A stretch of DNA of 64,000 bases from Sphingobacteriales bacterium (GTDB lineage: Bacteria; Bacteroidota; Bacteroidia; Chitinophagales; CAIOSU01), in the NCBI GenBank assembly GCA_027483645.1, contig JAIXUD010000022.1, forward strand, positions 434,001 to 498,000. The letters run 5' to 3'. The translations under genes were made by a program, and so were the position numbers. Positions 1 through 64,000 of this stretch are shown here, piece after piece. How positions within the stretch are numbered: the stretch's first letter is position 1; each line of letters starts with the position of its first letter. A model generated the notes under the pieces. That model was given only the letters and a program-made list of their open reading frames with translations. It made no database searches and was not told where the DNA came from.

Positions 1-449
1 ATCTGCGCATTGCGCATGCTTTCAGTAAGGCTGATGTTCTCTAGCGCATCGCCAAACTCAAAAGGGCGGTGGTCGCTACCGGGCTCATCGCCTTGCCCGC
101 TAAACGGAGTTTTGTGGCTGCCGCGCTTCCCCTTCTTCAGCTTGCCAAAAATCTCCTCTAGTGCATTCTGGCGAATGGCTTGTTCGGTTTTTGGGGTAAT
201 GGCGAGATTTCCACCCGGTTCATCTTCTTTTAAGTAACCGCGTTTTTTTAGGTCTTCAATAAAGTCGCCTACGCCATATTTATCGTCGGTAAGCTTATAC
301 TCTTTGTCTAGTTCATTAAGCCAACTAATAGCCTCCGCCACATCGCCGCTAGTATAAGTAAGCAGCTCTTTAAAAATCTTAAATAGCTTGTCGAAAGGAG
401 TTTGGTCCTGAGCGTTGGGGTCAAATTTGGAGAAACGGTAACCGAGCAT
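1..449 (-). CDS. VWA-domain protein, N-terminal part (cut by left edge)
   Basis: The reverse strand from the ATG at 449 is open to the window edge, giving 149 residues that start MLGYRFSKFDPNAQDQTPFD and continue through LLTYTSGDVAEAISWLNEL and a basic GKLKKGKRGSH stretch to ENISLTESMRNAQ. From memory this matches the N-terminal, pre-VWA half of a conserved Bacteroidota VWA (CoxE/magnesium-chelatase-D-like) protein of about 370-400 residues; those proteins usually sit beside a MoxR-type or chelatase AAA+ ATPase. The metal-binding MIDAS motif would lie beyond the edge, so the VWA fold itself is not visible. The function is probably as an AAA+ partner, by analogy only. A heptamer repeat array lies 14 nt upstream of the start, in the leader. 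Confidence 0.75.
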   Translation of the reverse strand, partial: MLGYRFSKFDPNAQDQTPFDKLFKIFKELLTYTSGDVAEAISWLNELDKEYKLTDDKYGVGDFIEDLKKRGYLKEDEPGGNLAITPKTEQAIRQNALEEIFGKLKKGKRGSHKTPFSGQGDEPGSDHRPFEFGDALENISLTESMRNAQ

Positions 450-462
450 TGGCGAAAATTGA

Positions 463-494
463 GACACAAGATATTAGACGCAAGACACAAGACC
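463..494. repeat. Heptamer array, AGACACA family
   Basis: Units GACACAA, GATATTA, GACGCAA, GACACAA follow at exact 7-nt steps. The array lies in the leader of the VWA gene and is the inverted partner of the array at 863-897. Confidence 0.75.
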
Positions 495-580
495 TGCTTC
501 AATGTTACCTACAACCAAAATACTGGGTTTAGAGTTTAGTTTTTTGGGATTATTTCCTTTTAAAGAATTCCTCAAATGAA

Positions 581-801
581 CGTCATTGCGAAACCCTACT
601 TGGTGCTCCAATTACTTAGGAGTTTACATGGGTTGAAGCAATCCCCTGCCACGGAGAATGATATTCTCAAACCAATGAAGCCAATTATGTAATATGTATG
701 AATGCCTAAGTTATGGAATTTCTCCAGCCTCGTAGGGGGATTGCTTCAGGCCATCGGAGTGCATCACATACCGCAAAATCAAGTAGGCCTTCGCAATGAC
801 G
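581..801. repeat. Palindromic MITE-like element, copy 1
   Basis: The element is bounded by perfect 12-bp inverted termini, CGTCATTGCGAA at 581-592 and TTCGCAATGACG at 790-801. A second inverted pair lies inside, TGAAGCAATCCCC at 634-646 and GGGGATTGCTTCA at 736-748. It fills most of the 445-bp gap between the VWA and OPT genes, encodes nothing, and has a second copy at 24578-24788. Short CGTCATTGCGA-type dispersed repeats are common in several bacterial phyla. Confidence 0.85.
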
Positions 802-862
802 TACATTTTTGGACACAATAATGTGCTTTTTGTATAGGATGCCTTCTCTTTTTTGAAACAAG

Positions 863-897
863 TCTTGATACTTGATACTTGTGTCTTGATACTATCA
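863..897. repeat. Heptamer array, AGACACA family (inverted partner)
   Basis: Units TCTTGAT, ACTTGAT, ACTTGTG, TCTTGAT, ACTATCA. The last unit contains the stop codon of the OPT transporter gene. With 463-494 it brackets the palindromic element at 581-801. Confidence 0.7.
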
Positions 898-2874
898 TCT
901 CGCCTTCACCACCGCATAATACAACCCTGCGCAACAACCTAAAAACACCCCAAATCCAATCCAATCGGGTAGTGGGTTTTCGATGAGGCGCATTACATTG
1001 TCATCTTCATAGTACCATATTGGGAAGGCCATAGCTACACCTACCAAGGCTTCGCCCGTAATCAAGCCAGAGGCGAATAATAGCCCAGCTTTCTCAGCAT
1101 TACCTTTGCGCATTTCCAGGTCTATACCGGCATTTGGAAGATCCAAAATATTTACTTCGCGTTCTGCGGCTACTTGCGCCGTTTTGTGCTGCTTTTTGAA
1201 ATACCTATCCACCAACCAAGCAATTACCCCACCAAAGAAAATGGCGGTATCCAAATACATGGGCAGGTACATGCCTACGGCCACGGCAAGCACCGGCATA
1301 CGGAAATTGCTGCCACGGCGCGCCAAAATCTGGTCGATGATGATGATAACCGCGCCAATGGCCATGCCACCATAAATATAATCCCATGGCAGCTCGCCGC
1401 CGAACACGCCTTCGGCTACGCTCATCATCAAAGTTGCCTGTGGGGCCGATAAGTCTTCTGACCCTATAGTGTAGGCTTTATTCAATAAATTGAGTACAGG
1501 AGCCATTACCAACGCTGCCGTTACCACGCCTATTATCTGCATGTACTGCTGGTACTTGGGTGTCGCGCCCAGTTCGTAGCCCGATTTAAGGTCTTGCATA
1601 TTATCGCCGGCAATGGCGGCAGCACAACACACCACGGCACCAATCATAATGGCCGAAGCCGCACCCACTGGCGAATCTGTGCCCAAAAGCACCGCCAAAA
1701 TGAGCGCACACGAAAGGATGGTAGCAATGGTAACGCCCGAAATGGGGTTGTTGCTACTACCCACCAAGCCAGCCATATAGCCAGCTACAGCCGAGAACAC
1801 AAACCCAGCAATAACCATAAGGATGGTCATGAAAATGCTGATTTCCAGCATCTCTATTTGCCTCCAGTAGATAATAAAAATAGGTACAATCAACACCCCA
1901 ATGCCAATTAGTATCCACTGTATCGGCATGTCGTACTCCGTGCGCAGGATGGTGGCGTTGTGGTCTTTGCCTTTCTTGAAAGCGCTAATACCTTCCTTAA
2001 CCGCCGACAACAACGATTTGCGGATGCTGATGATGGCCCACAAGCCGCCCACTATCATAGCACCCACACCTAGGTAACGAATCTGATATTTGTAGAGATA
2101 GCCTGCATGGTCCATCAGGGCCGTTCCTTCGGGTACGCCATTAATGGCCATGTGCGCCGGGATGCCAATATACCAAGTAATGGCACCGCCCAAGATAACC
2201 AGCAGCGAAATATTGAGACCGACAATGTAGCCTACCGCCATTACCGCTGGGGTAAGGTAAGTGCCGAAGTATAAAAAACCTTTACCCTTCACCAAGGCCG
2301 CCGCCTCAAATTGCCCCGGCCACAGTTTAAACCCTTCAATCACTAGCTTGATAATGCCCCCCAAACCACTGCCTATTATCAAATACTTCATAAAGCTGCC
2401 GCCTTCAGTACCTGCCTTCAGTACTTCTGCCGTGGCCAATCCTTCGGGGAACATCAACTTTTCCTTTACAATCAGCGCATTCCTGAGCGGGATGGTAAAA
2501 AATACGCCCAGCACCCCGCCGCAACCAGCAATCAGGGTAGTTTCCAAGTAGTTGAATTCCGTCCAATATTGCATCAGTACCAACGCAGGAAGCGTAAATA
2601 TCACCCCTGCCGCAAGCGCCTCGCCTGAAGAAGCGGCCGTTTGCACACCGTTGTTTTCCAAGATGTTGGAAGTGCGGAACAGCCTTAGAATTGCCATCGA
2701 CATTACCGCAGCAGGGATGGATGCCGAAACCGTCATTCCCAAAAACAAGCCCATGTAGGCATTGGCCGCGCCCAATATGGCCGATAGGATAATAGCTAAA
2801 ATGATAGCCTTTACGGTTATCTCCGGCAAAATGGTACTGGCAGGTATATAGGGCTTGTGCTCGGGCTGCGACAT
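895..2874 (-). CDS. OPT family oligopeptide transporter
   Basis: This is a 659-residue polytopic inner-membrane protein with many hydrophobic segments, such as ILAIILSAILGAANAYMGLF near the N-terminus and AIMIGAVVCCAAAIAGDNMQ in the second half. The segments AYMGLFLGMTVSASIPAAV and GDNMQDLKSGYELGATP are characteristic of bacterial OPT transporters, which take up oligopeptides or metal chelates. I place the start at the ATG at 2874 (MSQPEHKPYIPASTILPEIT). The in-frame ATG at 3000 would add 42 atypical residues and overlap the divergent gene that starts at 2989. The substrate cannot be told from sequence. The stop codon lies in a heptamer repeat array, so the repeat begins where the coding sequence ends. 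Confidence 0.9.
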   Translation of the reverse strand: MSQPEHKPYIPASTILPEITVKAIILAIILSAILGAANAYMGLFLGMTVSASIPAAVMSMAILRLFRTSNILENNGVQTAASSGEALAAGVIFTLPALVLMQYWTEFNYLETTLIAGCGGVLGVFFTIPLRNALIVKEKLMFPEGLATAEVLKAGTEGGSFMKYLIIGSGLGGIIKLVIEGFKLWPGQFEAAALVKGKGFLYFGTYLTPAVMAVGYIVGLNISLLVILGGAITWYIGIPAHMAINGVPEGTALMDHAGYLYKYQIRYLGVGAMIVGGLWAIISIRKSLLSAVKEGISAFKKGKDHNATILRTEYDMPIQWILIGIGVLIVPIFIIYWRQIEMLEISIFMTILMVIAGFVFSAVAGYMAGLVGSSNNPISGVTIATILSCALILAVLLGTDSPVGAASAIMIGAVVCCAAAIAGDNMQDLKSGYELGATPKYQQYMQIIGVVTAALVMAPVLNLLNKAYTIGSEDLSAPQATLMMSVAEGVFGGELPWDYIYGGMAIGAVIIIIDQILARRGSNFRMPVLAVAVGMYLPMYLDTAIFFGGVIAWLVDRYFKKQHKTAQVAAEREVNILDLPNAGIDLEMRKGNAEKAGLLFASGLITGEALVGVAMAFPIWYYEDDNVMRLIENPLPDWIGFGVFLGCCAGLYYAVVKAR

Positions 2875-2988
2875 GGTGGAGGGTTGTGTGCTGGGTAAAG
2901 TTATAAAAAAGTAAGTGCGATAAGTGAAGTAGACGATACAATGTATCGGTATATCAATTCCAATTTCTAAAAGTTTACCTTCGCCATT

Positions 2989-3468
2989 ATGTACTGGCAA
3001 GATAAAGTTTACGAGGTAAGAAAGCGATACGATTTAAGCGATCATGAACTGCGCACGCCCTATACCGATTGGCCGAAAATCATGAAAAAGATAGAAGCCA
3101 ATTTCATTATCAAGGAAAACGCCAAAGATCATTTTGCCAATTGGCTACTACACCTTAACACCAATTTGGTTACGCAGCAAAGCAATGATTTAACTGATTG
3201 GAAAACGGTATTACCGAAAAGCGGGCATTACTACTTGGTGCTTACCGGCAAAGTGGCCTCCAACAAACATTTTGTGTTCGATTGCTCATTGAAGGCATTG
3301 ATAGCTTTGGTAGACCTTGTGGAAGACAGCCATTTTTATGTGATTGATAAAAAATATCATTGGCTGATTCTGTTCGAACGAGATGAAGCCTTTAAGCGAG
3401 TAGTGGGTTATAAGTTGTTGGAAGCCCTGCCGAACCTTGCCCAACCAAAGGGTAATGCACAAAAATAA
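2989..3468 (+). CDS. Hypothetical protein (159 aa)
   Basis: I do not recognise this protein. It is soluble, with no signal peptide or membrane segment, begins MYWQDKVYEVRKRYDLSD and ends PNLAQPKGNAQK. It is rich in aromatic and charged residues, with a central strand-rich stretch (HYYLVLTGKVASNKHFVFD) and an amphipathic helix (SLKALIALVDLVEDS). It might be a small alpha/beta fold of the SMI1/SUKH kind, but that is only an impression. It is divergent from the OPT transporter, with about 114 nt between the two chosen starts. A TACCTTCG sequence at 2976-2983 resembles the Bacteroidota -7 box and lies only 5 nt before the ATG, so the leader would be very short. Base composition is like the neighbours. 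Confidence 0.75.
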   Translation: MYWQDKVYEVRKRYDLSDHELRTPYTDWPKIMKKIEANFIIKENAKDHFANWLLHLNTNLVTQQSNDLTDWKTVLPKSGHYYLVLTGKVASNKHFVFDCSLKALIALVDLVEDSHFYVIDKKYHWLILFERDEAFKRVVGYKLLEALPNLAQPKGNAQK

Positions 3469-3556
3469 ATACCCGTACTACTCAAAATAATTACCAAAAA
3501 GCGGTATATTAAAGGCTAATTTCAAAAACTAAACGGCTAAAGGGGCTGAAACAACA

Positions 3557-6500
3557 ATGATGAACTTAAGTGCTCTCAGGCGCTGCATTCCGACAATTTG
3601 CCTATTGTTAATCGTGACCGCGGTGTGGGCCCAGCACCAGCACGGATCACCCGAACCGCCTGACCCCGATGGCGGTAGGGCTGCCTCATTTTCTGAAAAC
3701 AAGGGCCAGTGGGATGACCATATTTTGTACGAACTGAGGTTTAATAACGGTAAGCTCTTCCTTGAAAACAATGCCTTTACCTTTGCTTTTGTCGATCCGC
3801 ACCAATTAGAAGAAACCTTAGCCCATCCGCATGAGCACGGCCAAGAGGTTTACGATAAGCTTATGCGCCGCGAGTCAATTTACTTTGATAGCCATGCGTT
3901 CCGTATTCGATTCAAAGGAGCCAATCCTGATGCGGGTACTGCAGGTACTTCTCCATTTGGCCACTATGAAAACTACTACATCGGCAGCGACCCTAACAAA
4001 TGGGCCAGCAAGGTAAGCGTATATAATGGCGTGAACTATACTGAGCTTTACCCCGGCATTGATATGCAGATAAACGGCCACGGGCAGGCGCTGAAGTACG
4101 ACTTCATCATACAACCAAATGCTGACCCTAAGCAAATTGTATTGCAGTTTGAAGGGGTGGACGACCTGTACCTGAAAGATGGACAACTGCACTACGAAAC
4201 CAGTGTAACCCATATTTATGAAACCGCCCCTTATGCCTATCAAATGATTGACGGGCAGCAGCGCAAAGTTGCTTGTAAATTCGTGTTGCAGCGCAATGAA
4301 GTAAGCTTTGACCTGCCTAATGGCTATGACCCCAACTACCCGTTGGTGATTGACCCTACACTGGTATTTTCCTCCTATACTGGCGCCACTACCGACAACT
4401 GGGGCTACACTGCTACTTACGACCAAGCCGAAAACCTGTATGCTGGTGGCGTAGTTTTCCGTGGGTTGGGCTACCCGGTAACCACGGGCGCTTACCAAAC
4501 CTTTTTTGCGGGCGGCAACCCTGGCAGCAGTGGCGGCTCTTTCCCCTGTGACATTGGTATTTCCAAATTCACTGCCGATGGTAGCAGCCTGCTGTTCTCT
4601 ACTTACCTAGGTGGGGCTGGCAATGAAGCTCCCCATAGCTTGGTGGTGAACAGCCAAAACGAATTGCTGGTGTACGGTGCTACTGGCTCCAACAACTTCC
4701 CGCTGGTAAGCCCTGTGCAAAATGTATTCCGTGGGGGTACCTTTTACATCAACACCTACGTAATTGAGTTCGATCAGGGGACCGATATTTACATCAGTAA
4801 ATTTAGTGCTGATGGTTCTTCGCTTACCGGCTCTACCTATGCTGGCGGTACGGGAAACGATGGCCTGAACACTGCTGTAACACTAGTAAACAACTATGCC
4901 GACCAAGCCCGTGGAGAGATAATAGTGGATGATAACGATTTCATTTTTGTGGCATCTAGCACACAATCCAACAACTTCCCGGTTACGCCCAATGCCCCTC
5001 AAAGCACTAATAGGGGCGGGCAAGATGCATGCCTACTGAAGTACACGCCCAACCTACAAACGCTTTTGATTTCAACTTACATTGGTGGCACTAACGATGA
5101 TGCGGGCTACTCCATGAAAGTGGCCGCCAACGATGATGTATACTTATGTGGTGGCACTCAGAGTACCAACATGCCTAGTATGGCCGGCGGATTGAACCCC
5201 ACCTACCGGGGCGGAACTGTTGATGGGTACGTGCTAAAGATTAATGCTGCCGGTACTGCATTTTTAAGGGGTACTTACATTGGCACCAATGCTTACGACC
5301 AGGTGTACCTTATTGAAATGGATGCCAATGAAGACATTTATGTTTATGGACAAACGCTAGGCACATACCCCGTTACGGCAGGTGTTTATTCCAACCCCAA
5401 CGGCAAGCAGTTTATACACAAACTCAACAATAATCTTAGTGCCACACAGTTTTCAACCGTATTCGGTTCTGGCTCGACAGGCATAGATATATCACCCACC
5501 GCGTTATTGGTGGATATTTGCGACAACATTTACATCTCCGGCTGGGGCGGTGAGGTAAATAATGCCTTCCGTAGCGATGGTACCTTAGGGTTTACCAATG
5601 GAATGGCCGTAACGCCCGACGCCTACAAGGCTACCACCGATGGCAGCGACTTTTACTTTATGGTGCTTAATAAAGACGCCGATAGCCTAGTATATGCTAC
5701 CTTTTTTGGGGGTAATGGCCCCAATGGCGAGCATGTGGATGGCGGCACCAGCCGATTTGATGAGGATGGCATTATCTACCAAGCAGTTTGCGCTTCTTGC
5801 GGAGGTACCAATATTTTCCCCACCACACCAGGCGCGTGGGCTGTTAGAAGTGGACAAAACGTGGCTGGCGGCAACTGCAATTTGGGCGTAATTAAATTCG
5901 AGTTTGAACTGGCTACTATCGATATAGAAGTTGACCTGCGTCCATCGGGGTTTGGCTGTGTGCCCTATACCGTAGCTTTTGAAGGGATAACCAGCACCGC
6001 CAATGCCTATTTCTGGGATTTGGGTAATGGCGATACCTCGTATGCGATAAACCCAACCACTACCTATTTGGATACGGGTACCTACCAGATCATGCTTATC
6101 GGCTTTGATAGTACCACCTGTAGCGGTATAACCTTAATTGATACAGCTTATGCCACCATAGTGGTAGGAGACGACTCCATTACGCCTGCCTTTACCATGA
6201 ATGTGTTGAGCGATTGCGGCACCTACGAAGTGGAGTTTATAAATAATACCGTATCCACCGGCCCCGGCACGGTTACTTACAATTGGAATTTTGGAGATGG
6301 CAATAGCTCAAACCTTGCGTCGCCCACGCATGTATACGATTCTGCCGGAACCTATATTGTGTTTTTGGTGGTGGTAAACCCTGCTGCTTGCCGATCGGTG
6401 GCGATAATTAGCGATACAATTACCTTTTTACCCACGCAGATTTTCGATTTCACCCCATCTGATACCGTGGGTTGTATCCCGTTAACTGTAACATTTGATA

Positions 6501-8206
6501 ACAACAGTAGCAGCCCCTTGGCGCAAACATTGGTTTGGCAATTTGGCAATGGAAGCCAAACCACCACTATATTGCCGGGCGACGACCCTGACCACCTGTA
6601 CACATCCCCAGGGGTGTTTACGGTTACCGTTACCGCTACCTCCCCCGGGGCATGTAACCCAATATTGGCTGATTCGGTGGACATCTCCATCGCCCCACGA
6701 GACTCTGTTTTTGCTGGGTTTGTTCTTACGATTGTGGATAGTTGCGATTATACCATCAGCATTACAGATACCAGCCGTGGTGGGCTTTTTAGGTACTACT
6801 ATTTTGGCAATGGCGACTCTACCACCGTGCCCAATCCCAGTTATGTATACGCCGCACCGGGTACCTACACCATTACCCAAATAGTGAACAATGGCTTCTG
6901 TAGCAATAGCGATACCACTACGCTCACCATTACCCTATTGCCTAGGTTGCTGGCGGCCCTTGCAACGCCCGATACTACCTGCCTTACCCAGCCTATGCTT
7001 TTTGTAAACAATACAGTTAGCGTAAGTGGCAACACCACATATACCTGGAACTTTGGCGATGGCAACACCTCTACCCAGCCCAGCCCCATATATACGTATG
7101 GTAGCACGGGTACTTTCAACGTGACCTTAGTGGCCACCAATCCGCAAACGTGCAACGGTACCGATACCGCACGTACAACAGTAACGATTATTGACGACAG
7201 TATTTTTGTGGACTTCACCTACAATATATTGAGCCGCAGTTGCGATTCGCTGGTGGTGCAGTTTACCAATACCAGCACCAACGCGAATACATTCTCGTGG
7301 GATTTTGGCGACGGTGCTTTTAGCACCTTGCCATCTCCGAGACATGTATACACGGTGGCAGATACGTTTTTGGTGACCTTCACCGCGGCCAATAGGCAGG
7401 TGTGCAATCAACCCGATACCTTGAATGAAACCTTCATTCTAGAGCCTCGCGTTACGGCGGTCTTCGATCCTACAAATGGCTGTATACCGTACTCTTATCA
7501 AGTGCAGAACTTGGGGGCAAACGTAGCCACCAGCTACTGGAGCCTCAGCGACGGACAGAATTCTACGGACATCAACCCGACCTTCGTTTTCGATTCCATT
7601 GGTTCGTTTACCCTAAACCTCACCAATTACAACCCCGAAACTTGCAACGACAGCGCCAAGTTCCAAGGCTCATTTAACGTTTATGCACCGCCTACTGCGT
7701 TCTTCGAAACCGATAGTAGTGCGTTCCAGTTGTATTTCCCTATCCTGTTCAACAACCAAAGTACCTCCCCGAGTTTCTATAGCTGGACGTTTGGCGATGG
7801 CGATACCTCAGCACAGCGCAACCCTTACCATGAGTATCGCGATACTGGCTTCTACGAGCCTTGCGTAACCGTGCTCGACCAAAACCTGTGTACCGATACC
7901 TATTGCAAAGAGCTGGAAATATACTTTATTGGTGTGGTGGATGTTCCCAATGCCTTCAGCCCCAATGGCGATGGCAGCAACGATGTGCTGTATGTGCGCG
8001 GCTATGGTGTTACTGAGTTGGAGTTTAAGGTGTTCAACCGCTGGGGCGAGCTGGTGTTCGAGTCCAACAGCTTGGACGTGGGCTGGGATGGTACTTACAA
8101 GAACAAAGGCCAAGAGATGGAGGTGTATATATATACCTTACAGGCCCGCTTCTTAGACGGTTCCGACACCGGCATTAGGAAAGGTAACGTAACCCTGTTA
8201 AGATAA
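3557..8206 (+). CDS. Giant PKD-repeat adhesin with T9SS type B sorting domain
   Basis: The product is 1549 residues, secreted to the cell surface by type IX secretion. A Sec signal peptide covers residues 1-25 and ends VWAQ. A DUF7948-like N-terminal domain starts about residue 44 (SFSENKGQWDDHILYE). Beta-propeller SBBP-type repeats cover about 270-790, with recurring STYLGGAGNE-like cores. Eight PKD-like modules follow at about 800-1440, each with a WxFGDG-type core. The last ~95 residues (VPNAFSPNGDGSNDVLYV to KGNVTLLR) are a gliding-motility-associated type B sorting domain. The PorP/SprF gene starts 4 nt downstream, the usual operon layout for type B cargo and partner. The ATG at 3560 is an equally possible start. 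A role in adhesion or gliding is inferred from architecture. Confidence 0.93.
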   Translation: MMNLSALRRCIPTICLLLIVTAVWAQHQHGSPEPPDPDGGRAASFSENKGQWDDHILYELRFNNGKLFLENNAFTFAFVDPHQLEETLAHPHEHGQEVYDKLMRRESIYFDSHAFRIRFKGANPDAGTAGTSPFGHYENYYIGSDPNKWASKVSVYNGVNYTELYPGIDMQINGHGQALKYDFIIQPNADPKQIVLQFEGVDDLYLKDGQLHYETSVTHIYETAPYAYQMIDGQQRKVACKFVLQRNEVSFDLPNGYDPNYPLVIDPTLVFSSYTGATTDNWGYTATYDQAENLYAGGVVFRGLGYPVTTGAYQTFFAGGNPGSSGGSFPCDIGISKFTADGSSLLFSTYLGGAGNEAPHSLVVNSQNELLVYGATGSNNFPLVSPVQNVFRGGTFYINTYVIEFDQGTDIYISKFSADGSSLTGSTYAGGTGNDGLNTAVTLVNNYADQARGEIIVDDNDFIFVASSTQSNNFPVTPNAPQSTNRGGQDACLLKYTPNLQTLLISTYIGGTNDDAGYSMKVAANDDVYLCGGTQSTNMPSMAGGLNPTYRGGTVDGYVLKINAAGTAFLRGTYIGTNAYDQVYLIEMDANEDIYVYGQTLGTYPVTAGVYSNPNGKQFIHKLNNNLSATQFSTVFGSGSTGIDISPTALLVDICDNIYISGWGGEVNNAFRSDGTLGFTNGMAVTPDAYKATTDGSDFYFMVLNKDADSLVYATFFGGNGPNGEHVDGGTSRFDEDGIIYQAVCASCGGTNIFPTTPGAWAVRSGQNVAGGNCNLGVIKFEFELATIDIEVDLRPSGFGCVPYTVAFEGITSTANAYFWDLGNGDTSYAINPTTTYLDTGTYQIMLIGFDSTTCSGITLIDTAYATIVVGDDSITPAFTMNVLSDCGTYEVEFINNTVSTGPGTVTYNWNFGDGNSSNLASPTHVYDSAGTYIVFLVVVNPAACRSVAIISDTITFLPTQIFDFTPSDTVGCIPLTVTFDNNSSSPLAQTLVWQFGNGSQTTTILPGDDPDHLYTSPGVFTVTVTATSPGACNPILADSVDISIAPRDSVFAGFVLTIVDSCDYTISITDTSRGGLFRYYYFGNGDSTTVPNPSYVYAAPGTYTITQIVNNGFCSNSDTTTLTITLLPRLLAALATPDTTCLTQPMLFVNNTVSVSGNTTYTWNFGDGNTSTQPSPIYTYGSTGTFNVTLVATNPQTCNGTDTARTTVTIIDDSIFVDFTYNILSRSCDSLVVQFTNTSTNANTFSWDFGDGAFSTLPSPRHVYTVADTFLVTFTAANRQVCNQPDTLNETFILEPRVTAVFDPTNGCIPYSYQVQNLGANVATSYWSLSDGQNSTDINPTFVFDSIGSFTLNLTNYNPETCNDSAKFQGSFNVYAPPTAFFETDSSAFQLYFPILFNNQSTSPSFYSWTFGDGDTSAQRNPYHEYRDTGFYEPCVTVLDQNLCTDTYCKELEIYFIGVVDVPNAFSPNGDGSNDVLYVRGYGVTELEFKVFNRWGELVFESNSLDVGWDGTYKNKGQEMEVYIYTLQARFLDGSDTGIRKGNVTLLR

Positions 8207-8210
8207 GGCC

Positions 8211-9248
8211 ATGAAATACACAGCAACCATCATCATACTGCTGCTGGCCACCATCGTAGCCAGGGCGCAAGACCTCCACTTCTCGCAATTTTACGCCACC
8301 CCCCTCACCATCAACCCTGCCGAAACGGGCAATTTTATTGAGGATTACCGCGTAGGGGGCAACTTTAAAAACCAATGGCCTTGGGGGCAGCAGGATAAGC
8401 GCTTCTCGTACCGCACCTTCTCGCTTTATAGCGATTTCTCCCTGTTCCACAACCGCCTGCCCAATAAAGATTGGATGGGCGCGGGGCTGGTAATGTTGCA
8501 AGACTTTGCCGGCGACGGCAACCTTTCCATTACCAAGGTGTATGGCTCGGTGGCCTACCATAAGGTTATTGGTAGGGAGGCCAAGTACTACCTATCGTTG
8601 GGGGTGAATGGCGGCTTGGTGCAGAAACGCATCAACTACGATGCGCTCTTTTTCGACAACCAATGGAACGACCTCTTTTTTGATCTAGATGAAGCTACCG
8701 GCGAACCCGGAAACGCTAATTGGAACACCCTCTATTTCGACATGTCGGCAGGGGTGAATTTTAGCATGGCGCCTCGCAAAAACATGCGCTTTAGTGTTGG
8801 CGCGGCCCTCATGCACCTTACCAAGCCACAGGAAACCTTCTATGCCGATGCCAACAACAACCGCCTCGGCATGCGCCCTGCGGTTACGGCTACGGGTAGC
8901 ATCCGGTTTAGCAAAAAGTGGCACATTGAGCCTGGCTATTTCTATATGTTCCAGAAGCGGGCATCGCAGCACGTTATCAACCTTTTGGCGGGCTACAGCG
9001 TGCCTACCAACAGCCGCACCAGCCACCACACACTTTACTTCGGCAGCTCTTACAGGGTAAAGGATGCCATCATACCCGTGGTGGGCTACCGCTATAAATC
9101 GGTGAAGGTGCTGATGAACTACGACGTAAACCTATCGAAGCTCACCGAGGCCAGCAACGCCGTGGGCGGCTTCGAGATATCGGTAGTGCACACAGGCTTC
9201 TTCCCAAATAGCACAGGCAACAGGGCTGTGCCGTGCCCTAGGTTGTAA
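8211..9248 (+). CDS. PorP/SprF family T9SS outer-membrane protein
   Basis: The 345-residue protein has a signal peptide (MKYTATIIILLLATIVARAQ) and the family's opening motif QDLHFSQFYATPLTINPAETG. Alternating amphipathic strands follow (KVYGSVAYHK, YYLSLGVNGG, MRFSVGAALMHL), consistent with a small outer-membrane beta-barrel. PorP/SprF proteins are needed for secretion or surface attachment of T9SS cargo with type B C-terminal domains. The gene starts 4 nt after the adhesin stop codon, so the two are very likely co-transcribed and functionally paired. The C-terminus ends NRAVPCPRL after a short extension past the last strand. No terminator with a T-run follows, but an octamer-repeat hairpin lies at 9259-9400. 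Confidence 0.92.
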   Translation: MKYTATIIILLLATIVARAQDLHFSQFYATPLTINPAETGNFIEDYRVGGNFKNQWPWGQQDKRFSYRTFSLYSDFSLFHNRLPNKDWMGAGLVMLQDFAGDGNLSITKVYGSVAYHKVIGREAKYYLSLGVNGGLVQKRINYDALFFDNQWNDLFFDLDEATGEPGNANWNTLYFDMSAGVNFSMAPRKNMRFSVGAALMHLTKPQETFYADANNNRLGMRPAVTATGSIRFSKKWHIEPGYFYMFQKRASQHVINLLAGYSVPTNSRTSHHTLYFGSSYRVKDAIIPVVGYRYKSVKVLMNYDVNLSKLTEASNAVGGFEISVVHTGFFPNSTGNRAVPCPRL

Positions 9249-9258
9249 GATTTTTTCT

Positions 9259-9400
9259 GTCAGAATCAGAATTACCAGAATTTAAGAATTAGAGAATTTG
9301 GTATGTCGAAGACCATTATACGTCTGTACTTCACATTTGAATTCTAAAATTTACAAATTCTGCAAACTATCTCACGCAAAGCGTAATTCTGATTCAGACA
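9259..9400. repeat. Inverted octamer repeat pair (CAGAATTA family)
   Basis: TGTCAGAATCAGAATTA at 9259-9275 is inverted, with one mismatch, at 9384-9400. Between them lie degenerate AGAATTT-like units on the left (to about 9300) and AATTCTAA-like units on the right (9340-9362). The RNA could form a long imperfect hairpin between the convergent PorP/SprF and glucosidase genes. Confidence 0.75.
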
Positions 9401-9419
9401 AAAGCACGAAACACCCTAA

Positions 9420-11102
9420 TCACTCCACCACCACCCCCGAATACCCTTCCAACCTATTGACCCAACTGGCCTGCGAAAGCATCAGCAATACTTTGCGCTC
9501 AGCCATTATGGGCATATCCACGGCATCCTTATTAAAGTTGAGCAGCACCAGCACCCGGTTCTCGCCCTCGCCGCGGTAGTAGCCCAGCACGTTTTTGGGT
9601 AAAGAATCTTCAGGCACCAACTCCATAACGGGGCTGGCGAACGCCGGATGGCTTTGCTTGAGGTGAAGCAGCCTGCGGTACACGGTCAACAGGCTCGTGG
9701 GGTCGGCTTCTTGGGTGGCTACGTTGGTAGTTTCGTAGCCTTCGGTTACGGGCAGCCAAGGGGTAGCGATGGCGGTAGTGAAGCCCGCGTTGGCGGTGCC
9801 GTCCCACTGCATGGGGGTGCGGCACTCGTCGCGGTTGAGGCTCTCGCTGGCCATGTTTACCATAAACTGCGGCAACCACTTATAGCGCAGCGCCAGCGAA
9901 TCTTGCGCCTGCTTGAGCGGTATGCGCGCCTGCACCATGCCTATTTCCTCGCCCATATACGTGTAGCTCACGCCGCGCACGGTAAGCTGCAGCATGGCCA
10001 GCAGCTTGGCCTTGGCCACATCGTTGCCGATGCGCGAGATGCTGCGCTTGCGGTCGTGGTTGCTAAACACCCACGTGGGCGTAAAAGGGTAGGGGAACTC
10101 CCCCTCCAGCTTGGCAATGAGCTTATGGAAGTACTTCGCCTCAAACTTAAACGCCAGCATTTCGAACAGGAACACGGTGTGCAGACCGTCGCGCTGCTCG
10201 CCGATGTACTGCTTGAGCACCTCGGGCTTGCCGAACACCTCGCCCACCAAGTAGCGGGGCGGGTTGTTGTATTCGTCCAGAACGGCCCGCAGCTCTTTAG
10301 CAAAAGCAAAGCTGCCGGGGTGATCTACCGTATGCTCCATGCGCTGGAAGAAGCCGTTGGGGTTGCTCTCGTTGGGCAGTATGGCAAAGCTGAACGGGTT
10401 GTCGCGAAACTGGTCGTCCTCGTACAGCGAGTTGAAGATATCGAGCCTAAAGCCGTCCACGCCCTTATCCAGCCAGTACCGCACATTGTCCAGCATCGCT
10501 TGGCGCACCTCGGGGTTGTGGTAGTTAAGGTCGGGCTGGAAGGGCAGGAACGTAGCCCAATACCACTCCTGCGTGTGCGCATCATATTGCCAGCCGCGGC
10601 CGCCAATCATCGCCTTCCAGTTGGTGGGCGGGTTTTTGTCCGGCCGTTTGCCCTTGCCCTCGCGCCACACATACCAGTCGCGCTTGGGGTTATCCTTGCT
10701 GCTCCTCGCTTCCACAAACCACGGGTGCTGGTTGCTGGTGTGGTTCATCACCATATCGAAGATGATGCGCATATCGCGCCGGTGCACCTCCGCAATCAGT
10801 TTATCGATGGTGGCCGGCGTGCCGTACTCCGGCGCGCAATCGCGGTAGTTGCTGATGTCGTACCCAAAATCCCCCTGCGGACTCGTAAAAAACGGCGACA
10901 CCCAAATAGCCGTAAACCCCATGCTCTTAATATAATCCAGCCGCTGGATTATCCCCTCCAAATCCCCGATGCCGTCGCCGTTGCTATCCTGGTACGAGCG
11001 CGGGTAAATTTGGTACACGGCGGCATTGCGCCACCATTCTTGGGTTTGTGCTTGGGTGGTGAGGGTCAGCATGAGTGCCAATGAAAGGAGGAGGGTTTTC
11101 AT
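9420..11102 (-). CDS. Secreted GH13 alpha-glucosidase / oligo-1,6-glucosidase
   Basis: This is a 560-residue GH13 enzyme with a signal peptide (MKTLLLSLALMLTLTTQAQ), so it acts in the periplasm or outside the cell. WRNAAVYQIYPRSYQDSNGD is the classic start of the alpha-glucosidase / oligo-1,6-glucosidase group. The catalytic set is present: nucleophile D221 in GFRLDIFN, acid/base E288 in LVGEVFG and third acid D350 in FSNHD. Family members hydrolyse alpha-1,4 or alpha-1,6 bonds at the non-reducing ends of malto- or isomalto-oligosaccharides; which one cannot be fixed by eye. No SusC/SusD pair lies near it. The gene is more GC-rich than the next one, and a long antisense open frame (9648-11084) is a by-product of that. 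Confidence 0.92.
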   Translation of the reverse strand: MKTLLLSLALMLTLTTQAQTQEWWRNAAVYQIYPRSYQDSNGDGIGDLEGIIQRLDYIKSMGFTAIWVSPFFTSPQGDFGYDISNYRDCAPEYGTPATIDKLIAEVHRRDMRIIFDMVMNHTSNQHPWFVEARSSKDNPKRDWYVWREGKGKRPDKNPPTNWKAMIGGRGWQYDAHTQEWYWATFLPFQPDLNYHNPEVRQAMLDNVRYWLDKGVDGFRLDIFNSLYEDDQFRDNPFSFAILPNESNPNGFFQRMEHTVDHPGSFAFAKELRAVLDEYNNPPRYLVGEVFGKPEVLKQYIGEQRDGLHTVFLFEMLAFKFEAKYFHKLIAKLEGEFPYPFTPTWVFSNHDRKRSISRIGNDVAKAKLLAMLQLTVRGVSYTYMGEEIGMVQARIPLKQAQDSLALRYKWLPQFMVNMASESLNRDECRTPMQWDGTANAGFTTAIATPWLPVTEGYETTNVATQEADPTSLLTVYRRLLHLKQSHPAFASPVMELVPEDSLPKNVLGYYRGEGENRVLVLLNFNKDAVDMPIMAERKVLLMLSQASWVNRLEGYSGVVVE

Positions 11103-11123
11103 TGGGTGTGAAGATAATTATTT

Positions 11124-11155
11124 GTTGCGGGTTACGAGTTACGGGTTACGAGTTG
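11124..11155. repeat. Heptamer array, GTTACGR family (no close inverted partner)
   Basis: Units GTTGCGG, GTTACGA, GTTACGG, GTTACGA, GTTG, located 21 nt upstream of the glucosidase start codon. No inverted copy is visible within 1 kb. Confidence 0.75.
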
Positions 11156-11502
11156 TTTCTACATAACATCTGTCACCCCGACCTTTTCGGAGGGGTCTCT
11201 TTATGATTGGGTAGTTAAGGTGCGGTTGTGTATAACATTGTCAAAGCCCAGCGTGTCATCCTGAGCCGTGTCGAAGGGTGCAAGCGATTGCTTTGCACTC
11301 CGCAGTTTTTCACGAAGGAGTGCCACATGCGGGTGGTGAAGGTGCAGTTTTGTGGTTGAGGTTGTGCGGGGTTGGGGAGCCTAGTTCTTGGCGGCACTGT
11401 TCATGTTACGCGATGAGGCGAAGCTTCTTACCTTCAGTGCCACGGGAGGCACAGCTTCCGCAGAGTACGGGGGAATTGAAAGAATAATTATGGCTTATTT
11501 TC
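11156..11502. repeat. Non-coding gap with dispersed-repeat fragments
   Basis: No credible gene is seen here. A fragment of the type GTCACCCCGAC...CGGAGGGGTCTC lies at about 11170-11202. A TCATCCTGAGCCGTGTCGAAGGGTGC sequence lies at about 11252, and its near copy at about 62721 is also followed by AGCGATTGCT. Both belong to short repeat types that are widespread in this phylum. Confidence 0.6.
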
Positions 11503-13983
11503 CTAAGGCCTTTTGTGTATTACAGCTTCTCTTATTATTTTAAAATTTTTCATGGTTTCGTTATCCGAGATGAAGTGATTGTATTGATAGTAATCCTCAA
11601 CATAGGGAAAAATAACCCTAGCTAATGCCTCAGCTTTACCCCCCGCATCTATCACATCCTGCAAATAGTCTTTAAAGGCATTAGGTGATGGAAAATATTG
11701 TTTAATAAATGCATCAAAACCATAATGATTGTTATCATCAAATTGGCTAAGTAATCCCACTGATTGATATAAGTAATCGTGGGGATAAAGGGTTATTAAA
11801 CGTCTAAATTCTTCTAATGCACAGGTACTTAATATAATGTTGTTATGCGGATCTAGGCTTTCTTTTGTATTTCTAAATAATGTCCACGCCTCATCTGTTA
11901 TACCCTTTGTTTGTTCATCCGAACAATATTTTTTAAATAAATCGCATAACATAGATTGAAGTTCAATCCTGCTAAAAGCTTTTAAGCCATCTTCAGGATT
12001 TCCATATAAGTACTCTTTTAAAAACATTTCCAAAATGGTGGATTCTACCACGTAAGGGTATTCTGCATTGTAATAAAGAATTGTTTTTAAGAAATTATTG
12101 TAATCTGTCTCAAAGCCCTTATAATAATTTCGGGCAATTTCTTCCAATAGGACAATTCTCTTGGCTAATAGATAATGAAAATTATGGTGAAGTTTTCTAT
12201 TAATGTGAATCGCAGCCGCTAGATTTAACTCTAATTCCTCCTTGTTCTCAAAAATTTCTTGATTGTTAATTATTTCATAAACCTCGCCGATTGCTTCCTG
12301 ATTTAATCCATCGAGATATGCTATAAATGCATTGACACCTTTAGTTTTGGCAATGCGAAAATCCTTCAGACGTATTTTCGAAAATAGTGTATAGCCAAAA
12401 TACAAGAGATAATTATCTCCATGAAATTTGCAGAAATCTCTATTGTTGATATTGTTTTTTTTAAACAAGTTTATAGTTAACATTTTAACTACTTCATGTT
12501 GCAGCATCGTTTTAATAACTGCGTTAGTTACTTTGTCATCTGGAACTAGCTGCCATTCTTCGCATGGCGTCAATGCGCCCACGGGTTTAGGTTGCATCAA
12601 CGTCTTACCTCTTAAACCTAAGTAAATCTCAGGAAACCGAATTTTAAGAATTATCAAAGAGATTAATTGGTCAAGATTGATATCTTCAAACGAAATAAAG
12701 TGCAGCGCTAGTTTTAGCTCATTAACTGCTCTAACTACCTCCCTTAGATTGTCAAAAGGCTCAAACACGCTTGACTTAAATGTAAATTTTCCTGTATTAG
12801 CAATGCCTGCAAGAGCTATTTGTATTCTATCATTTCTGTCTTTAGGGAGTAATTCCCTTGCTAATTGTTCAAATTTATCTTTCAGTATGTCCTTTTTATA
12901 GTCGTGTAAATAATACTCTAGTTGGAATATTTTATCAGTGAAACGCTTTTGGCCTGTGTCGCCTTCTTCCATTTTAATTTTATCAAAATCGTATGCCACA
13001 ATGAAGACCACATTCCTAAAATTGAAGGCACTTCTAATTATTCTAAAAACAACCTCCCTTTCATCAAAGTGTAACCTATCTAAATCATCAATTATTATGA
13101 CAACTTTTCGATTAAGCTTTTCAAAGCTTTGGCTTATACTAGTATGTAGTTGATCATAGCTTTTGTCTGAATCGAAAAAATTAAATAGGTTTCCTAGTAG
13201 TTTATAATTACCACCTTCGATAAAGCTGTTAAGCTTGGTCAGATAAGTGTCTAAAACATTTGATAGCTCAGGATCGTATTTCCTCAGAGTATTTATTAAA
13301 TTTTTATAGAACATGGAGAACAAGTCTTCTCTATTGCTATCATATTTCCATGGGTTAAATTCTACTGTTATAATGTTGTCCTTCTTTAGTCTTTCTAAAA
13401 TGAAGGAAATAAAAATACTTTTACCACTTCCCCATGGCGCAACTATTCCAATTGCAAATGAATTTTCATTCTCTAAATTGCAAATAATGTCTGCAACATG
13501 AGTAGCGTGAGCCTTGCGCTTTAATACGTCTTCTTTATTGAATGCCGAATGATTATCTTCCAAAAGCAATGGAACATTGTTATGTTTTGGCATATCTAAC
13601 ATTCTATTTTTCCAAACAGTTATTAATGGCAGCAGAAGTATGAGTAATAGATCAATCTCATATAAGCCATTTAAAAATGGTGACTCTATTAGAATCCATT
13701 GACCATAGGCCAGCCTAAACGTAAATACATAATACATACTTATCAACAATAGTATTAAACTGCTTGATGTTGTTAAGGTACTTTTCCTGAATTGATATAT
13801 AAACCATGCAACTGATCCAAAAGCTGCTAATAGTAATATTGCAGATAGCAAGGGTGTAAGGTCAACAAATTGATTGTATAGCCCATTAAATTTCGGGATT
13901 AAAGTGTTATTAACACCTTTCTGAAAGATAAATAATAACCCAATTAATACGGCGATAAATTTGTGGGATTTTGTAATGTACAT
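11503..13983 (-). CDS. KAP family P-loop NTPase, membrane-anchored
   Basis: The protein has 826 residues. Four hydrophobic segments lie in the first ~125 residues (about 9-20, 42-65, 76-90, 108-124), anchoring it in the inner membrane. The cytoplasmic NTPase domain carries Walker A IVAPWGSGKS with Lys188 and Walker B KVVIIIDDLDRL near 296-307. The insertion of the membrane segments near the NTPase core and the FNPWKYD motif are typical of KAP NTPases. The C-terminal ~400 residues are helical and unassigned. KAP members include the phage-exclusion protein PifA and the ATPase QatA of the Qat defence system, so defence is possible, but no partner gene is present. The gene is visibly AT-richer than its neighbours, which suggests horizontal acquisition. 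Confidence 0.9.
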   Translation of the reverse strand: MYITKSHKFIAVLIGLLFIFQKGVNNTLIPKFNGLYNQFVDLTPLLSAILLLAAFGSVAWFIYQFRKSTLTTSSSLILLLISMYYVFTFRLAYGQWILIESPFLNGLYEIDLLLILLLPLITVWKNRMLDMPKHNNVPLLLEDNHSAFNKEDVLKRKAHATHVADIICNLENENSFAIGIVAPWGSGKSIFISFILERLKKDNIITVEFNPWKYDSNREDLFSMFYKNLINTLRKYDPELSNVLDTYLTKLNSFIEGGNYKLLGNLFNFFDSDKSYDQLHTSISQSFEKLNRKVVIIIDDLDRLHFDEREVVFRIIRSAFNFRNVVFIVAYDFDKIKMEEGDTGQKRFTDKIFQLEYYLHDYKKDILKDKFEQLARELLPKDRNDRIQIALAGIANTGKFTFKSSVFEPFDNLREVVRAVNELKLALHFISFEDINLDQLISLIILKIRFPEIYLGLRGKTLMQPKPVGALTPCEEWQLVPDDKVTNAVIKTMLQHEVVKMLTINLFKKNNINNRDFCKFHGDNYLLYFGYTLFSKIRLKDFRIAKTKGVNAFIAYLDGLNQEAIGEVYEIINNQEIFENKEELELNLAAAIHINRKLHHNFHYLLAKRIVLLEEIARNYYKGFETDYNNFLKTILYYNAEYPYVVESTILEMFLKEYLYGNPEDGLKAFSRIELQSMLCDLFKKYCSDEQTKGITDEAWTLFRNTKESLDPHNNIILSTCALEEFRRLITLYPHDYLYQSVGLLSQFDDNNHYGFDAFIKQYFPSPNAFKDYLQDVIDAGGKAEALARVIFPYVEDYYQYNHFISDNETMKNFKIIREAVIHKRP

Positions 13984-14426
13984 CTCAATCTTATAGTAAT
14001 GAAATAATTTAAAGTGTAAAATAATAAATTGGCACGGCTTTTCTCATCTAGCGCATAATTCAACTTGAGCTTCTTTAGGAATATTAGGTAACGATACTGT
14101 TTATTAAACTTTGCTTATCAAACAGAATTTATTAACAATTCACAGCCCACGTACTTTGTGGATAACGGAAAAACACTTGCAAAATCTTTAGATTTCAGTT
14201 ACTCTTGTGATATTAAACAAAGAAGGACAGCCTCAACTTTTCGACGGTTGGCTGTCCTTCCAAACATAATGCAACATGGTGAGATATTGTATCCGTAAAC
14301 GTTTTGTGCGTGCTTGCGCTGATTTTATAGAGTATGAAGAATGGTTCTCTGATGGCACTATCGAATTTGCTGCGTATTACCTGAGAAACTCCCCCCATCT
14401 CGGGTAAGTATGTTATATCATATCTG

Positions 14427-14570
14427 GCGCAAGTTTTTCAACTTGTGTCTATTATGGGGCAAGTATTTACTTGCTAAATATAACATGGTAAACACACCAA
14501 TCAATATACATACTACGGATAGCAAGTAAATACTTGCCCTAAGTTTAAGCACAAGTTGAAAAACTTGCGC
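14427..14570. repeat. Palindromic element with two perfect arm pairs
   Basis: The outer arms of 21 bp (14427-14447 and 14550-14570) are perfectly complementary. The inner arms of 19 bp (14457-14475 and 14521-14539) are also perfect. Spacers between the arms are 9-10 nt and the loop is 45 nt. Arm cores read CAAGTTTTTCAACTTG and CAAGTATTTACTTG, which are themselves near-palindromes. Confidence 0.9.
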
Positions 14571-14705
14571 TAGATGTAAGTTGCCCTTTTCTGTAAATGC
14601 ATCTTATTGAATGTCAATCAATTACACAATCTAGCATCCTCACAACTACCTGTTAATCAACCACCTACATCTTCTCAACCCCGCCCCACGCAAACCGTTG
14701 CTATT

Positions 14706-15396
14706 ACTCACTTCGTGGACGACAAAACCCTTGGCACCACAGACGACTGACGACAGACCACGGGTGCTGCAAAAGCCCAGAGAGCAGTGAAGCAGCTCCC
14801 CTCCTTTTTTCAAGAGCCTGTCCTGAGCTTTTGTCGAAGGAAGGGGTTGGGGGTGGTCAGCGCGTAATCCTCATCAATACTCACTTCGTGGACGACAAAA
14901 CTGGGGGTAACAACCATTTCCAAGTCGAGGCAGCAGTGGGCTAATTGCAGGTGTAGTGCTCGTCCGTGGCTCGCCTTCGTGAAGGACTTCGGCTCGCTAT
15001 GCAATCGCTGGCGCCCTTCGACGGAGCCTGTCCTGAGCTTTTGTCGAAGGGCTCAGGGTGACAGCTGGTTTCCACTCTGTAATTCCCATCAATACTCACT
15101 TCATGGACGACATAAGTCGATTGGTCCATGGACTGAAGCTATCGGTGGGCGGTGAAGCAGCTCCCCTCCTTCGCGAGGCTTTTTTGAGCGTTTGGCCAAG
15201 GAGGGGTTGGGGGTGGTCAGCGTGTAACTCGCATAAATGCTCACTTCGTGGACGACAAAACTGGGGGTGCATTAGGTAATTCAAGTTCACCACTTAGCGG
15301 CCCGAAGGTCCCTCGTGAAAAACTCGGGATGACAGATATTTTATTGACAGTTTAGCACGCAACCCTCATCAACACTCACTTTGTGGACGACAAAAC
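14706..15396. repeat. Five-copy interspersed direct repeat
   Basis: A 23-bp unit with core ACTCACTTCGTGGACGACAA occurs at 14706, 14879, 15094, 15239 and 15374, mostly preceded by CAT(C/A)AA. Copies are 135-215 bp apart and tolerate one to three changes. A truncated sixth copy lies at 62851-62864. The spacing is irregular and far longer than CRISPR spacers. Two copies are the ends of a larger ~120-bp repeated unit (14787-14908 and 15152-15268). Confidence 0.85.
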
Positions 15397-15522
15397 GTCC
15401 ATGGTCAATGGACTGCTTTAAACCAATCAACCAGTCAACAAAAATTTACATTGCTATGACAATAGCATTCGTTCCTTAACCAAAGGAAGCGGAACTTTGC
15501 AACCGGAAACATATCCCCTACC

Positions 15523-18381
15523 ATGCGCTACCTAGTTCTGTTCTTGCTGGGCCTTACGGCCACTACGCTTGCTGCCCAAACCGATGCTGCCAAAGAGCAG
15601 GTGTTTTTGCAAAATGCCCGCCAGTTGATATACGAGGGTAAGCGCTCGGGCGAGGGGTACTTTTCGCAAGACGGCAAGAAGCTAATCTTCCAGAGCGAGC
15701 GCGAGGTGGACAACCCGTTTTACCAAATCTACATCCTCGACCTGGAGACGGGCGACATTGAGCGGGTATCGCCGGGCACGGGCAAAACCACCTGCGCCTA
15801 CTTCCAGTGGAACGGCGACAAGGTGCTGTACAGCAGTACCCACCAAGACCCAGAGGCCAAAAAGAAGCAGCAGACCGAAATAGATTTCCGCAACAGTGGC
15901 CAAAAGCGCCGCTATAGCTGGGATTATGACGAGACGATGGACATCTTCGCCAGCCAGCAAGATGGCAGCAAGGCCGTGAACCTGACCAACGTATTGGGCT
16001 ACGATGCCGAGGGCAGCTACAGCCCCGATGGCAAGAAGATTGCCTTTTGCAGCATGCGCGATGCCTACGGCCGCAAGCTTTCGCCCGAGGAGCAAAAGCA
16101 GATGGAGATTGATGCCTCGTACTACGGCGAGATATACATTATGGATGCCGACGGCAAGAACGTGAAGCGCCTTACCAACTACAGCGGCTACGATGGCGGG
16201 CCGTTCTTCTCGCCCGATGGCAAGCGCATTATCTGGCGCCGGTTTACCCCCGATGGCAAAAGTGCGGACATCTACACGATGAAGATTGACGGCACGGACC
16301 TGAAGCGGGTTACCGAGTTCAAGGCAATGAGCTGGGCGCCGTATTACCACCCCACGCAGGAGTATATCATCTTCGCCAGCAACAAGCTGGGTTTCCAAAA
16401 CTTTGAGCTGTATATAGTGGATACCGCTGGCCTCAAGGAGCCCGTGCAGATAACCCACACTGATGGTTTCGACGGCTTGCCAGTGTTCTCGCCAGATGGC
16501 ACCAAACTAAGCTGGACTAGCAACCGCACTTCGGGTGGTATCTCCCAAATCTTCTATGCCAACTGGAACCACACCGCGGCACTAGATGCTTTGAAGAAAG
16601 CACCACTTAAAGGCCAAGGTGGTAATGGTTTTACCCCTACTATCTCCGCAAAGGAGCTTCAAAATAAGGTAGAGTACTTGGCTTCCGACTCGTTGGAGGG
16701 CCGCATGACGGGCAGCAAAGGTATACAAGCCGCAGAGGCTTATATCTCGAAGCTGTTCAACAACTTAGGTTTAAAGCCCGTGGGCAAATTGAAAGACTAT
16801 AAGCATGCTTTTGAGTTTGTAAGCAAAACGCAGGTAAACAAGGAGCAAAGCCAGTTTAGCATTACCATTGGCGGCAAGCGTGAATATAAAGAGGTGTTTA
16901 CCCATTGGTTGCCACAATCGTTTAGTATGAACGGCAGCGCCAGTGGCGACGTAGTTTTTGTGGGCTATGGCATCAAGTCGGCAGATAAGTCGGCGGTAGA
17001 TTACAACTCTTACGATGGTTTGGATGTGAAAGGCAAGATAGTAGTAGTATTCAATGGCACGCCGCCGCACCTGAGTGATGCCGATGAAAAGGAACTGCTA
17101 CGCTACAGCACCCAGCGCTATAAGGCTTTGGTGGCGCGAGAGCTGGGTGCAGTGGGTATCATCTTCGTAAGCGAATTGGAGAACACATTTGGCGGTGTAA
17201 ATCAAGAGAACACACCTGGCAATAGCGGTATTGTTGCCGTTACTATCAACCCTTCCGTAGCCGACCAACTGTTTAAAGGCAGTAAGCTTACCGTAGCCGA
17301 TTTGAAGGCGCGTTACAAGGAGTTCAACCCGCACGTGAAGAACGAAACCGCACTAAAGGACGTGAAAATTGACCTGAAAGTAACGCTGGACAAGGTGCAA
17401 AAAACCGACTACAACGTACTGGGCATGATACCTGCCAGCAACGGCAGCGACAAGTACATCTTCATTGGTGGCCACTACGACCACCTAGGCTATGGCGAAA
17501 CCAGCAGCCTAGCCAATGGTGCCGATAAGAATGACATACACAACGGTGCCGACGACAATGCATCGGGTACGGCGACGGTGATTGAACTGGCGGAGTACTT
17601 CGCCCAAGTAAAGAAAGACCACCCAGAGCTGATTACCCGCAACCTGGTATTTATACTATGGAGTGGTGAGGAGCTGGGCCTGGTAGGCTCGCATAAGTTT
17701 GCCGCCGACACGGTGGTGAATATGAAGAACGTGGAGGCCTACATTAACTTTGATATGGTGGGCCGCTTGAAGGATAACAAGCTGATGGCACAAGGCTTGG
17801 GCTCATCAACAGGCTGGAAGAAGCTGCTGGAGAAGAAGAACATTGCGGCGGGCTTCAACCTGATAATGCAAGATGACCCATACGTACCTACCGATGCCAT
17901 GAGTCTGTACCAAGCGGGAGTGCCGGTGTTGGCGCTGTTTACCGGCATACACGATGATTACCACCGCCCAAGCGACGACGCTGACAAGATTGACTACCCA
18001 GGCATGGAGCGTATTGCCAAGCTGGCGCAGGGAGTTATTGATGAATTGCTGAAAGGCGCGCCTATAGATTACTTGAAAGTAGAGATGAGCAATAGCAAAG
18101 CTGGCGGAACCAAAGGTTTCAGCGTGTACTTGGGTACCATACCCGATTATGTGGCAGAGGTGAAAGGAGTGAGGCTAAGCGGTGTTCGCCCCGGTGCCCC
18201 AGCGGAGAAAGCAGGGCTGAAGGAAGGCGATATTATCATTAAACTCGCTGGCAAGCAGATTAACGACGTGTACGATTACACCAATGTATTGGGCGATTTG
18301 CAACCTGACAAAACCGTGGAAATCGTCATCATGCGCGAAAATGTTGAAAAGGTGCTGGAGATTACCCCCGGGGTAAAGTAA
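15523..18381 (+). CDS. Secreted M28 metallopeptidase with PD40 propeller, PA and PDZ domains
   Basis: The product has 952 residues and a signal peptide (MRYLVLFLLGLTATTLAAQ). TolB-like PD40 propeller repeats cover about 40-330 (GSYSPDGKKIAF, GGPFFSPDGKRIIW, GLPVFSPDGTKLSW). A PA-like insert with VVFVGYGIKS follows near 480-560. The M28 core has the two-zinc ligand set in order: IGGHYDH (about 649), NGADDNASG (about 673), SGEELGLVG (about 714), FDMVGR (about 744) and HDDYHRPSDD (about 810). A PDZ domain (VRPGAPAEKAGLKEGDII) closes the protein. It is likely an aminopeptidase acting outside the cytoplasm, with the propeller and PDZ domains for substrate handling. The FkbM gene converges from the other side, 15 nt away, with no obvious terminator. 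Confidence 0.93.
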   Translation: MRYLVLFLLGLTATTLAAQTDAAKEQVFLQNARQLIYEGKRSGEGYFSQDGKKLIFQSEREVDNPFYQIYILDLETGDIERVSPGTGKTTCAYFQWNGDKVLYSSTHQDPEAKKKQQTEIDFRNSGQKRRYSWDYDETMDIFASQQDGSKAVNLTNVLGYDAEGSYSPDGKKIAFCSMRDAYGRKLSPEEQKQMEIDASYYGEIYIMDADGKNVKRLTNYSGYDGGPFFSPDGKRIIWRRFTPDGKSADIYTMKIDGTDLKRVTEFKAMSWAPYYHPTQEYIIFASNKLGFQNFELYIVDTAGLKEPVQITHTDGFDGLPVFSPDGTKLSWTSNRTSGGISQIFYANWNHTAALDALKKAPLKGQGGNGFTPTISAKELQNKVEYLASDSLEGRMTGSKGIQAAEAYISKLFNNLGLKPVGKLKDYKHAFEFVSKTQVNKEQSQFSITIGGKREYKEVFTHWLPQSFSMNGSASGDVVFVGYGIKSADKSAVDYNSYDGLDVKGKIVVVFNGTPPHLSDADEKELLRYSTQRYKALVARELGAVGIIFVSELENTFGGVNQENTPGNSGIVAVTINPSVADQLFKGSKLTVADLKARYKEFNPHVKNETALKDVKIDLKVTLDKVQKTDYNVLGMIPASNGSDKYIFIGGHYDHLGYGETSSLANGADKNDIHNGADDNASGTATVIELAEYFAQVKKDHPELITRNLVFILWSGEELGLVGSHKFAADTVVNMKNVEAYINFDMVGRLKDNKLMAQGLGSSTGWKKLLEKKNIAAGFNLIMQDDPYVPTDAMSLYQAGVPVLALFTGIHDDYHRPSDDADKIDYPGMERIAKLAQGVIDELLKGAPIDYLKVEMSNSKAGGTKGFSVYLGTIPDYVAEVKGVRLSGVRPGAPAEKAGLKEGDIIIKLAGKQINDVYDYTNVLGDLQPDKTVEIVIMRENVEKVLEITPGVK

Positions 18382-18396
18382 GCAGCGGTCTAGCAC

Positions 18397-19317
18397 TTAG
18401 GCTATAAACACCACATTGTCAGATTCCCAGCCGCTTTGCTTAAGGTGGGCGATGATGTCGGTGCAAAGCTCTGGTTCGCCTTGGGCGTTCAAGATGTGAA
18501 TGCGGTAGCCCAAGTCTTTAAGCATACCCACAGCCTTTTTATGACCCGTGTTTTTGTCGGGGTTAGCTAGGTATTCCATTATAATAGTGGGCTTGTGCTG
18601 CTTGAAGTATTCCAGCCCGCCACGCACTACCATATCTTCCGCGCCCTCGACATCAATTTTGATTAGGGTAGGGTTGAATTGTTGCTCGGCCAAAAGAGTG
18701 GTAAGGTCGTATCCCTGTATTTTTACCTGCTTGGGGGCATTGGCTTTGTACCACTCTTCCTTTTCATATTGCTTGCCAATAATGGAGTTGTATTCCGAAA
18801 GCAGCACTGGGAACTCATTAAACGTTATTTCTTCCTGCTTATCGCTTAAGGCAATGTTTTGGGAAGTAACCCGCTTTCTATCCTCCACGTTTTTCAAAAG
18901 CACTTTATAGGTCGCGGGGGATGCTTCCACGGAAATTACCTTGCCGTTTGCACCTACCAAGCAAGCGCCAAGCAAAGTGAAGTAACCGAAGTGCGCCCCC
19001 ACATCCAAAAACTGCGCACCGTCGTTCAGGTTCTTAACCATATACCGGGCCAGGCGAATTTCGGAAGGATGGGTTTTGCCACCGGTAAGGTAGATGTCGG
19101 TAGCTGAGGGCAGTATTATGTTTATTGGTTGACCGAAGAAAGTACGTGCCACCGTCATCATACCCTTTTTGGTATAGCGATAGATGAGCCATTTATAGCC
19201 CTGCGCTGTAAAGTAGCGGCCCGGAACACTCATCAAACGCAGGATTTTGGAGGCATTCGCCAAGCGCTCCACCTTATCCAGGTTTTTCAGCATTAAGGGT
19301 CTATCGGGGGTATTCAT
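18397..19317 (-). CDS. FkbM family SAM-dependent methyltransferase
   Basis: The 306-residue protein has the class I methyltransferase glycine motif FLDVGAHFGYFTLLG and the acidic SAM-binding strand VISVEASPATYKVL. It also has the FkbM signature TLIKIDVEGAEDMVVRGGLE followed by PTIIMEYLAN. FkbM enzymes O-methylate sugars or polyketides; here a surface glycan is the most likely substrate, but no glycosyltransferases lie nearby. The N-terminal ~80 residues precede the catalytic core and look helical and basic. An inverted pair of GTTACGR heptamer arrays lies just upstream of the start (19344-19443). Confidence 0.88.
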   Translation of the reverse strand: MNTPDRPLMLKNLDKVERLANASKILRLMSVPGRYFTAQGYKWLIYRYTKKGMMTVARTFFGQPINIILPSATDIYLTGGKTHPSEIRLARYMVKNLNDGAQFLDVGAHFGYFTLLGACLVGANGKVISVEASPATYKVLLKNVEDRKRVTSQNIALSDKQEEITFNEFPVLLSEYNSIIGKQYEKEEWYKANAPKQVKIQGYDLTTLLAEQQFNPTLIKIDVEGAEDMVVRGGLEYFKQHKPTIIMEYLANPDKNTGHKKAVGMLKDLGYRIHILNAQGEPELCTDIIAHLKQSGWESDNVVFIA

Positions 19318-19343
19318 GTATCAAATATAAGCAATTGGGGATG

Positions 19344-19443
19344 GTTACGAGTTGCGAGTTACGTGTTACGAGTTGGAAATGTGAATAAATTAGGAAAACA
19401 AAAGTTACAGCAACCCGTAACTCGCAACTTGTAACCCGTAACT
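19344..19443. repeat. Inverted pair of GTTACGR heptamer arrays
   Basis: The left arm at 19344-19375 reads GTTACGA, GTTGCGA, GTTACGT, GTTACGA, GTTG. The right arm at 19411-19443 reads CAAC, CCGTAAC, TCGCAAC, TTGTAAC, CCGTAAC. They are separated by 35 nt between the FkbM start and the hutI stop codon. Confidence 0.85.
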
Positions 19444-19447
19444 GAGT

Positions 19448-20692
19448 TTACTCGTTTTGCGCTTGCCCGTTTACAAATACGGTATCTATCATATTGCTGC
19501 CGTAGCTGTAGGGTAATAGCGCCAGCGAGGAAAGGGGCTTGGTAAGGAAGAAGTTGGCTTTTTTGCCGCGGGCGATGGTGCCGTAGTTATTCAGGCACTC
19601 CATAGCCACCGCACCGTTGATGGTAACAGCGTTGATGGCTTCTTCGGGCAACATGCCCATTTTTAGGCAGGCCAAAGTAAGCACAAATGCCATCCTGCCC
19701 GATGGCGTGCTGCCTGGGTTATAATCGCTAGCCAAGCATACGGGTAGCCCGGCATTTATCATCTGGCGAACGGGCGCATAATCAATACCCAAAAAGAACG
19801 ACGTGCCCGGCAACACCGTAGGCATGGTTTTGCTGTGTAGCAGTTCCATAATTTCCTCAATGCCGATGCGCTCCAAGTGGTCAACACTTACAGCTTTGTT
19901 TTTTACACCCACTTGCACCCCGCCGCTTACGGCCAGTTCGTTGGCGTGTATCTTGGGTTTCAGGCCATGCTTAGCGCCGGCTTGTAGTAGTTCGTCAGTT
20001 TCTTCCACCGTAAAAAAGCCCTTGTCGCAAAACACATCAATATATTCGGCCAGCTTTTCTTCGGCAATTATAGGCAGCATTTTTTTGATGATGAGGTCGA
20101 TATAGCCTTGGCGATTTTCCTTGTACTCCAGCGGTATGGCATGTGCCCCTAAGAAAGTGGCTTTGATATGCATAGGGCTCAAGCGCTTCAGCTTTTTAAT
20201 GACCCGCAGCATCTTTAGTTCCCCTTCTAGTGTAAGCCCGTATCCGCTCTTTATCTCCACCGCACCAGTGCCGAGCATCATGATCTCCTTCAGTCTGGGT
20301 AATGATTGTTTCAATAAGTCCTCCTCAATGGTTTCGTTCAGTCGTTGGGCGGAGTTGAGAATGCCCCCACCTTGGGCGGCAATTTCTTCGTAAGTGGCAC
20401 CTTGGGTTCTTAGTACAAACTCCCCCTCGCGGCTACCAGCATACACCAAGTGCGTATGGCTATCGCACCAGCTGGGGAACAGCCATTTGCCCTCAGCACT
20501 GATAACAATGTTACCATTATCGGGGCAGTTCGCCATTGGTCCAAAATCCTCAATAATATCATCCTTCACCATCAGCCATGCCTTCTCCAAGCGGGGCAGG
20601 TACTTCATATCACTGCCCTTAACGGCGGTAGTACGTGGGGTGCCCTCTTCCACTTGAATGATAGTATGGATGTCTTTGATTAGGATACGCAT
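19448..20692 (-). CDS. hutI: Imidazolonepropionase
   Basis: The 414-residue amidohydrolase carries the metal motif DSHTHLVYAGSREGEF, the HutI-typical ATYEEIAAQGGGILNSAQ, the HANELAVSGG substrate region and LASDYNPGSTPSGRM near the C-terminus. HutI opens the imidazolone ring to give N-formimino-L-glutamate in histidine degradation, in the cytoplasm. No hutH, hutU or formimidoylglutamase gene lies in the window, so the pathway must be scattered. Length and motif order are normal for the family. The 191-bp leader region holds octamer (20697-20730) and heptamer (20737-20765) arrays. Confidence 0.95.
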   Translation of the reverse strand: MRILIKDIHTIIQVEEGTPRTTAVKGSDMKYLPRLEKAWLMVKDDIIEDFGPMANCPDNGNIVISAEGKWLFPSWCDSHTHLVYAGSREGEFVLRTQGATYEEIAAQGGGILNSAQRLNETIEEDLLKQSLPRLKEIMMLGTGAVEIKSGYGLTLEGELKMLRVIKKLKRLSPMHIKATFLGAHAIPLEYKENRQGYIDLIIKKMLPIIAEEKLAEYIDVFCDKGFFTVEETDELLQAGAKHGLKPKIHANELAVSGGVQVGVKNKAVSVDHLERIGIEEIMELLHSKTMPTVLPGTSFFLGIDYAPVRQMINAGLPVCLASDYNPGSTPSGRMAFVLTLACLKMGMLPEEAINAVTINGAVAMECLNNYGTIARGKKANFFLTKPLSSLALLPYSYGSNMIDTVFVNGQAQNE

Positions 20693-20696
20693 TTTT

Positions 20697-20730
20697 GGTT
20701 GATCGGTTGATTAGTTAATCGGTTGATTGG
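20697..20730. repeat. Octamer array, GGTTGATT family
   Basis: Units GGTTGATC, GGTTGATT, AGTTAATC, GGTTGATT lie at 8-nt steps, 4 nt upstream of the hutI start codon. A weak inverted counterpart (CCAATAG...CCAATAACCC) lies at 20824-20847. Confidence 0.75.
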
Positions 20731-20736
20731 TTTTTG

Positions 20737-20885
20737 GTCGACGGTCCACAGTCGACGGTCCACGGATTGCTTCATTATTGTCTCCTACAAACTTATAAAT
20801 ACCTTCATTGAATTTTCAATTAGCCAATAGCTAGCAACCAATAACCCATTTTAAACCGTGGACTGTCGACCGTGGACTGTCGACT
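20737..20885. repeat. Inverted pair of GTCGACG/GTCCACR heptamer arrays
   Basis: The left arm at 20737-20765 reads GTCGACG, GTCCACA, GTCGACG, GTCCACG. The right arm at 20856-20885 reads CCGTGGA, CTGTCGA, CCGTGGA, CTGTCGA. Two unit types alternate, giving a 14-nt super-period. The right arm runs into the stop codon of the LEA-type lipoprotein gene at 20884-20886. Confidence 0.85.
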
Positions 20886-21468
20886 ACTCCGTTTTAAAAT
20901 CTTGGCTCAAGGTTATCCAGCCGGGGTAGGCGAAGGCCATTTTACCGATGTTAATGGTGGGCTTTACTTTCATACCTACGCGGCGGGGCTTGCCGTCTTT
21001 TTCGGCTAGTCCGAAAGCGTAAGTCGGTATTTTGTCTTTGCTTTCGCCTTTGAAAGCCTGTATCAAATCGGCAGTTACGGTTAGGGGTAGGGTAGTGGTT
21101 TGGCCGGGGCCAATCTCCACGCGTTTGTTCAGCACTCCGTTTACCAGTTCTTTGTCGTCTATAAAGGCAATCCAATCCAGTTTATTCATGGCCGCCAGTT
21201 CCGTATGCGGGTTGTTAACCTGTAGGTTGATGGTAAAGTTGAGTGGTAGCCTGCCTTGTACCAAGTTGGCGCCAACCTTTGCTGCATCGGCAAAGTTGAG
21301 GTCTTTGTAGTTCATTACCTTGGTAACATCCACGCCCGCTACTTGTGTTTGGGTAATGTTGGTATATCGGAACTTGCATTTGGCAAAATTCTTAAGCTCT
21401 TTAATGGTTGCACACCCTCCCAGTACAATCAAAAAGGCAATAAATACTATAATGGATGAGCGTTTCAT
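20884..21468 (-). CDS. LEA type 2 (WHy-domain-like) lipoprotein
   Basis: The 194-residue protein begins MKRSSIIVFIAFLIVLGGC, a lipoprotein signal with the lipidated Cys at position 19. The body is strand-rich, with LPLNFTINLQVNNPHTELAA and RVEIGPGQTTTLPLTVTADL. This is the pattern of LEA14-type / water-stress-hypersensitive-response domains, which adopt an immunoglobulin-like beta fold. Bacteroidota encode many such lipoproteins; their role is unknown, though stress or envelope binding is often suggested. It is a stand-alone gene. Its stop codon is embedded in a heptamer array. Confidence 0.8.
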   Translation of the reverse strand: MKRSSIIVFIAFLIVLGGCATIKELKNFAKCKFRYTNITQTQVAGVDVTKVMNYKDLNFADAAKVGANLVQGRLPLNFTINLQVNNPHTELAAMNKLDWIAFIDDKELVNGVLNKRVEIGPGQTTTLPLTVTADLIQAFKGESKDKIPTYAFGLAEKDGKPRRVGMKVKPTINIGKMAFAYPGWITLSQDFKTE

Positions 21469-21543
21469 AGGGTAGTTTGAAGGCGTTAAGTTACAAGTAA
21501 TGTGCCAGTTAGGGAAAAGCCTCTATTTCGTTCATAACGTAAA

Positions 21544-21647
21544 TAGGGCGGTGCCCTATGCTAATATACAATACCCCGTTGGGGAACCCGTAGTACGTAC
21601 AAGCCCCAACGGGGCGTAATAGTTTTAGCGGGGGACATCGCCCTCCG
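21544..21647. repeat. Dispersed palindromic element with CCCCGTTGGGG core
   Basis: AGGGCGGTGCCCT is followed by CCCCGTTGGGG (21573-21583), its counterpart CCCCAACGGGG (21604-21614) and GGGGGACATCGCCCT. The arms are nested inverted repeats with no coding capacity. This word type is familiar from intergenic regions of the phylum. Confidence 0.75.
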
Positions 21648-21683
21648 GACTAAGTGCGTTTTAGGAAATGCGCGTTGCTGCCC

Positions 21684-21715
21684 TTTGCAGTAAATCAAAG
21701 AATCGGCTAAATTTG
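21684..21715 (+). promoter_or_regulatory. Bacteroidota-type promoter (TTTG-N20-TAAATTTG)
   Basis: TTTG at 21684-21687 and TAAATTTG at 21708-21715 are 20 nt apart, matching the -33 TTTG and -7 TAnnTTTG consensus of the Bacteroidota housekeeping sigma factor. It would drive the UBP zinc-finger gene, whose ATG is 45 nt downstream. Confidence 0.6.
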
Positions 21716-21720
21716 ACTTA

Positions 21721-21753
21721 CCAATAACCAATCAACCAATAACCAATCAACCC
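21721..21753. repeat. Array of CCAATAA/CCAATCAA units
   Basis: Four alternating 7- and 8-nt units (CCAATAA, CCAATCAA, CCAATAA, CCAATCAA) end 6 nt before the start codon of the UBP zinc-finger gene, so they would lie in its 5' leader. Confidence 0.7.
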
Positions 21754-21759
21754 TCACCC

Positions 21760-22035
21760 ATGTCTCACAATCCTAAATACTGCATAGACCTTAAGGCGAT
21801 AGCCGAAGTAACCATTTCGGACACGGGTGTGTGCGAGGAGTGTGTGAAAGTTGGGAGCGACTGGGTACACCTGCGCACTTGCCAAACCTGTGGTGGAAAC
21901 CACTGTTGCGATAACAGCCCAAACCGACATGCCACACGTCACTTTTTAGCGAGCAAACACCCTATAGTAGCTTCCGCCGAACCAGGCGAGCGCTGGCTTT
22001 GGTGCTACGACCACAACATGTTTATGGAGTATTAA
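21760..22035 (+). CDS. UBP-type zinc finger protein
   Basis: The 91-residue protein is almost entirely one ZnF-UBP domain. Visible ligands include [19 protein letters not shown], and the histidines of [14 protein letters not shown], followed by WLWCYDH. In eukaryotes this fold binds the free C-terminus of ubiquitin. Bacterial stand-alone copies exist in several phyla and have no settled role. The start at 21760 follows a good TTTG/TAAATTTG promoter and a repeat array. The gene converges on pyrD and the two overlap by 4 nt at their stop codons, which is a tight arrangement. Confidence 0.85.
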
Positions 22036-23054
22036 ATGAGCGAGCGATTGATATCGCCGATTACACTAGGCCCTGTATAAATGAACCCGGTATATAGCTG
22101 TACCAAAACTGCACCGGCATCTAGCTTTTCCTTGGCATCTTCTGCCGTCATAATTCCGCCCACACCAATAATAGGGATAGTGCCGCCTGAATGTTGATGG
22201 ATATATCTTATCACTTCCGTAGCGCGGTCACGCAAGGGTTTACCACTAAGGCCACCGGCACCTATTGCGTTCAAATCTGCATCGGTTGTATTGAGGTTGC
22301 TGCGGTCGATGGTGGTATTGGTGGCTATAAGCCCGTCAAGCTTGGTCTTGTGCACAATAGCAATAATGTCGTCCAGTTGGCTATCCGTTAAATCAGGGGC
22401 AATTTTAAGTAATATAGGCTTGCGTTTAGGTTTGCCGTTGTTAAGGCCTTGAAGGGTTTTAAGGAGATGGGTAAGTGGTTCCTTCTCTTGCAACTCGCGC
22501 AGGCCGGGGGTGTTGGGGGAGCTTACGTTTACCACAAAATAATCCACGTACGGGAATAGCCCTTCAAAGCAAATGATGTAGTCGTTTACCGCCTCGTCGT
22601 TAGGGGTTACCTTGTTCTTGCCGATGTTGCCGCCTACTATCAGGTTGGGATTGCGGTGCTTCAGTCGTTCAATAGCATTATCCAGCCCGCCATTATTAAA
22701 GCCCATTCGGTTAATTAGCGCTTGGTCTTTAGGTAAGCGGAAGAGGCGCGGTTGTGGGTTGCCATCCTGCGGCTTTGGGGTGATGGTACCAATTTCAAAA
22801 AAACCAAAACCGAAGCAAGCCAAATCCTCGTAATGCTTGGCATCCTTATCAAAGCCCGCTGCCAAACCCACTGGGTTCGGGAATTTCAACCCAAACACTT
22901 CCCGCTCCAACTTTGGGTGTTTTACATGGTAAAGCTTACTGAAAATAGCCTTCATACCTGGTATTGCCAAGGCAAAAGTCAACAAGGCCAGGGTAACTTT
23001 ATGGGCCTTTTCAGGCGAAAGGTTGAATAGGAGGGGGCGGAGGATGGAGTACAT
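22032..23054 (-). CDS. pyrD: Dihydroorotate dehydrogenase (quinone), class 2
   Basis: The 340-residue enzyme begins with the N-terminal membrane-associating helix typical of class 2 ([20 protein letters not shown]). FMN- and substrate-binding motifs follow: [35 protein letters not shown], the catalytic-serine segment [14 protein letters not shown], and GGLSGKPL near the C-terminus. It oxidises dihydroorotate to orotate, passing electrons to quinone in the membrane, the fourth step of pyrimidine synthesis. It is divergent from rarA across a 192-bp gap that carries an inverted pair of heptamer arrays, one 12 nt upstream of this start codon. Confidence 0.96.
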
Positions 23055-23065
23055 TTGGTAAAGTT

Positions 23066-23253
23066 AGACACAAGAATTTAGACACAAGACACAAGACACA
23101 AGATTTAAGACAATAAGGTGTAATTCCTTTTTTATAACAAAATCCGTTTGGCATTTAAGGAGATAAATTTTCCTGAACTTTGCACTATTATCATTTTGTT
23201 CTCACAAAGCACTTGAAGCAATCTTGTGTCTTATGTCTTGTGTCTTATGTCTA
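23066..23253. repeat. Inverted pair of AGACACA heptamer arrays in the pyrD/rarA gap
   Basis: The left arm at 23066-23114 has seven units (AGACACA, AGAATTT, three more AGACACA, AGATTTA, AGACAAT). The right arm at 23222-23253 has TCTTGTG, TCTTATG, TCTTGTG, TCTTATG. The last TCTTATG unit supplies the ATG start codon of rarA at 23247. Confidence 0.88.
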
Positions 23254-24518
23254 GAACTTCCTTCTCCCCCCTTGCCGAACGAATGCGCCCCCGAAACCTA
23301 GATGAGGTGGTGGGGCAACAGCATTTAGTTGGCCCCGATAAGGTGCTGCGCCGCATGGTGGAGCAGGGGCAACTGTATAGCATTATTTTTTGGGGGCCTC
23401 CCGGCGTGGGTAAAACTACACTGGCACAAATAATGGCCAATGCTATGGATAGGCCTTTCTTTGCCCTTTCGGCTATTAGTGCGGGGGTGAAGGATATTAG
23501 GGAGGTGATAGAGCTGTCGCGGAAGGCGGGCAATGCGGTGCTGTTTATTGATGAGATACACCGGTTTAATAAGTCGCAGCAGGATAGTTTGCTAGGTGCG
23601 GTGGAGAAGGGTGAGGTAACGCTGATTGGTGCCACTACCGAAAATCCATCGTTCGAGGTGAATTCGGCATTGCTGAGCCGAAGCCAAGTGTATGTGCTAG
23701 AGACTTTGCAAACGCCCGATTTGGTGAAGTTGCTGAATGAAGCAATAACCAATGATGAGGTGCTGAAAGAGCGCAATATTACCCTACAAGAGACCGATGC
23801 CTTACTTACCCTTAGCGGCGGCGATGCCCGCAAGCTGCTCAATCTACTGGAGCTTACGGTAACCAACGTGCCTGCTGGCCCGGTAGTGATTACCAATGCC
23901 ATGGTGCAGGAGAACGCCCAGAAGAAGGTAGCACTGTATGATAAAGCGGGTGAGCAACACTATGATATTATTTCGGCCTTTATCAAATCCATACGTGGGA
24001 GTGACCCCAATGCTGCACTGTACTACCTAGCCCGTATGGTGGAGGGCGGCGAAGACCCTAAGTTTATCGCCCGCAGGTTACTCATACTAGCTTCGGAAGA
24101 TATTGGCAATGCTAACCCGAATGCCTTGCTGTTGGCCACGGCCTGTTTCCAAACGGTAACGATGATTGGCTACCCAGAGTGTGTGCTCACGCTTTCGCAA
24201 ACTACCATTTACCTCGCTTCATCGGCCAAGAGCAATGCCAGCTATATGGCCTGGAAAAAGGCCAGCCGCTTGGTGCAAGATACTGGCGACCAGCCCGTGC
24301 CGCTGCACATACGCAATGCACCCACCAAGCTAATGAAGGACATGAACTACGGCAAAGACTACCAATATGCCCACGACCATGAGGGCAACTTTGCCGATAT
24401 GGAGTTTATGCCCGAAAAGCTAAAAGGTAAAAAACTCTACGACCCCGGCGACAACCCCCGCGAGCACGAAATGCGCGCCCAGTTGAAGAAGTGGTGGAAG
24501 GGGAAGTATGGATATTAG
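23247..24518 (+). CDS. rarA: Replication-associated recombination protein A (AAA+ ATPase)
   Basis: The 423-residue AAA+ protein resembles clamp loaders. It has SPLAERMRPRNLDEVVGQQHL, Walker A WGPPGVGKTT, Walker B AVLFIDEIHRFNKSQQD, sensor 1 GATTENPSFEVNSALLSR and the C-terminal RarA/MgsA domain (YDIISAFIKSIRGSDPNAAL). RarA acts at stalled replication forks. The frame is open upstream to a GTG at 23226, but those seven codons are pure TCTTATG-type repeat, so I choose the ATG at 23247 (MSRTSFSPL). A TTTG (23147-23150) and GAACTTTG (23174-23181) pair is a near-match to the promoter consensus. Confidence 0.95.
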   Translation: MSRTSFSPLAERMRPRNLDEVVGQQHLVGPDKVLRRMVEQGQLYSIIFWGPPGVGKTTLAQIMANAMDRPFFALSAISAGVKDIREVIELSRKAGNAVLFIDEIHRFNKSQQDSLLGAVEKGEVTLIGATTENPSFEVNSALLSRSQVYVLETLQTPDLVKLLNEAITNDEVLKERNITLQETDALLTLSGGDARKLLNLLELTVTNVPAGPVVITNAMVQENAQKKVALYDKAGEQHYDIISAFIKSIRGSDPNAALYYLARMVEGGEDPKFIARRLLILASEDIGNANPNALLLATACFQTVTMIGYPECVLTLSQTTIYLASSAKSNASYMAWKKASRLVQDTGDQPVPLHIRNAPTKLMKDMNYGKDYQYAHDHEGNFADMEFMPEKLKGKKLYDPGDNPREHEMRAQLKKWWKGKYGY

Positions 24519-24577
24519 TTGTGATAGGAATTAGGAAGGAGAATAGTTATTTCTCCTTACAAAAGTCCACATTAACC

Positions 24578-24788
24578 CGTCATTGCGAAAGCCTGCTTGA
24601 ATTACCGACTAGTGTTACACGCTAAAGGCTTGAAGCAATCCCCAGCGATGGGTGTTGAAGCCGACATACCCGATGAACTATTGTGGCTTCCTCTGGTTGT
24701 ATAATAGCTTTGCTCTGGTGCAGGGGATTGCTTCAGGCTCATGCAATCAATAGCTGTATTTAAGATTAGTCGAGCCTTCGCAATGACG
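24578..24788. repeat. Palindromic MITE-like element, copy 2
   Basis: The same perfect 12-bp termini as copy 1 are seen, CGTCATTGCGAA at 24578-24589 and TTCGCAATGACG at 24777-24788, with inner TGAAGCAATCCCC and GGGGATTGCTTCA arms. It fills the gap between the convergent rarA and M1 peptidase genes and may serve as their bidirectional terminator. Confidence 0.85.
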
Positions 24789-24809
24789 ATGTTTTGTAGA
24801 TTAATACTA

Positions 24810-27230
24810 TCACAACACCCCCTTCAGCACATCTATCTGCCAGCCTGCCCAGCTTTTGCTGTCGTAGTAGCTTTGGATGAGGGTTTGGTAGGCTGTTTGC
24901 TCCTTGAAGTATTTCAGCAGTGCTACCGCTGGGCCGGCTAGGCGGCTGTTCGGATTTAGGGTGGCATCAAATAGATGGGCTACCAGCTTTTCATCCAAGT
25001 AGTTCAGGCGTTTCAGCACATCCATGGCATTGGTACGTGTGCGGAACTCGTAAGAGCTGCTGGTGTATGCAACCAGCTCTGGCAAATACTTCTCACGCTC
25101 CAGCCCAATCGCAATCTCTAACCAAGCGATGCGTATTTTTTGGCCCATGCCTTTTTCGTTCTTGGTAATATCCAAGTACCGCTGGCGATTATCGGGGAAG
25201 CTAGCACTAAGCTTAACCAAGGCTGTTTCTACTACGTTGTAAGATGAGTCGGCAAGCAGTTTCTCAAAAAGTGGTAGGTGCTTGGGCAGTATTTCCGTTA
25301 CATCCTCAATAGCAGCTAGGCGCACCTTGTTGTTCTTATCGGCTACCAGGCTTAGCATTACTTCATCAGGTAGGGTGGTGTCGTTTATCAACTGCTTCAC
25401 TATTTCGGCACGAACAGCCCAAAACGGCTCTTGCTTAAAGATTTTTATAAGCTTTTCGCGCTTTTGGGTAAGGGGGGTGCTACGTAGGGCTATCAGCGCA
25501 TCGTAGCGGTCTATCATGTTTTTGGCATTGGCTGCTTGCGCCAATAGCATAGGCGTTTCCTTCCTAAAGTCTACCGTTTTCAACACTTCCGAGTTTGGGT
25601 CGAAAAGTACGTAGCTTACTTTTTTGTTGCCCGTGTTGGGTATGGTAACTGTGTGGCTATGCTTTTCAATCCACTCGGTGGTGATGGCGCTGGTGCCATC
25701 GGTATAGTGTACTTCAAATACAATCGGCATCCTAAAAAGGCCCACCACATTGTCCATAGTGTGCACTTGCTTAACCGTAAATACGGAGGAGGCTGTACTG
25801 CTAGTAGTGGCAGGCACTTCCAATACGCTTACCTCATATTTCGGCTCGCCACCTTTGCGCACCCATTGGTCAAAAAACCAATCGAGGTTAATGCCCAGTT
25901 TGTCATTGAATGCTGCCCAAAAATCGTGCGTGCTTACGTTGCTGTAGCCGTGCTTTTGTAGGTAGTGCTTCAATGCCACATTAAACTGCTCCCGGCCTAC
26001 CACGTACTTCAGCATATCCAGTACTAGTGAACCTTTAGGGTAGTGGCGGGCACTACCTGGGGCGCTGTGCATTACAGGCAGGTTGTTTTGCTTGGAAGCC
26101 TGTAGCACGCTCCATAGCTCGGTGCGGCAGTTCCAGCGGTAGTGGTCTTCGCCGAAAATGTGGCGCTCAAAGTGCTTTTGGTAGTGTGTGGCAAAGCTCT
26201 CGTGCAGCCAGTGGTGCTCCGGCGAGCGGGTGGTGATAAAGTCGCCAAACCATTGGTGCACCAGCTCATGCGCATTGGTGCCGATGTAATATCTATCCAA
26301 AAACGCACGGTTATCGATGTTATAAAAGTCGCCGAAAATAGTAGCTGTGGTGTTTTCCATAGCCCCGTACATAAAATCTTGCACCATCACTTGGCTATAG
26401 GCATGCCATGGGTATTTGGTGCCGAACTCCTGCTCCATCCAGTCCATCATCTCGGTGGTGTAGCGGTAGGTTGGCTCGGCGCGCTCCGGGTATTCGGGGT
26501 AGTACCAGTTGTTTATCACCACACCACCTTTGCTTTTGCTGGTTTGCACGGCATATTTGCCAATGGTTAGCATTACCAAATAGGCACTATGCGGCTTTTC
26601 CATGGCGTAGTGCCAGGTTTTGGTTTGGCCGTCTTTATTGGCTTTTTCACTTACCAGTTTACCGTTGCTCAGCACTTGGTAATCCTTATCGAAAGTCACT
26701 TTCACTTCCGTAACCATCTTATCTCCCATATCATCGAAAGTAGGGAACCAGTTGCGGTTGTCTATCCCTTGGCCCTGGGTCCAAATCTGTTTGCGGCTCA
26801 GGTTGTTGGGGTCGTTCCAGCCGATAAAGTATAAGCCCTTGCGCGGGGTAGCTTTGTACTTGATGTTGAGGGTGTGGATAGTTTCCCAAGTAAGCGGCTC
26901 ATCAAAGCGGATGGTGATGCCCTTGGTATCCACGGTGTATTTAGCCCTCGCTTTATCCACGGTTAGCTCCAGCACCTCAATGCCCGGTGCATCCAAGAAA
27001 AGGGTATCCACCGTTTTGCGTAGGGGTACAAATGTATGCTCCACTGTGCCGTTTACTATGCCTTGGGTAGGCTCAAAGCTTACATCAATTATCGTTTTGG
27101 TTATATCCACCACCCGTTCACGGGCGTGTGCCCCGGCATCGTGTATGTAGCAGGTATGCTCTTGGGCGAAGAGTGTAGGGCTAAGGAAAGAAATCAAAAT
27201 CGTAAGCAAAAAGGTGTATGCCAATTTCAT
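24810..27230 (-). CDS. Secreted M1 family aminopeptidase with HEAT-like C-terminus
   Basis: The product has 806 residues and a signal peptide (MKLAYTFLLTILISFLSPTLFAQ). The exopeptidase motif GAMEN is at 289-293. The gluzincin zinc site HELVHQ gives ligands H321 and H325, catalytic E322 and third ligand E344 in WLHESF, the canonical 18-residue spacing. C-terminal helical repeats (about 560-800) contain LVADKNNKVRLAAIEDV and FEKLLADSSYNVVETALVKL, which are HEAT-like. It should remove N-terminal residues from peptides in the periplasm or outside the cell. It is a single gene, divergent from the kinase gene. Confidence 0.93.
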   Translation of the reverse strand: MKLAYTFLLTILISFLSPTLFAQEHTCYIHDAGAHARERVVDITKTIIDVSFEPTQGIVNGTVEHTFVPLRKTVDTLFLDAPGIEVLELTVDKARAKYTVDTKGITIRFDEPLTWETIHTLNIKYKATPRKGLYFIGWNDPNNLSRKQIWTQGQGIDNRNWFPTFDDMGDKMVTEVKVTFDKDYQVLSNGKLVSEKANKDGQTKTWHYAMEKPHSAYLVMLTIGKYAVQTSKSKGGVVINNWYYPEYPERAEPTYRYTTEMMDWMEQEFGTKYPWHAYSQVMVQDFMYGAMENTTATIFGDFYNIDNRAFLDRYYIGTNAHELVHQWFGDFITTRSPEHHWLHESFATHYQKHFERHIFGEDHYRWNCRTELWSVLQASKQNNLPVMHSAPGSARHYPKGSLVLDMLKYVVGREQFNVALKHYLQKHGYSNVSTHDFWAAFNDKLGINLDWFFDQWVRKGGEPKYEVSVLEVPATTSSTASSVFTVKQVHTMDNVVGLFRMPIVFEVHYTDGTSAITTEWIEKHSHTVTIPNTGNKKVSYVLFDPNSEVLKTVDFRKETPMLLAQAANAKNMIDRYDALIALRSTPLTQKREKLIKIFKQEPFWAVRAEIVKQLINDTTLPDEVMLSLVADKNNKVRLAAIEDVTEILPKHLPLFEKLLADSSYNVVETALVKLSASFPDNRQRYLDITKNEKGMGQKIRIAWLEIAIGLEREKYLPELVAYTSSSYEFRTRTNAMDVLKRLNYLDEKLVAHLFDATLNPNSRLAGPAVALLKYFKEQTAYQTLIQSYYDSKSWAGWQIDVLKGVL

Positions 27231-27384
27231 TTGTAGTGGGTTGATATGGCTACAAAAGAACAGAAAAAGCCTGAAAAGCCGTAAATCAATCTCATAAATT
27301 CCGCCATCTTCAAGCAGAAACGCTAACAGGATTTCCTTAACACAAATAATAATATTATTTAGATAGCCGTTTCCTTTAACTTAA

Positions 27385-27392
27385 TATCTTTG
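27385..27392 (+). promoter_or_regulatory. Promoter -7 box TATCTTTG
   Basis: An exact TAnnTTTG match lies 26 nt before the kinase ATG at 27419. No clear -33 TTTG is seen at the usual spacing. Confidence 0.5.
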
Positions 27393-27418
27393 AGTAACCA
27401 AATCAAGCGAGCCGACTT

Positions 27419-29233
27419 ATGCAACTGAGCGAGAACCTTTTATTTGCAGGTAGATACCGATTGATTAGCCGCATTGGCATGGGCGGTTTCAGCGAGGTAT
27501 GGAAAGTGGCCGACGAAATGGCCGAAGACCGCCACATGGCCCTGAAGGTGTATGCCCCCGAGCGGGGCTTGGACGAGCATGGCATCAAGCAGTTCCGTAG
27601 GGAGTATGCCATCACGCTTGACCTAAACCACCCCAACCTGCTCAAAGCATATCACTTTGATGTTTTTAACGGCTCGCCCTACCTGCTCATGCCCCTTTGC
27701 ACGGGTGGCAGCCTGTACAGCAAGCTGGCCGAGAAAGGCCCTTTGACCGAAAAACAATTAGCCGAATTGTTGCTACAATTGGCAGCTGCGCTAGAGTACC
27801 TACACCGCAAGGATGTAACCCACCAAGACATAAAACCCGACAATGTACTGATTGACGACGACGGCAATTACCTGCTCGTTGATTTTGGAATAAGCAGCAG
27901 GCTGAGGGTTACCATGCAGAAAAGCACTACCACGGCCAAATCGATGACGGTGGCATACGCGCCACCCGAAAAATTTTTGAGTATGGCCAAGCTGGGGCCG
28001 GAGGGGGATGTTTTCTCGTTGGGGGTAATGATGGTAGAACTGCTTACCGGCGACCTGCCTTGGAACGGTATGGGCGGTGCCTACTTGCGGCCCGACAGCT
28101 TACCGATGGCGCTACCTGAAAGCATAAGCCAGGGTTTGACAGCCCTCATTCAGCGATGCACCGCCTACGACCCTGCCCAGCGCCCAGCGCCGAAGGAACT
28201 TCGCGAGGCTGCGGAAAGGTTTTTGAGTAGTGGCAACTGGGCACCACCGATGCTATTGAACATGGGTAGGAAAACGGAGGTAATTGCGAACTTACAGCCC
28301 ACTTCAACGATTGAAACTATATTGCCTGAACAGCCTAGCCAAAGTGACCGCAACCCAAAGCTTGGCAACAAAACGGGAGCTATCAATGACAAACGAAAGA
28401 AGATAATATTGGGAGTGGGCACTATAGCTTTAATGCTGGTTTTGGCCATTACTTTTACTATTTGGCCGCAAGGAGTGCAAAATGAGGAAGCAACGATAGT
28501 AACCGAAGATTCTAGTGGCCTTGCCATAAGCCAAATAGATATTATGACCATGGTGCCATTAGATACGGCCCCGATGTTAACAGAAAACCCTAAACCAACC
28601 AAGCGTGATACGTTAACGATAGAACCAGAACTCCCTAAACTAATCAAGCGCGATACAGTTGTAATAGAACCTGAAACCCCTAAACTAACCAAGCGCGATA
28701 CAGTTGCTAAGACCGACAACACAGATTGGAAAGATTTGGAGAATTATAAGGATGTAAGCACAGCCCTTTATGGTTACCGAAACAAAAAAACGAAAGAAGC
28801 TATAATTAAGCCCAAGTATGACGATGCAGATCGTTTTTACGAAGGACTCGCTGGGGTTAAACTTAACAACAAATGGGGCTATATAGATAATACTGGCAAG
28901 GAGGTGATACCATTCAAGTATGAGAGGGCTGGTTATTTTTTTGAAGGGCTTGCCAGTGTAAAATTCTCCAGCCAATGGGGCTTTATAGATAAGACCGGTA
29001 GCGAGGTGATACCATTCAAGTATGAGGGGGCTGGTGAATTTAGGGAAGGGCTCGCAGTGGTTAAACTTTACGGTAAATTTGGCTTTATAGACAAGACAGG
29101 TAGGGAGGTGATAACAATCAAGTATGATAATGCTGATTGGAAGTTCAGCGGGGGCCTTGCCAAAGTAGAACTCAACGGCAAAACCTTCTACATCAACAAA
29201 CAAGGTAAGTGCGTTAAAGGAGACTGCCCTTAA
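27419..29233 (+). CDS. Ser/Thr protein kinase with TM helix and WG-repeat sensor
   Basis: The 604-residue protein starts with a Hanks-type kinase domain: G-loop IGMGGFSEVW (19-28), ATP lysine K43, catalytic loop HQDIKPDN (135-142) with D137, and metal-binding DFG with D155. The usual HRD arginine is Gln, so it is a non-RD kinase. A single membrane helix lies at about 327-347, followed by three 15-residue repeats (PKLTKRDTV-type, 28589-28708). The extracytoplasmic end (about 435-600) consists of WG repeats (LNNKWGYIDNTGKEVIPFKY and similar). It looks like a transmembrane receptor kinase with an external WG-repeat module; its ligand and targets are unknown. Neighbouring genes do not suggest a pathway. 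Confidence 0.92.
   Translation: MQLSENLLFAGRYRLISRIGMGGFSEVWKVADEMAEDRHMALKVYAPERGLDEHGIKQFRREYAITLDLNHPNLLKAYHFDVFNGSPYLLMPLCTGGSLYSKLAEKGPLTEKQLAELLLQLAAALEYLHRKDVTHQDIKPDNVLIDDDGNYLLVDFGISSRLRVTMQKSTTTAKSMTVAYAPPEKFLSMAKLGPEGDVFSLGVMMVELLTGDLPWNGMGGAYLRPDSLPMALPESISQGLTALIQRCTAYDPAQRPAPKELREAAERFLSSGNWAPPMLLNMGRKTEVIANLQPTSTIETILPEQPSQSDRNPKLGNKTGAINDKRKKIILGVGTIALMLVLAITFTIWPQGVQNEEATIVTEDSSGLAISQIDIMTMVPLDTAPMLTENPKPTKRDTLTIEPELPKLIKRDTVVIEPETPKLTKRDTVAKTDNTDWKDLENYKDVSTALYGYRNKKTKEAIIKPKYDDADRFYEGLAGVKLNNKWGYIDNTGKEVIPFKYERAGYFFEGLASVKFSSQWGFIDKTGSEVIPFKYEGAGEFREGLAVVKLYGKFGFIDKTGREVITIKYDNADWKFSGGLAKVELNGKTFYINKQGKCVKGDCP
28589..28708. repeat. 45-bp in-frame minisatellite in the kinase linker
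   Basis: Three tandem 45-nt units starting at 28589, 28634 and 28679 (the third incomplete) encode 15-residue repeats of the pattern PK.xKRDTxxIEPEx. They lie between the membrane helix and the WG repeats and probably act as a spacer of variable length. Confidence 0.8.
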
Positions 29234-29402
29234 ATTACTGGTGTAATATGCTTCTACCACACCAGCCAATAATATCCTTGGCTTAGGATATGGGTGAAAT
29301 GTATCTTTTTTGGTACACTCTTTTGGCCCTATGTGCAGCCATGGCTAAATATTAGGATAATAATCTTTACTTTTGGGGCTGCACAACAAGCAAAACCAAC
29401 CC

Positions 29403-32400
29403 ATGAGAAGTCTAACATTTGTTGTCCTGCTATTGGCAGGGGTGTTTTTGGTTTCCAACCAAGCCTTGGCACAGTTAAGTGGTTTTGGATACCAAACCCC
29501 TATTGAAATAATCGAAAACCGTGGCGAGACCGGCACTGATTATATACTATCAATAACCTTAAACACGGCTGCAATTATTAGTGCTGGCGACATGCAACCT
29601 GATGGCGATGATATAAGGTTTGCCGAATCTTGCAGTTCAACCGTTCTTATTCCTTATTGGATTGAAAGCGGCATCAATACGCCCAATACAAAAATATGGC
29701 TGCGCTTACCGCTCTTAACCGCAAATGATACCACTGCAACCATTTTGTTCAGCGGCAATACCACTGCCACGGCAGGTTCTGCATTTGCTAGCGTGTTCCA
29801 GAACGTATTTATCTCTGCTGGCAATAGTACTGTACCGGTTGGTACTTACAATTTTGATTATTTCGAAATTTTAGCTGGCGATACGTTAACCGTAAATGGA
29901 AATAGCGAAGATGCACTTACAATAAATAGTGCCTTAACGATAATCAACGGCGTTATAGATGCTACGGGGCAAGGTGCTTCTCCTGCTATACCAAATGCAA
30001 TAGGCAATGGACCCGGGGGTGGAGAATCTTCGGGTAACGCAGGAGCTGGCGGTGGTTCTTACGGGGGCATTGGTGGTACTGGAGGATATGATTCGGGCGA
30101 TAATATTGCAAATGGAGGATCATCTTACGGCTCTTCAACTGGCCTAACCATTGAATTGGGCTCATCTGGTGGGGGAGGGACAGCAGTTACTTCTGGCGGC
30201 GGAGGTGGAGCCATCTGGATTAAATCATTTGAGCTAAGGGGCGCGGGATCAATATTAGCAAACGGAAGTAATGGCTTAGATGATTCCCGCTCATCTGGTG
30301 GCGGTTCAGGTGGCGGTATACTTTTAGAGTTTGAAAACGGAAACATCAACATTACCTGTAACGCTAACGGTGGCAATGGCGGGCAGGGCACTAGCTCGGT
30401 TAACGACAGTGGCGGTGGTGGCGGTGGTGGTCGTGTAAAAGTGGCTTATTACAACTCTCAAACCGGCACGCCATTGTTGAGTGTTACAGGCGGCCTTGGT
30501 GGGCCAAACGGTACACAAGCCCCAGGTCAGAATGGTACGGATGGAACCACCGATATTGCCGACCTAGTAGGCGAGTTTGTTATAAACGTTTTTCCCACAT
30601 CACAGGTTTCAGGCAATACCGCAATACTCACTAGCACGTCAGTAGCTTGTTTAAATGATAGCCTAACCTATATCGCCAACAGTAATGGTAATAATTTATA
30701 TACTTGGCTGTTGCCTACTGGAGGTAATATTGTTAGCGGTCAAGGCACCAATGCCGTAACTATTGCTTGGACAACTGCTGGAACACACGAACTCATCTTA
30801 ACAGATGCAGGCGGTTGTTCAACTACTTCCGATACATTGGTGGTTACCGTTAATAACAATAGCCTTAATAGTGGATTCAGTGCTGGTGCAGCATGTGCAG
30901 GCAGCTCAATAACTTTTACACCTGTTTCCGCAGCTAGCACTAGCTATGCTTATAGCTGGGTCTTTGGTGATGGAAATTCTTCTAGTACCTACCAGCCTAG
31001 CCATATATACGCTAATATGGGTAATTATAGCGCTACATTTACCATAACCGATAATGCTACAGGATGCTCATCGAGCACTACCAACCAAGTAGTTGTTGGG
31101 CCAGCGCCCGTAGCAAACTTTACCTTTACCAGCCCCACCTGCCCTACTGGTACAGTTACCTTCAGCAACAGCAGCAGCAACGCAACAGCCTACCTATGGA
31201 ATTTTGGCGACGGCAGTGCACCCAGCATTGTAGCTAGCCCAACGCACACTTATGCTACTGCAGGTACTTATACCGTTACCCTAACGGCCACGGCTAATAC
31301 TTGCACATCAACCATTACCAAGGTAGTAACCATCAGCCCCAACCCAATACCCAACTTCAGCGTAAGCGGCGATACCTTGGCCTGTACCAACCTTAATGAA
31401 ATATACACCACCAGCATTGGCGGTGGCAATACCATCACTTGGGCATTGAGCGGCGGTGGCAGCATTGTAAGTGGTCAAGGCACCAACGCCATAGAAGTGG
31501 ATTGGAACACCCCGGGCAGCTACTTTGTAAGAGTAACTGCTACCAGCGTGGCCGGTTGTACTACCCGTGATAGCTTGCAGGTTGACGTAAGCAACGTAAT
31601 TAATGTAGCGGTACCCACCTTTACCCGAGCATGTGCTGCCGAGGTAATGCAGTTTACGGCTAATGCCCCACTTACTGGTGGGCCTTACACGTTCTTCTGG
31701 AACTTTGCCGATGGCGCTACCAGCACCGACCAAAACCCTACGCATATTTTCGCAATTGCGGGTACTTATGCCGTTACCTTGGCTATTACCAGCCCCGCCA
31801 ATTGCACAGGCACCAGCACTACCAATGTAGTAGTACCTGCCAAGCCCGTTGCAAGTTTTGTAGCAACCCCAGCTTGCCCTGGTGCCAACGTAACCTTTAC
31901 CAACAACTCAACCGGCGCCACCACCTACACCTGGGATTTTGGCGATGGCGGCACCAGTACGCTTGTGAGCCCTACACACGCGTACACTGTAGCGGGCACT
32001 TACACGGTTACGCTTACAGCTATCTCCACACCAAATTGCAATGCGGTAACTACCCGCAGCGTAACCATAAGTCCTAGGCCAAATGTTGATTTTGCATCAA
32101 TTAGCGCTTGCCCCGATAGCTTAGTAAGGTTTACCAACTTGAGCACCGTAGTCAGTGGTACCATCGCATCCTATAGCTGGGATTTTGGCGACAACAGCAC
32201 CAGTGTTCTTGCCAATCCTACCCATGCCTATGTTGCAGCTGGAACTTACCAAGTGAAACTGCGCGCAACCACCAACAGTGGCTGTACCGATAGCCTAACC
32301 CGCAGCGTAACCGTTTATCCACGCCCGGTGGCCAACTTCACCTCTAACTCACCAGTGTGCGATGAGGCAACCGTAAACTTCACCAATACTAGTGCTATTG

Positions 32401-35000
32401 CTACTGGTACCCTAAGCTACGCTTGGGCATTTGGCGATGGCGGCACCAGCACCGATATTAATCCAACACATCTATACGCTGCTGATGGTACTTACAATGT
32501 AACACTTACCGCCACTAGTAACAACGGTTGTGTGGATACGGCTGTGGTTGCGGTAGTTGTAAACGTGGTACCTGCCCCAACCTTCACCGTAAGCGCTACT
32601 ACCATTTGCTTGGGCGATACCATTTTGTTTGACAATACTTCTACCAACGGGCCTAACGTAATGTACGGCTGGAATTTTGGCGATAGCAATACTGCCATGG
32701 GTGTTGATACAGCCTATCTATATACGGCTACCGGCACATACAATGTAGTTTTTGTGGCTGCTGATACCGCTACTGGCTGCTTCGATACTGCTACCGTAGT
32801 GATTATTGTAAATGAGGAGCCAACTGCCAACTTTACCTTTAGCGATGTATGCGATGGCACTGCGGTTACCTTTACCAACCAAAGCACCATACCGGTTGGC
32901 ACGCTAAGCCACTTGTGGAACTTTGGCGATGGCAGCAGCAGCACCGACATCAACCCTACGCACCTTTACAGTAGCACCGGCACTTATAACGTATTGCTTA
33001 CCGTAACCAGCAACAATGGTTGTGTTGATACGCTTACCCAACAAGTTACCGTGTTCCCTGAGCCTTCGGCTAGCTTTACCGTTAGTCAGCAAGAGTGCGA
33101 TGCCGATACCTTCTTCTTCACCAATACTTCGGTAGTGGTAGGTGCGGATATCGTGTATACTTGGAACTTCGGAGATGGTAACACCAGCAATGATGTTAAC
33201 CCTGTCTACGTATATGGCGCTCCTGGCAACTACCGGGTAGTATTAACCGTTACCGATACCATAACTGGTTGCAGTGATGCGGCTAGCGATACCGTTACCG
33301 TATTTCACCGCCCGGTTGCTGCCTTTACCACGACTGATGTTTGCATCGGCACTTCTGCTAGCTTTACCAACGGTTCTACTATAGGCGTTGGCACCATGAG
33401 CTACTTCTGGGATTTTGGTGATACTACCTTCAGTACCAACATCAATCCAACCCACATATACGACACTATTGGTATCAAAACCATTACCCTAATTGTAACC
33501 AGCAACAACGGTTGTACCGATACCACCACACGTACACTAATAGTTCACCCTGAGCCGGTGGCTGACTTCTCCGTAGGCCCAACTTGCTTCGGCAACCCAA
33601 CCGATTTTACCAACCTTACTACGATCGACTTTGGTAGTAATACCTTCCTTTGGAATTTTGGTGATGGCACCACTTCAACCGATAGTAACGCTACCCATAC
33701 TTATAATGTATTGGGCAACTATACCGTAACCCTTACCGCCACCAGCAACGCCGGTTGTGTGAATTCGGCCAGCCAAGTAATCACCGTTCACCCGAACCCT
33801 ACCGCCAGCTTTACCGCTGCTAATGTTTGCGAAGATGAAGCGGTGCAGTTTGATAACACTTCAACTACTCCTTACGGCACGCTCACCAGCTTCTGGGAGT
33901 TTGGCGATAGCTTTACCTCGGTAGATGATGACCCTAGCTATACTTACACGGGTTTTGGCAACTTCAACGTTACCCTTATCAGCACCACCAACAATGGCTG
34001 TGCCGATACCGTGGTGCGTACCGTTACCATCCATCCTAAGCCTATTGTGGCCTTTGATGTGGAGGATGTTTGTATTGGTGATATTGTAGCCTTTAACAAC
34101 ATCTCTGCGGTTCCAAACGGCGGTACCATTGCCGACATCCGCTGGTTCTTTGGCGACGGTGCGGTATCGCTTGAGGTAAGCCCTAGCCACTTGTACGCTA
34201 GCCCAGGCATTTACGAGCCTTACTTGGTAGTTACTTCTACCCAAGGCTGTACCGATACTTTGAGGAAAACAGTAGTAGTGCACGAGTTGCCGCCATCAAC
34301 CATTCAAGCCTTAGGCCCATTACAGTTCTGCGATGGTGGCAGTGTAGAGCTTCGCGCACCAAGTGGCCAAGCAGGCTATGCGTGGAGCACTGGCGAAGTT
34401 ACCCAGAGCATCACCGTTACTACCTCGGGTATTTACTCGGTTACGGTTACCAGCGTGTTCAACTGCACTGCTACCAGCAGCATCGAAGTTACCGTTTGGG
34501 CATTACCAATTGCCAACGCTGGCAACGATACCACCATCAGCAAAGGCTACACGGCCCAATTGAACGGCAGCGGCGGTGCGGATTATGAATGGACCCCTAC
34601 CGAGAGCTTGGACAACGCCAGCATTGCTAGCCCGATTGCCAAGCCTTTAACCACCACCACTTATCTGTTGCTGGTTACCGATATTAACGGTTGCCAAGAT
34701 ACGGATGAGGTAACGGTATTTGTTGATGAGGATTACCTAGTAGAAGCCACCAACACGCTTACGCCAAACGGCGACGGCAAGAACGATGTTTGGTACATAA
34801 TCAACATTGAGACCTACCCAGATGTGGAAGTGCTGATATTTGACCGATGGGGTACAGAAGTGTATACCAGCAAGGCATACAACAATGATTGGGGGGGAAC
34901 TTACAAGGACAGTGAGTTGCCAGAAGGAACCTACTATTATGTAATCCGCTTTGAGGGCTCTGATCGCCTATACAAAGGAGCTGTAAACATACTTCGCTAA
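29403..35000 (+). CDS. Giant PKD-repeat adhesin with DUF2341 and T9SS type B sorting domain
   Basis: From the ATG at 29403 (MRSLTFVVLLLAGVFLVSNQ) the product has 1865 residues; the frame is open upstream to 29373, but those ten residues precede a complete signal peptide. A DUF2341-like domain comes first (about 20-150), then a very Gly/Ser-rich region (about 200-390) encoded near 30000-30450. Thirteen PKD modules follow with WxFGDG cores, interrupted by Ig-like segments. The C-terminus ATNTLTPNGDGKNDVWYI to GAVNILR is a type B T9SS sorting domain. The protein should be exported and anchored or released at the surface; an adhesive role is inferred. PorP/SprF follows 22 nt later. The PKD repeats are near-identical in places, so length polymorphism by recombination is plausible. 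Confidence 0.93.
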   Translation: MRSLTFVVLLLAGVFLVSNQALAQLSGFGYQTPIEIIENRGETGTDYILSITLNTAAIISAGDMQPDGDDIRFAESCSSTVLIPYWIESGINTPNTKIWLRLPLLTANDTTATILFSGNTTATAGSAFASVFQNVFISAGNSTVPVGTYNFDYFEILAGDTLTVNGNSEDALTINSALTIINGVIDATGQGASPAIPNAIGNGPGGGESSGNAGAGGGSYGGIGGTGGYDSGDNIANGGSSYGSSTGLTIELGSSGGGGTAVTSGGGGGAIWIKSFELRGAGSILANGSNGLDDSRSSGGGSGGGILLEFENGNINITCNANGGNGGQGTSSVNDSGGGGGGGRVKVAYYNSQTGTPLLSVTGGLGGPNGTQAPGQNGTDGTTDIADLVGEFVINVFPTSQVSGNTAILTSTSVACLNDSLTYIANSNGNNLYTWLLPTGGNIVSGQGTNAVTIAWTTAGTHELILTDAGGCSTTSDTLVVTVNNNSLNSGFSAGAACAGSSITFTPVSAASTSYAYSWVFGDGNSSSTYQPSHIYANMGNYSATFTITDNATGCSSSTTNQVVVGPAPVANFTFTSPTCPTGTVTFSNSSSNATAYLWNFGDGSAPSIVASPTHTYATAGTYTVTLTATANTCTSTITKVVTISPNPIPNFSVSGDTLACTNLNEIYTTSIGGGNTITWALSGGGSIVSGQGTNAIEVDWNTPGSYFVRVTATSVAGCTTRDSLQVDVSNVINVAVPTFTRACAAEVMQFTANAPLTGGPYTFFWNFADGATSTDQNPTHIFAIAGTYAVTLAITSPANCTGTSTTNVVVPAKPVASFVATPACPGANVTFTNNSTGATTYTWDFGDGGTSTLVSPTHAYTVAGTYTVTLTAISTPNCNAVTTRSVTISPRPNVDFASISACPDSLVRFTNLSTVVSGTIASYSWDFGDNSTSVLANPTHAYVAAGTYQVKLRATTNSGCTDSLTRSVTVYPRPVANFTSNSPVCDEATVNFTNTSAIATGTLSYAWAFGDGGTSTDINPTHLYAADGTYNVTLTATSNNGCVDTAVVAVVVNVVPAPTFTVSATTICLGDTILFDNTSTNGPNVMYGWNFGDSNTAMGVDTAYLYTATGTYNVVFVAADTATGCFDTATVVIIVNEEPTANFTFSDVCDGTAVTFTNQSTIPVGTLSHLWNFGDGSSSTDINPTHLYSSTGTYNVLLTVTSNNGCVDTLTQQVTVFPEPSASFTVSQQECDADTFFFTNTSVVVGADIVYTWNFGDGNTSNDVNPVYVYGAPGNYRVVLTVTDTITGCSDAASDTVTVFHRPVAAFTTTDVCIGTSASFTNGSTIGVGTMSYFWDFGDTTFSTNINPTHIYDTIGIKTITLIVTSNNGCTDTTTRTLIVHPEPVADFSVGPTCFGNPTDFTNLTTIDFGSNTFLWNFGDGTTSTDSNATHTYNVLGNYTVTLTATSNAGCVNSASQVITVHPNPTASFTAANVCEDEAVQFDNTSTTPYGTLTSFWEFGDSFTSVDDDPSYTYTGFGNFNVTLISTTNNGCADTVVRTVTIHPKPIVAFDVEDVCIGDIVAFNNISAVPNGGTIADIRWFFGDGAVSLEVSPSHLYASPGIYEPYLVVTSTQGCTDTLRKTVVVHELPPSTIQALGPLQFCDGGSVELRAPSGQAGYAWSTGEVTQSITVTTSGIYSVTVTSVFNCTATSSIEVTVWALPIANAGNDTTISKGYTAQLNGSGGADYEWTPTESLDNASIASPIAKPLTTTTYLLLVTDINGCQDTDEVTVFVDEDYLVEATNTLTPNGDGKNDVWYIINIETYPDVEVLIFDRWGTEVYTSKAYNNDWGGTYKDSELPEGTYYYVIRFEGSDRLYKGAVNILR

Positions 35001-35022
35001 ACCACCGAAACCGGACCGCATC

Positions 35023-36525
35023 ATGAAAAAGCTGTTTATACTTATAGCACTTGCCGCAGCCGCTTTCACAGGCTTGCAAGCTCAGCAGATACCATTGTAT
35101 TCACAAAACTGGTATCACCCCTTCTTGTACAACCCCGCTCGTGCTGGCTTTAACGACCAAGCACAGGCATACTTTATCTACCGCCGCCAATGGGTAGGCT
35201 TTGAGGATGGTCCACAAACGCAGGCACTTACCTTCGATATGCCTATTATGAGCAAGAAGGCAGGTTTTGGAGTCTATTTGTTTAACGACCAGAGCAGTAT
35301 CTTCCGTCGCTTGGGAGGTAACTTTAGTTATGCTTACCATTTGAACTTCTCCGATGAGCACCGCTTATCGTTTGGTTTATCGGCCGGCTTGCAAGATATC
35401 CGCATCAACTACAGCGACGTAGTAGTGCTTGACCCTACCGATGAAGTTATCTTAAACGGCCGCCGTCGCAATTCGTTTTTTGAGGCAGGATTTGGTATCC
35501 ACTATTACTTCAAGAAATGGAGTTTGGGCTTATCTGCACCAAGCCTTTTCGGTACCGATTTGAGGTATTTGAGCCAAAGCGGTCAAGCGGGTTATGAGAT
35601 ACAGCGCCACTACGTGTTGCAAACATCATACAAATTGAAACTGGCCCAAGAGAAGTTTACCATTGAGCCAATGGCTGCGTTCCGCACTACAGAGGCGTTC
35701 AACTTCCAGTTTGATGTAGGCGCATCGTTTATGTACAAAGATTGGGTGTGGATTAACGGCATGTACCGCTACGATTATGCTGCCAGCGTGGGTGCCGGTT
35801 TCAAAGTGCATGACCTGATTACCATTGGCTACTCTTACGATTTGCCTATCAATAACCTGAACGGATACCAAACCGGTAGCCACGAAGTTTTGCTAGGGGT
35901 AACGTTTGGCACTGGTGGCAAGAAGGACGGTGTTGCTGACGAGAAGACCCAAGAGCTGCTGGATAGCCTCATCGGCATCACTAATAAAAATGACAGCTTG
36001 CTGCAAGAGTTGATTGGCAATGTAGATTCGTTGAACGGCGAGGTGGACTCCCTGAAGAAGATATTGGAAGAAGGACTTGAAGGGGAGGGCGGCGGTGCCG
36101 ACCAAGAACAACTGGATAGCCTGAACAAGCGAGTACAAGATTTGGAAGACCAGTTGCAAGGCAGGTTGGATTCGTTGCAGAAACAGGTGAACAAAAACAC
36201 TGACAAAGCTAATGATAACGAGGAGCGCACCCGTATTGTAGATGAAGCCGACTTGGAGTACAAGCGTGGTGCCGAACTGGGTAACTACTTCATGGTAGTG
36301 GGTTCGTTCCGTATCGAGCAGAACTCTTACAACTTCCAGGAGCAGCTTACCCGCGAAGGCTTTAAAGCCGGTGTGGTGTACGATAAAAAACGCAAGTGGT
36401 ACTATGTATACCTAAGCCAACCCGACAACTGGGAGAAAGGTTTGGAGCAACTGTTCAAGCTCCGCGAAGATAACGAGCGTTTCCACGATGCTTGGATACA
36501 TATCATGGAGAAATCATTTAAATAG
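35023..36525 (+). CDS. PorP/SprF protein fused to coiled coil and SPOR-like domain
   Basis: The 500-residue product has a signal peptide (MKKLFILIALAAAAFTGLQAQ) and the PorP/SprF opening QIPLYSQNWYHPFLYNPARAG. A barrel follows to about residue 300 (ends SHEVLLGVTFGTGG). A heptad-rich coiled coil covers about 310-405, with repeated LDSL and VDSL motifs. The final ~85 residues (NYFMVVGSFRIEQNSYNFQE to the end) look like a SPOR domain, with GSF and a KWYYVYLSQ strand. SPOR domains bind denuded peptidoglycan glycans, so this partner may tie the outer-membrane barrel to the cell wall. Typical PorP/SprF proteins stop at about 300-350 residues, as the copy at 8211 does. It is co-transcribed with the adhesin and followed by a terminator. 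Confidence 0.88.
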   Translation: MKKLFILIALAAAAFTGLQAQQIPLYSQNWYHPFLYNPARAGFNDQAQAYFIYRRQWVGFEDGPQTQALTFDMPIMSKKAGFGVYLFNDQSSIFRRLGGNFSYAYHLNFSDEHRLSFGLSAGLQDIRINYSDVVVLDPTDEVILNGRRRNSFFEAGFGIHYYFKKWSLGLSAPSLFGTDLRYLSQSGQAGYEIQRHYVLQTSYKLKLAQEKFTIEPMAAFRTTEAFNFQFDVGASFMYKDWVWINGMYRYDYAASVGAGFKVHDLITIGYSYDLPINNLNGYQTGSHEVLLGVTFGTGGKKDGVADEKTQELLDSLIGITNKNDSLLQELIGNVDSLNGEVDSLKKILEEGLEGEGGGADQEQLDSLNKRVQDLEDQLQGRLDSLQKQVNKNTDKANDNEERTRIVDEADLEYKRGAELGNYFMVVGSFRIEQNSYNFQEQLTREGFKAGVVYDKKRKWYYVYLSQPDNWEKGLEQLFKLREDNERFHDAWIHIMEKSFK

Positions 36526-36532
36526 TCTTTTT

Positions 36533-36567
36533 AGACACAAGACGTAAGACACAAGACACAAGACAAA
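36533..36567. repeat. Heptamer array, AGACACA family
   Basis: Units AGACACA, AGACGTA, AGACACA, AGACACA, AGACAAA start 8 nt after the stop codon of the PorP/SprF-SPOR gene and precede its terminator. Confidence 0.8.
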
Positions 36568-36582
36568 AACCACCAACCATAG

Positions 36583-36612
36583 AAGGGCTGCCCGCGAGGG
36601 TGGCCCTTTTTG
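36583..36612 (+). terminator. Intrinsic terminator of the adhesin/SprF operon
   Basis: AAGGGCTGCCC, loop GCGA, GGGTGGCCCTT and a run of T form a GC-rich hairpin with two imperfect pairs, 58 nt after the stop codon. Confidence 0.75.
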
Positions 36613-36643
36613 TTACGAGTTACGGGTTGAGGGTTACGAGTTG
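36612..36643. repeat. Heptamer array, GTTACGR family (left flank of a gene)
   Basis: Units GTTACGA, GTTACGG, GTTGAGG, GTTACGA, GTTG. The inverted counterpart at 37543-37575 lies on the other side of the hypothetical membrane-protein gene. Confidence 0.85.
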
Positions 36644-36724
36644 TTTATTGAATAGTGATTACGGGAATGGAGTTGTAATTTTGGATGGAATTGTAAACTA
36701 TTATCAAAAGAGAAGCAAAAGGGC

Positions 36725-37525
36725 ATGTTGGATAGAGCTTTATGGGAGAAGGTCAAGAGGGGCTTTGCGATAATCGCACTGTTAGCTTTTACCCTGATAG
36801 GGTATTATGTGGGTTTTTTATGTAAGCCTTATTGGTCGTTTAATGTAATCGCATCTTTAGTGTGCTTCTTTACTCCATCGCTTCTAATGGTGATTTATGC
36901 ATTAGTTACTGGCGAAAATGCTTTGATAGCCATTTTTTCAAAACGCAAGGCAGCCATAGCTACGGCATGCTATCTTATACTTTGGCTTTCATTTGGGATA
37001 ATTATCGAGGTGTACCGCCTTAGCAATAGAGCCTTTTTAACGACAAATGATTTCCAATCTATTGCCCTTTCTCTATCTAATACCACTGTGCAAACTTTTG
37101 GCGGTGATTATAAGCTTCCTAAGTACTTTCTTACTATCAAAGAATATCCAAGGGCAATATTCTACATTTCAAGAGGTGTTTTAAACAAAGAAACCGTTGA
37201 AGCAATAAATGAAGAGATCAGGCAGGGAAGCACGGTAAGCATCGATGTTACCAAAACAGATTTTGATACGAAGCTTACTAAAAATAAACAAATGGGTATT
37301 CTAAACTGTCTCTATTGTCCACAGATAGTAGAAATTCATTCATTTACTAGGGGATCCAACCATATTTTACCCTTAACTGATGAATCCGTAAATAGGGCTA
37401 ACACTTTTGTTTGGGCATTGGATGGGCTAAATATTGCGGTTTTTATCCTCTTGCCGATCTTTTTTCTATATCGATTAAGGAGAAATTGGAGCATTAACAA
37501 GGAAAGAGGTTTTACTGATTCTTGA
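36725..37525 (+). CDS. Hypothetical four-helix membrane protein
   Basis: I do not recognise this 266-residue protein. Hydrophobic segments lie at about 14-32 (FAIIALLAFTLIGYYVGFL), 39-62 (VIASLVCFFTPSLLMVIYAL), 75-97 (AIATACYLILWLSFGIIIEV) and about 232-252 (LNIAVFILLPIFFLYRL). A ~130-residue soluble domain between the third and fourth contains ILNCLYCPQIVEIHSF. The gene is AT-rich compared with its neighbours and has no operon partner. It is bracketed by an inverted pair of GTTACGR heptamer arrays (36612-36643 and 37543-37575), as if carried in a cassette. Acquisition by transfer is possible. Confidence 0.75.
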   Translation: MLDRALWEKVKRGFAIIALLAFTLIGYYVGFLCKPYWSFNVIASLVCFFTPSLLMVIYALVTGENALIAIFSKRKAAIATACYLILWLSFGIIIEVYRLSNRAFLTTNDFQSIALSLSNTTVQTFGGDYKLPKYFLTIKEYPRAIFYISRGVLNKETVEAINEEIRQGSTVSIDVTKTDFDTKLTKNKQMGILNCLYCPQIVEIHSFTRGSNHILPLTDESVNRANTFVWALDGLNIAVFILLPIFFLYRLRRNWSINKERGFTDS

Positions 37526-37542
37526 CATTAAAAACTTAGTTT

Positions 37543-37575
37543 CAACTCGTAACCCGTAACTTATAACCCGCAACT
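37543..37575. repeat. Heptamer array, GTTACGR family (right flank of a gene)
   Basis: Units CAACTCG, TAACCCG, TAACTTA, TAACCCG, CAACT lie 17 nt after the membrane-protein stop and 6 nt before the mnmD start codon. The array is in inverted orientation to 36612-36643. Confidence 0.85.
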
Positions 37576-37581
37576 AAGTTT

Positions 37582-38253
37582 ATGCGCCACCTTATCACCA
37601 CATCCGACGGCTCGCACACGCTGTATGTACCCGAACTGGGCGAGCACTACCACAGCGTGCACGGCGCGGTGCAAGAGAGTATGCACATCTTCATCCAGCA
37701 TGGTCTGCAGGCTTTGCCAGCAGGGGAGGGGCCTTTGTATATTTTTGAGATGGGCTTGGGTACAGGGCTGAACTTGCTGCTTACCGCACTAAAGCCACTA
37801 GATAGGCCGGTGCATTATGTATCTGTTGAGGCATACCCTGTAAATGCCGAAGAAGCTGCTAGCCTGAATTATGGCACTTTGTTTACCGACCATCCTGAAG
37901 CGGCTGGTTTAATGAAAACCATTCATGCATTGCCATGGAATGAGGCGGCCGAGTTGCGGCCCGGCTTTACGATGCTTAAAATACACGCTAAACTAGCGGA
38001 GGTAGATTGGACTAAATTACCGCAATTCCACTTGGTATATTTTGATGCTTTTGCACCCGATGCACAGCCGGTCTTGTGGGCGGAAGAGGTGTTTCAAACA
38101 CTTTACAACCAAATGCACCCAGGTGGTATATTGGTAACCTATTGCGCCAAAGGCAGCGTGCGGCGTGCGCTAAAAGATGCCGGTTTTACCATTGAGAAAC
38201 TGCCCGGCCCACCAGGTAAGCGAGAAATGACTAGGGCGAGGAAATCAATTTGA
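37582..38253 (+). CDS. mnmD: tRNA 5-methylaminomethyl-2-thiouridine methyltransferase
   Basis: The 223-residue protein matches the MnmD family (stand-alone methyltransferase half of MnmC): TTSDGSHTLYVPELGEHYHS at the start, SAM-binding FEMGLGTGLNLLLTAL, the acidic strand VHYVSVEAYPV, and LVYFDAFAPDAQPVLWAEEV with GGILVTYCAKGSVRRALKDA near the end. It makes the last methylation of mnm5s2U at the wobble position of tRNAs for Lys, Glu and Gln. The fused oxidase domain of MnmC is absent, as is normal in this phylum. The start codon sits 6 nt after a heptamer array. Confidence 0.92.
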   Translation: MRHLITTSDGSHTLYVPELGEHYHSVHGAVQESMHIFIQHGLQALPAGEGPLYIFEMGLGTGLNLLLTALKPLDRPVHYVSVEAYPVNAEEAASLNYGTLFTDHPEAAGLMKTIHALPWNEAAELRPGFTMLKIHAKLAEVDWTKLPQFHLVYFDAFAPDAQPVLWAEEVFQTLYNQMHPGGILVTYCAKGSVRRALKDAGFTIEKLPGPPGKREMTRARKSI

Positions 38254-38344
38254 GATTGCTTGTATCGCCTCCGAACCAATGCAATTACAAACGTGTTTCT
38301 ATATAGACTTGAATATCAGCCAAAATCTGTTTAATTTTCACCTG

Positions 38345-38379
38345 CAATTTTGAATTTTCAATATTGAATTAACAATTCC
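38345..38379. repeat. Heptamer array, CAATTTT/GAATTTT family
   Basis: Units CAATTTT, GAATTTT, CAATATT, GAATTAA, CAATTCC end 5 nt before the DUF4442 gene start codon, in its leader. No inverted partner is seen nearby. Confidence 0.65.
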
Positions 38380-38384
38380 TCAGT

Positions 38385-38921
38385 ATGTCCTCTACCGCAG
38401 TAGAAACCCGCCCAGTACAATCCACCACCGCCCTTGAGCCTTGGCAACAAAAGTTTATCGATAGGTTGAAGAACCCGTTTTTGTTCCGATTGTTTTTGTT
38501 CGGGAAGTTGCCATTGGGCTTTTTCTCGGGCATGAAGGTTACCGAAATTAGCAAGAGCCATTGTGTAGCCACCATCCCTTATGGTTGGATGACCCGCAAT
38601 CCATTTAAATCGACGTACTTTGCTGCATTAGGCATGGCTGCCGAGCTTTCTACTGGCGCTTTGGCACTATTCGCGGTTGAAAAAACCTCGCCCTCCGTTG
38701 CTGTAATCATTATCGGAATGGAGGCGGAGTTCCCTAAGCGCGCTGTAACCGTTACCACCTTTACCTGCAGCGAGGGCGACAAACTGTTTGCCGCCGTTCG
38801 CGAGGCGCAAGCCACCGGGCAGCAAGTTATCTCTACTGTAAGCACCATCGGCCTCGCTGAAGACGGTACTGAGGTAGCAAGATTCACCTTCACTTGGAGC
38901 TTTAAGAGAAGGAAGGGGTAA
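38385..38921 (+). CDS. DUF4442 protein (hotdog-fold, thioesterase-like)
   Basis: The 178-residue protein has the DUF4442 pattern: a basic N-terminal helix (FIDRLKNPFLFRLFLFGKLP), GMKVTEISKSHCVATIPYGW, and the helix NPFKSTYFAALGMAAELSTGAL at the place where hotdog thioesterases carry their active-site helix. The C-terminal strands include VISTVSTIGLAEDGTEVARF. The family is related to acyl-CoA thioesterases, but a reaction has not been shown for most members. It is a stand-alone gene in the cytoplasm, followed by a GTTACGR array 5 nt after its stop. Confidence 0.85.
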   Translation: MSSTAVETRPVQSTTALEPWQQKFIDRLKNPFLFRLFLFGKLPLGFFSGMKVTEISKSHCVATIPYGWMTRNPFKSTYFAALGMAAELSTGALALFAVEKTSPSVAVIIIGMEAEFPKRAVTVTTFTCSEGDKLFAAVREAQATGQQVISTVSTIGLAEDGTEVARFTFTWSFKRRKG

Positions 38922-38926
38922 GGTAA

Positions 38927-39064
38927 GTTACGGGTTACGAGTTGCGGGTTTCGAGTTGCAACTTGTAAGTGTACTTTTTCTTACTAAAACTTATTGTGAC
39001 CTTCTGAGAATAGAATAGTTAATTGGATATAAAACTCGCAACCCGTAACTCGTAACTCGCAACC
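38927..39064. repeat. Inverted pair of GTTACGR heptamer arrays
   Basis: The left arm at 38927-38968 reads GTTACGG, GTTACGA, GTTGCGG, GTTTCGA, then GTTGCAACTTGTAA. The right arm at 39033-39064 reads AACTCGC, AACCCGT, AACTCGT, AACTCGC, AACC. The pair lies upstream of miaB and is followed by a GTCCACR-type array at 39074-39102. Confidence 0.88.
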
Positions 39065-39073
39065 GGTTTTATC

Positions 39074-39102
39074 CCATTGTCCATCGTCTGTGGTCCATCG
39101 AC
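39074..39102. repeat. Heptamer array, GTCGACG/GTCCACR family
   Basis: Units CCATTGT, CCATCGT, CTGTGGT, CCATCGA, 10 nt after the GTTACGR pair and 41 nt before the miaB -7 box. Confidence 0.65.
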
Positions 39103-39142
39103 TAAAATAGCTGCCATTCTGTCACCATCCCCGTTTTTTAGC

Positions 39143-39150
39143 TATCTTTG
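39143..39150 (+). promoter_or_regulatory. Promoter -7 box TATCTTTG of miaB
   Basis: An exact TAnnTTTG match lies 18 nt before the ATG at 39169. It overlaps the upstream open frame that begins with TTG at 39148, which supports the ATG as the true start. Confidence 0.6.
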
Positions 39151-39168
39151 CGCTTCAATAATTCGCAA

Positions 39169-40638
39169 ATGTCTGACCTGCAATTTCAACACACTTCCAG
39201 ACAGCCAGTAGAAGAGGCGAGGCAAGGTGAGGCGTATGCCCCTGCCATTGATGAGCTGGTGCCCGTGGGCACGAAGCAGTTCTATATGGAGAGCTACGGC
39301 TGCGCCATGAACTTTAGCGATAGCGAGATTGTAGCATCCATCCTTAAAGACAACGGTTTCAGGCCCACCAAAGAGTATCTACAGGCCGACCTGATATTAA
39401 TAAACACCTGTGCCATCCGCGACAATGCCGAGCAGCGCGTTCGCGCCCGGTTGGCCGAGCTGGGTGCAGTGAAAAAGACCAAACCCGAAGCTGTAATAGG
39501 CGTGCTAGGCTGCATGGCCGAGCGCTTGAAAGCTAAGTTTCTAGAGGAAGAAAAGTTGGTGGATATTGTAGTAGGCCCCGATGCTTACCGCGATTTGCCT
39601 AACCTAGTACTTACTGCCGACAGCGGCCAAAAAGCCGTGAACGTATTGCTGAGCCGTGAGGAAACCTATGCCGACATAAGCCCGGTGCGTATTGATAGCA
39701 ATGGTGTTTCGGCATTTGTGTCGATTACCCGTGGATGCGACAATATGTGTACTTTTTGCGTGGTGCCGTTTACCCGTGGCCGTGAGCGCAGCCGCGACCC
39801 GCAATCCATCATGGCAGAGGTAAACGATTTGTTCAACCGTGGTTTCCGTGAGGTGACTTTGTTGGGGCAAAATGTGGATAGCTACTTGTGGTATGGCGGT
39901 GGTCCGAAGAAAGAGTTCGAAAAACAAACCGAAGAGATACAAGCTGGTGCTACCACCTTTGCACATTTGCTGGAAATGGTGGCCCAAGTAAGCCCGAAGC
40001 TACGGGTGCGCTTTAGTACCAGCAACCCCCGCGATTTGACGGAGGAAGTGGTATGGGCCATGGCCAAGTACGACAACATCTGTAAGTGCATACACTTGCC
40101 GGTGCAGAGCGGCAACACCCGAATACTGGAGAAAATGAACCGTGGCCACAGCCGCGAGCAGTATATGCAGTGGATTACCCGCATTAAAGAGATTGTTCCC
40201 AGTATGTCGCTAACAACCGATATGATAGTGGGCTTTTGCAGCGAGACGGAAGAGGAGTTTGAGGATAGCCTGAGCTTGATGGACTGGGCCGGTTTCGATT
40301 ATGCGTATATGTACTTCTATAGCGAGAGGCCAGGCACACCCGCGGCGAAGAAATTCCCGGATGATGTATCGCTGGAGGATAAGAAGCGCCGGTTGGCAAA
40401 GATGATTAAGCAGCAGCGCGAGCGTAGTGAGCTGAACAACCAAAATGACCTAGGGCAAACCTACGAGGTACTGGTAGAGGGTTTTAGCAAGCGCAGTGAA
40501 GAGCAATTGGCTGGCCGCAACAGCCACAACAAAATGGTTGTTTTTACTAGGGTTGAGGGTATAAAGCCTGGCGACTATGTAATGGTGAAAATAACCAGCG
40601 TAACCTCAGCGACGTTGTTGGGAGAGATGGTGCTTTAA
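39169..40638 (+). CDS. miaB: tRNA-2-methylthio-N6-dimethylallyladenosine synthase
   Basis: The 489-residue radical-SAM methylthiotransferase carries the N-terminal cluster cysteines in [26 protein letters not shown] and LGCMAERLK, the radical-SAM CxxxCxxC in [19 protein letters not shown], MiaB-typical [19 protein letters not shown], and a C-terminal TRAM domain. It adds the methylthio group to i6A37 of tRNAs; the substrate base is made by MiaA, also encoded in this window (59320). I start at the ATG at 39169 because the upstream extension overlaps the promoter box. The gap to the next gene is filled by a long heptamer hairpin. Confidence 0.95.
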
Positions 40639-40644
40639 ATGCAA

Positions 40645-40796
40645 AATATGAAATGAGAAATATGAAGTAGGAAATGCGAAATGAGAGATAAGAAATAGGA
40701 AACGTTATTATCGTTTCATTTCGTGTCCCTGATTTCTTATCCCATATCTCATATTTTTAATTTACCTTTTCGCATTTCTTATTTCAAATTTCATAT
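40645..40796. repeat. Longest inverted heptamer pair, AATATGA family
   Basis: The left arm at 40645-40700 has eight units (AATATGA, AATGAGA, AATATGA, AGTAGGA, AATGCGA, AATGAGA, GATAAGA, AATAGGA). The right arm at 40734-40796 has nine (TTCTTAT, CCCATAT, CTCATAT, TTTTAAT, TTACCTT, TTCGCAT, TTCTTAT, TTCAAAT, TTCATAT). Both arms keep an exact 7-nt step. The pair fills the whole miaB-to-regulator gap. Confidence 0.9.
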
Positions 40797-40802
40797 TTTA
40801 AA

Positions 40803-42065
40803 GTGGTGGACTTAAACAGTGTAAAACAGCGTTTCGGAATTATCGGCAAATCGCCTGAGCTGAACTACGCCATTAGTATTGCCGTTCGCGTGGCCACAAC
40901 AGACCTTACCGTACTCATTACGGGCGAGAGCGGTGTGGGCAAGGAGATTTTTAGTAAGATCATCCACAACCTCAGCACCCGCAAACACAATCCTTTCATC
41001 GCCGTAAACTGCGGCGCGATACCGGAAGGCACAATCGATTCGGAGCTCTTTGGCCACGAAAAAGGCGCTTTTACCGGTGCAAGCGACGCGCGCAAAGGAT
41101 ACTTTGAGCATGTGCAGGGCGGCACCATTTTCTTGGATGAGATAGGGGAGATGCCCCTGGGCACCCAAGCCCGTTTACTGCGGGTGCTGGAAACGGGGGA
41201 GTTTATCCGCGTAGGCTCCAGCAAAGTAATGAAGACCGACGTGCGCGTGGTGGCTGCTACCAATGTGGACTTGATGGAGCTGATTAAGCGGGGCAAATTC
41301 AGGGAAGACCTTTATTACCGCTTAAGCACGGTGCCTATTAAGGTATCGCCACTAAGGGAGCGCAGGGAGGATATTTACCTGCTGTTCCGCAAGTTTGCTG
41401 TTGATTTTGGCGAGAAGCACCGCAGCCCAGCCATTCAATTGGATGAAGAGGCGCAGCAAATGCTCACTACTTACGACTGGCCCGGCAACATCCGCGAATT
41501 GAAGAACATTGCTGAGCAGATATCTGCATTGGCAAGCGATAAACTGGTTTCCGCCTCCGAACTAAAGCAGTTTCTGCCTACCCAGAACCGTAGCGGTTTA
41601 CCGGCCATACCCCAACTAGCAGGAAACAATAGAAATGATACAGGTACGGGCGACTTCTCCGAAAGGGAATTGCTGTACAAGTTGTTTTTCGATATGAAAA
41701 AAGACTTAAACGACCTGAAGAAGTTTATCTTTGATTATGTTGGTAAGCAACCCTTGGATTATTCCAAGAGCAAAGCTGCCCAGCCGCATATGGATGAAGG
41801 GATGCTGGCCCATTTGGATGATTATGAGGACGATGAGATGCCAACTGCCCGCCCGATTGTGATTGACAATCCGCAGGTGTATAGCAACACGCGCCAAGTA
41901 ACCGTGCAGGAAGAAACTTCCCTGTCGCTAGCCGATAAGGAAAAGGAGATGATACAGGCAGCATTGAAGAAACACAAAGGCCGCCGCAAGGATGCCGCTT
42001 TGGATTTGGGTATTTCGGAACGGACACTTTACCGCAAGATTAAGGAGTATAAGATTGCGGAGTGA
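40803..42065 (+). CDS. Sigma-54-dependent Fis-family transcriptional regulator
   Basis: The 420-residue protein has a sigma-54 AAA+ domain directly at the N-terminus: Walker A TGESGVGKE (40-48) and the sigma-54 contact loop GAFTGA (88-93), with DVRVVAATNVDL further on. A spacer at about 270-380 leads to a Fis-type helix-turn-helix (HKGRRKDAALDLGISERTLY). No receiver or sensor domain is present. The start is GTG at 40803 or the adjoining GTG at 40806; both are preceded by heptamer repeats. It precedes lptE, a neighbourhood common in Bacteroidota genomes, and probably acts constitutively or with a separate partner. Confidence 0.92.
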   Translation: MVDLNSVKQRFGIIGKSPELNYAISIAVRVATTDLTVLITGESGVGKEIFSKIIHNLSTRKHNPFIAVNCGAIPEGTIDSELFGHEKGAFTGASDARKGYFEHVQGGTIFLDEIGEMPLGTQARLLRVLETGEFIRVGSSKVMKTDVRVVAATNVDLMELIKRGKFREDLYYRLSTVPIKVSPLRERREDIYLLFRKFAVDFGEKHRSPAIQLDEEAQQMLTTYDWPGNIRELKNIAEQISALASDKLVSASELKQFLPTQNRSGLPAIPQLAGNNRNDTGTGDFSERELLYKLFFDMKKDLNDLKKFIFDYVGKQPLDYSKSKAAQPHMDEGMLAHLDDYEDDEMPTARPIVIDNPQVYSNTRQVTVQEETSLSLADKEKEMIQAALKKHKGRRKDAALDLGISERTLYRKIKEYKIAE

Positions 42066-42071
42066 TTTTGA

Positions 42072-42215
42072 TGTACAATGTACAATGTACGAAGTACAAT
42101 GTAAAAAATGTAAAAAGGTTAGAGGGATAAATGGCTAGAACTGGAAATCCATTTAGTTTTCAAAGTAATGTGAGGCAACATTGTACCTTGTACATTGTAC
42201 TTTGTACATTATTTT
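42072..42215. repeat. Inverted pair of TGTACAA heptamer arrays across the lptE start
   Basis: The left arm at 42072-42103 reads TGTACAA, TGTACAA, TGTACGA, AGTACAA, TGTA. The right arm at 42181-42215 reads TTGTACC, TTGTACA, TTGTACT, TTGTACA, TTATTTT. The lptE start codon (42131) lies in the loop, and the right arm is coding sequence for the signal peptide. Confidence 0.9.
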
Positions 42216-42670
42216 TCTTCAGCTCATGCTATTCCTTTAAAGAGGGCCGTATTGCGCCAGAGATAACTACGGTTTCTATATACAATTTCACCAACCAATC
42301 GGCCAACGGTAATGCCCAGCTAAACCAGGGCATGACCGATGCGCTGAAGAACCGTTTTATCACCCAAACTAACCTGCGCCTAGTGCCATTAGGTGGTGAT
42401 ATTGAGTTTAGCGGGGTTATTACGGGTTACTCAGTGTTAGGTACTGCCGCTGCAGCCAACCAAACCACTGCGTTGAGCCGATTAACGATTACCGTCAAGG
42501 TTGATTTTGTGAACAATACTAAGCCGGGAGACCAATGGAGCCAATCATTTTCGAGGTTTGCTGATTATAGTAGTGCGCAAAATTTGTTGGATGTTGAGGC
42601 ACAATTGCTCCAAGATATTTATTTTCAATTGGTGGAAGACATTTATAACAAAGCCCTAGTAAACTGGTAA
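42131..42670 (+). CDS. lptE: LPS assembly lipoprotein LptE
   Basis: The 179-residue lipoprotein has lipobox FFSSC with Cys33. The mature part has the LptE pattern of this phylum: EITTVSIYNFTNQSANGNAQ, NQGMTDALKNRFITQTNLRL, DIEFSGVITGYSV and a C-terminal helix ending VEDIYNKALVNW. LptE plugs the LptD barrel that inserts LPS into the outer membrane. The hydrophobic part of its signal peptide, CTLYIVLCTLFF, is encoded by a TTGTACA heptamer array. The 17-residue n-region before it (MARTGNPFSFQSNVRQH) is unusually long. Its stop overlaps the next start by one base, so the two genes are translationally coupled. Confidence 0.88.
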   Translation: MARTGNPFSFQSNVRQHCTLYIVLCTLFFFSSCYSFKEGRIAPEITTVSIYNFTNQSANGNAQLNQGMTDALKNRFITQTNLRLVPLGGDIEFSGVITGYSVLGTAAAANQTTALSRLTITVKVDFVNNTKPGDQWSQSFSRFADYSSAQNLLDVEAQLLQDIYFQLVEDIYNKALVNW

Positions 42671-44088
42671 TGGAAGCTAAACAATTCGCGGAGCTATTAA
42701 AATCGCCCCTGCTGGTAGAGCAACTACCGGTGGACGCCCTCCGTGATTTGGTGAATCGCTACCAGTTTTCGCCGAGCTTGCAGATGCTTTTGCTCAAGCA
42801 CCACCAGCTAAACGAGCACCCCGCTTATGATGAGCAGCTGGCCAAAGCCGCCATTTATGCGCCAGATAGGCGGGCGCTGTATCGCTTGGTGCAATTGAAG
42901 CCTGTGGTTGGAGAGACCCGTTCGCCATATGAGCGGCCAGAAGTAGTAACCGAGCAACCTGCGCCTGAAGAAGAGCCTCTTACAGCATCAGTTGTAGAAA
43001 AGATTGTTGTTGACGAGCCTTTAGTCGCTACCCCCGAAACTAACACTTGGCACCTGCCGATTGAGCCTGGCGTTTTGCCTTACGAGAATGTAAGTGACGA
43101 TGAGATTGTGGAAGAAGTTGCTCCGGAAAAACAAGATCAAACCGCATCAACTGAGTCCTATCAGCCCGCCCAGCACACAGCAGAAATTATTGAAGTTGCG
43201 TCATACGACCCCGAAAACCACAAGTTGGAATTGGTGGAAATAGCACCAGTGCCATTCTTTGATTTATCAGAGTTTATTGTGCCAAATGAGCCGATAGAAA
43301 CTGCTGAGCAAACTATTGAAGAATCGCTAGTAGAAGAAAAAGCAGCATATATTCCTGATCAAGAGGTAGTTGTAATTCCTGAAACAGCAGAGGAGTTTTT
43401 TGTTGAGGAGGTGGTAGTTGAACCAACTGTTGGAACCGAGCCAGAGCAACCTGTTATTGAAGATCAGGAAATACTGGTGGCGCAGGAGGAGGTTGTGGAA
43501 GTAGTAGTTGTGGAAGAGGGGACCCCTACGCCAATTGTTGAGGAGGTTGAATTTGTACCTGAAATTGAGGAAAAATCCGAACCTGTTATAACCGCACAAG
43601 AAGATGCTGTTATTAAGCCACAACCGGCCATCGATAGCAAAGATAGCTTCAACGGCTGGCTACAGCGCCTAAAGCGGCATGAAATACCTCTTATTGAAGA
43701 TCAACTCGTAATTAGTAACTCGAAACCCACAACTGATTTAGGGGAAGATAAAGCCGAACTAGATGCCTTGCTCGGGGCCGTTAGCTATGAAGCCGCTTTG
43801 ATTAAGGACTCCATTGATATGCCGATTAAGCCGTTTATCGACCCCACAGCGAGGCACACTAAGGAAGAGCTGATGGATGCCGACAGTGATGCCAACAAGC
43901 GCATGGACGAACAGGCTAGAAAGAGCCTAAGCATGGGAGAGGAGTTGGTAACGGAGACCTTGGCCAAAATATACGAGATACAAAAGAAAACAGCTAAAGC
44001 CATCGAGGCTTACGAGATACTCAAACAGCGGCATCCGCACAAAGCCTATGAGTATGATAAAAAGTTGCAAAAGTTGCGGGAAGGGTAA
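42670..44088 (+). CDS. Conserved Bacteroidota hypothetical with TPR-like C-terminus
   Basis: The 472-residue protein has an N-terminal helical segment (KQFAELLKSPLLVEQLPVDA), a long acidic Glu/Val-rich low-complexity middle (about 90-330), and a C-terminal TPR-like hairpin (LAKIYEIQKKTAKAIEAYEI followed by LKQRHPHKAYEYDKKL). There is no signal peptide. In related genomes a protein of this kind typically lies between lptE and secG; its role is unknown. It overlaps lptE by 1 nt. Bases 43702-43734 match the GTTACGR heptamer family (inverted sense) and are translated as part of QLVISNSKPTT, so a repeat appears to sit in frame inside the gene. Confidence 0.8.
   Translation: MEAKQFAELLKSPLLVEQLPVDALRDLVNRYQFSPSLQMLLLKHHQLNEHPAYDEQLAKAAIYAPDRRALYRLVQLKPVVGETRSPYERPEVVTEQPAPEEEPLTASVVEKIVVDEPLVATPETNTWHLPIEPGVLPYENVSDDEIVEEVAPEKQDQTASTESYQPAQHTAEIIEVASYDPENHKLELVEIAPVPFFDLSEFIVPNEPIETAEQTIEESLVEEKAAYIPDQEVVVIPETAEEFFVEEVVVEPTVGTEPEQPVIEDQEILVAQEEVVEVVVVEEGTPTPIVEEVEFVPEIEEKSEPVITAQEDAVIKPQPAIDSKDSFNGWLQRLKRHEIPLIEDQLVISNSKPTTDLGEDKAELDALLGAVSYEAALIKDSIDMPIKPFIDPTARHTKEELMDADSDANKRMDEQARKSLSMGEELVTETLAKIYEIQKKTAKAIEAYEILKQRHPHKAYEYDKKLQKLREG
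43702..43734. repeat. In-frame heptamer array inside a gene, GTTACGR family
   Basis: Units CAACTCG, TAATTAG, TAACTCG, AAACCCA, CAACT match the intergenic array at 37543-37575 in unit length, number and order with few changes. It lies in the low-complexity-to-C-terminal transition of the hypothetical protein. Confidence 0.6.
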
Positions 44089-44599
44089 TGTTACGCTTGT
44101 TAATTAGGATTTAGTTGAAAAGACTGCCCAGTTAAACTAGTTATGGAGCGACCATAACGGCTGCTCCAACTGCGATAGGAAATATTCGTTCTTCGCACGC
44201 TTACTCTTTCTAATTTTTTGCCGTGGGTTGCCGACCAGAGCAACTTGTACCGCTTGGGAGGGAACAATAACCCGGATATGAGTCAATGGAGGTCCCCTAA
44301 ACTTGTTTCAATTTCTTCTACGTAAGCACTTTTAGAAGGTTTCAAGTAATGTTGATAAAAATTTAGCCCGCAACTAAAGTTGCTGATAATCAATGCTTTA
44401 ATTTGAAGTGATGGGATTATTTTCAGTTAATTTCAAACTATCTATTGCTTTATTTGGTTACCGAAGCTACATTGTCCCTATAATAAAGCCATTAGTGCTT
44501 GACAATGAAGCTTCTTATAGTTAATTTTACTGAGATAATAAGCGACCAGACCAACTTGTTTCGACCATAGTTTTTAATAAGTAAACTAAATACCCGGAT
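44089..44599. other. 511-bp gap with a duplicated leader-like motif
   Basis: No gene is seen. GACCAGAGCAACTTGT (44233) with CCCGGATATGAG (44271-44282) is echoed by GACCAGACCAACTTGT (44544) with CCCGGATATGAG (44593-44604), the second spanning the start codon of the next gene. The first copy leads only to a 14-codon open frame. A 14-bp palindrome GCAACTAAAGTTGC lies at 44370-44383. Confidence 0.55.
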
Positions 44600-46309
44600 A
44601 TGAGAAAAATGTACATGATCTTTAGCCTAACGCTAATAACAGTTCTTGCGGCCCATGGCCAAGTAGCATTCTATAATGCTGGAACAGTTACAGTGGAAGG
44701 CACAGGCCTGCTGTATGTAGATGGAGATGTGGAGATTGCGAGCACTGGCTCTGTTACCAATGATGGTACAATAGAGATCAAGGGTAACATGCAACTTGAC
44801 CGTGCGGATGGAACCATTAATAGCGGCAGTACGGGCGAAAGAGTGGTGAAGTTTACTGGTACAACTGGTCCGCAAGTACTTACCTCTACCAACATTAGCA
44901 CCACCAGCATTACCATTCACAAAATTGAAGCTTCTAACTCTCAGTTGCTAGCTTTGGGCGGTGGTCTTTTTGCCCGCGGTTTGATTGTGGAGAAAGATTT
45001 AAACATTACAGGTGGCATCGACTTCCAAAACAGTGGCGCCATTTTTATGGATGTTAACGACCTTACCATTGGTTTGAATGCTTCATTAACCAACTACTCT
45101 GCTACCCAAAACATCCGTTTTACACCAGGTGGTGAGTTGGTAAAGAAAATCGCTACTGGCCAGCCATCTACCGTGCACCAATTTCCTTACCAATTGGTAG
45201 GTTTTGGTACTGGCGAAGGCACTTACCTGCCAGGGACTATCAGGTTGAATACCGCACCTGCCCAAGCTGATGAAATTCGTTTCAGCTTTGCACCTGAAAG
45301 CAACATTGGTAATATCTTCCACGTAGGCAACTGTACCAACATTGGCCCAGGCGGTAACCAAAACATTATGTTGAACAAAATGGTAGAAGATTTTGGCTAC
45401 TGGGTAGTTGATGCCGAAGATGCCGCTGGCAATAATTTGGACAATACTAACGGCTGGAATTACGATATCACTTTGTATCCTACTGCTGCTGCCTTGAACA
45501 ACTTACAGGCAACCTACGGTTCTGATTATTTCAAAATCCTTCGTAAGCCTTCGCACTCAGGTAATACCCCATTGGCTGCACCAAATTCAAGCACCGACTG
45601 GAGTAATTTTGTTACCGAATCTGGTACTTATTGCAATGGTATTGTTGAGATTGCTAGCTACAATGCTAATGTTGGCATAACTGCAACGCAGGTAAGCAAG
45701 TTTTCTAACTTTGGTGGTGCCGGCAACGAAGGCGGTGCCAGCCTTCCTATTGAATTGTTGAGCTTGGAAGCTGTTCCAGTTGACAACCAATACATCGCAG
45801 TAAAATGGGCTACTTCTATAGAGATTGACAACAAAGGCTTCGAAGTATTGCGCAGTACCAATGGCGAAGACTTTACCGTACAAGGTTGGGTTGATGGCAA
45901 TGGAAGCAGCACTACTTTGCGCAACTACAACTTTATTGACCGCAACGTAGTGCCAAACCAATTGTACTACTACCGTTTGCGCCAGGTTGATAACAATGAG
46001 AACAGTGAGCTTACCCACATTGTAACCGCCCAAATCACTGGCTCTTCAATCTTCGTAGTGAGCGATTTTATCCCGAACCCTTCACACAGTGCTACCCGCA
46101 TCGAGATTACTAGCAGCGACGTGAAAGAGGTTAACGTAACCATCTACAACACTTTGGGCCAAATCATCAGCGCTCAAAATGTTAACTTGAATATCGGTAC
46201 TACCCCAATCAACTTTGATATGAGCGAAGTAGCTGCCGGTACTTACTACGGTGTAATTACAGTGGGTGAGGAAGTATACAACAAGAAAGTAGTTATCGCC
46301 CGTCAATAA
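44600..46309 (+). CDS. T9SS type A sorting-domain surface protein
   Basis: The 569-residue protein has a signal peptide (MRKMYMIFSLTLITVLAAHG). Beta-strand-rich repeats at the N-terminus (GTVTVEGTGLLYVDGDVEIA, GSVTNDGTIEIKGNMQL) suggest a parallel beta-solenoid. A fibronectin-III-like part has IELLSLEAVPVDNQYIAVKW, and the last ~75 residues (FIPNPSHSATRIEITS to YNKKVVIARQ) are a type A T9SS sorting domain. It should be secreted across the outer membrane and anchored to A-LPS. No enzymatic domain is recognised. The ATG at 44609 is an alternative start. A U-rich hairpin follows. Confidence 0.88.
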   Translation: MRKMYMIFSLTLITVLAAHGQVAFYNAGTVTVEGTGLLYVDGDVEIASTGSVTNDGTIEIKGNMQLDRADGTINSGSTGERVVKFTGTTGPQVLTSTNISTTSITIHKIEASNSQLLALGGGLFARGLIVEKDLNITGGIDFQNSGAIFMDVNDLTIGLNASLTNYSATQNIRFTPGGELVKKIATGQPSTVHQFPYQLVGFGTGEGTYLPGTIRLNTAPAQADEIRFSFAPESNIGNIFHVGNCTNIGPGGNQNIMLNKMVEDFGYWVVDAEDAAGNNLDNTNGWNYDITLYPTAAALNNLQATYGSDYFKILRKPSHSGNTPLAAPNSSTDWSNFVTESGTYCNGIVEIASYNANVGITATQVSKFSNFGGAGNEGGASLPIELLSLEAVPVDNQYIAVKWATSIEIDNKGFEVLRSTNGEDFTVQGWVDGNGSSTTLRNYNFIDRNVVPNQLYYYRLRQVDNNENSELTHIVTAQITGSSIFVVSDFIPNPSHSATRIEITSSDVKEVNVTIYNTLGQIISAQNVNLNIGTTPINFDMSEVAAGTYYGVITVGEEVYNKKVVIARQ

Positions 46310-46338
46310 TTAATCAGGCGATATAAATGATAAATGAA

Positions 46339-46369
46339 AGGTTGGGACGTTTGTTCCAGCCTTTTTTTA
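46339..46369 (+). terminator. Intrinsic terminator
   Basis: AGGTTGGGAC, loop GTTT, GTTCCAGCCT (pairing with two G-U wobbles) and seven further T residues, 30 nt after the type A protein's stop codon. Confidence 0.8.
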
Positions 46370-46373
46370 TTTT

Positions 46374-46430
46374 GGTTGATTAGTTAATCAGTTAATCGCT
46401 TTGATTAAACGATTGATTGGTTAATTGGTC
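46374..46430. repeat. Octamer array, GGTTGATT family
   Basis: Units GGTTGATT, AGTTAATC, AGTTAATC, then degenerate GATTAAAC, GATTGATTGGTTAATTGG. The inverted counterpart lies at 46537-46571, before the TPR gene. Confidence 0.75.
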
Positions 46431-46536
46431 AAACATCTGCCATAAATTTTTTGTAGATGACATCCTTAAAAATCAAGCTTTAACCATTAACGGTATACTT
46501 TTTGTTGACCGTTGTTTATGCTAATAATCTATTTTG

Positions 46537-46571
46537 CCGATTAACCGATTAACAGATAAACCAATCAACCC
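46537..46571. repeat. Octamer array, inverted GGTTGATT family
   Basis: Units CCGATTAA, CCGATTAA, CAGATAAA, CCAATCAA, CCC end 9 nt before the TPR-gene start codon. It is inverted relative to both 46374-46430 and 47271-47302. Confidence 0.8.
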
Positions 46572-46580
46572 TAGAAAAAC

Positions 46581-47270
46581 ATGAATCGTAACCTACTACT
46601 ATTTACATTTATTGCCACAGCACTACCATTTGCCAGTTTTGCGCAAAAGAATGTACCTGCCAATGTGGTAACTACCAATAAAACCATCTACGATAAAGCT
46701 ATTGAATATGGCGACTTAAATACGGCCATTGTTGCGGCGCATACCATTTTAGCCAATTCGCCAAACGACTACCACTATATGGATTCGCTGGTTGGGCTGT
46801 ACTATGATGCTGGTAATCTGGTAGCTGCCATCAACATTGGTAACGATATACTGGCGGCTGCCCCACAGAACGTAGCAGTAAGGGAAGTGGTAGCGAATAG
46901 CCAACTAGCCCTGGGTCTTAACGGCGAGGCTATGCTCAACTACCAAGACCTATACACCCGCACAGGTTATTTGGTGTATTTATACAACATCGCCACTACC
47001 CAGTTCAGTATGAAGAACTTTACCGAGTGCACCACCACAATAGATAGCATCTTGGCATCGGACAAAAATATGACCGAAGTAGTGATAATTAATGCCGACG
47101 GCCAATCGGAACCGGTGGCGTTGAAAGCCGCTGCTTACAACATTAAAGGTGCCATAGCCATGGAGCTTAATAATGCCGCCATCGCCAAGCAAAACTTTGA
47201 GGAAGCCCTGAAAGTTGCGCCTAACTTCACCTTGGCCAAAAAGAACCTCGAAGCGGTTACTAAGAAGTAA
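46581..47270 (+). CDS. Periplasmic TPR protein
   Basis: The 229-residue protein has a signal peptide (MNRNLLLFTFIATALPFASFAQ) and helical pairs of the TPR type: AIEYGDLNTAIVAAHTILAN, LYYDAGNLVAAINIGNDILA, NLATTQFSMKNFTE-like and, at the end, AMELNNAAIAKQNFEEALKV. It probably mediates protein contacts in the periplasm; no partner can be named. It is bracketed by an inverted pair of octamer arrays, one ending just before the start and one starting on the base after the stop codon. Confidence 0.8.
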   Translation: MNRNLLLFTFIATALPFASFAQKNVPANVVTTNKTIYDKAIEYGDLNTAIVAAHTILANSPNDYHYMDSLVGLYYDAGNLVAAINIGNDILAAAPQNVAVREVVANSQLALGLNGEAMLNYQDLYTRTGYLVYLYNIATTQFSMKNFTECTTTIDSILASDKNMTEVVIINADGQSEPVALKAAAYNIKGAIAMELNNAAIAKQNFEEALKVAPNFTLAKKNLEAVTKK

Positions 47271-47302
47271 ATCGGTTTATCGGTTGATGAGTTAATCGGT
47301 TC
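47271..47302. repeat. Octamer array starting at a stop codon
   Basis: Units ATCGGTTT, ATCGGTTG, ATGAGTTA, ATCGGTTC begin on the base immediately after the TPR gene's TAA (47268-47270). Confidence 0.8.
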
Positions 47303-47320
47303 TATTTAGCCATTAATTAA

Positions 47321-47350
47321 TTGTACATTGTACTTTGTACATCGTACATG
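47321..47350. repeat. Heptamer array, TGTACAA family
   Basis: Units TTGTACA, TTGTACT, TTGTACA, TCGTACA match the lptE array in orientation. It is followed by a short AGACACA-family piece (TCTTGTG, TCTTGCA) at 47355-47368. Confidence 0.8.
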
Positions 47351-47356
47351 AAAATC

Positions 47357-47387
47357 TTGTGTCTTGCATCTAATAAGTGTACCTTTG
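47357..47387 (+). promoter_or_regulatory. Promoter TTG-N20-TACCTTTG of corA
   Basis: TACCTTTG at 47380-47387 is an exact -7 match. A TTG at 47357-47359 is 20 nt upstream and belongs to a TCTTGTG repeat unit, so the repeat may supply the -33 element. Confidence 0.55.
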
Positions 47388-47432
47388 CACCACAATAGAT
47401 AGTAACCATCTTAACCCCCATGGACAGTAGTA

Positions 47433-48386
47433 GTGGTAGAAATATTCAAAAAATCTGGCGATGAGCTAATACGCATCGAACAGGCCGAACCGGGCTGCTG
47501 GATTAATATTTACCCTCCTTTCAACCATGACAACCTTGAGGAAATAAGTAATACCTACAATATTCCTCTTGACTTCTTAATTGACTCTCTCGACATTAAC
47601 GAGCGCTCGCGTTTTGAGCATGAGGATGACATTAAGCTCATTGTGTTAAATACCCCCGTAGACAACGAGGATGAGGTGGTAGAAGATGACAGGGCAGTAT
47701 ATGTTACGGTGCCTATCGGTATCATTTTGCTGCCTGAAATGATTATCACTCTTTGCCAGCACCCGAATCCGGTGATCGATAGTTTTATGAACCAACGGGT
47801 AAAGCGCTTCAACCCCGCCGATAGGCAGAAGTTTGTACTACAGTTGTTTGACCGCAGTGTGTTCTACTTCCTGCATTACCTTCGCCAGATAAATAACAAA
47901 CGTAACCTTATTGAGGATGAGCTTTACAACTCATCGCGAAATACCGAGTTGGCGCAGTTTATGAACCTACAGAAATCGTTGGTTTACTTTGTGAATACCT
48001 TGAGGGGTAATGAGCTGATGATGGCTAAAATGGGCCGAACTGATTTTTTGCAGATTAAGAGCAACGAAGATCTAGCGGATTATCTAGAAGATATAATAGT
48101 AGATAATAGTCAGGCTTTGGAGATGTCGAACGTATACACCAACATTTTGAACGGCACTATGGATGCCTTCGCCAGTATCATCAGCAACAACCTGAATACG
48201 GTAATGCAACGCCTTACGTCAGTAACCATCGTATTGATGGTGCCTACCCTGGTAGCCAGCTTTTATGGTATGAACGTGCAATTGCCTTTCCAAAACAACG
48301 CAGGTGCCATTATTATCGTTATTGGCATTTCACTAGCGCTATCGCTTTCGTTGGTGTTCTTCTTCCGCAGGAAGAAATGGTTCTGA
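47433..48386 (+). CDS. corA: CorA family divalent-cation transporter
   Basis: The 317-residue protein has the CorA layout: a large cytoplasmic N-terminal domain, a long helix, then two membrane helices at the end. The pore signature GMN is at 279-281 (SFYGMNVQLPF) and the C-terminus is basic (FFFRRKKWF). It imports Mg2+ (or Co2+/Ni2+) as a pentamer. The start is GTG at 47433; no in-frame ATG exists between the upstream stop codon and this GTG, and the ATG at 47420 is out of frame. The leader carries TGTACAA and TCTTGTG repeats. Confidence 0.9.
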   Translation: MVEIFKKSGDELIRIEQAEPGCWINIYPPFNHDNLEEISNTYNIPLDFLIDSLDINERSRFEHEDDIKLIVLNTPVDNEDEVVEDDRAVYVTVPIGIILLPEMIITLCQHPNPVIDSFMNQRVKRFNPADRQKFVLQLFDRSVFYFLHYLRQINNKRNLIEDELYNSSRNTELAQFMNLQKSLVYFVNTLRGNELMMAKMGRTDFLQIKSNEDLADYLEDIIVDNSQALEMSNVYTNILNGTMDAFASIISNNLNTVMQRLTSVTIVLMVPTLVASFYGMNVQLPFQNNAGAIIIVIGISLALSLSLVFFFRRKKWF

Positions 48387-48503
48387 TAACTTGAAATTCA
48401 AACCAGGGAAGGCATAGAAAAGGCCCTGAAATAAATGCCGTTAATACTCACAAAGAGGAACGTTTTGCAATTACCGCAATACTTTATATGCACTACCTGA
48501 TGC

Positions 48504-49289
48504 TCAAGGGTTAAACAACCTAGTATCTTGCAAGCACTCTGCCCCAAAAACCACCTTGAAGTCGCTATTGCCTGTAAGCCCTAAAAAGTTACCCGCATCG
48601 CTAGAGGCTTGTTGCTGCCAGTACATTACACAATCAACGTTACTGCAGTGCGCCTTGTAGTCTGGGTCTTCGTGGCTAGTGGTTTCAGGCACACCACTAT
48701 TTACCAGTCCAAGGGCATGACCCAATTCATGTACCACGGTAGATTGCTCGGTATAGCGGTGCAAAGCAGCCAAACCACCAGAGCTGGTAATTACAGGCTT
48801 AAAAATGGCAGTAATACTAGTACCGGTAATGTTTACACCCAGTACATTGGTGCGAAGGCTATCGTCGCTATCTTTAAAATAGCCATCCAAAAATACCACC
48901 CAGAGGTTGCCTAGGTTTTCGCTGTTGTTACCTTCGCGGTACTTAGTGGCTAAGTTGAGAATGTTCTGGGCACTAAAGTTATCACGTCCTTGGTCGGGTA
49001 TCGGGTTCATCGCTGCTAGATTGGGCGGAACGGTTACATCCACGTCGATGGCCCGCCCAGCAAACAATGCCTCGATATTCGTTTCGGTGAATTTCCAGAT
49101 GTTGTCGCCATTGGTAAGGGTAGTAAATGGCTCGGCATCGGGCTCATAGGCTACTTCCACCTCTATGACCGAAACATTGCGGTAGTAGTTTTCAGTAGTA
49201 TCGTAATCTATGCTGTCGTCATCATCTTTCTTACAGGCAGAAAACCCCAAAACAACTGCTAAAGAGAGCAGTAAATAGTAATTCTTCAT
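48504..49289 (-). CDS. Metzincin-like zinc metalloprotease lipoprotein
   Basis: The 261-residue lipoprotein has its signal ending FSAC (Cys19), followed by an acidic KKDDDD linker. The zinc site is HELGHALGLVN, with H187, E188 and H191; the third metzincin ligand position is Asn197 rather than His or Asp. A candidate Met-turn CVMYW has M222. The intervening SHEDPDYKAHC segment offers other possible ligands. The form HExxHxxGLxN occurs, from memory, in other Bacteroidota membrane metalloproteases. It would face the periplasm or cell surface. It stands alone, converging on corA and lying downstream of the PhoX gene's terminator. Confidence 0.82.
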   Translation of the reverse strand: MKNYYLLLSLAVVLGFSACKKDDDDSIDYDTTENYYRNVSVIEVEVAYEPDAEPFTTLTNGDNIWKFTETNIEALFAGRAIDVDVTVPPNLAAMNPIPDQGRDNFSAQNILNLATKYREGNNSENLGNLWVVFLDGYFKDSDDSLRTNVLGVNITGTSITAIFKPVITSSGGLAALHRYTEQSTVVHELGHALGLVNSGVPETTSHEDPDYKAHCSNVDCVMYWQQQASSDAGNFLGLTGNSDFKVVFGAECLQDTRLFNP

Positions 49290-49375
49290 TCGAGCGAGTT
49301 TTTATCTAGTCCAAATTTAAGCATCTCCACCTAGATTGTGGCTACATGCTTTTAATGCTGCTGTGGTTATCAATG

Positions 49376-49406
49376 AAAAACCCCGCACGTTTGTGGGTGC
49401 GGGGTT
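49376..49406 (-). terminator. Intrinsic terminator of the PhoX gene
   Basis: Perfect arms AACCCCGCAC and GTGCGGGGTT with an 8-nt loop. Read on the minus strand the stem runs into a T-run, 28 nt after the PhoX stop. Confidence 0.88.
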
Positions 49407-49433
49407 CTTAGTGTATCGTATATCGGTATAGAC

Positions 49434-51062
49434 CTACTTCTGGAAAGTAGTGGTTATGTGACCTTTGCGGTGACGCAGGGTTAAAATATACTGACCTGAT
49501 GAAAGGTTGCTACCATCAATCTGCAGCATGTTTTTGCCTAGGTTTACAAACAGCTTAGTAGTTTTTACTTGTTTGCCAGAAGCATCATAAATGATTACAT
49601 CCACGTAATCATAAATATTGGAGTTCAGGGAAACGGTAAACACATCGGCAACTGGGTTAGGATAAATTACCAAAGTATTGAACATGCCGGTATCCTCCAT
49701 TGGGCCAGCAATGCCAGTGGTAGTATCGCCAAGGTCTTCCTTGAGAGCGATAATCAAGGTGGCGGATTTGTCAAAAACAATACTGCGGTCCGCTACGTCA
49801 TTCTGCCAATCAGTATTGGTAGTTTCTGGGTGCTGTATGCTTACAAACATGTACTTGCCATCAGGCGTAAAATGCGTACCTGTGCTCTCACAACCGTTAG
49901 GGGTGTTGGCAAATACATGCACTTTAGGGTTCGCGGCAGTGTGGCTAGGCTCTACCATCCAATAATAGTTTTCGCCGCCATCTTGGTTTACCCAAAGGTT
50001 TCCTTGGTTATCGAAAGCTAAATTGTCAGGAGAAGAAAATACTGCTTGTATAGTTCCCGATGCAGTTTGGATAGGGAAGCTAACGTTGTCAACAAATATC
50101 TCGAAATTGTTTACGGTAGAATCATTAACATCATCAAAACGGAAAACGATGTTTTGTCCAGTTGATACCATATATATTTTTCCATCGGGGCCAATCTCTA
50201 CATCTTCCACTCGGTCAAATTTTGTTGCGCCCAGGCTGTTGGATGCGGCAGTTACCTCGTTACGCTCTGTTTTGCTAGTATTGGGTATCAATATCCATTC
50301 TCCAACACCAGTAGTTACCCAGTTGCTTGCTAGTTTCAAGGCATATAGCTTGCCACTGCTCAAGTCAGTTTTGTTGTCCATTACAAACTTGTACATGTAG
50401 CCGGCTGATGAGTTGTCCTCGCCTTGGTATACAGTAATACTGTCATTGGCAAAAGCAACATTCTCATGCTTCATATTGCCCATGGCCCATACCTTATCAG
50501 GGTTGCCATCATTATCATAATCTGGCACTTCGCCTGTCACTGGGTTTATTTCCACGTTCCAGCCAAAGCTTTTATAGCCTTGATAATTGCATAAGAACTG
50601 TGGCACTTCATCCGACTCTTCGGAAGTAACCACGGTACCCCAAGGGGTTACACCACCTGAACAGTTGGCTATGGTGCCTGCAACGGCAATACCTGCATTA
50701 CAAAGAAAAGCGTCAAAATCAGCGCTTTTAGAGTTAAGAACCTCCCAAAGTTTTGTGGTAGTGTTTAATTGTATTTCGAAAATAGAAACACCTCCTGGTA
50801 CAAACTCTGCATTAACACAAAGGTATCCGTGGGTGCTACTGCCATTAATTGGTACGTAAGCGGTTAGATCGCTCCATTGGCCCATGGTAGTGGCATCATC
50901 AAGCAAATCGCCCTCTTGCGCAATAACTTGAAAAGCATGGCTAGATGGAATGTGCAACAATTCATCTTGAAAAGATGGTTCTACCGAAGTAAAATTACCG
51001 ATTTGGGCAAAAGATACTATGCTAAGAAGAGATAGGCATAGCGTTGAAGTAAAAAGTTTCAT
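49434..51062 (-). CDS. PhoX-like phosphatase with T9SS type A sorting domain
   Basis: The 542-residue protein has a Sec signal peptide (MKLFTSTLCLSLLSIVSFAQ) and a DUF839/PhoX-type propeller: TPWGTVVTSEES, NVEINPVTGEVPDYDNDGNP, KFDRVEDVEIGPDGKIYM, FSSPDNLAFDNQGNLWVNQD and CESTGTHFTPDGKYMFVSIQ. The end (VIYPNPVADVFTVSLN to TTTFQK) is a type A T9SS domain, so it is displayed on the surface instead of using the Tat route of proteobacterial PhoX. PhoX enzymes are calcium/iron phosphomonoesterases. It is divergent from a TonB receptor across a region with a Pho-box-like repeat, which suggests phosphate control. Confidence 0.88.
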   Translation of the reverse strand: MKLFTSTLCLSLLSIVSFAQIGNFTSVEPSFQDELLHIPSSHAFQVIAQEGDLLDDATTMGQWSDLTAYVPINGSSTHGYLCVNAEFVPGGVSIFEIQLNTTTKLWEVLNSKSADFDAFLCNAGIAVAGTIANCSGGVTPWGTVVTSEESDEVPQFLCNYQGYKSFGWNVEINPVTGEVPDYDNDGNPDKVWAMGNMKHENVAFANDSITVYQGEDNSSAGYMYKFVMDNKTDLSSGKLYALKLASNWVTTGVGEWILIPNTSKTERNEVTAASNSLGATKFDRVEDVEIGPDGKIYMVSTGQNIVFRFDDVNDSTVNNFEIFVDNVSFPIQTASGTIQAVFSSPDNLAFDNQGNLWVNQDGGENYYWMVEPSHTAANPKVHVFANTPNGCESTGTHFTPDGKYMFVSIQHPETTNTDWQNDVADRSIVFDKSATLIIALKEDLGDTTTGIAGPMEDTGMFNTLVIYPNPVADVFTVSLNSNIYDYVDVIIYDASGKQVKTTKLFVNLGKNMLQIDGSNLSSGQYILTLRHRKGHITTTFQK

Positions 51063-51111
51063 GTGAGTGTTTTAATTAGACTCAAAATTAGGGTGAAAAA
51101 GTTTTCCAGCC

Positions 51112-51129
51112 TGTTAAGTTAATGTTAAT
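51112..51129. promoter_or_regulatory. Candidate Pho box (direct heptamers, 11-bp period)
   Basis: TGTTAAG, TTAA, TGTTAAT form two 7-bp direct repeats separated by 4 bp, the geometry of PhoB/PhoP sites, and resemble the Bacillus TTAACA half-site when read on the other strand. It sits 50 nt upstream of the PhoX start, in the shared region with the TonB receptor. Confidence 0.45.
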
Positions 51130-51321
51130 AGAAGATTACCATGTTAGGCAGTTTCACTAAAGTTACAAAATTACTCTAACCTAGCAATAACAATACTTCC
51201 AAACACAAAATAACTTTTATCTTGCAGCGCGTACCCACTTTAAATTATTAAGAAAAGGTTAACGAGCCATTGCCTATACAAACCACAACCATAACCTAAT
51301 TTCGCTTGTCAAAGTACAACC

Positions 51322-54129
51322 ATGCCGCCACGTATTTTTCTAATGATTTCGATGCTGTTTTTGTATGCTTACATGCAAGCCCAAACAGGCATGCTTAAAG
51401 GTACAATAACAGATGGCAGCAATAACGAAAATCTTCCTTTCGCCAATCTTTATGTTCCTGGCACCAACTATGTAGCCACTACCGATTTGGATGGAAACTA
51501 CAGTATGGAGCTGCCTGCTGGCAAACATATAGTGGTAGTAACCTTTGTTGGCGTTAATACTGATTCTCAAACGGTGACGATAACTGCAGGTGTAACTACC
51601 ACCTTAAATTTTGCCTTGGTTAGTGATGCCAAACAGTTGGGTAATGTAGAGGTTGGGAGTACCCGCATAACCAATACCGAAACGGCTGTAATATTGGAAA
51701 CCAAAAGGAGCGATGCTATTGTAAATGCTATTTCGGCAACGCAAATTGCCAAAACGCAAGACCGGAACACCACCGATGTATTGAAACGCGTACCAGGTGT
51801 AACCATTATCGGCAGCAATTTTGTGATGATTAGGGGCCTTAGCGAACGATACAATAATGTATTGCTTAACGGCGTGCTAACACCCAGCGCCGAGGTAGAT
51901 AAAAAAGCTTTTTCGTTTGATGCCATCCCCAGCAGTGCATTGGATAGGGTGCTGATACATAAAACCGCTACGGCCGATATGCCTGGAGAGTTTGCTGGTG
52001 GCATTATTAAGGTTTACACCAAGAATATAGCCGATAGCAACCGGATTGACGTGGGCCTGGCACTATCTTATCGCTCGGGTACTACTTTCAACAATTACTA
52101 CCATGGTGGCACCTATGCTGGCGATGCGTTTGGATTTGGGGCGGGCGCACGAAACCTTCCTAGTAGTTTCCCAGCTAGCTTGAACAATGTGGATGATGCG
52201 GAGTACCTGAGCACCCTTGGTAAAAATTTCGCCAACAACTGGGCTACCAATCAAACCATTGCCATACCCGATATACGGTTCAACTTCCAGCTTTCGCGAA
52301 ACTTCCAAATAGGTAAGGTGCGCACCGGCACCATTACTGCTATCAACTATAGCAACACATACCGTTCTTATCAAGCTACCAACTTTAGCTATAACCAGTT
52401 TGATGAGGAGTTGCAAGAGAGCGATAAAATATACGAGTACCTGGATGACAACTACATAAATACCGTAAGGACCAGCTTAATGCACAACTGGTCGTTTCAG
52501 TTGAAAAAAGGCCATAGGCTGGAGTTTCGTAACTTTTTAAACCAATTGGGTACCAACCAAGCGGTAATGCGCACGGGCAACAACATTGAGGAAAATAGCC
52601 AAGTGCGCGACTACTCTTACCAATACTACAGTCGCACCATATTCAATAGCCAATTAGCTGGCGTGCATGAGCTACGCAATAACTTGTCGAAAATTAATTG
52701 GACTGGTGGATTCTCGAAAGTAATAGGTAATCAACCCGATTTTAGGAGGGTAAGAACCCGTAAAACCATAGGCAGCGCCGATGATGTGCCGTACACCGTT
52801 ATCATTTCGCCAGTGGCTTCTACTTTGGATGCAGGTAGGTTTTTCTCAAACCTTGATGAAACCCTAGGCATGTTCAGCGGCGATTTTGAACATGAGTTTA
52901 TCAATAAAAAGAAAGAGAAGTCATTTGGCGTGTTGAAGGCTGGAGCTTACTATGAATACAAGCAACGCACCTTTTCGGCCAGGTGGATGTCGTACAAGAA
53001 AGCCAAAACATCTACATTCAACCAAGACTTGCTAGTACTGCCATTAGAGGAGATATTCGCAGCCCAAAACATCAACGATACCAACGGATTTTCACTCAGT
53101 GAAGGTACCAACCCTAGCGATAGGTATGATGCAACCAATCAATTGATGGCTGGCTATGTAAGCTTTAAGTTTTTAGTTAGTAGCAAACTTACCGTTTTGC
53201 CAGGCCTGCGGCTGGAGTATAATATACAAGAGCTTACCAGCCGCACCTTTGCGAATAGGCCAATATTGGTATACAACCCCATTGCCAGTTTGTTGCCATC
53301 GCTTAACATATCGTACAGTATTAACGAAAAGCAGCAGCTTCGCGTAGCTTACTACCGCACTATCAACAGGCCCGAGTTTAGGGAGTTGGCACCGTTTTCG
53401 TTCTACGATTTCCAATTCAATATGAACGTTTACGGAAACGAGAACTTGCAAACCCCTGACATCCACAACGCCGATTTACGATGGGAGTACTACCCTAGCA
53501 GCAGCGAAATGATAAGTGCCGCGGTGTTTTACAAGCACTTCATAAACCCTATTGAGATGTTTTTTGTGCCGGGCGGCGGCTCTGGCGGTACCAAAGATTT
53601 TACTTTCGGCAATGCCGATTTTAGCCACAACTTGGGCGCAGAAGTAGAGGTACGCAAAATATTTAAACTAGGTGCCGAAAGCAAAAGTGGCAACTTAACC
53701 TTATTGGCCAATGTAGCCTACATCTATAGCATTGTAGAGCTCGGCAGCGAAGCGGTAGGCCAAAGCAGCAACCGCCCGATGATGGGGCAATCTCCATTTA
53801 TTGTAAATTTGGGTGTATTTTATGAATTGCCCGATAAGCAATTACAGTTCAATGTGATGTACAACGTAATTGGCAAGTGCATTTTTGCCGTGGGTACGGT
53901 CATAAACCCTGACATATACGAGATGCCACGTAATGTGCTAGACCTAACGGTGAGCAAAGGTTTTGGCAGGCACTGGGAAGTAAAAGCAGGAATACAGGAT
54001 ATGCTAAATAGCAAAATGCGATTGATACAAGACTCCAACTCCGATGCCAAAATAACTGAGGTTGACGAAGATATAATGAGCTATCGCGAAGGAGTATACG
54101 TTACCGCCGGATTCATTTACAAATTTTAA
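51322..54129 (+). CDS. TonB-dependent receptor with carboxypeptidase-like regulatory domain
   Basis: The product has 935 residues and a signal peptide (MPPRIFLMISMLFLYAYMQAQ). A carboxypeptidase-regulatory-like domain lies at about 22-105 (MLKGTITDGSNNENLPFANL, TTDLDGNYSMELPAGKH). The plug follows at about 140-235 (DVLKRVPGVTIIGSNFVMIR, GLSERYNNVLLNGVL). The rest is an outer-membrane barrel ending in an aromatic residue (TAGFIYKF). It imports a ligand through the outer membrane using TonB energy. The following lipoprotein starts 13 nt after the stop, so the two form an operon like a SusC/SusD-type pair, though the lipoprotein is not SusD. The substrate is possibly a phosphate compound, judged from the divergent PhoX gene. 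Confidence 0.92.
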   Translation: MPPRIFLMISMLFLYAYMQAQTGMLKGTITDGSNNENLPFANLYVPGTNYVATTDLDGNYSMELPAGKHIVVVTFVGVNTDSQTVTITAGVTTTLNFALVSDAKQLGNVEVGSTRITNTETAVILETKRSDAIVNAISATQIAKTQDRNTTDVLKRVPGVTIIGSNFVMIRGLSERYNNVLLNGVLTPSAEVDKKAFSFDAIPSSALDRVLIHKTATADMPGEFAGGIIKVYTKNIADSNRIDVGLALSYRSGTTFNNYYHGGTYAGDAFGFGAGARNLPSSFPASLNNVDDAEYLSTLGKNFANNWATNQTIAIPDIRFNFQLSRNFQIGKVRTGTITAINYSNTYRSYQATNFSYNQFDEELQESDKIYEYLDDNYINTVRTSLMHNWSFQLKKGHRLEFRNFLNQLGTNQAVMRTGNNIEENSQVRDYSYQYYSRTIFNSQLAGVHELRNNLSKINWTGGFSKVIGNQPDFRRVRTRKTIGSADDVPYTVIISPVASTLDAGRFFSNLDETLGMFSGDFEHEFINKKKEKSFGVLKAGAYYEYKQRTFSARWMSYKKAKTSTFNQDLLVLPLEEIFAAQNINDTNGFSLSEGTNPSDRYDATNQLMAGYVSFKFLVSSKLTVLPGLRLEYNIQELTSRTFANRPILVYNPIASLLPSLNISYSINEKQQLRVAYYRTINRPEFRELAPFSFYDFQFNMNVYGNENLQTPDIHNADLRWEYYPSSSEMISAAVFYKHFINPIEMFFVPGGGSGGTKDFTFGNADFSHNLGAEVEVRKIFKLGAESKSGNLTLLANVAYIYSIVELGSEAVGQSSNRPMMGQSPFIVNLGVFYELPDKQLQFNVMYNVIGKCIFAVGTVINPDIYEMPRNVLDLTVSKGFGRHWEVKAGIQDMLNSKMRLIQDSNSDAKITEVDEDIMSYREGVYVTAGFIYKF

Positions 54130-54142
54130 GAACTATCACGAA

Positions 54143-55570
54143 ATGAAGAACACAACCTTATTTTTAGTAAGCATTTTGCTAGGCATTGCGCTATTTACCT
54201 CATCTTGTTCCAAAGAGGGTTGTACCGATCCTGATGCCCTGAACTACGACCCGGATGCCAAAACCAGCAGCGGCGATTGTATCTACCCCGACAACAAGCA
54301 ACAGTTTACCCTTACCCGTAGCGGAAATACCGTTACGGTAGAAGGCATATCTGAAGCCGATTTCCGTTTCTATGAGGATACTACCTACGTCTTGAAGGGT
54401 TTCGTGTATGTACGCTCAGGCGGTATACTTACCATTGATGCCGGTACGGTTATTAAAGGCGATAAAGACTCTAAAGGTTCTTTGATTATTGAGCGCGGCT
54501 CAAAAATTATCGCCGAGGGTACTGCTGCAAAACCCATTGTATTTACTTCTGGTGAAGCCCCTGGGGACCGCGACTATGGCGATTGGGGTGGACTGATTGT
54601 ATGCGGCAACGCCCCTACCAACCTGCCTGGTAATGAAGGCTTAGTGGAAGGTGGTACGGGTGCACTTTTCGGCGGCACCGATGCTGAAGACAATTCTGGC
54701 ATCATCAAATATGTGCGCATCGAGTTTGCTGGCATACCGTTTCAGCCTAACCAAGAAATTAACGGCCTTACCCTTGCGGGCGTCGGCCGAGGAACAGTGG
54801 TGGAGTATGTCCAAATCTCTTACTCGGGCGACGACTCCTATGAGTGGTTTGGAGGCGAAGTGAATTGCAGCCACCTCATATCGTTTAGAGGATGGGACGA
54901 TGACTTCGACACCGACAATGGCTACAAAGGTCTATTGCAGTTTTTGGTTGCCTTGCGTGACCCAAATATTGCTGATGCCTCTGCATCTAATGGTTTTGAA
55001 AGCGACAACGACGCTGCTGGTAGCAGTTCAACGCCTTTTACTAGCCCAGTATTTAGCAATGTGAGCCTTTATGGCCCCAACTTTACCGGTACCACCACTG
55101 TTAGCTCTCAGTTCCGAACTGGGGTGCATTTGCGCAGATTATCAAGCTTGAAATTATACAACTCTGTAATTACCGGCTTTCCAGAAGGATTGTACGTAGC
55201 TAAAAACACCGAAGGCAACTTGGATGATAATACTTTGCAGATTGAAAATACCATCATTGCTGGCTGTGCAGAGAATTTTGCGATAGATTTGACCAGCTCT
55301 TATGATCTTGCCGCTTGGTTCAACACCGCGAGCCGAAACAATAGCGTATTGGCAAACAATAGCGACTTGATGTTGACGGATCCGTTCAACCTAACCGCTC
55401 CCAATTTCCAACCAATGCCGGGCTCGCCATTGTTGAGCGGGGCATCATTTAGCAACAGCAATCTATCGAACAGCTTTTTCCAACAGGTAACCTACAAAGG
55501 AGCCTTTGATGGTACCAACAACTGGACCCAAGGCTGGACCAACTGGGACCCACAAAACACGGTGTACTAG
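54143..55570 (+). CDS. Surface lipoprotein with parallel beta-helix, paired with the TonB receptor
   Basis: The 475-residue lipoprotein has its signal ending TSSC (Cys22). An EGCTDPDALNYDPDAKTSSG motif follows, a recurrent acidic calcium-binding-like linker in Bacteroidota surface proteins. The body is strand-rich with beta-helix rungs: TYVLKGFVYVRSGGILTIDA, GTVIKGDKDSKGSLIIERGS, AKPIVFTSGEAPGDRDYGDW, SGIIKYVRIEFAG and LKLYNSVITGFPEGLYVAKN. It ends WTNWDPQNTVY without a T9SS domain. It is probably exposed on the outer membrane next to the receptor and may capture ligand for it. A terminator follows. Confidence 0.85.
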   Translation: MKNTTLFLVSILLGIALFTSSCSKEGCTDPDALNYDPDAKTSSGDCIYPDNKQQFTLTRSGNTVTVEGISEADFRFYEDTTYVLKGFVYVRSGGILTIDAGTVIKGDKDSKGSLIIERGSKIIAEGTAAKPIVFTSGEAPGDRDYGDWGGLIVCGNAPTNLPGNEGLVEGGTGALFGGTDAEDNSGIIKYVRIEFAGIPFQPNQEINGLTLAGVGRGTVVEYVQISYSGDDSYEWFGGEVNCSHLISFRGWDDDFDTDNGYKGLLQFLVALRDPNIADASASNGFESDNDAAGSSSTPFTSPVFSNVSLYGPNFTGTTTVSSQFRTGVHLRRLSSLKLYNSVITGFPEGLYVAKNTEGNLDDNTLQIENTIIAGCAENFAIDLTSSYDLAAWFNTASRNNSVLANNSDLMLTDPFNLTAPNFQPMPGSPLLSGASFSNSNLSNSFFQQVTYKGAFDGTNNWTQGWTNWDPQNTVY

Positions 55571-55602
55571 TATCTAGCAATAACTACTGATTAACCAACT
55601 TG

Positions 55603-55632
55603 AAGCCCTGGGTGTATAACCTGGGGCTTTTT
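55603..55632 (+). terminator. Intrinsic terminator of the receptor/lipoprotein operon
   Basis: AAGCCCTGGGT, loop GTATA, ACCTGGGGCTT (two G-U pairs) and a T-run, 33 nt after the lipoprotein stop codon. Confidence 0.85.
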
Positions 55633-55718
55633 GTTTGCTTAAGAAAGCCAAGCATGCCCGCGTCACCGTTATTTTTGAGGCTCGGCATCCAACATTTAAG
55701 TGATGTGCTTAAATTACC

Positions 55719-55726
55719 TAACTTTG
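55719..55726 (+). promoter_or_regulatory. Promoter -7 box TAACTTTG of cca
   Basis: An exact TAnnTTTG match with TTTA 20 nt upstream (55695-55698), 12 nt before the ATG at 55739. It lies inside the open frame's upstream extension from 55700, arguing against that earlier start. Confidence 0.6.
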
Positions 55727-55738
55727 CACTCCCTTATT

Positions 55739-57175
55739 ATGACCCCTCGTACCCTCAATATCGATTTCCACAACTACGTGAGCCCAGCCGAGCAGCAGAT
55801 ACTAGCTGCAGTGGGTAAAGCCGCGGAGGCGCAGGGTATTGAGGCATACGCCGTGGGCGGCTACGTTCGCGACTTGCTGCTTAACCGCGCTACCAAAGAT
55901 ATTGACTTTGTATGCGTGGGCAGCGGTATTGATTTGGCACATGCTGCGGCTAAAAATTTCAAGCCATCGCCTAAGGTTAACTTCTTCAAGAATTTCGGTA
56001 CCGCCATGTTTAAGGTGCTTGATATGGATGTGGAGTTTTTGGGTGCACGCAAAGAGAGCTATGACCGCAACAGCCGCAAGCCTGTAGTGGAGAACGGTAC
56101 CCTGAACGACGACCAGAACCGCCGCGATTTCACCATCAACGCACTGGCCATACGCCTTACCCCTGAGGGTTTGGGCGAACTGGTAGACCCGTTTGGCGGG
56201 GTGGAGCACTTGGAGCAAGGTATCATCCGCACCCCGCTGGACCCGGATATTACCTTTAGCGACGACCCGCTACGGATGATGCGAGCCATCCGCTTTGCCA
56301 CTCAACTCGATTTTACCATATCGCCAGAAACGCTAGAAGCCATTACTCGCAACGCACACCGCTTAAGCATCATTAGCCAAGAGCGCATTATTACCGAACT
56401 GAACAAGATTATTGAAACACCGATGCCTTCGGTGGGCTTTAAGCTGTTGTTTGATACGGGCCTGCTCCACCACTTCTTCCCTGAAATGGTGAAGTTGCAT
56501 GGTGTACAAGTACACAAGGGCAAGGCGCATAAAGACAATTTTTACCACACCCTGCAGGTGCTGGATAACTTATGCCGAACCAGTGGCGACCTGTGGCTAC
56601 GCTGGGGCGCTATATTGCACGATATAGCCAAGCCCAAAACCCAGCGCTACGAAGATGGCCATGGGTGGACTTTCCATGGCCACGATGCCATTGGTGCCAA
56701 AATGGTACCCGACATCTTCCGCCGTTTGAAGCTGCCGCTTGACCATAAAATGAAGTTTGTGCAGAAGATGGTGGCTTTGCATTTGCGCCCTATTAGCTTA
56801 AGTAAAGAAGATATTACCGATAGTGCCATACGCCGCTTATTGTTTGAGGCGGGCGATGATATTGATAGCTTGATGAAGCTTTGCGAGGCCGACATTACTA
56901 CCAAAGATGCCAAAAAGATGCAGCGCTACTTAAGCAACTTTGAGCTGGTGCGCATCAAGCTAAAGGAAGTAGAGGAGAAAGACCACGTGCGCAACTGGCA
57001 GCCCCCTGTAACCGGTGAGGAGATTATGGCGCACTTCAACATCGGCCCAGGCAAGGAAGTAGGCATCATTAAAGTTGCCATTAAAGATGCCATAATGGAC
57101 GGCGACATACCCAATACCCGCGAGGCAGCCTTTGCCTTTATGCTGGAGAAGGGTAGGGAGCTGGGGCTAGGCTAA
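55739..57175 (+). CDS. cca: CCA tRNA nucleotidyltransferase / poly(A) polymerase family, HD domain
   Basis: From the ATG at 55739 (MTPRTLNIDFHNYVSPAEQQ) the protein has 478 residues. The class II nucleotidyltransferase core shows YAVGGYVRDLLLNRATKDID with the catalytic DxD in KDIDFV, and RRDFTINALAIRL. The RNA-binding head follows, then an HD phosphohydrolase-type domain (WGAILHDIAKPKTQRYEDGH). It adds or repairs the CCA end of tRNAs; the HD domain suggests added phosphatase or phosphodiesterase activity. The upstream part of the open frame (55700-55738) carries the promoter box and is unlikely to be translated. Confidence 0.95.
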   Translation: MTPRTLNIDFHNYVSPAEQQILAAVGKAAEAQGIEAYAVGGYVRDLLLNRATKDIDFVCVGSGIDLAHAAAKNFKPSPKVNFFKNFGTAMFKVLDMDVEFLGARKESYDRNSRKPVVENGTLNDDQNRRDFTINALAIRLTPEGLGELVDPFGGVEHLEQGIIRTPLDPDITFSDDPLRMMRAIRFATQLDFTISPETLEAITRNAHRLSIISQERIITELNKIIETPMPSVGFKLLFDTGLLHHFFPEMVKLHGVQVHKGKAHKDNFYHTLQVLDNLCRTSGDLWLRWGAILHDIAKPKTQRYEDGHGWTFHGHDAIGAKMVPDIFRRLKLPLDHKMKFVQKMVALHLRPISLSKEDITDSAIRRLLFEAGDDIDSLMKLCEADITTKDAKKMQRYLSNFELVRIKLKEVEEKDHVRNWQPPVTGEEIMAHFNIGPGKEVGIIKVAIKDAIMDGDIPNTREAAFAFMLEKGRELGLG

Positions 57176-57566
57176 TTTGAAGATGGGACGAATTCGTCAT
57201 CAATAATGCCGCTATTTAGGAATTTTACTTTCCTCTGTATTCCCGATGTGTCATGATAGTGAGCACAGCCATTCCCAAGGGAATTACCCATTGCAATTGA
57301 CACGCGTGCTTTCAACCACAAAGTGCACAAAGGAAATCACAAAGAACACAAAGCTCGTATTACGTACTTAGTGAACTTAGTGCTTTTTTCTTAGTGGTCT
57401 TAGTGGTTATATTCTCTCGAAACACCATTATGTCATTGGCAGCAGAGCCGAACCATCCGCAACATGGTCACGCATCGCTTCATTAAAAGGGGAATACCAC
57501 ACGCCTTTGCTAGCATAAATTGCCGCAATATTTTTATCTTTTCAGCCAAGAAAGGAAAAGGGCTTT
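57176..57566. repeat. 391-bp gap with CACAAAG/CTTAGTG inverted repeat
   Basis: AACCACAAAG-type units at 57314-57353 face CTTAGTG-type units at 57367-57409 (imperfect inverted pair of 8-9-nt steps). Repeats of this ACCACAAAG type occur widely in the phylum. The rest of the gap shows no gene; a TATCTTTT near 57536 may be a weak -7 box for the RDD gene. Confidence 0.65.
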
Positions 57567-58091
57567 ATGAACGACTTACTGGATGCACCGCAACAGCAAC
57601 TAACCGAGGAAAACGTGCGGTATGCGGGTTTCCTGCCTCGGTTTGGTGCTTCCATTATCGATGGGTTTCTCATCTGGTTAGTTACAACTATTTTCAACCT
57701 GATTACCATACCCACTGCTGGGGGAATGGTAGTAATATTGTTGGGTTTCCTAGCCACTACCCTCTATCAACCCATAATGGAAGGTGCCTTTGGCGCCACA
57801 CTAGGTAAAAAATGGACCGGCTTAAGGGTGGTAAATAAACAGTTTGGCAAGATAAATTATGTACAAGCCTTTAGCAGAAACATTGTTCATTTGCTACTGG
57901 GTGTAGCGTATATAGGCCTTTACCTTCTTATATACTTCGATCCCCCATCCATAGCTGAACGATATGCGAATGCAGAGAATATTGGTTCATTAATTATAGG
58001 TGCTGTTGGCTTCATCTATTTTATTGATTTCCTTGTGTTTTTAAACGACCCCAAGCACCGTGCCTTGCACGACATGATTGCCGGTACCTAA
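57567..58091 (+). CDS. RDD family membrane protein, apparently truncated at its C-terminus
   Basis: The 174-residue protein has the RDD pattern: RYAGFLPRFGASIIDGFLIW with the conserved Arg-Asp pair, a second helix (GGMVVILLGFLATTLYQPIM), FGATLGKKWTGLRVV, and two later membrane segments ending HRALHDMIAGT. RDD proteins of this class are multi-helix membrane proteins, sometimes linked to Na+/H+ exchange. The usual ending AGTYVV is broken: after GGT ACC comes TAA where Tyr is expected, and the frame continues VVKTDYVNMD to a second stop at 58122-58124. The loss of 11 residues may be harmless. Confidence 0.85.
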   Translation: MNDLLDAPQQQLTEENVRYAGFLPRFGASIIDGFLIWLVTTIFNLITIPTAGGMVVILLGFLATTLYQPIMEGAFGATLGKKWTGLRVVNKQFGKINYVQAFSRNIVHLLLGVAYIGLYLLIYFDPPSIAERYANAENIGSLIIGAVGFIYFIDFLVFLNDPKHRALHDMIAGT

Positions 58092-58162
58092 GTGGTAAAG
58101 ACCGATTACGTGAATATGGACTAACGCTGCCAATTGCCTTTAAACCAACTAACTACCTAACC

Positions 58163-58744
58163 ATGGAGCAAGTATTACAAACCCCCGCACAAGACCACCG
58201 CTATGCCGATTTTGGTAACCGCTTTTTAGCACTGTTTCTTGATTATTTAATTGTTAGTATACCGATTATTGTAATCACATATTATAATGTTCTAGAAGTA
58301 AAAAGCCTTTTTCTATATGTAGTGATTTGTTTACTTACATTATCATATAGACCGATGCTTGAAGGTCTATATGGAGCAACATTAGGTAAAATGGTCATGA
58401 AAATAACAATTGTAGATACGTCTTATCAAAAACCTAAGTGGAAACGGATTTTGCTCAGAAATGCTATTTACCTTATTCTTGGGGTAGCTATGTATATTCC
58501 CGAAATCAATATGTACCTAAATCCGGATTTCGAAAACGTGCACACTTTTACTGAGTACGGGGAGTTTGGTGCACAATATAGTAGCGATATTTTAATGGGC
58601 ATTTACTTCGGGGTGATGATTATTGAAATGATAGCCATGTTGATAGACAGTAAGAACCGCTCGCTGCACGACAGGGTGGCTGGTACCTATGTAGTGGAAA
58701 CCAACATACCTGAAGCGCAGTTTTACAGCAGCAAAGGTATTTAA
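58163..58744 (+). CDS. RDD family membrane protein
   Basis: The 193-residue paralogue of the preceding gene has RYADFGNRFLALFLDYLIVS, YRPMLEGLYGATLGKMVMKI and an intact RDD ending LHDRVAGTYVVETNIPEAQF. Four hydrophobic segments are visible, at about 24-44, 47-64, 101-115 and 149-167. The central part is AT-rich compared with the 5' and 3' ends. It lies 72 nt after the truncated copy, and the two probably arose by tandem duplication. The function is unknown beyond transport-like membership. Confidence 0.87.
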   Translation: MEQVLQTPAQDHRYADFGNRFLALFLDYLIVSIPIIVITYYNVLEVKSLFLYVVICLLTLSYRPMLEGLYGATLGKMVMKITIVDTSYQKPKWKRILLRNAIYLILGVAMYIPEINMYLNPDFENVHTFTEYGEFGAQYSSDILMGIYFGVMIIEMIAMLIDSKNRSLHDRVAGTYVVETNIPEAQFYSSKGI

Positions 58745-58798
58745 GTGCCAAAACAGCATTGCCCAAAATTATTTTCCCAACCTATTCCGCTAATTCCG

Positions 58799-58806
58799 TA
58801 AATTTG
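58799..58806 (+). promoter_or_regulatory. Promoter -7 box TAAATTTG
   Basis: An exact TAnnTTTG match ends 1 nt before the first possible ATG (58808). That favours the second ATG at 58829 as the translation start of the following gene. Confidence 0.5.
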
Positions 58807-58828
58807 AATGGTACCTAAGTTATCAGGC

Positions 58829-59320
58829 ATGAGCATTTATACTTTTGGCGTGTATGTGGACGAACTAGAAGATGTGGTTCGGGAGATTGAGATTAAAGGC
58901 ACGCAAACATTTAACGACCTACACACGGCTATAGCCAAGAGTTTTAAGCTGAACCTTAAAATGCAGGCTTCCATTTTTGTAAGCAACAGCCGCTGGCAAA
59001 AGCTGAACGAAATAACCCTAGGCCATAGCAGCGTTTTTGAAACTCCCATTAATGGCTTGAAGGATACTATTGATAGCGTATATCCGGAAAAGGGCAAGCA
59101 CCTTGTATACTTCAATGAAGATGCCGCCGACTACACCATACTGATATTGCTGGAGAAGGTAACCGATAAGGAAAACCCCGGCAAAACCTACCCTGCCATC
59201 GTTACCTCAAAAGGTAGCTTTTCCGGCAGCGGGCAGAGCTTCTTTGTATCCGACTTTGGCATCAGCGAGGGCGACCTTGATGTAGAGGGCATGGAAATTG
59301 GCGAGGCACCCAAGGAGTAA
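58829..59320 (+). CDS. Plasmid pRiA4b ORF-3 family protein
   Basis: From the ATG at 58829 (MSIYTFGVYVDELEDVVREI) the protein has 163 residues; an ATG at 58808 would add seven. It shows the pRiA4b ORF-3 / IS1096-passenger TnpR-like pattern, with EIKGTQTFNDLHTAIAKSFK, FVSNSRWQKLNEI and a strand pair DAADYTILILLEKV. The C-terminus is acidic. Despite the family's name no recombinase residues are apparent, and the role is unknown. Its TAA overlaps the ATG of miaA, so the two are translationally coupled, a pairing that may point to a function near tRNA modification. Confidence 0.82.
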   Translation: MSIYTFGVYVDELEDVVREIEIKGTQTFNDLHTAIAKSFKLNLKMQASIFVSNSRWQKLNEITLGHSSVFETPINGLKDTIDSVYPEKGKHLVYFNEDAADYTILILLEKVTDKENPGKTYPAIVTSKGSFSGSGQSFFVSDFGISEGDLDVEGMEIGEAPKE

Positions 59321-60240
59321 TGACTGCCAAGTATTTGGTTTGCGTATTGGGCCCCACAGCTAGCGGCAAAACCGCCCTTGCTATACAGTTGGCACAGCAT
59401 TTCAGCACCCACATCATTTCTGCCGATAGCCGTCAACTATATAAAGGCTTGGATATTGGTACCGCTAAAGCCACGCCCGAAGAGCGGGCGCAGGCTCCGC
59501 ATCATTTTATCGATACCCTTGAGATTACCGAAGAATACAACGCTGGGCAATTTGAGCGCGATGCGCTGGCTTTGTTAGATGAGCTGTATAAAATCCATAA
59601 TGTAGTTGTATTGGCAGGAGGCACTGGCTTATATGTGCAGGCGCTATTGTATGGGCTGGATGAATTCCCCGCTACGCCAGATGAAGTACGCCAACAAGTA
59701 CGCGATGACTATGCAGAGAAGGGGCTGGAATGGCTGCAGCAACAAATACAGCACCTCGACCCAGATTATTATCAAATAGTAGATACCCAAAACCCCGTGC
59801 GGCTGATGCGTGCACTGGAAGTGTGCCGCGCCACGGGCAAGCCTTACAGCACCCTACGAAGCGGTGAACCCAAGCAACGCGACTTCACTCCGATATTGAT
59901 AGGGCTGGAGTGGCCCCGCGAGCAACTCTACGCCCGCATTGACCAGCGGGTAGACTTTATGTTGCAACACGGTTTGATTGAGGAAGCCCGCAAATTCCAT
60001 CCATACAAAGCATATCAAGCGCTGCAAACCGTAGGCTACGAAGAGCTATTTGCCCACTTTGAGGGTGAGTACGACCTAGAAGAAGCCACCCGCCTAATAA
60101 AACGCAACACCCGCCACTACGCCAAGAGGCAGATGACTTGGTTGAAAAAGGTGCATGGTCTGGTATGGTATAAGCTTGGAGAAGTTGAGGGGGTGGTGGG
60201 TTTTGTGAAGCAATTATTAGACCCGAAAAAAAGGCAATGA
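59320..60240 (+). CDS. miaA: tRNA dimethylallyltransferase
   Basis: The 306-residue protein has P-loop GPTASGKT (11-18), SADSRQLYKGLDIGTAK, the HHFID segment, GGTGLYVQALLYGLDEFP, NPVRLMRALEVCRATGKP and the C-terminal TRHYAKRQMTWLKK, all MiaA hallmarks. It transfers dimethylallyl to A37 of tRNAs reading UNN codons, producing i6A, the substrate of MiaB (39169). Its start overlaps the stop of the pRiA4b-like gene by one base. The frame ends in a Lys-rich tail just before the next lipoprotein gene. Confidence 0.96.
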   Translation: MTAKYLVCVLGPTASGKTALAIQLAQHFSTHIISADSRQLYKGLDIGTAKATPEERAQAPHHFIDTLEITEEYNAGQFERDALALLDELYKIHNVVVLAGGTGLYVQALLYGLDEFPATPDEVRQQVRDDYAEKGLEWLQQQIQHLDPDYYQIVDTQNPVRLMRALEVCRATGKPYSTLRSGEPKQRDFTPILIGLEWPREQLYARIDQRVDFMLQHGLIEEARKFHPYKAYQALQTVGYEELFAHFEGEYDLEEATRLIKRNTRHYAKRQMTWLKKVHGLVWYKLGEVEGVVGFVKQLLDPKKRQ

Positions 60241-60283
60241 GAAGCAATTTTTGTCGTTATGTTTCTTACAATTTAAACCTATC

Positions 60284-61099
60284 ATGAAAATATACATTGC
60301 TTTCATTTTTGTAGTCGTGTTAAGTGAGTATTCCTGTCAAAACTCCTCCCTACCAAATAATAAACCTCATAAAGATGATAGCTCTGGCAAATTTGGGCTG
60401 ATAAATACTTATCCTGCAATTATGGATACAGCGGTCTTTATTCAAGAGCTAAAGGAAACATTTGACTTAAGTATAGAAAATACTAACCTTGAAATTGAAG
60501 TAATCACCGCATTTCAAAAAGTAAAAGTATTTGGGTCAAACGAGACTTACTATTTAATAGAATACGACTATAAAATTGGCTCTGGTGCTGGGTATCCTTG
60601 GAAATATCAACTTGTGTTGGATGAAACAGGAAAATTAATCCAATTGTTTTCCGCACAACGGTGCGAACTGGTGGAGGTGTTTCCGAATGAAAACCCATTC
60701 CTGCTGATATTAAACGTAACGTATAAAGGGAACGGATATCACGAACTGTATGTAGTACAAGCCGACACCCTTGAAAATGTTTTGGAAAGCGACATTAACA
60801 CCTACGATATTCACGAGGATATGCAAATATACCGACCGGGTGAATTAACTCTCACCATCAATGACTGGAATAAAGATGGCGTAAATGATTTGTCTTTCAA
60901 GGGTAATATTATCTTCTTAAGCGGGATAACCGATGATGGATTGGATTATGATGTGACGGTGATTGATGGAAAAAGTATCCCATTCACTGTAGATAATCCT
61001 TTCAAGGTAAAGCCAGTGGAATTGATATTTCTGTACAATGAAAAAACCAAACACTTCAGTGCAAAAGAGGATTATAGCGGTATCCGCTCTTTACCTTAG
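60284..61099 (+). CDS. Hypothetical lipoprotein
   Basis: I do not recognise this protein. From the ATG at 60284 (MKIYIAFIFVVVLSEYSCQN) it has 271 residues, with a likely lipidated Cys18; the -3 to -1 residues E-Y-S are not a classical lipobox, so lipidation is probable but not certain. The body is strand-rich, including VKVFGSNETYYLIEYDYKIG and PWKYQLVLDETGKLIQLFSA, and contains NDWNKDGVNDLSFKG, a calcium-loop-like Asp/Asn pattern. The open frame extends upstream to 60251, but the added residues precede the signal peptide. The gene is AT-rich compared with miaA and lpdA. Confidence 0.75.
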   Translation: MKIYIAFIFVVVLSEYSCQNSSLPNNKPHKDDSSGKFGLINTYPAIMDTAVFIQELKETFDLSIENTNLEIEVITAFQKVKVFGSNETYYLIEYDYKIGSGAGYPWKYQLVLDETGKLIQLFSAQRCELVEVFPNENPFLLILNVTYKGNGYHELYVVQADTLENVLESDINTYDIHEDMQIYRPGELTLTINDWNKDGVNDLSFKGNIIFLSGITDDGLDYDVTVIDGKSIPFTVDNPFKVKPVELIFLYNEKTKHFSAKEDYSGIRSLP

Positions 61100-61135
61100 T
61101 ACCCAAAATCATACTTTAAACTGCCGTAGTTAAGA

Positions 61136-61170
61136 GTCTTGTGTCTTGTGTCTAGTATCTTGTGTCTAAT
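61136..61170. repeat. Heptamer array, AGACACA family
   Basis: Units GTCTTGT, GTCTTGT, GTCTAGT, ATCTTGT, GTCTAAT lie 39 nt upstream of the lpdA ATG. The open frame of lpdA extends into the array through a GTG at 61162. Confidence 0.8.
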
Positions 61171-61209
61171 CTTCCTAATTTAGCCCTCGCAACAAAGCAA
61201 CCTTTACCG

Positions 61210-62598
61210 ATGAATTTTGATGTAATAGTATTGGGCAGCGGCCCAGGAGGATATGTAGCAGCGATACGCGCTTCGCAATTGGGCCTTAAAACGGCTGTTA
61301 TCGAGAAAGCTGAACTTGGCGGCGTATGCCTCAACTGGGGCTGTATACCCACCAAGGCTTTGCTGAAGAGCGCGCAGGTGTTTGAATACCTAAGCCATGC
61401 GGCAGACTACGGCATCAAGGTACAAGGTGGCGAGGCCGACTTTGGCGCAGTAATAAAGCGCAGCCGTGATGTTGCTGGCCAAATGAGCAACGGCGTGCAG
61501 TTTCTCCTAAAAAAGAACAAGATTGAGGTGATTGCCGGCGAAGGAAAGGTAAAACCGGGCAAGAAAGTTGCCGTAAAAGGCGCTGATGGAAAGACTACCG
61601 AGTATACTGCCAAACATATCATTATTGCCACCGGTGGCCGCAGCAAAGAGCTGCCAAACCTGAAGCAAGACGGCAAAAAAGTAGTAGGCTACCGCGAAGC
61701 CATGGTATTGCCAACCCAGCCTAAGAGCTTGATAATAGTAGGTGCTGGGGCGATAGGCGTAGAGTTTGCCTACTTCTACCGCACCATGGGCACCGAAGTA
61801 ACCATAGTAGAGTACTTGCCACGCCTAGTGCCAGTGGAGGACGAGGAAGTGAGCAAAGAGCTGGAGCGCCAGTTCCGCAAGGCGGGCATTAAGGTAATGA
61901 CCGGTGCCAGCGTAGAAAGCCTGGATACCAAAGGCGATGGCGTAAAAGCTACCGTGAAAACCAGCAAAGGCACCGAAGAATTGCAAGCAGACATTGTGCT
62001 TTCTGCCGTCGGTTTTACCCCTAATATTGAGAACATTGGCTTGGAGGAAGTTGGCATTAAAGTAGATAAAGGCCTCATTGGCGTGGACGAATACTACCGC
62101 ACCAACGTGGAAGGCTACTACGCCATTGGCGATGTAGTGAAAGGTCAAGCATTGGCGCACGTGGCATCGGCGGAGGGCATTACTTGCGTGGAGGCTATTG
62201 CTGGTCATCACCCTGAAACGATTAATTATAATAACATACCGGGCTGCACCTACAGCCAGCCAGAGATAGCCAGTGTAGGCTATACCGAGGCCAAAGCCAA
62301 GGAAGCAGGATATGAGTTGAAAGTCGGTAAGTTTCCGTTTACCGCATCAGGTAAAGCTACAGCCGCAGGTGCACGCAGTGGCTTTGTGAAGCTTATTTTC
62401 GATGCCAAATATGGCGAATTGCTAGGTGCACACTTGATTGGTGCCAACGTAACCGAAATGATAGCCGAACTGGTAGTAGCCCGCAAACTGGAAACCACAG
62501 GCCACGAGCTCATTAAGAGCATCCACCCGCACCCAACCATGAGCGAAGCCATTATGGAAGCCGCTGCGGCCGCTTACGGTGAGGTGATACATCTTTAG
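61210..62598 (+). CDS. lpdA: Dihydrolipoyl dehydrogenase
   Basis: The 462-residue flavoprotein from the ATG at 61210 (MNFDVIVLGSGPGGYVAAIR) has the FAD motif GSGPGG, redox-active disulphide C40/C45 in GGVCLNWGCIPTKALL, NAD motif IIVGAGAIGVEFAYFY, a second FAD motif YYAIGDVVKGQALAHVASAE, and the active-site HPHPTMSEA with H441 and E446. It reoxidises dihydrolipoamide in 2-oxoacid dehydrogenase or glycine-cleavage complexes. The upstream GTG at 61162 is rejected because it adds a repeat-derived, non-conserved N-terminus. Partner E1/E2 genes are not in the window. The stop codon's last base starts a heptamer array. Confidence 0.96.
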   Translation: MNFDVIVLGSGPGGYVAAIRASQLGLKTAVIEKAELGGVCLNWGCIPTKALLKSAQVFEYLSHAADYGIKVQGGEADFGAVIKRSRDVAGQMSNGVQFLLKKNKIEVIAGEGKVKPGKKVAVKGADGKTTEYTAKHIIIATGGRSKELPNLKQDGKKVVGYREAMVLPTQPKSLIIVGAGAIGVEFAYFYRTMGTEVTIVEYLPRLVPVEDEEVSKELERQFRKAGIKVMTGASVESLDTKGDGVKATVKTSKGTEELQADIVLSAVGFTPNIENIGLEEVGIKVDKGLIGVDEYYRTNVEGYYAIGDVVKGQALAHVASAEGITCVEAIAGHHPETINYNNIPGCTYSQPEIASVGYTEAKAKEAGYELKVGKFPFTASGKATAAGARSGFVKLIFDAKYGELLGAHLIGANVTEMIAELVVARKLETTGHELIKSIHPHPTMSEAIMEAAAAAYGEVIHL

Positions 62599-62626
62599 TC
62601 CACGGACGACAGTCGATGGACCACGG
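62598..62626. repeat. Heptamer array, GTCGACG/GTCCACR family, at the lpdA stop
   Basis: Units GTCCACG, GACGACA, GTCGATG, GACCACG begin with the G of the lpdA stop codon TAG (62596-62598). Confidence 0.75.
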
Positions 62627-63167
62627 TTTTTGCATATCTCCAAAACGTACGTCATAGCGAGTATCAACCGCACCGCGGCTCGTCCGGAAACGGAGATGAT
62701 ATTTTTGCGAAAGCAAGCTGTCATCCTGAGCCGTGTCGAAGGGTGCCAGCGATTGCTAAGCGAGCCGGAGTTTTTCGCGAAGGCGAGCCATGGACGAGCA
62801 CTACTCTTGCAATTAGCCTAATGTTCCTCGAAGCTAGGAACCTCGTCAATACTCACTTTTGTCCTCTTATAAAATTTATGTCATAGGTAAGAGCGACTTT
62901 ACACGCTTCGCGCAATTGAGCAACGCAGCTACTTTCTCACTGCCTTTGCAGTAATCTCATACTATGGCGAAGGATGGTGGTAACCACTGAGGTAGACCGA
63001 ATTAAATAATGATTTCTCAGGTTTGTAGAGACTTTTCTTTGGGGGTAGGGATTACTGCCAAAAGCAGTGAGAAAGTAGCTTCGTCATTCCACTCCGCGAA
63101 AAGCTGCGTTTCATTCCTCGCAATGACGTTCAGATAAGGGTTTTTAAAGCAGTCCTTGGTCCTTCGT
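62627..63167. repeat. Non-coding gap with several dispersed repeats
   Basis: No gene is seen. It holds a TCATCCTGAGCCGTGTCGAAGGGTGC repeat at about 62721 (also near 11252), a truncated ACTCACTT repeat (62851-62864), a hairpin element with perfect 16-bp arms (62928-62943 and 63064-63079), and a short CGTCATT...AATGACG palindrome (63082-63128) related to the elements at 581 and 24578. Confidence 0.75.
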
Positions 63168-64000
63168 CTATTTCTTCGAAACTGGCTCCGTTTCCCAACC
63201 ATCATAGTACCCCGCATTTTTCATGGAGATATCGATTAGGCGTAAGGATTCAGCTTCTATGTTTTCGCGATCTACAGCGTGTTTTTTAGTAATGATGATG
63301 CCGTATTTTAGTTCGCCGTCATTTTCGCCTTTTCCAACAATCTTAAAACCTAGCAAACTTACTTCTTTCTCAAAATCATCCCTATCGCGCTCGGTGCGGA
63401 AGTTGGCGAAGTGCTCTACGGTGCGCGGCGCCGCCAAGCTATCGCCAGCCGCCGCCAACTCTTCCATCTTTAAGGAATTATACTGTATCTGCTCGGTGTA
63501 TTCATCAGGGTATACGCCAAAGTAGTTAAACCAATACGGGTCTAGCTCCAGTTGCGTTTGGAATACATAGCCAGGGAAGGCTGCCATCACATCCTTTACG
63601 GTCTTCTTAAAGTTGGTGGTATCTGCTAGATAGAAATAGTAATCACGGTTGCCCTCTGCTGTTACCATAGCATAGTATAAGCCACCAGCGCGCGATAGGG
63701 TAGTGGTCAGTTTATCTTCTATTTGCCAGAAAGTCTCTGGGTTTTTCAGTTCTTGCAAGCCAGTTTCATCAGGCTTTTGAAAGCGCAGCAACACCGATGC
63801 CTGGTATACATACCCTGTTGCTGGAGCGATGCGCTGTAAACCCAGATCTACCACCACGGCTGCGGGCTTTTCGCTAGCGGTTTCAGTGTTGAAGGTCGTC
63901 CACCGGCTTAGGTAGCCAGGTTTGGTTATCTGTGCCATGGCCACTTCACCAAGGCAAACTGATAGCAGTATTACCATCCAAACCAGTACTATTTGTTTGT
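63168..64000 (-). CDS. Secreted DUF695 / RraB-like protein (5' end cut by right edge)
   Basis: The visible part from the ATG at 63977 has 269 residues. The codons before it remain open to the window edge and read KQIVLVW, which would extend a signal peptide (KQIVLVWMVILLSVCLGEVA then MAQ). The true start is therefore probably just outside the window. A DUF695-type domain comes first (LSRWTTFNTETASEKPAAVV, then GGLYYAMVTAEGNRDYYFYL). An RraB-like C-terminal domain follows (TVEHFANFRTERDRDDFEKE, GIIITKKHAVDRENI, NAGYYDGWETEPV). RraB inhibits RNase E in Escherichia coli, but an exported protein cannot do that, so its role is unknown. Confidence 0.82.
   Translation of the reverse strand, partial: KQIVLVWMVILLSVCLGEVAMAQITKPGYLSRWTTFNTETASEKPAAVVVDLGLQRIAPATGYVYQASVLLRFQKPDETGLQELKNPETFWQIEDKLTTTLSRAGGLYYAMVTAEGNRDYYFYLADTTNFKKTVKDVMAAFPGYVFQTQLELDPYWFNYFGVYPDEYTEQIQYNSLKMEELAAAGDSLAAPRTVEHFANFRTERDRDDFEKEVSLLGFKIVGKGENDGELKYGIIITKKHAVDRENIEAESLRLIDISMKNAGYYDGWETEPVSKK

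Follow-up and report, generated by a model that had tools for sequence, protein, structure and literature searches.

How does a dispersed repeat come to be read as part of a conserved envelope protein? The question arises at the gene for LptE, an essential protein, in the window (the whole 64,000-nt stretch of DNA analysed here), where two inverted arrays of a heptamer word lie between a regulator gene and the mature part of lptE. Comparison of the locus with its relatives suggests that a pair of gene-border repeats very probably supplied the core of the LptE signal peptide, and that arms and spacer appear to have been replaced together with mature LptE unchanged. Genomes are referred to by handle: G000 is the genome of the window, G001, G002, G003 and G004 are its congeners, and G005 and G006 belong to two other genera of the same family.

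Heptamer arms between regulator and lptE

The two arms, compared over 42071-42102 and 42178-42209, are complementary at 29 of 32 positions (91%) and lie 75 nt apart; the lptE ATG at 42131 sits inside the 75-nt loop between them, and the regulator stop is only a few nt upstream of the 5' arm (Table 1). The original prediction of an inverted partner upstream of lptE, with the start codon in the loop, therefore holds. The same is true, to within a few nt, of its claim that a TTGTACA array at 42181-42215 encodes the core of the LptE signal: TRF places the 3' array at 42178-42210 (period 7, 4.7 copies) and our lag scan at 42176-42213, in frame with the ORF 42131-42670, where it reads H-C-T-L-Y-I-V-L-C-T-L-F-F-F-S-S-C. 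This ORF matches PF04390 (LptE; E 2.9e-17, residues 46-174, 63.9 bits against a cut-off of 23), and the 3' arm codes for CTLYIVLCT within the core of the signal, the array supplying roughly the first ten residues of CTLYIVLCTLFFF.

Table 1. Features of the regulator/lptE junction and a further arm of the same word (positions in the window)
Feature	Position	Strand	Basis
Upstream gene: sigma-54-type AAA regulator with Fis-type HTH	40803..42065	+	PF00158 E 2.8e-69, PF02954 E 2.1e-14
5' heptamer arm GATGTAC-AATGTAC-AATGTAC-GAAGTAC-AATGTA	42070..42103	+	repeat and pairing scans
Spacer/loop carrying lptE start, single copy in genome	42104..42176	+	own-genome DNA search
lptE ATG start; alternatives GTG 42170, TTG 42188	42131..42133	+	ORF calls, comparison
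3' heptamer arm, inverted copy, translated	42177..42212	+	TRF, pairing, translation
Predicted signal-peptide hydrophobic core CTLYIVLCTLFFF	42182..42220	+	translation
Mature LptE from lipobox Cys	42227..42667	+	PF04390; dN/dS vs congeners
Another TGTACA-word arm within the window, non-coding	47317..47351	-	repeat scans

Period 7 stands out in the window, which holds ten lag-7 arrays, two at lag 6, one each at lags 8 and 12 and none at lags 4, 5, 9, 10, 11 and 13; the ten at lag 14 are expected from the same lag-7 arrays. Simulated sequence gave no lag-7 array in any of ten first-order and twenty second-order runs, and an inverted pair of at least 29/32 with a gap of up to 150 nt, found once in the window, was seen in none of five simulations. 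Rfam returned zero matches in 40000-44500, and a plasmid collection zero matches to the element. The regulator is a common neighbour in ten compared records, recognised by its C-terminal motif. An AAATAAG-type heptamer pair (40644-40702 / 40766-40802) occupies the gap ahead of it, the second array ending flush with the regulator GTG start at 40803.

The predicted signal, CTLYIVLCTLFFFSSC, has the layout of a lipoprotein signal with a loose lipobox. The original claim that the array ends just before the lipobox stands as regards order, the array preceding the Cys, but the lipobox reads FSSC, which departs from the textbook pattern L-x-G-C. In its best 11-residue hydropathy (2.64) the G000 core falls within the span of 51 non-array homologues (1.98-3.62). 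Might the array be an untranslated leader, its match to the signal being a coincidence or due to a miscalled start, with the LptE signal elsewhere? Sequence cannot prove start codons, and arrays in G000 often precede apparent true starts. However, only LFFFSS separate the array from the lipobox Cys, so that no start could yield a signal without some of the array being translated (with GTG 42170 or TTG 42188 it would still be translated, wholly or largely), and G001 and G004 are arranged similarly, all of which makes a leader most unlikely to our minds. As for the mature protein, G000 versus three congeners gave dN of 0.106-0.116 and dS of 1.77-2.00, which is near saturation and excludes one pair without dS; these values indicate that purifying selection acts on mature LptE.

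The junction in relatives

LptE was located in 59 of 60 genomes, the genus member G003 being the one without, and 57 loci were read to the lipobox (L065 and L069, with no tblastn hit, were left out). When the 90 nt ahead of the lipobox Cys were scored out of 21 at each lag, lag 7 reached at least 16 in six and at least 15 in eight of the 57 genes, while none reached 15 at lags 5, 6 or 8-12. The six are G000, G001, G002 and G004, all of one genus, plus G014 and G032; G052 (L030) and G018 (L018) top out at 15. The array itself forms the hydrophobic core in G000, G001 and G004 (LYIVLCT, LYIVLCT and LYFVFCT types). In G002 it encodes NRKSYFVNRTS, right before a core, IYFAIIALSLFF, most of which falls outside the array. 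Three MAGs (Chitinophagales M30B48, uncultured bacterium Loclat bin-14753 and Sphingobacteriales C1_MAG_00009) have junctions identical over the compared stretch to those of G004, G001 and G002, respectively.

All four genus members having lptE carry the insert, and G005 and G006, one genome per sister genus, do not. The distance from regulator stop to lipobox Cys is 161-212 nt in the genus versus 56 nt in G005, 95 nt in G006, where the lptE ATG overlaps the regulator stop, and 84 nt in G018 of the same order. Together with an arm word found at about 33 places, this supports the original prediction that a repeat replaced the export signal; its other option, that the repeat created one, is unsupported because LptE of the outgroups already carries a signal. 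We envisage that one inverted pair entered the regulator/lptE junction in the genus of the window, where the former start and the greater part of the former signal gave way to it, and that its 3' arm now encodes the hydrophobic core of the lipoprotein signal (in G002, residues just ahead of it), an arrangement seen by comparison whose use in the cell we infer.

Tandem 7-mers can arise through slippage, and the old signal might have expanded on the spot by heptamer duplication with no element inserted. For the genus we think this very unlikely, given the upstream inverted partner, the word at about 33 places, the copy-number peak at 4.5 (45/97) and a gap of 161-212 as opposed to 56-95 nt; moreover, a partly expanded old signal without an upstream arm is seen in none of the four members. 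It may hold for G014 and G032, where a local origin is possible because the word at lptE turned up only once in the sequence searched. In G014, from another family, two arrays form most of the lptE signal, with TTTGCTA for the core, and three copies of this word in a row have a single exact match in its genome, the one at lptE; none of its own family or genus is among the 12 matches listed for its kin. The G032 case (L033) is weak at 16/21, and an 80-kb sample held no other lag-7 array at a cut-off of 16. A repeat-free relative with the same signal DNA, which the original prediction took as a sign of coincidence, is not what we see in and around the genus, where relatives without the insert have other DNA; G014 and G032 do have period-7 signals with no second copy of the word found. 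In G048 (L055, another family of the order) lag-7 arrays are found ahead of lptE and outside the signal, between about 207 and 117 nt from the Cys.

How such a junction may change is suggested by G001 and G002. Their mature LptE proteins are 98.7% identical (dS 0.218) and the flanks 95%, 95% and 91% identical in DNA, whereas the spacers share 44% identity in an alignment with 45 gap columns and the arms, which use a TGTACA-type word in G001 and an ATTTACG-type one in G002, are 53% (5') and 73% (3') identical. In the converse pair, G001 and G004, flanks of 76%, 79% and 58% identity go with a spacer of 93%. Unlike spacers and arms between like flanks seem, in this single pair, to reflect replacement of a cassette, though either of the two genomes may be misassembled at the site, the relatives being draft assemblies and the named records MAGs. 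Going by this pair alone, arms and spacer would be replaced together over short times, so that the signal changes and the mature protein stays. The G000 spacer matches itself alone in the own-genome search, and in seven genomes the G002 spacer has one full match, which is to itself; that the latter holds a captured gene was considered and rejected, its 32-aa reverse-strand frame being without a Pfam match. Mobility of the repeat, as originally proposed, finds support only as turnover in the G001/G002 comparison, and the spacer is unique.

Alternatively, gene conversion or drift of the word may have altered the arms in place, with the spacer replaced or scrambled separately. Arms of G000, G001 and G004 vary around one word by point changes and indels, and the 73% identity of the G001 and G002 3' arms implies that this arm may be altered rather than new. 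Yet the spacers of this pair share 44% identity (45 gap columns) despite flanks of 91-95%, and both arms changed word, which makes piecemeal change rather unlikely in our view. Taking joint replacement of arms and spacer further, one may picture the two as exchangeable 5' cassettes, replaced whole by recombination or some enzyme. This would amount to natural shuffling of signal peptides at exported genes, with frame-independent hydrophobic heptapeptides making most swaps tolerable, and is a tentative idea that we hold to be possible rather than probable.

It was also predicted that the hairpin may gate translation. If so, pairing of the mRNA arms would control access to the lptE start and be under selection, the peptide being a by-product. 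Folding is strong in G000 (z of -4.58; -4.63 in a first fold) and G002 (-3.77), where own arms pair far better (-52.5 and -51.2 kcal/mol) than cross pairs (-21.4 and -32.5), suggesting that both arms changed together. In G004 (-1.72) and G001 (-1.45), however, folding is near background (G006 -0.65 and G005 -0.55, both without the element) and own arms pair no better than cross pairs; 27 of 35 listed TGTACA arms have no close partner; and a joint change of arms is also expected from replacement of a whole cassette. The prediction thus finds support in two genomes (z of -4.6 and -3.8) and little in the two others (-1.7 and -1.5), and we see gating as a weak possibility and selection for it as improbable.

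Heptamer arms across the genome and among known repeats

Searching the own genome with the element gave 83 DNA matches, nearly all to the arms, which merge within 300 nt into 30 places at E <= 0.001, 33 at E <= 0.01 and 40 at E <= 10. Three copies of TTGTACN are present in five of 60 genomes (that of the window, three congeners and G027). The TGTACA type is one of several heptamer words used in the genome: a scan of 920,577 nt from the own genome counted 144 lag-7 arrays (at least 16/21), so that the genome total would extrapolate to some hundreds. Arms measure about 30-35 nt, with 4.5 copies in 45 of 97 period-7 TRF rows, and many of the TGTACA type are built alike (GATGTAC-AATGTAC-GATGTAC-AAAGTAC-AATGT with small changes). 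TCTTGTG in three copies has 61 exact matches in G000 and none in 394 other genomes of the phylum, a sample without a congener; one stretch of G002 does hold the word. Two genes for four-helix-bundle (23S IVP) proteins in the genome were considered as drivers of the repeats, an idea we dropped. Long heptamer arrays also lie at the end of contig C1 (L185, about 500560-500608 in a contig of 500,706 bases), and assemblies may break at such arrays.

By ORF calls, arrays are intergenic in 40 of 49 and 26 of 32 cases. Non-coding TGTACA arrays have their outer end nearer the gene in 25 of 29 cases (p 1e-4) and GGTTATT arrays in 11 of 12, the orientation of the latter having been named after the test; AGACACA (10/15), GTTACGA (11/14), AAATAAG (4/4) and GGTCCAT (14/23) are each non-significant alone, and all these counts leave out 78 unassigned arrays. 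Among 26 neighbouring pairs (within 250 nt) ten are inverted with the same word, six direct and ten of different words, as against 44 inverted in 600 random pairs; by our count, 27 of 35 listed TGTACA arms have no nearby partner in the list. In the window, a gene at 36725-37525 is bracketed by inverted GTTACGA-type arrays (36609-36643 / 37543-37577, 899 nt apart, 77% complementary) and a TPR protein gene at 46581-47270 by inverted octamer arrays, CCGATTAA (46537-46570) and AATCGGTT (47270-47301). Our reading of the genome is of many dispersed arms, most often of 4.5 units, that sit at gene borders, some as inverted pairs around a spacer.

Much of this resembles the GGGAATC and GGGGA(T/C)T heptamer repeats described in Xanthomonas and Nostoc (Rehm et al. 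2015, PMC4692102), which, going by the main text, share the 7-nt unit, the preference for four units (4.5 copies in 45/97 here), intergenic position and strand polarity. They too lie close to a gene on one side, at means of 28 and 160 nt where our TGTACA arrays have medians of 19 and 138 nt, and form convergent pairs, many in Xanthomonas and few in Nostoc (10/26 neighbouring pairs here). In contrast, theirs are G-rich with G-quadruplexes proposed, and here a single array out of 170 carries at least four GGG tracts on the same strand; one or more GGG occur in 16 of 19 GTTACGA-type and none of seven TGTACA arrays. A four-unit architecture at gene borders in arrays nearly all without such tracts calls the quadruplex into question as the general reason for it. 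In the main text of PMC4692102 'signal' is used once, for a CD signal.

A predicted signal peptide derived from a repeat is on record for YPO1552 of Yersinia, with the RU-2 / YPAL element (Delihas 2007, PMC2759123, PMC2229807). As far as those accounts go, that case involves a 168-nt MITE and an uncharacterised protein. Here the repeats are short heptamer arms, the protein is a conserved one of the envelope, more than one gene is concerned, and close relatives seem to differ by an exchange. TAACTGA heptamer arrays occur at gene starts in Beggiatoaceae and also in five Bacteroidetes (MacGregor 2015, PMC4679880); like ours they are stop-free in reverse orientation, and some sit at ORF edges, one of them right at the start of an ABC permease gene. 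They differ in using one word and direct repeats with one indirect, and the text examined makes no signal-peptide claim. Neither TAACTGA nor TCAGTTA is among the array words listed in our lag scan. Rickettsia palindromic elements (PMC2229807) likewise put a repeat into conserved protein genes with the frame kept, but have a conserved stem-loop, and signal peptides are not mentioned in the text examined. Our element has terminal inverted repeats (29/32) like a bacterial MITE, but its interior is not multicopy, the G000 and G002 spacers each matching just themselves. Porphyromonas gingivalis is of the same phylum as the bacterium of the window. Its BrickBuilt (PMC4596501) is likewise a tandem repeat inside an inverted-repeat element, with a 23-nt unit, however, and a position described as always intergenic. 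A similar heptamer architecture and one repeat-derived signal are already published, and their combination was not found in our literature searches; among openly licensed PMC papers none was found that describes heptamer arms as signal peptides.

Other probable array-coded signals

As 7 and 3 share no common factor, all frames of an array give one and the same cyclic heptapeptide, which offers a simple reason why arrays can code for signals. An arm may thus serve as a signal where its word is stop-free and hydrophobic as well. When consensus arms were typed in the orientation found upstream of genes, this was so in three frames for TGTACA, AGACACA and AAATAAG (mean hydropathy 1.01, 2.49 and 1.35), whereas the arms for GTTACGA, ATGGACC, GGTTATT and the word of G002 are either hydrophilic or interrupted by stops.

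We scanned 1,075,577 nt of own-genome sequence, plus 75 kb of G002 and further arm loci, for array-coded signals and judged them by eye. In the scanned G000 sequence three were accepted, all using words of the TGTACA/AGACACA/AAATAAG group: LptE, a TonB-dependent receptor and a small T9SS-tail-like protein. GTTACGA-type arrays, common in the window (11122-11156, 19342-19443, 38926-39067), are not among them. The receptor (L073:15912-18884, PF00593) has a TCTTGTG-type predicted signal, MPFLVSCVFCLVSIPRITFLMSCVLCLVSIAGTA, before QNG, with an uncertain start, and its orthologues have plain signals, MKNICLLLLLLATTFGIATAQ in G004 and MKFFNFLLLLLVCSLGVAQA in G002. In the third gene (L073, about 3328, reverse strand) the predicted signal is of AAATAGG type in G000, again with an uncertain start, and the small protein matches TIGR04183 (T9SS tail) weakly, at 17.4 bits and below the cut-off; at this place the DNA of three congeners is AATAACC-like, lacks periodicity at lag 7 (10-12/21) and scores 16/21 (G002), 14 (G004) and 13 (G003) at lag 15.

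With LptE, dispersed non-coding repeats would supply part of a conserved envelope protein, and the receptor would add another case, a polarised one, from this genome. This may offer one concrete route for the evolutionary exchange of signal peptides, a poorly known process. Considered as a fourth case, a lipoprotein at C10:25660-26238 is ambiguous and was not counted, the congeners aligning through the region without arrays, and several N-terminal arrays (C10:259687 and others) look by eye like 5' leaders of cytosolic proteins. Further hydrophobic arrays are present in the scans, for example at C21 about 239186 on the reverse strand.
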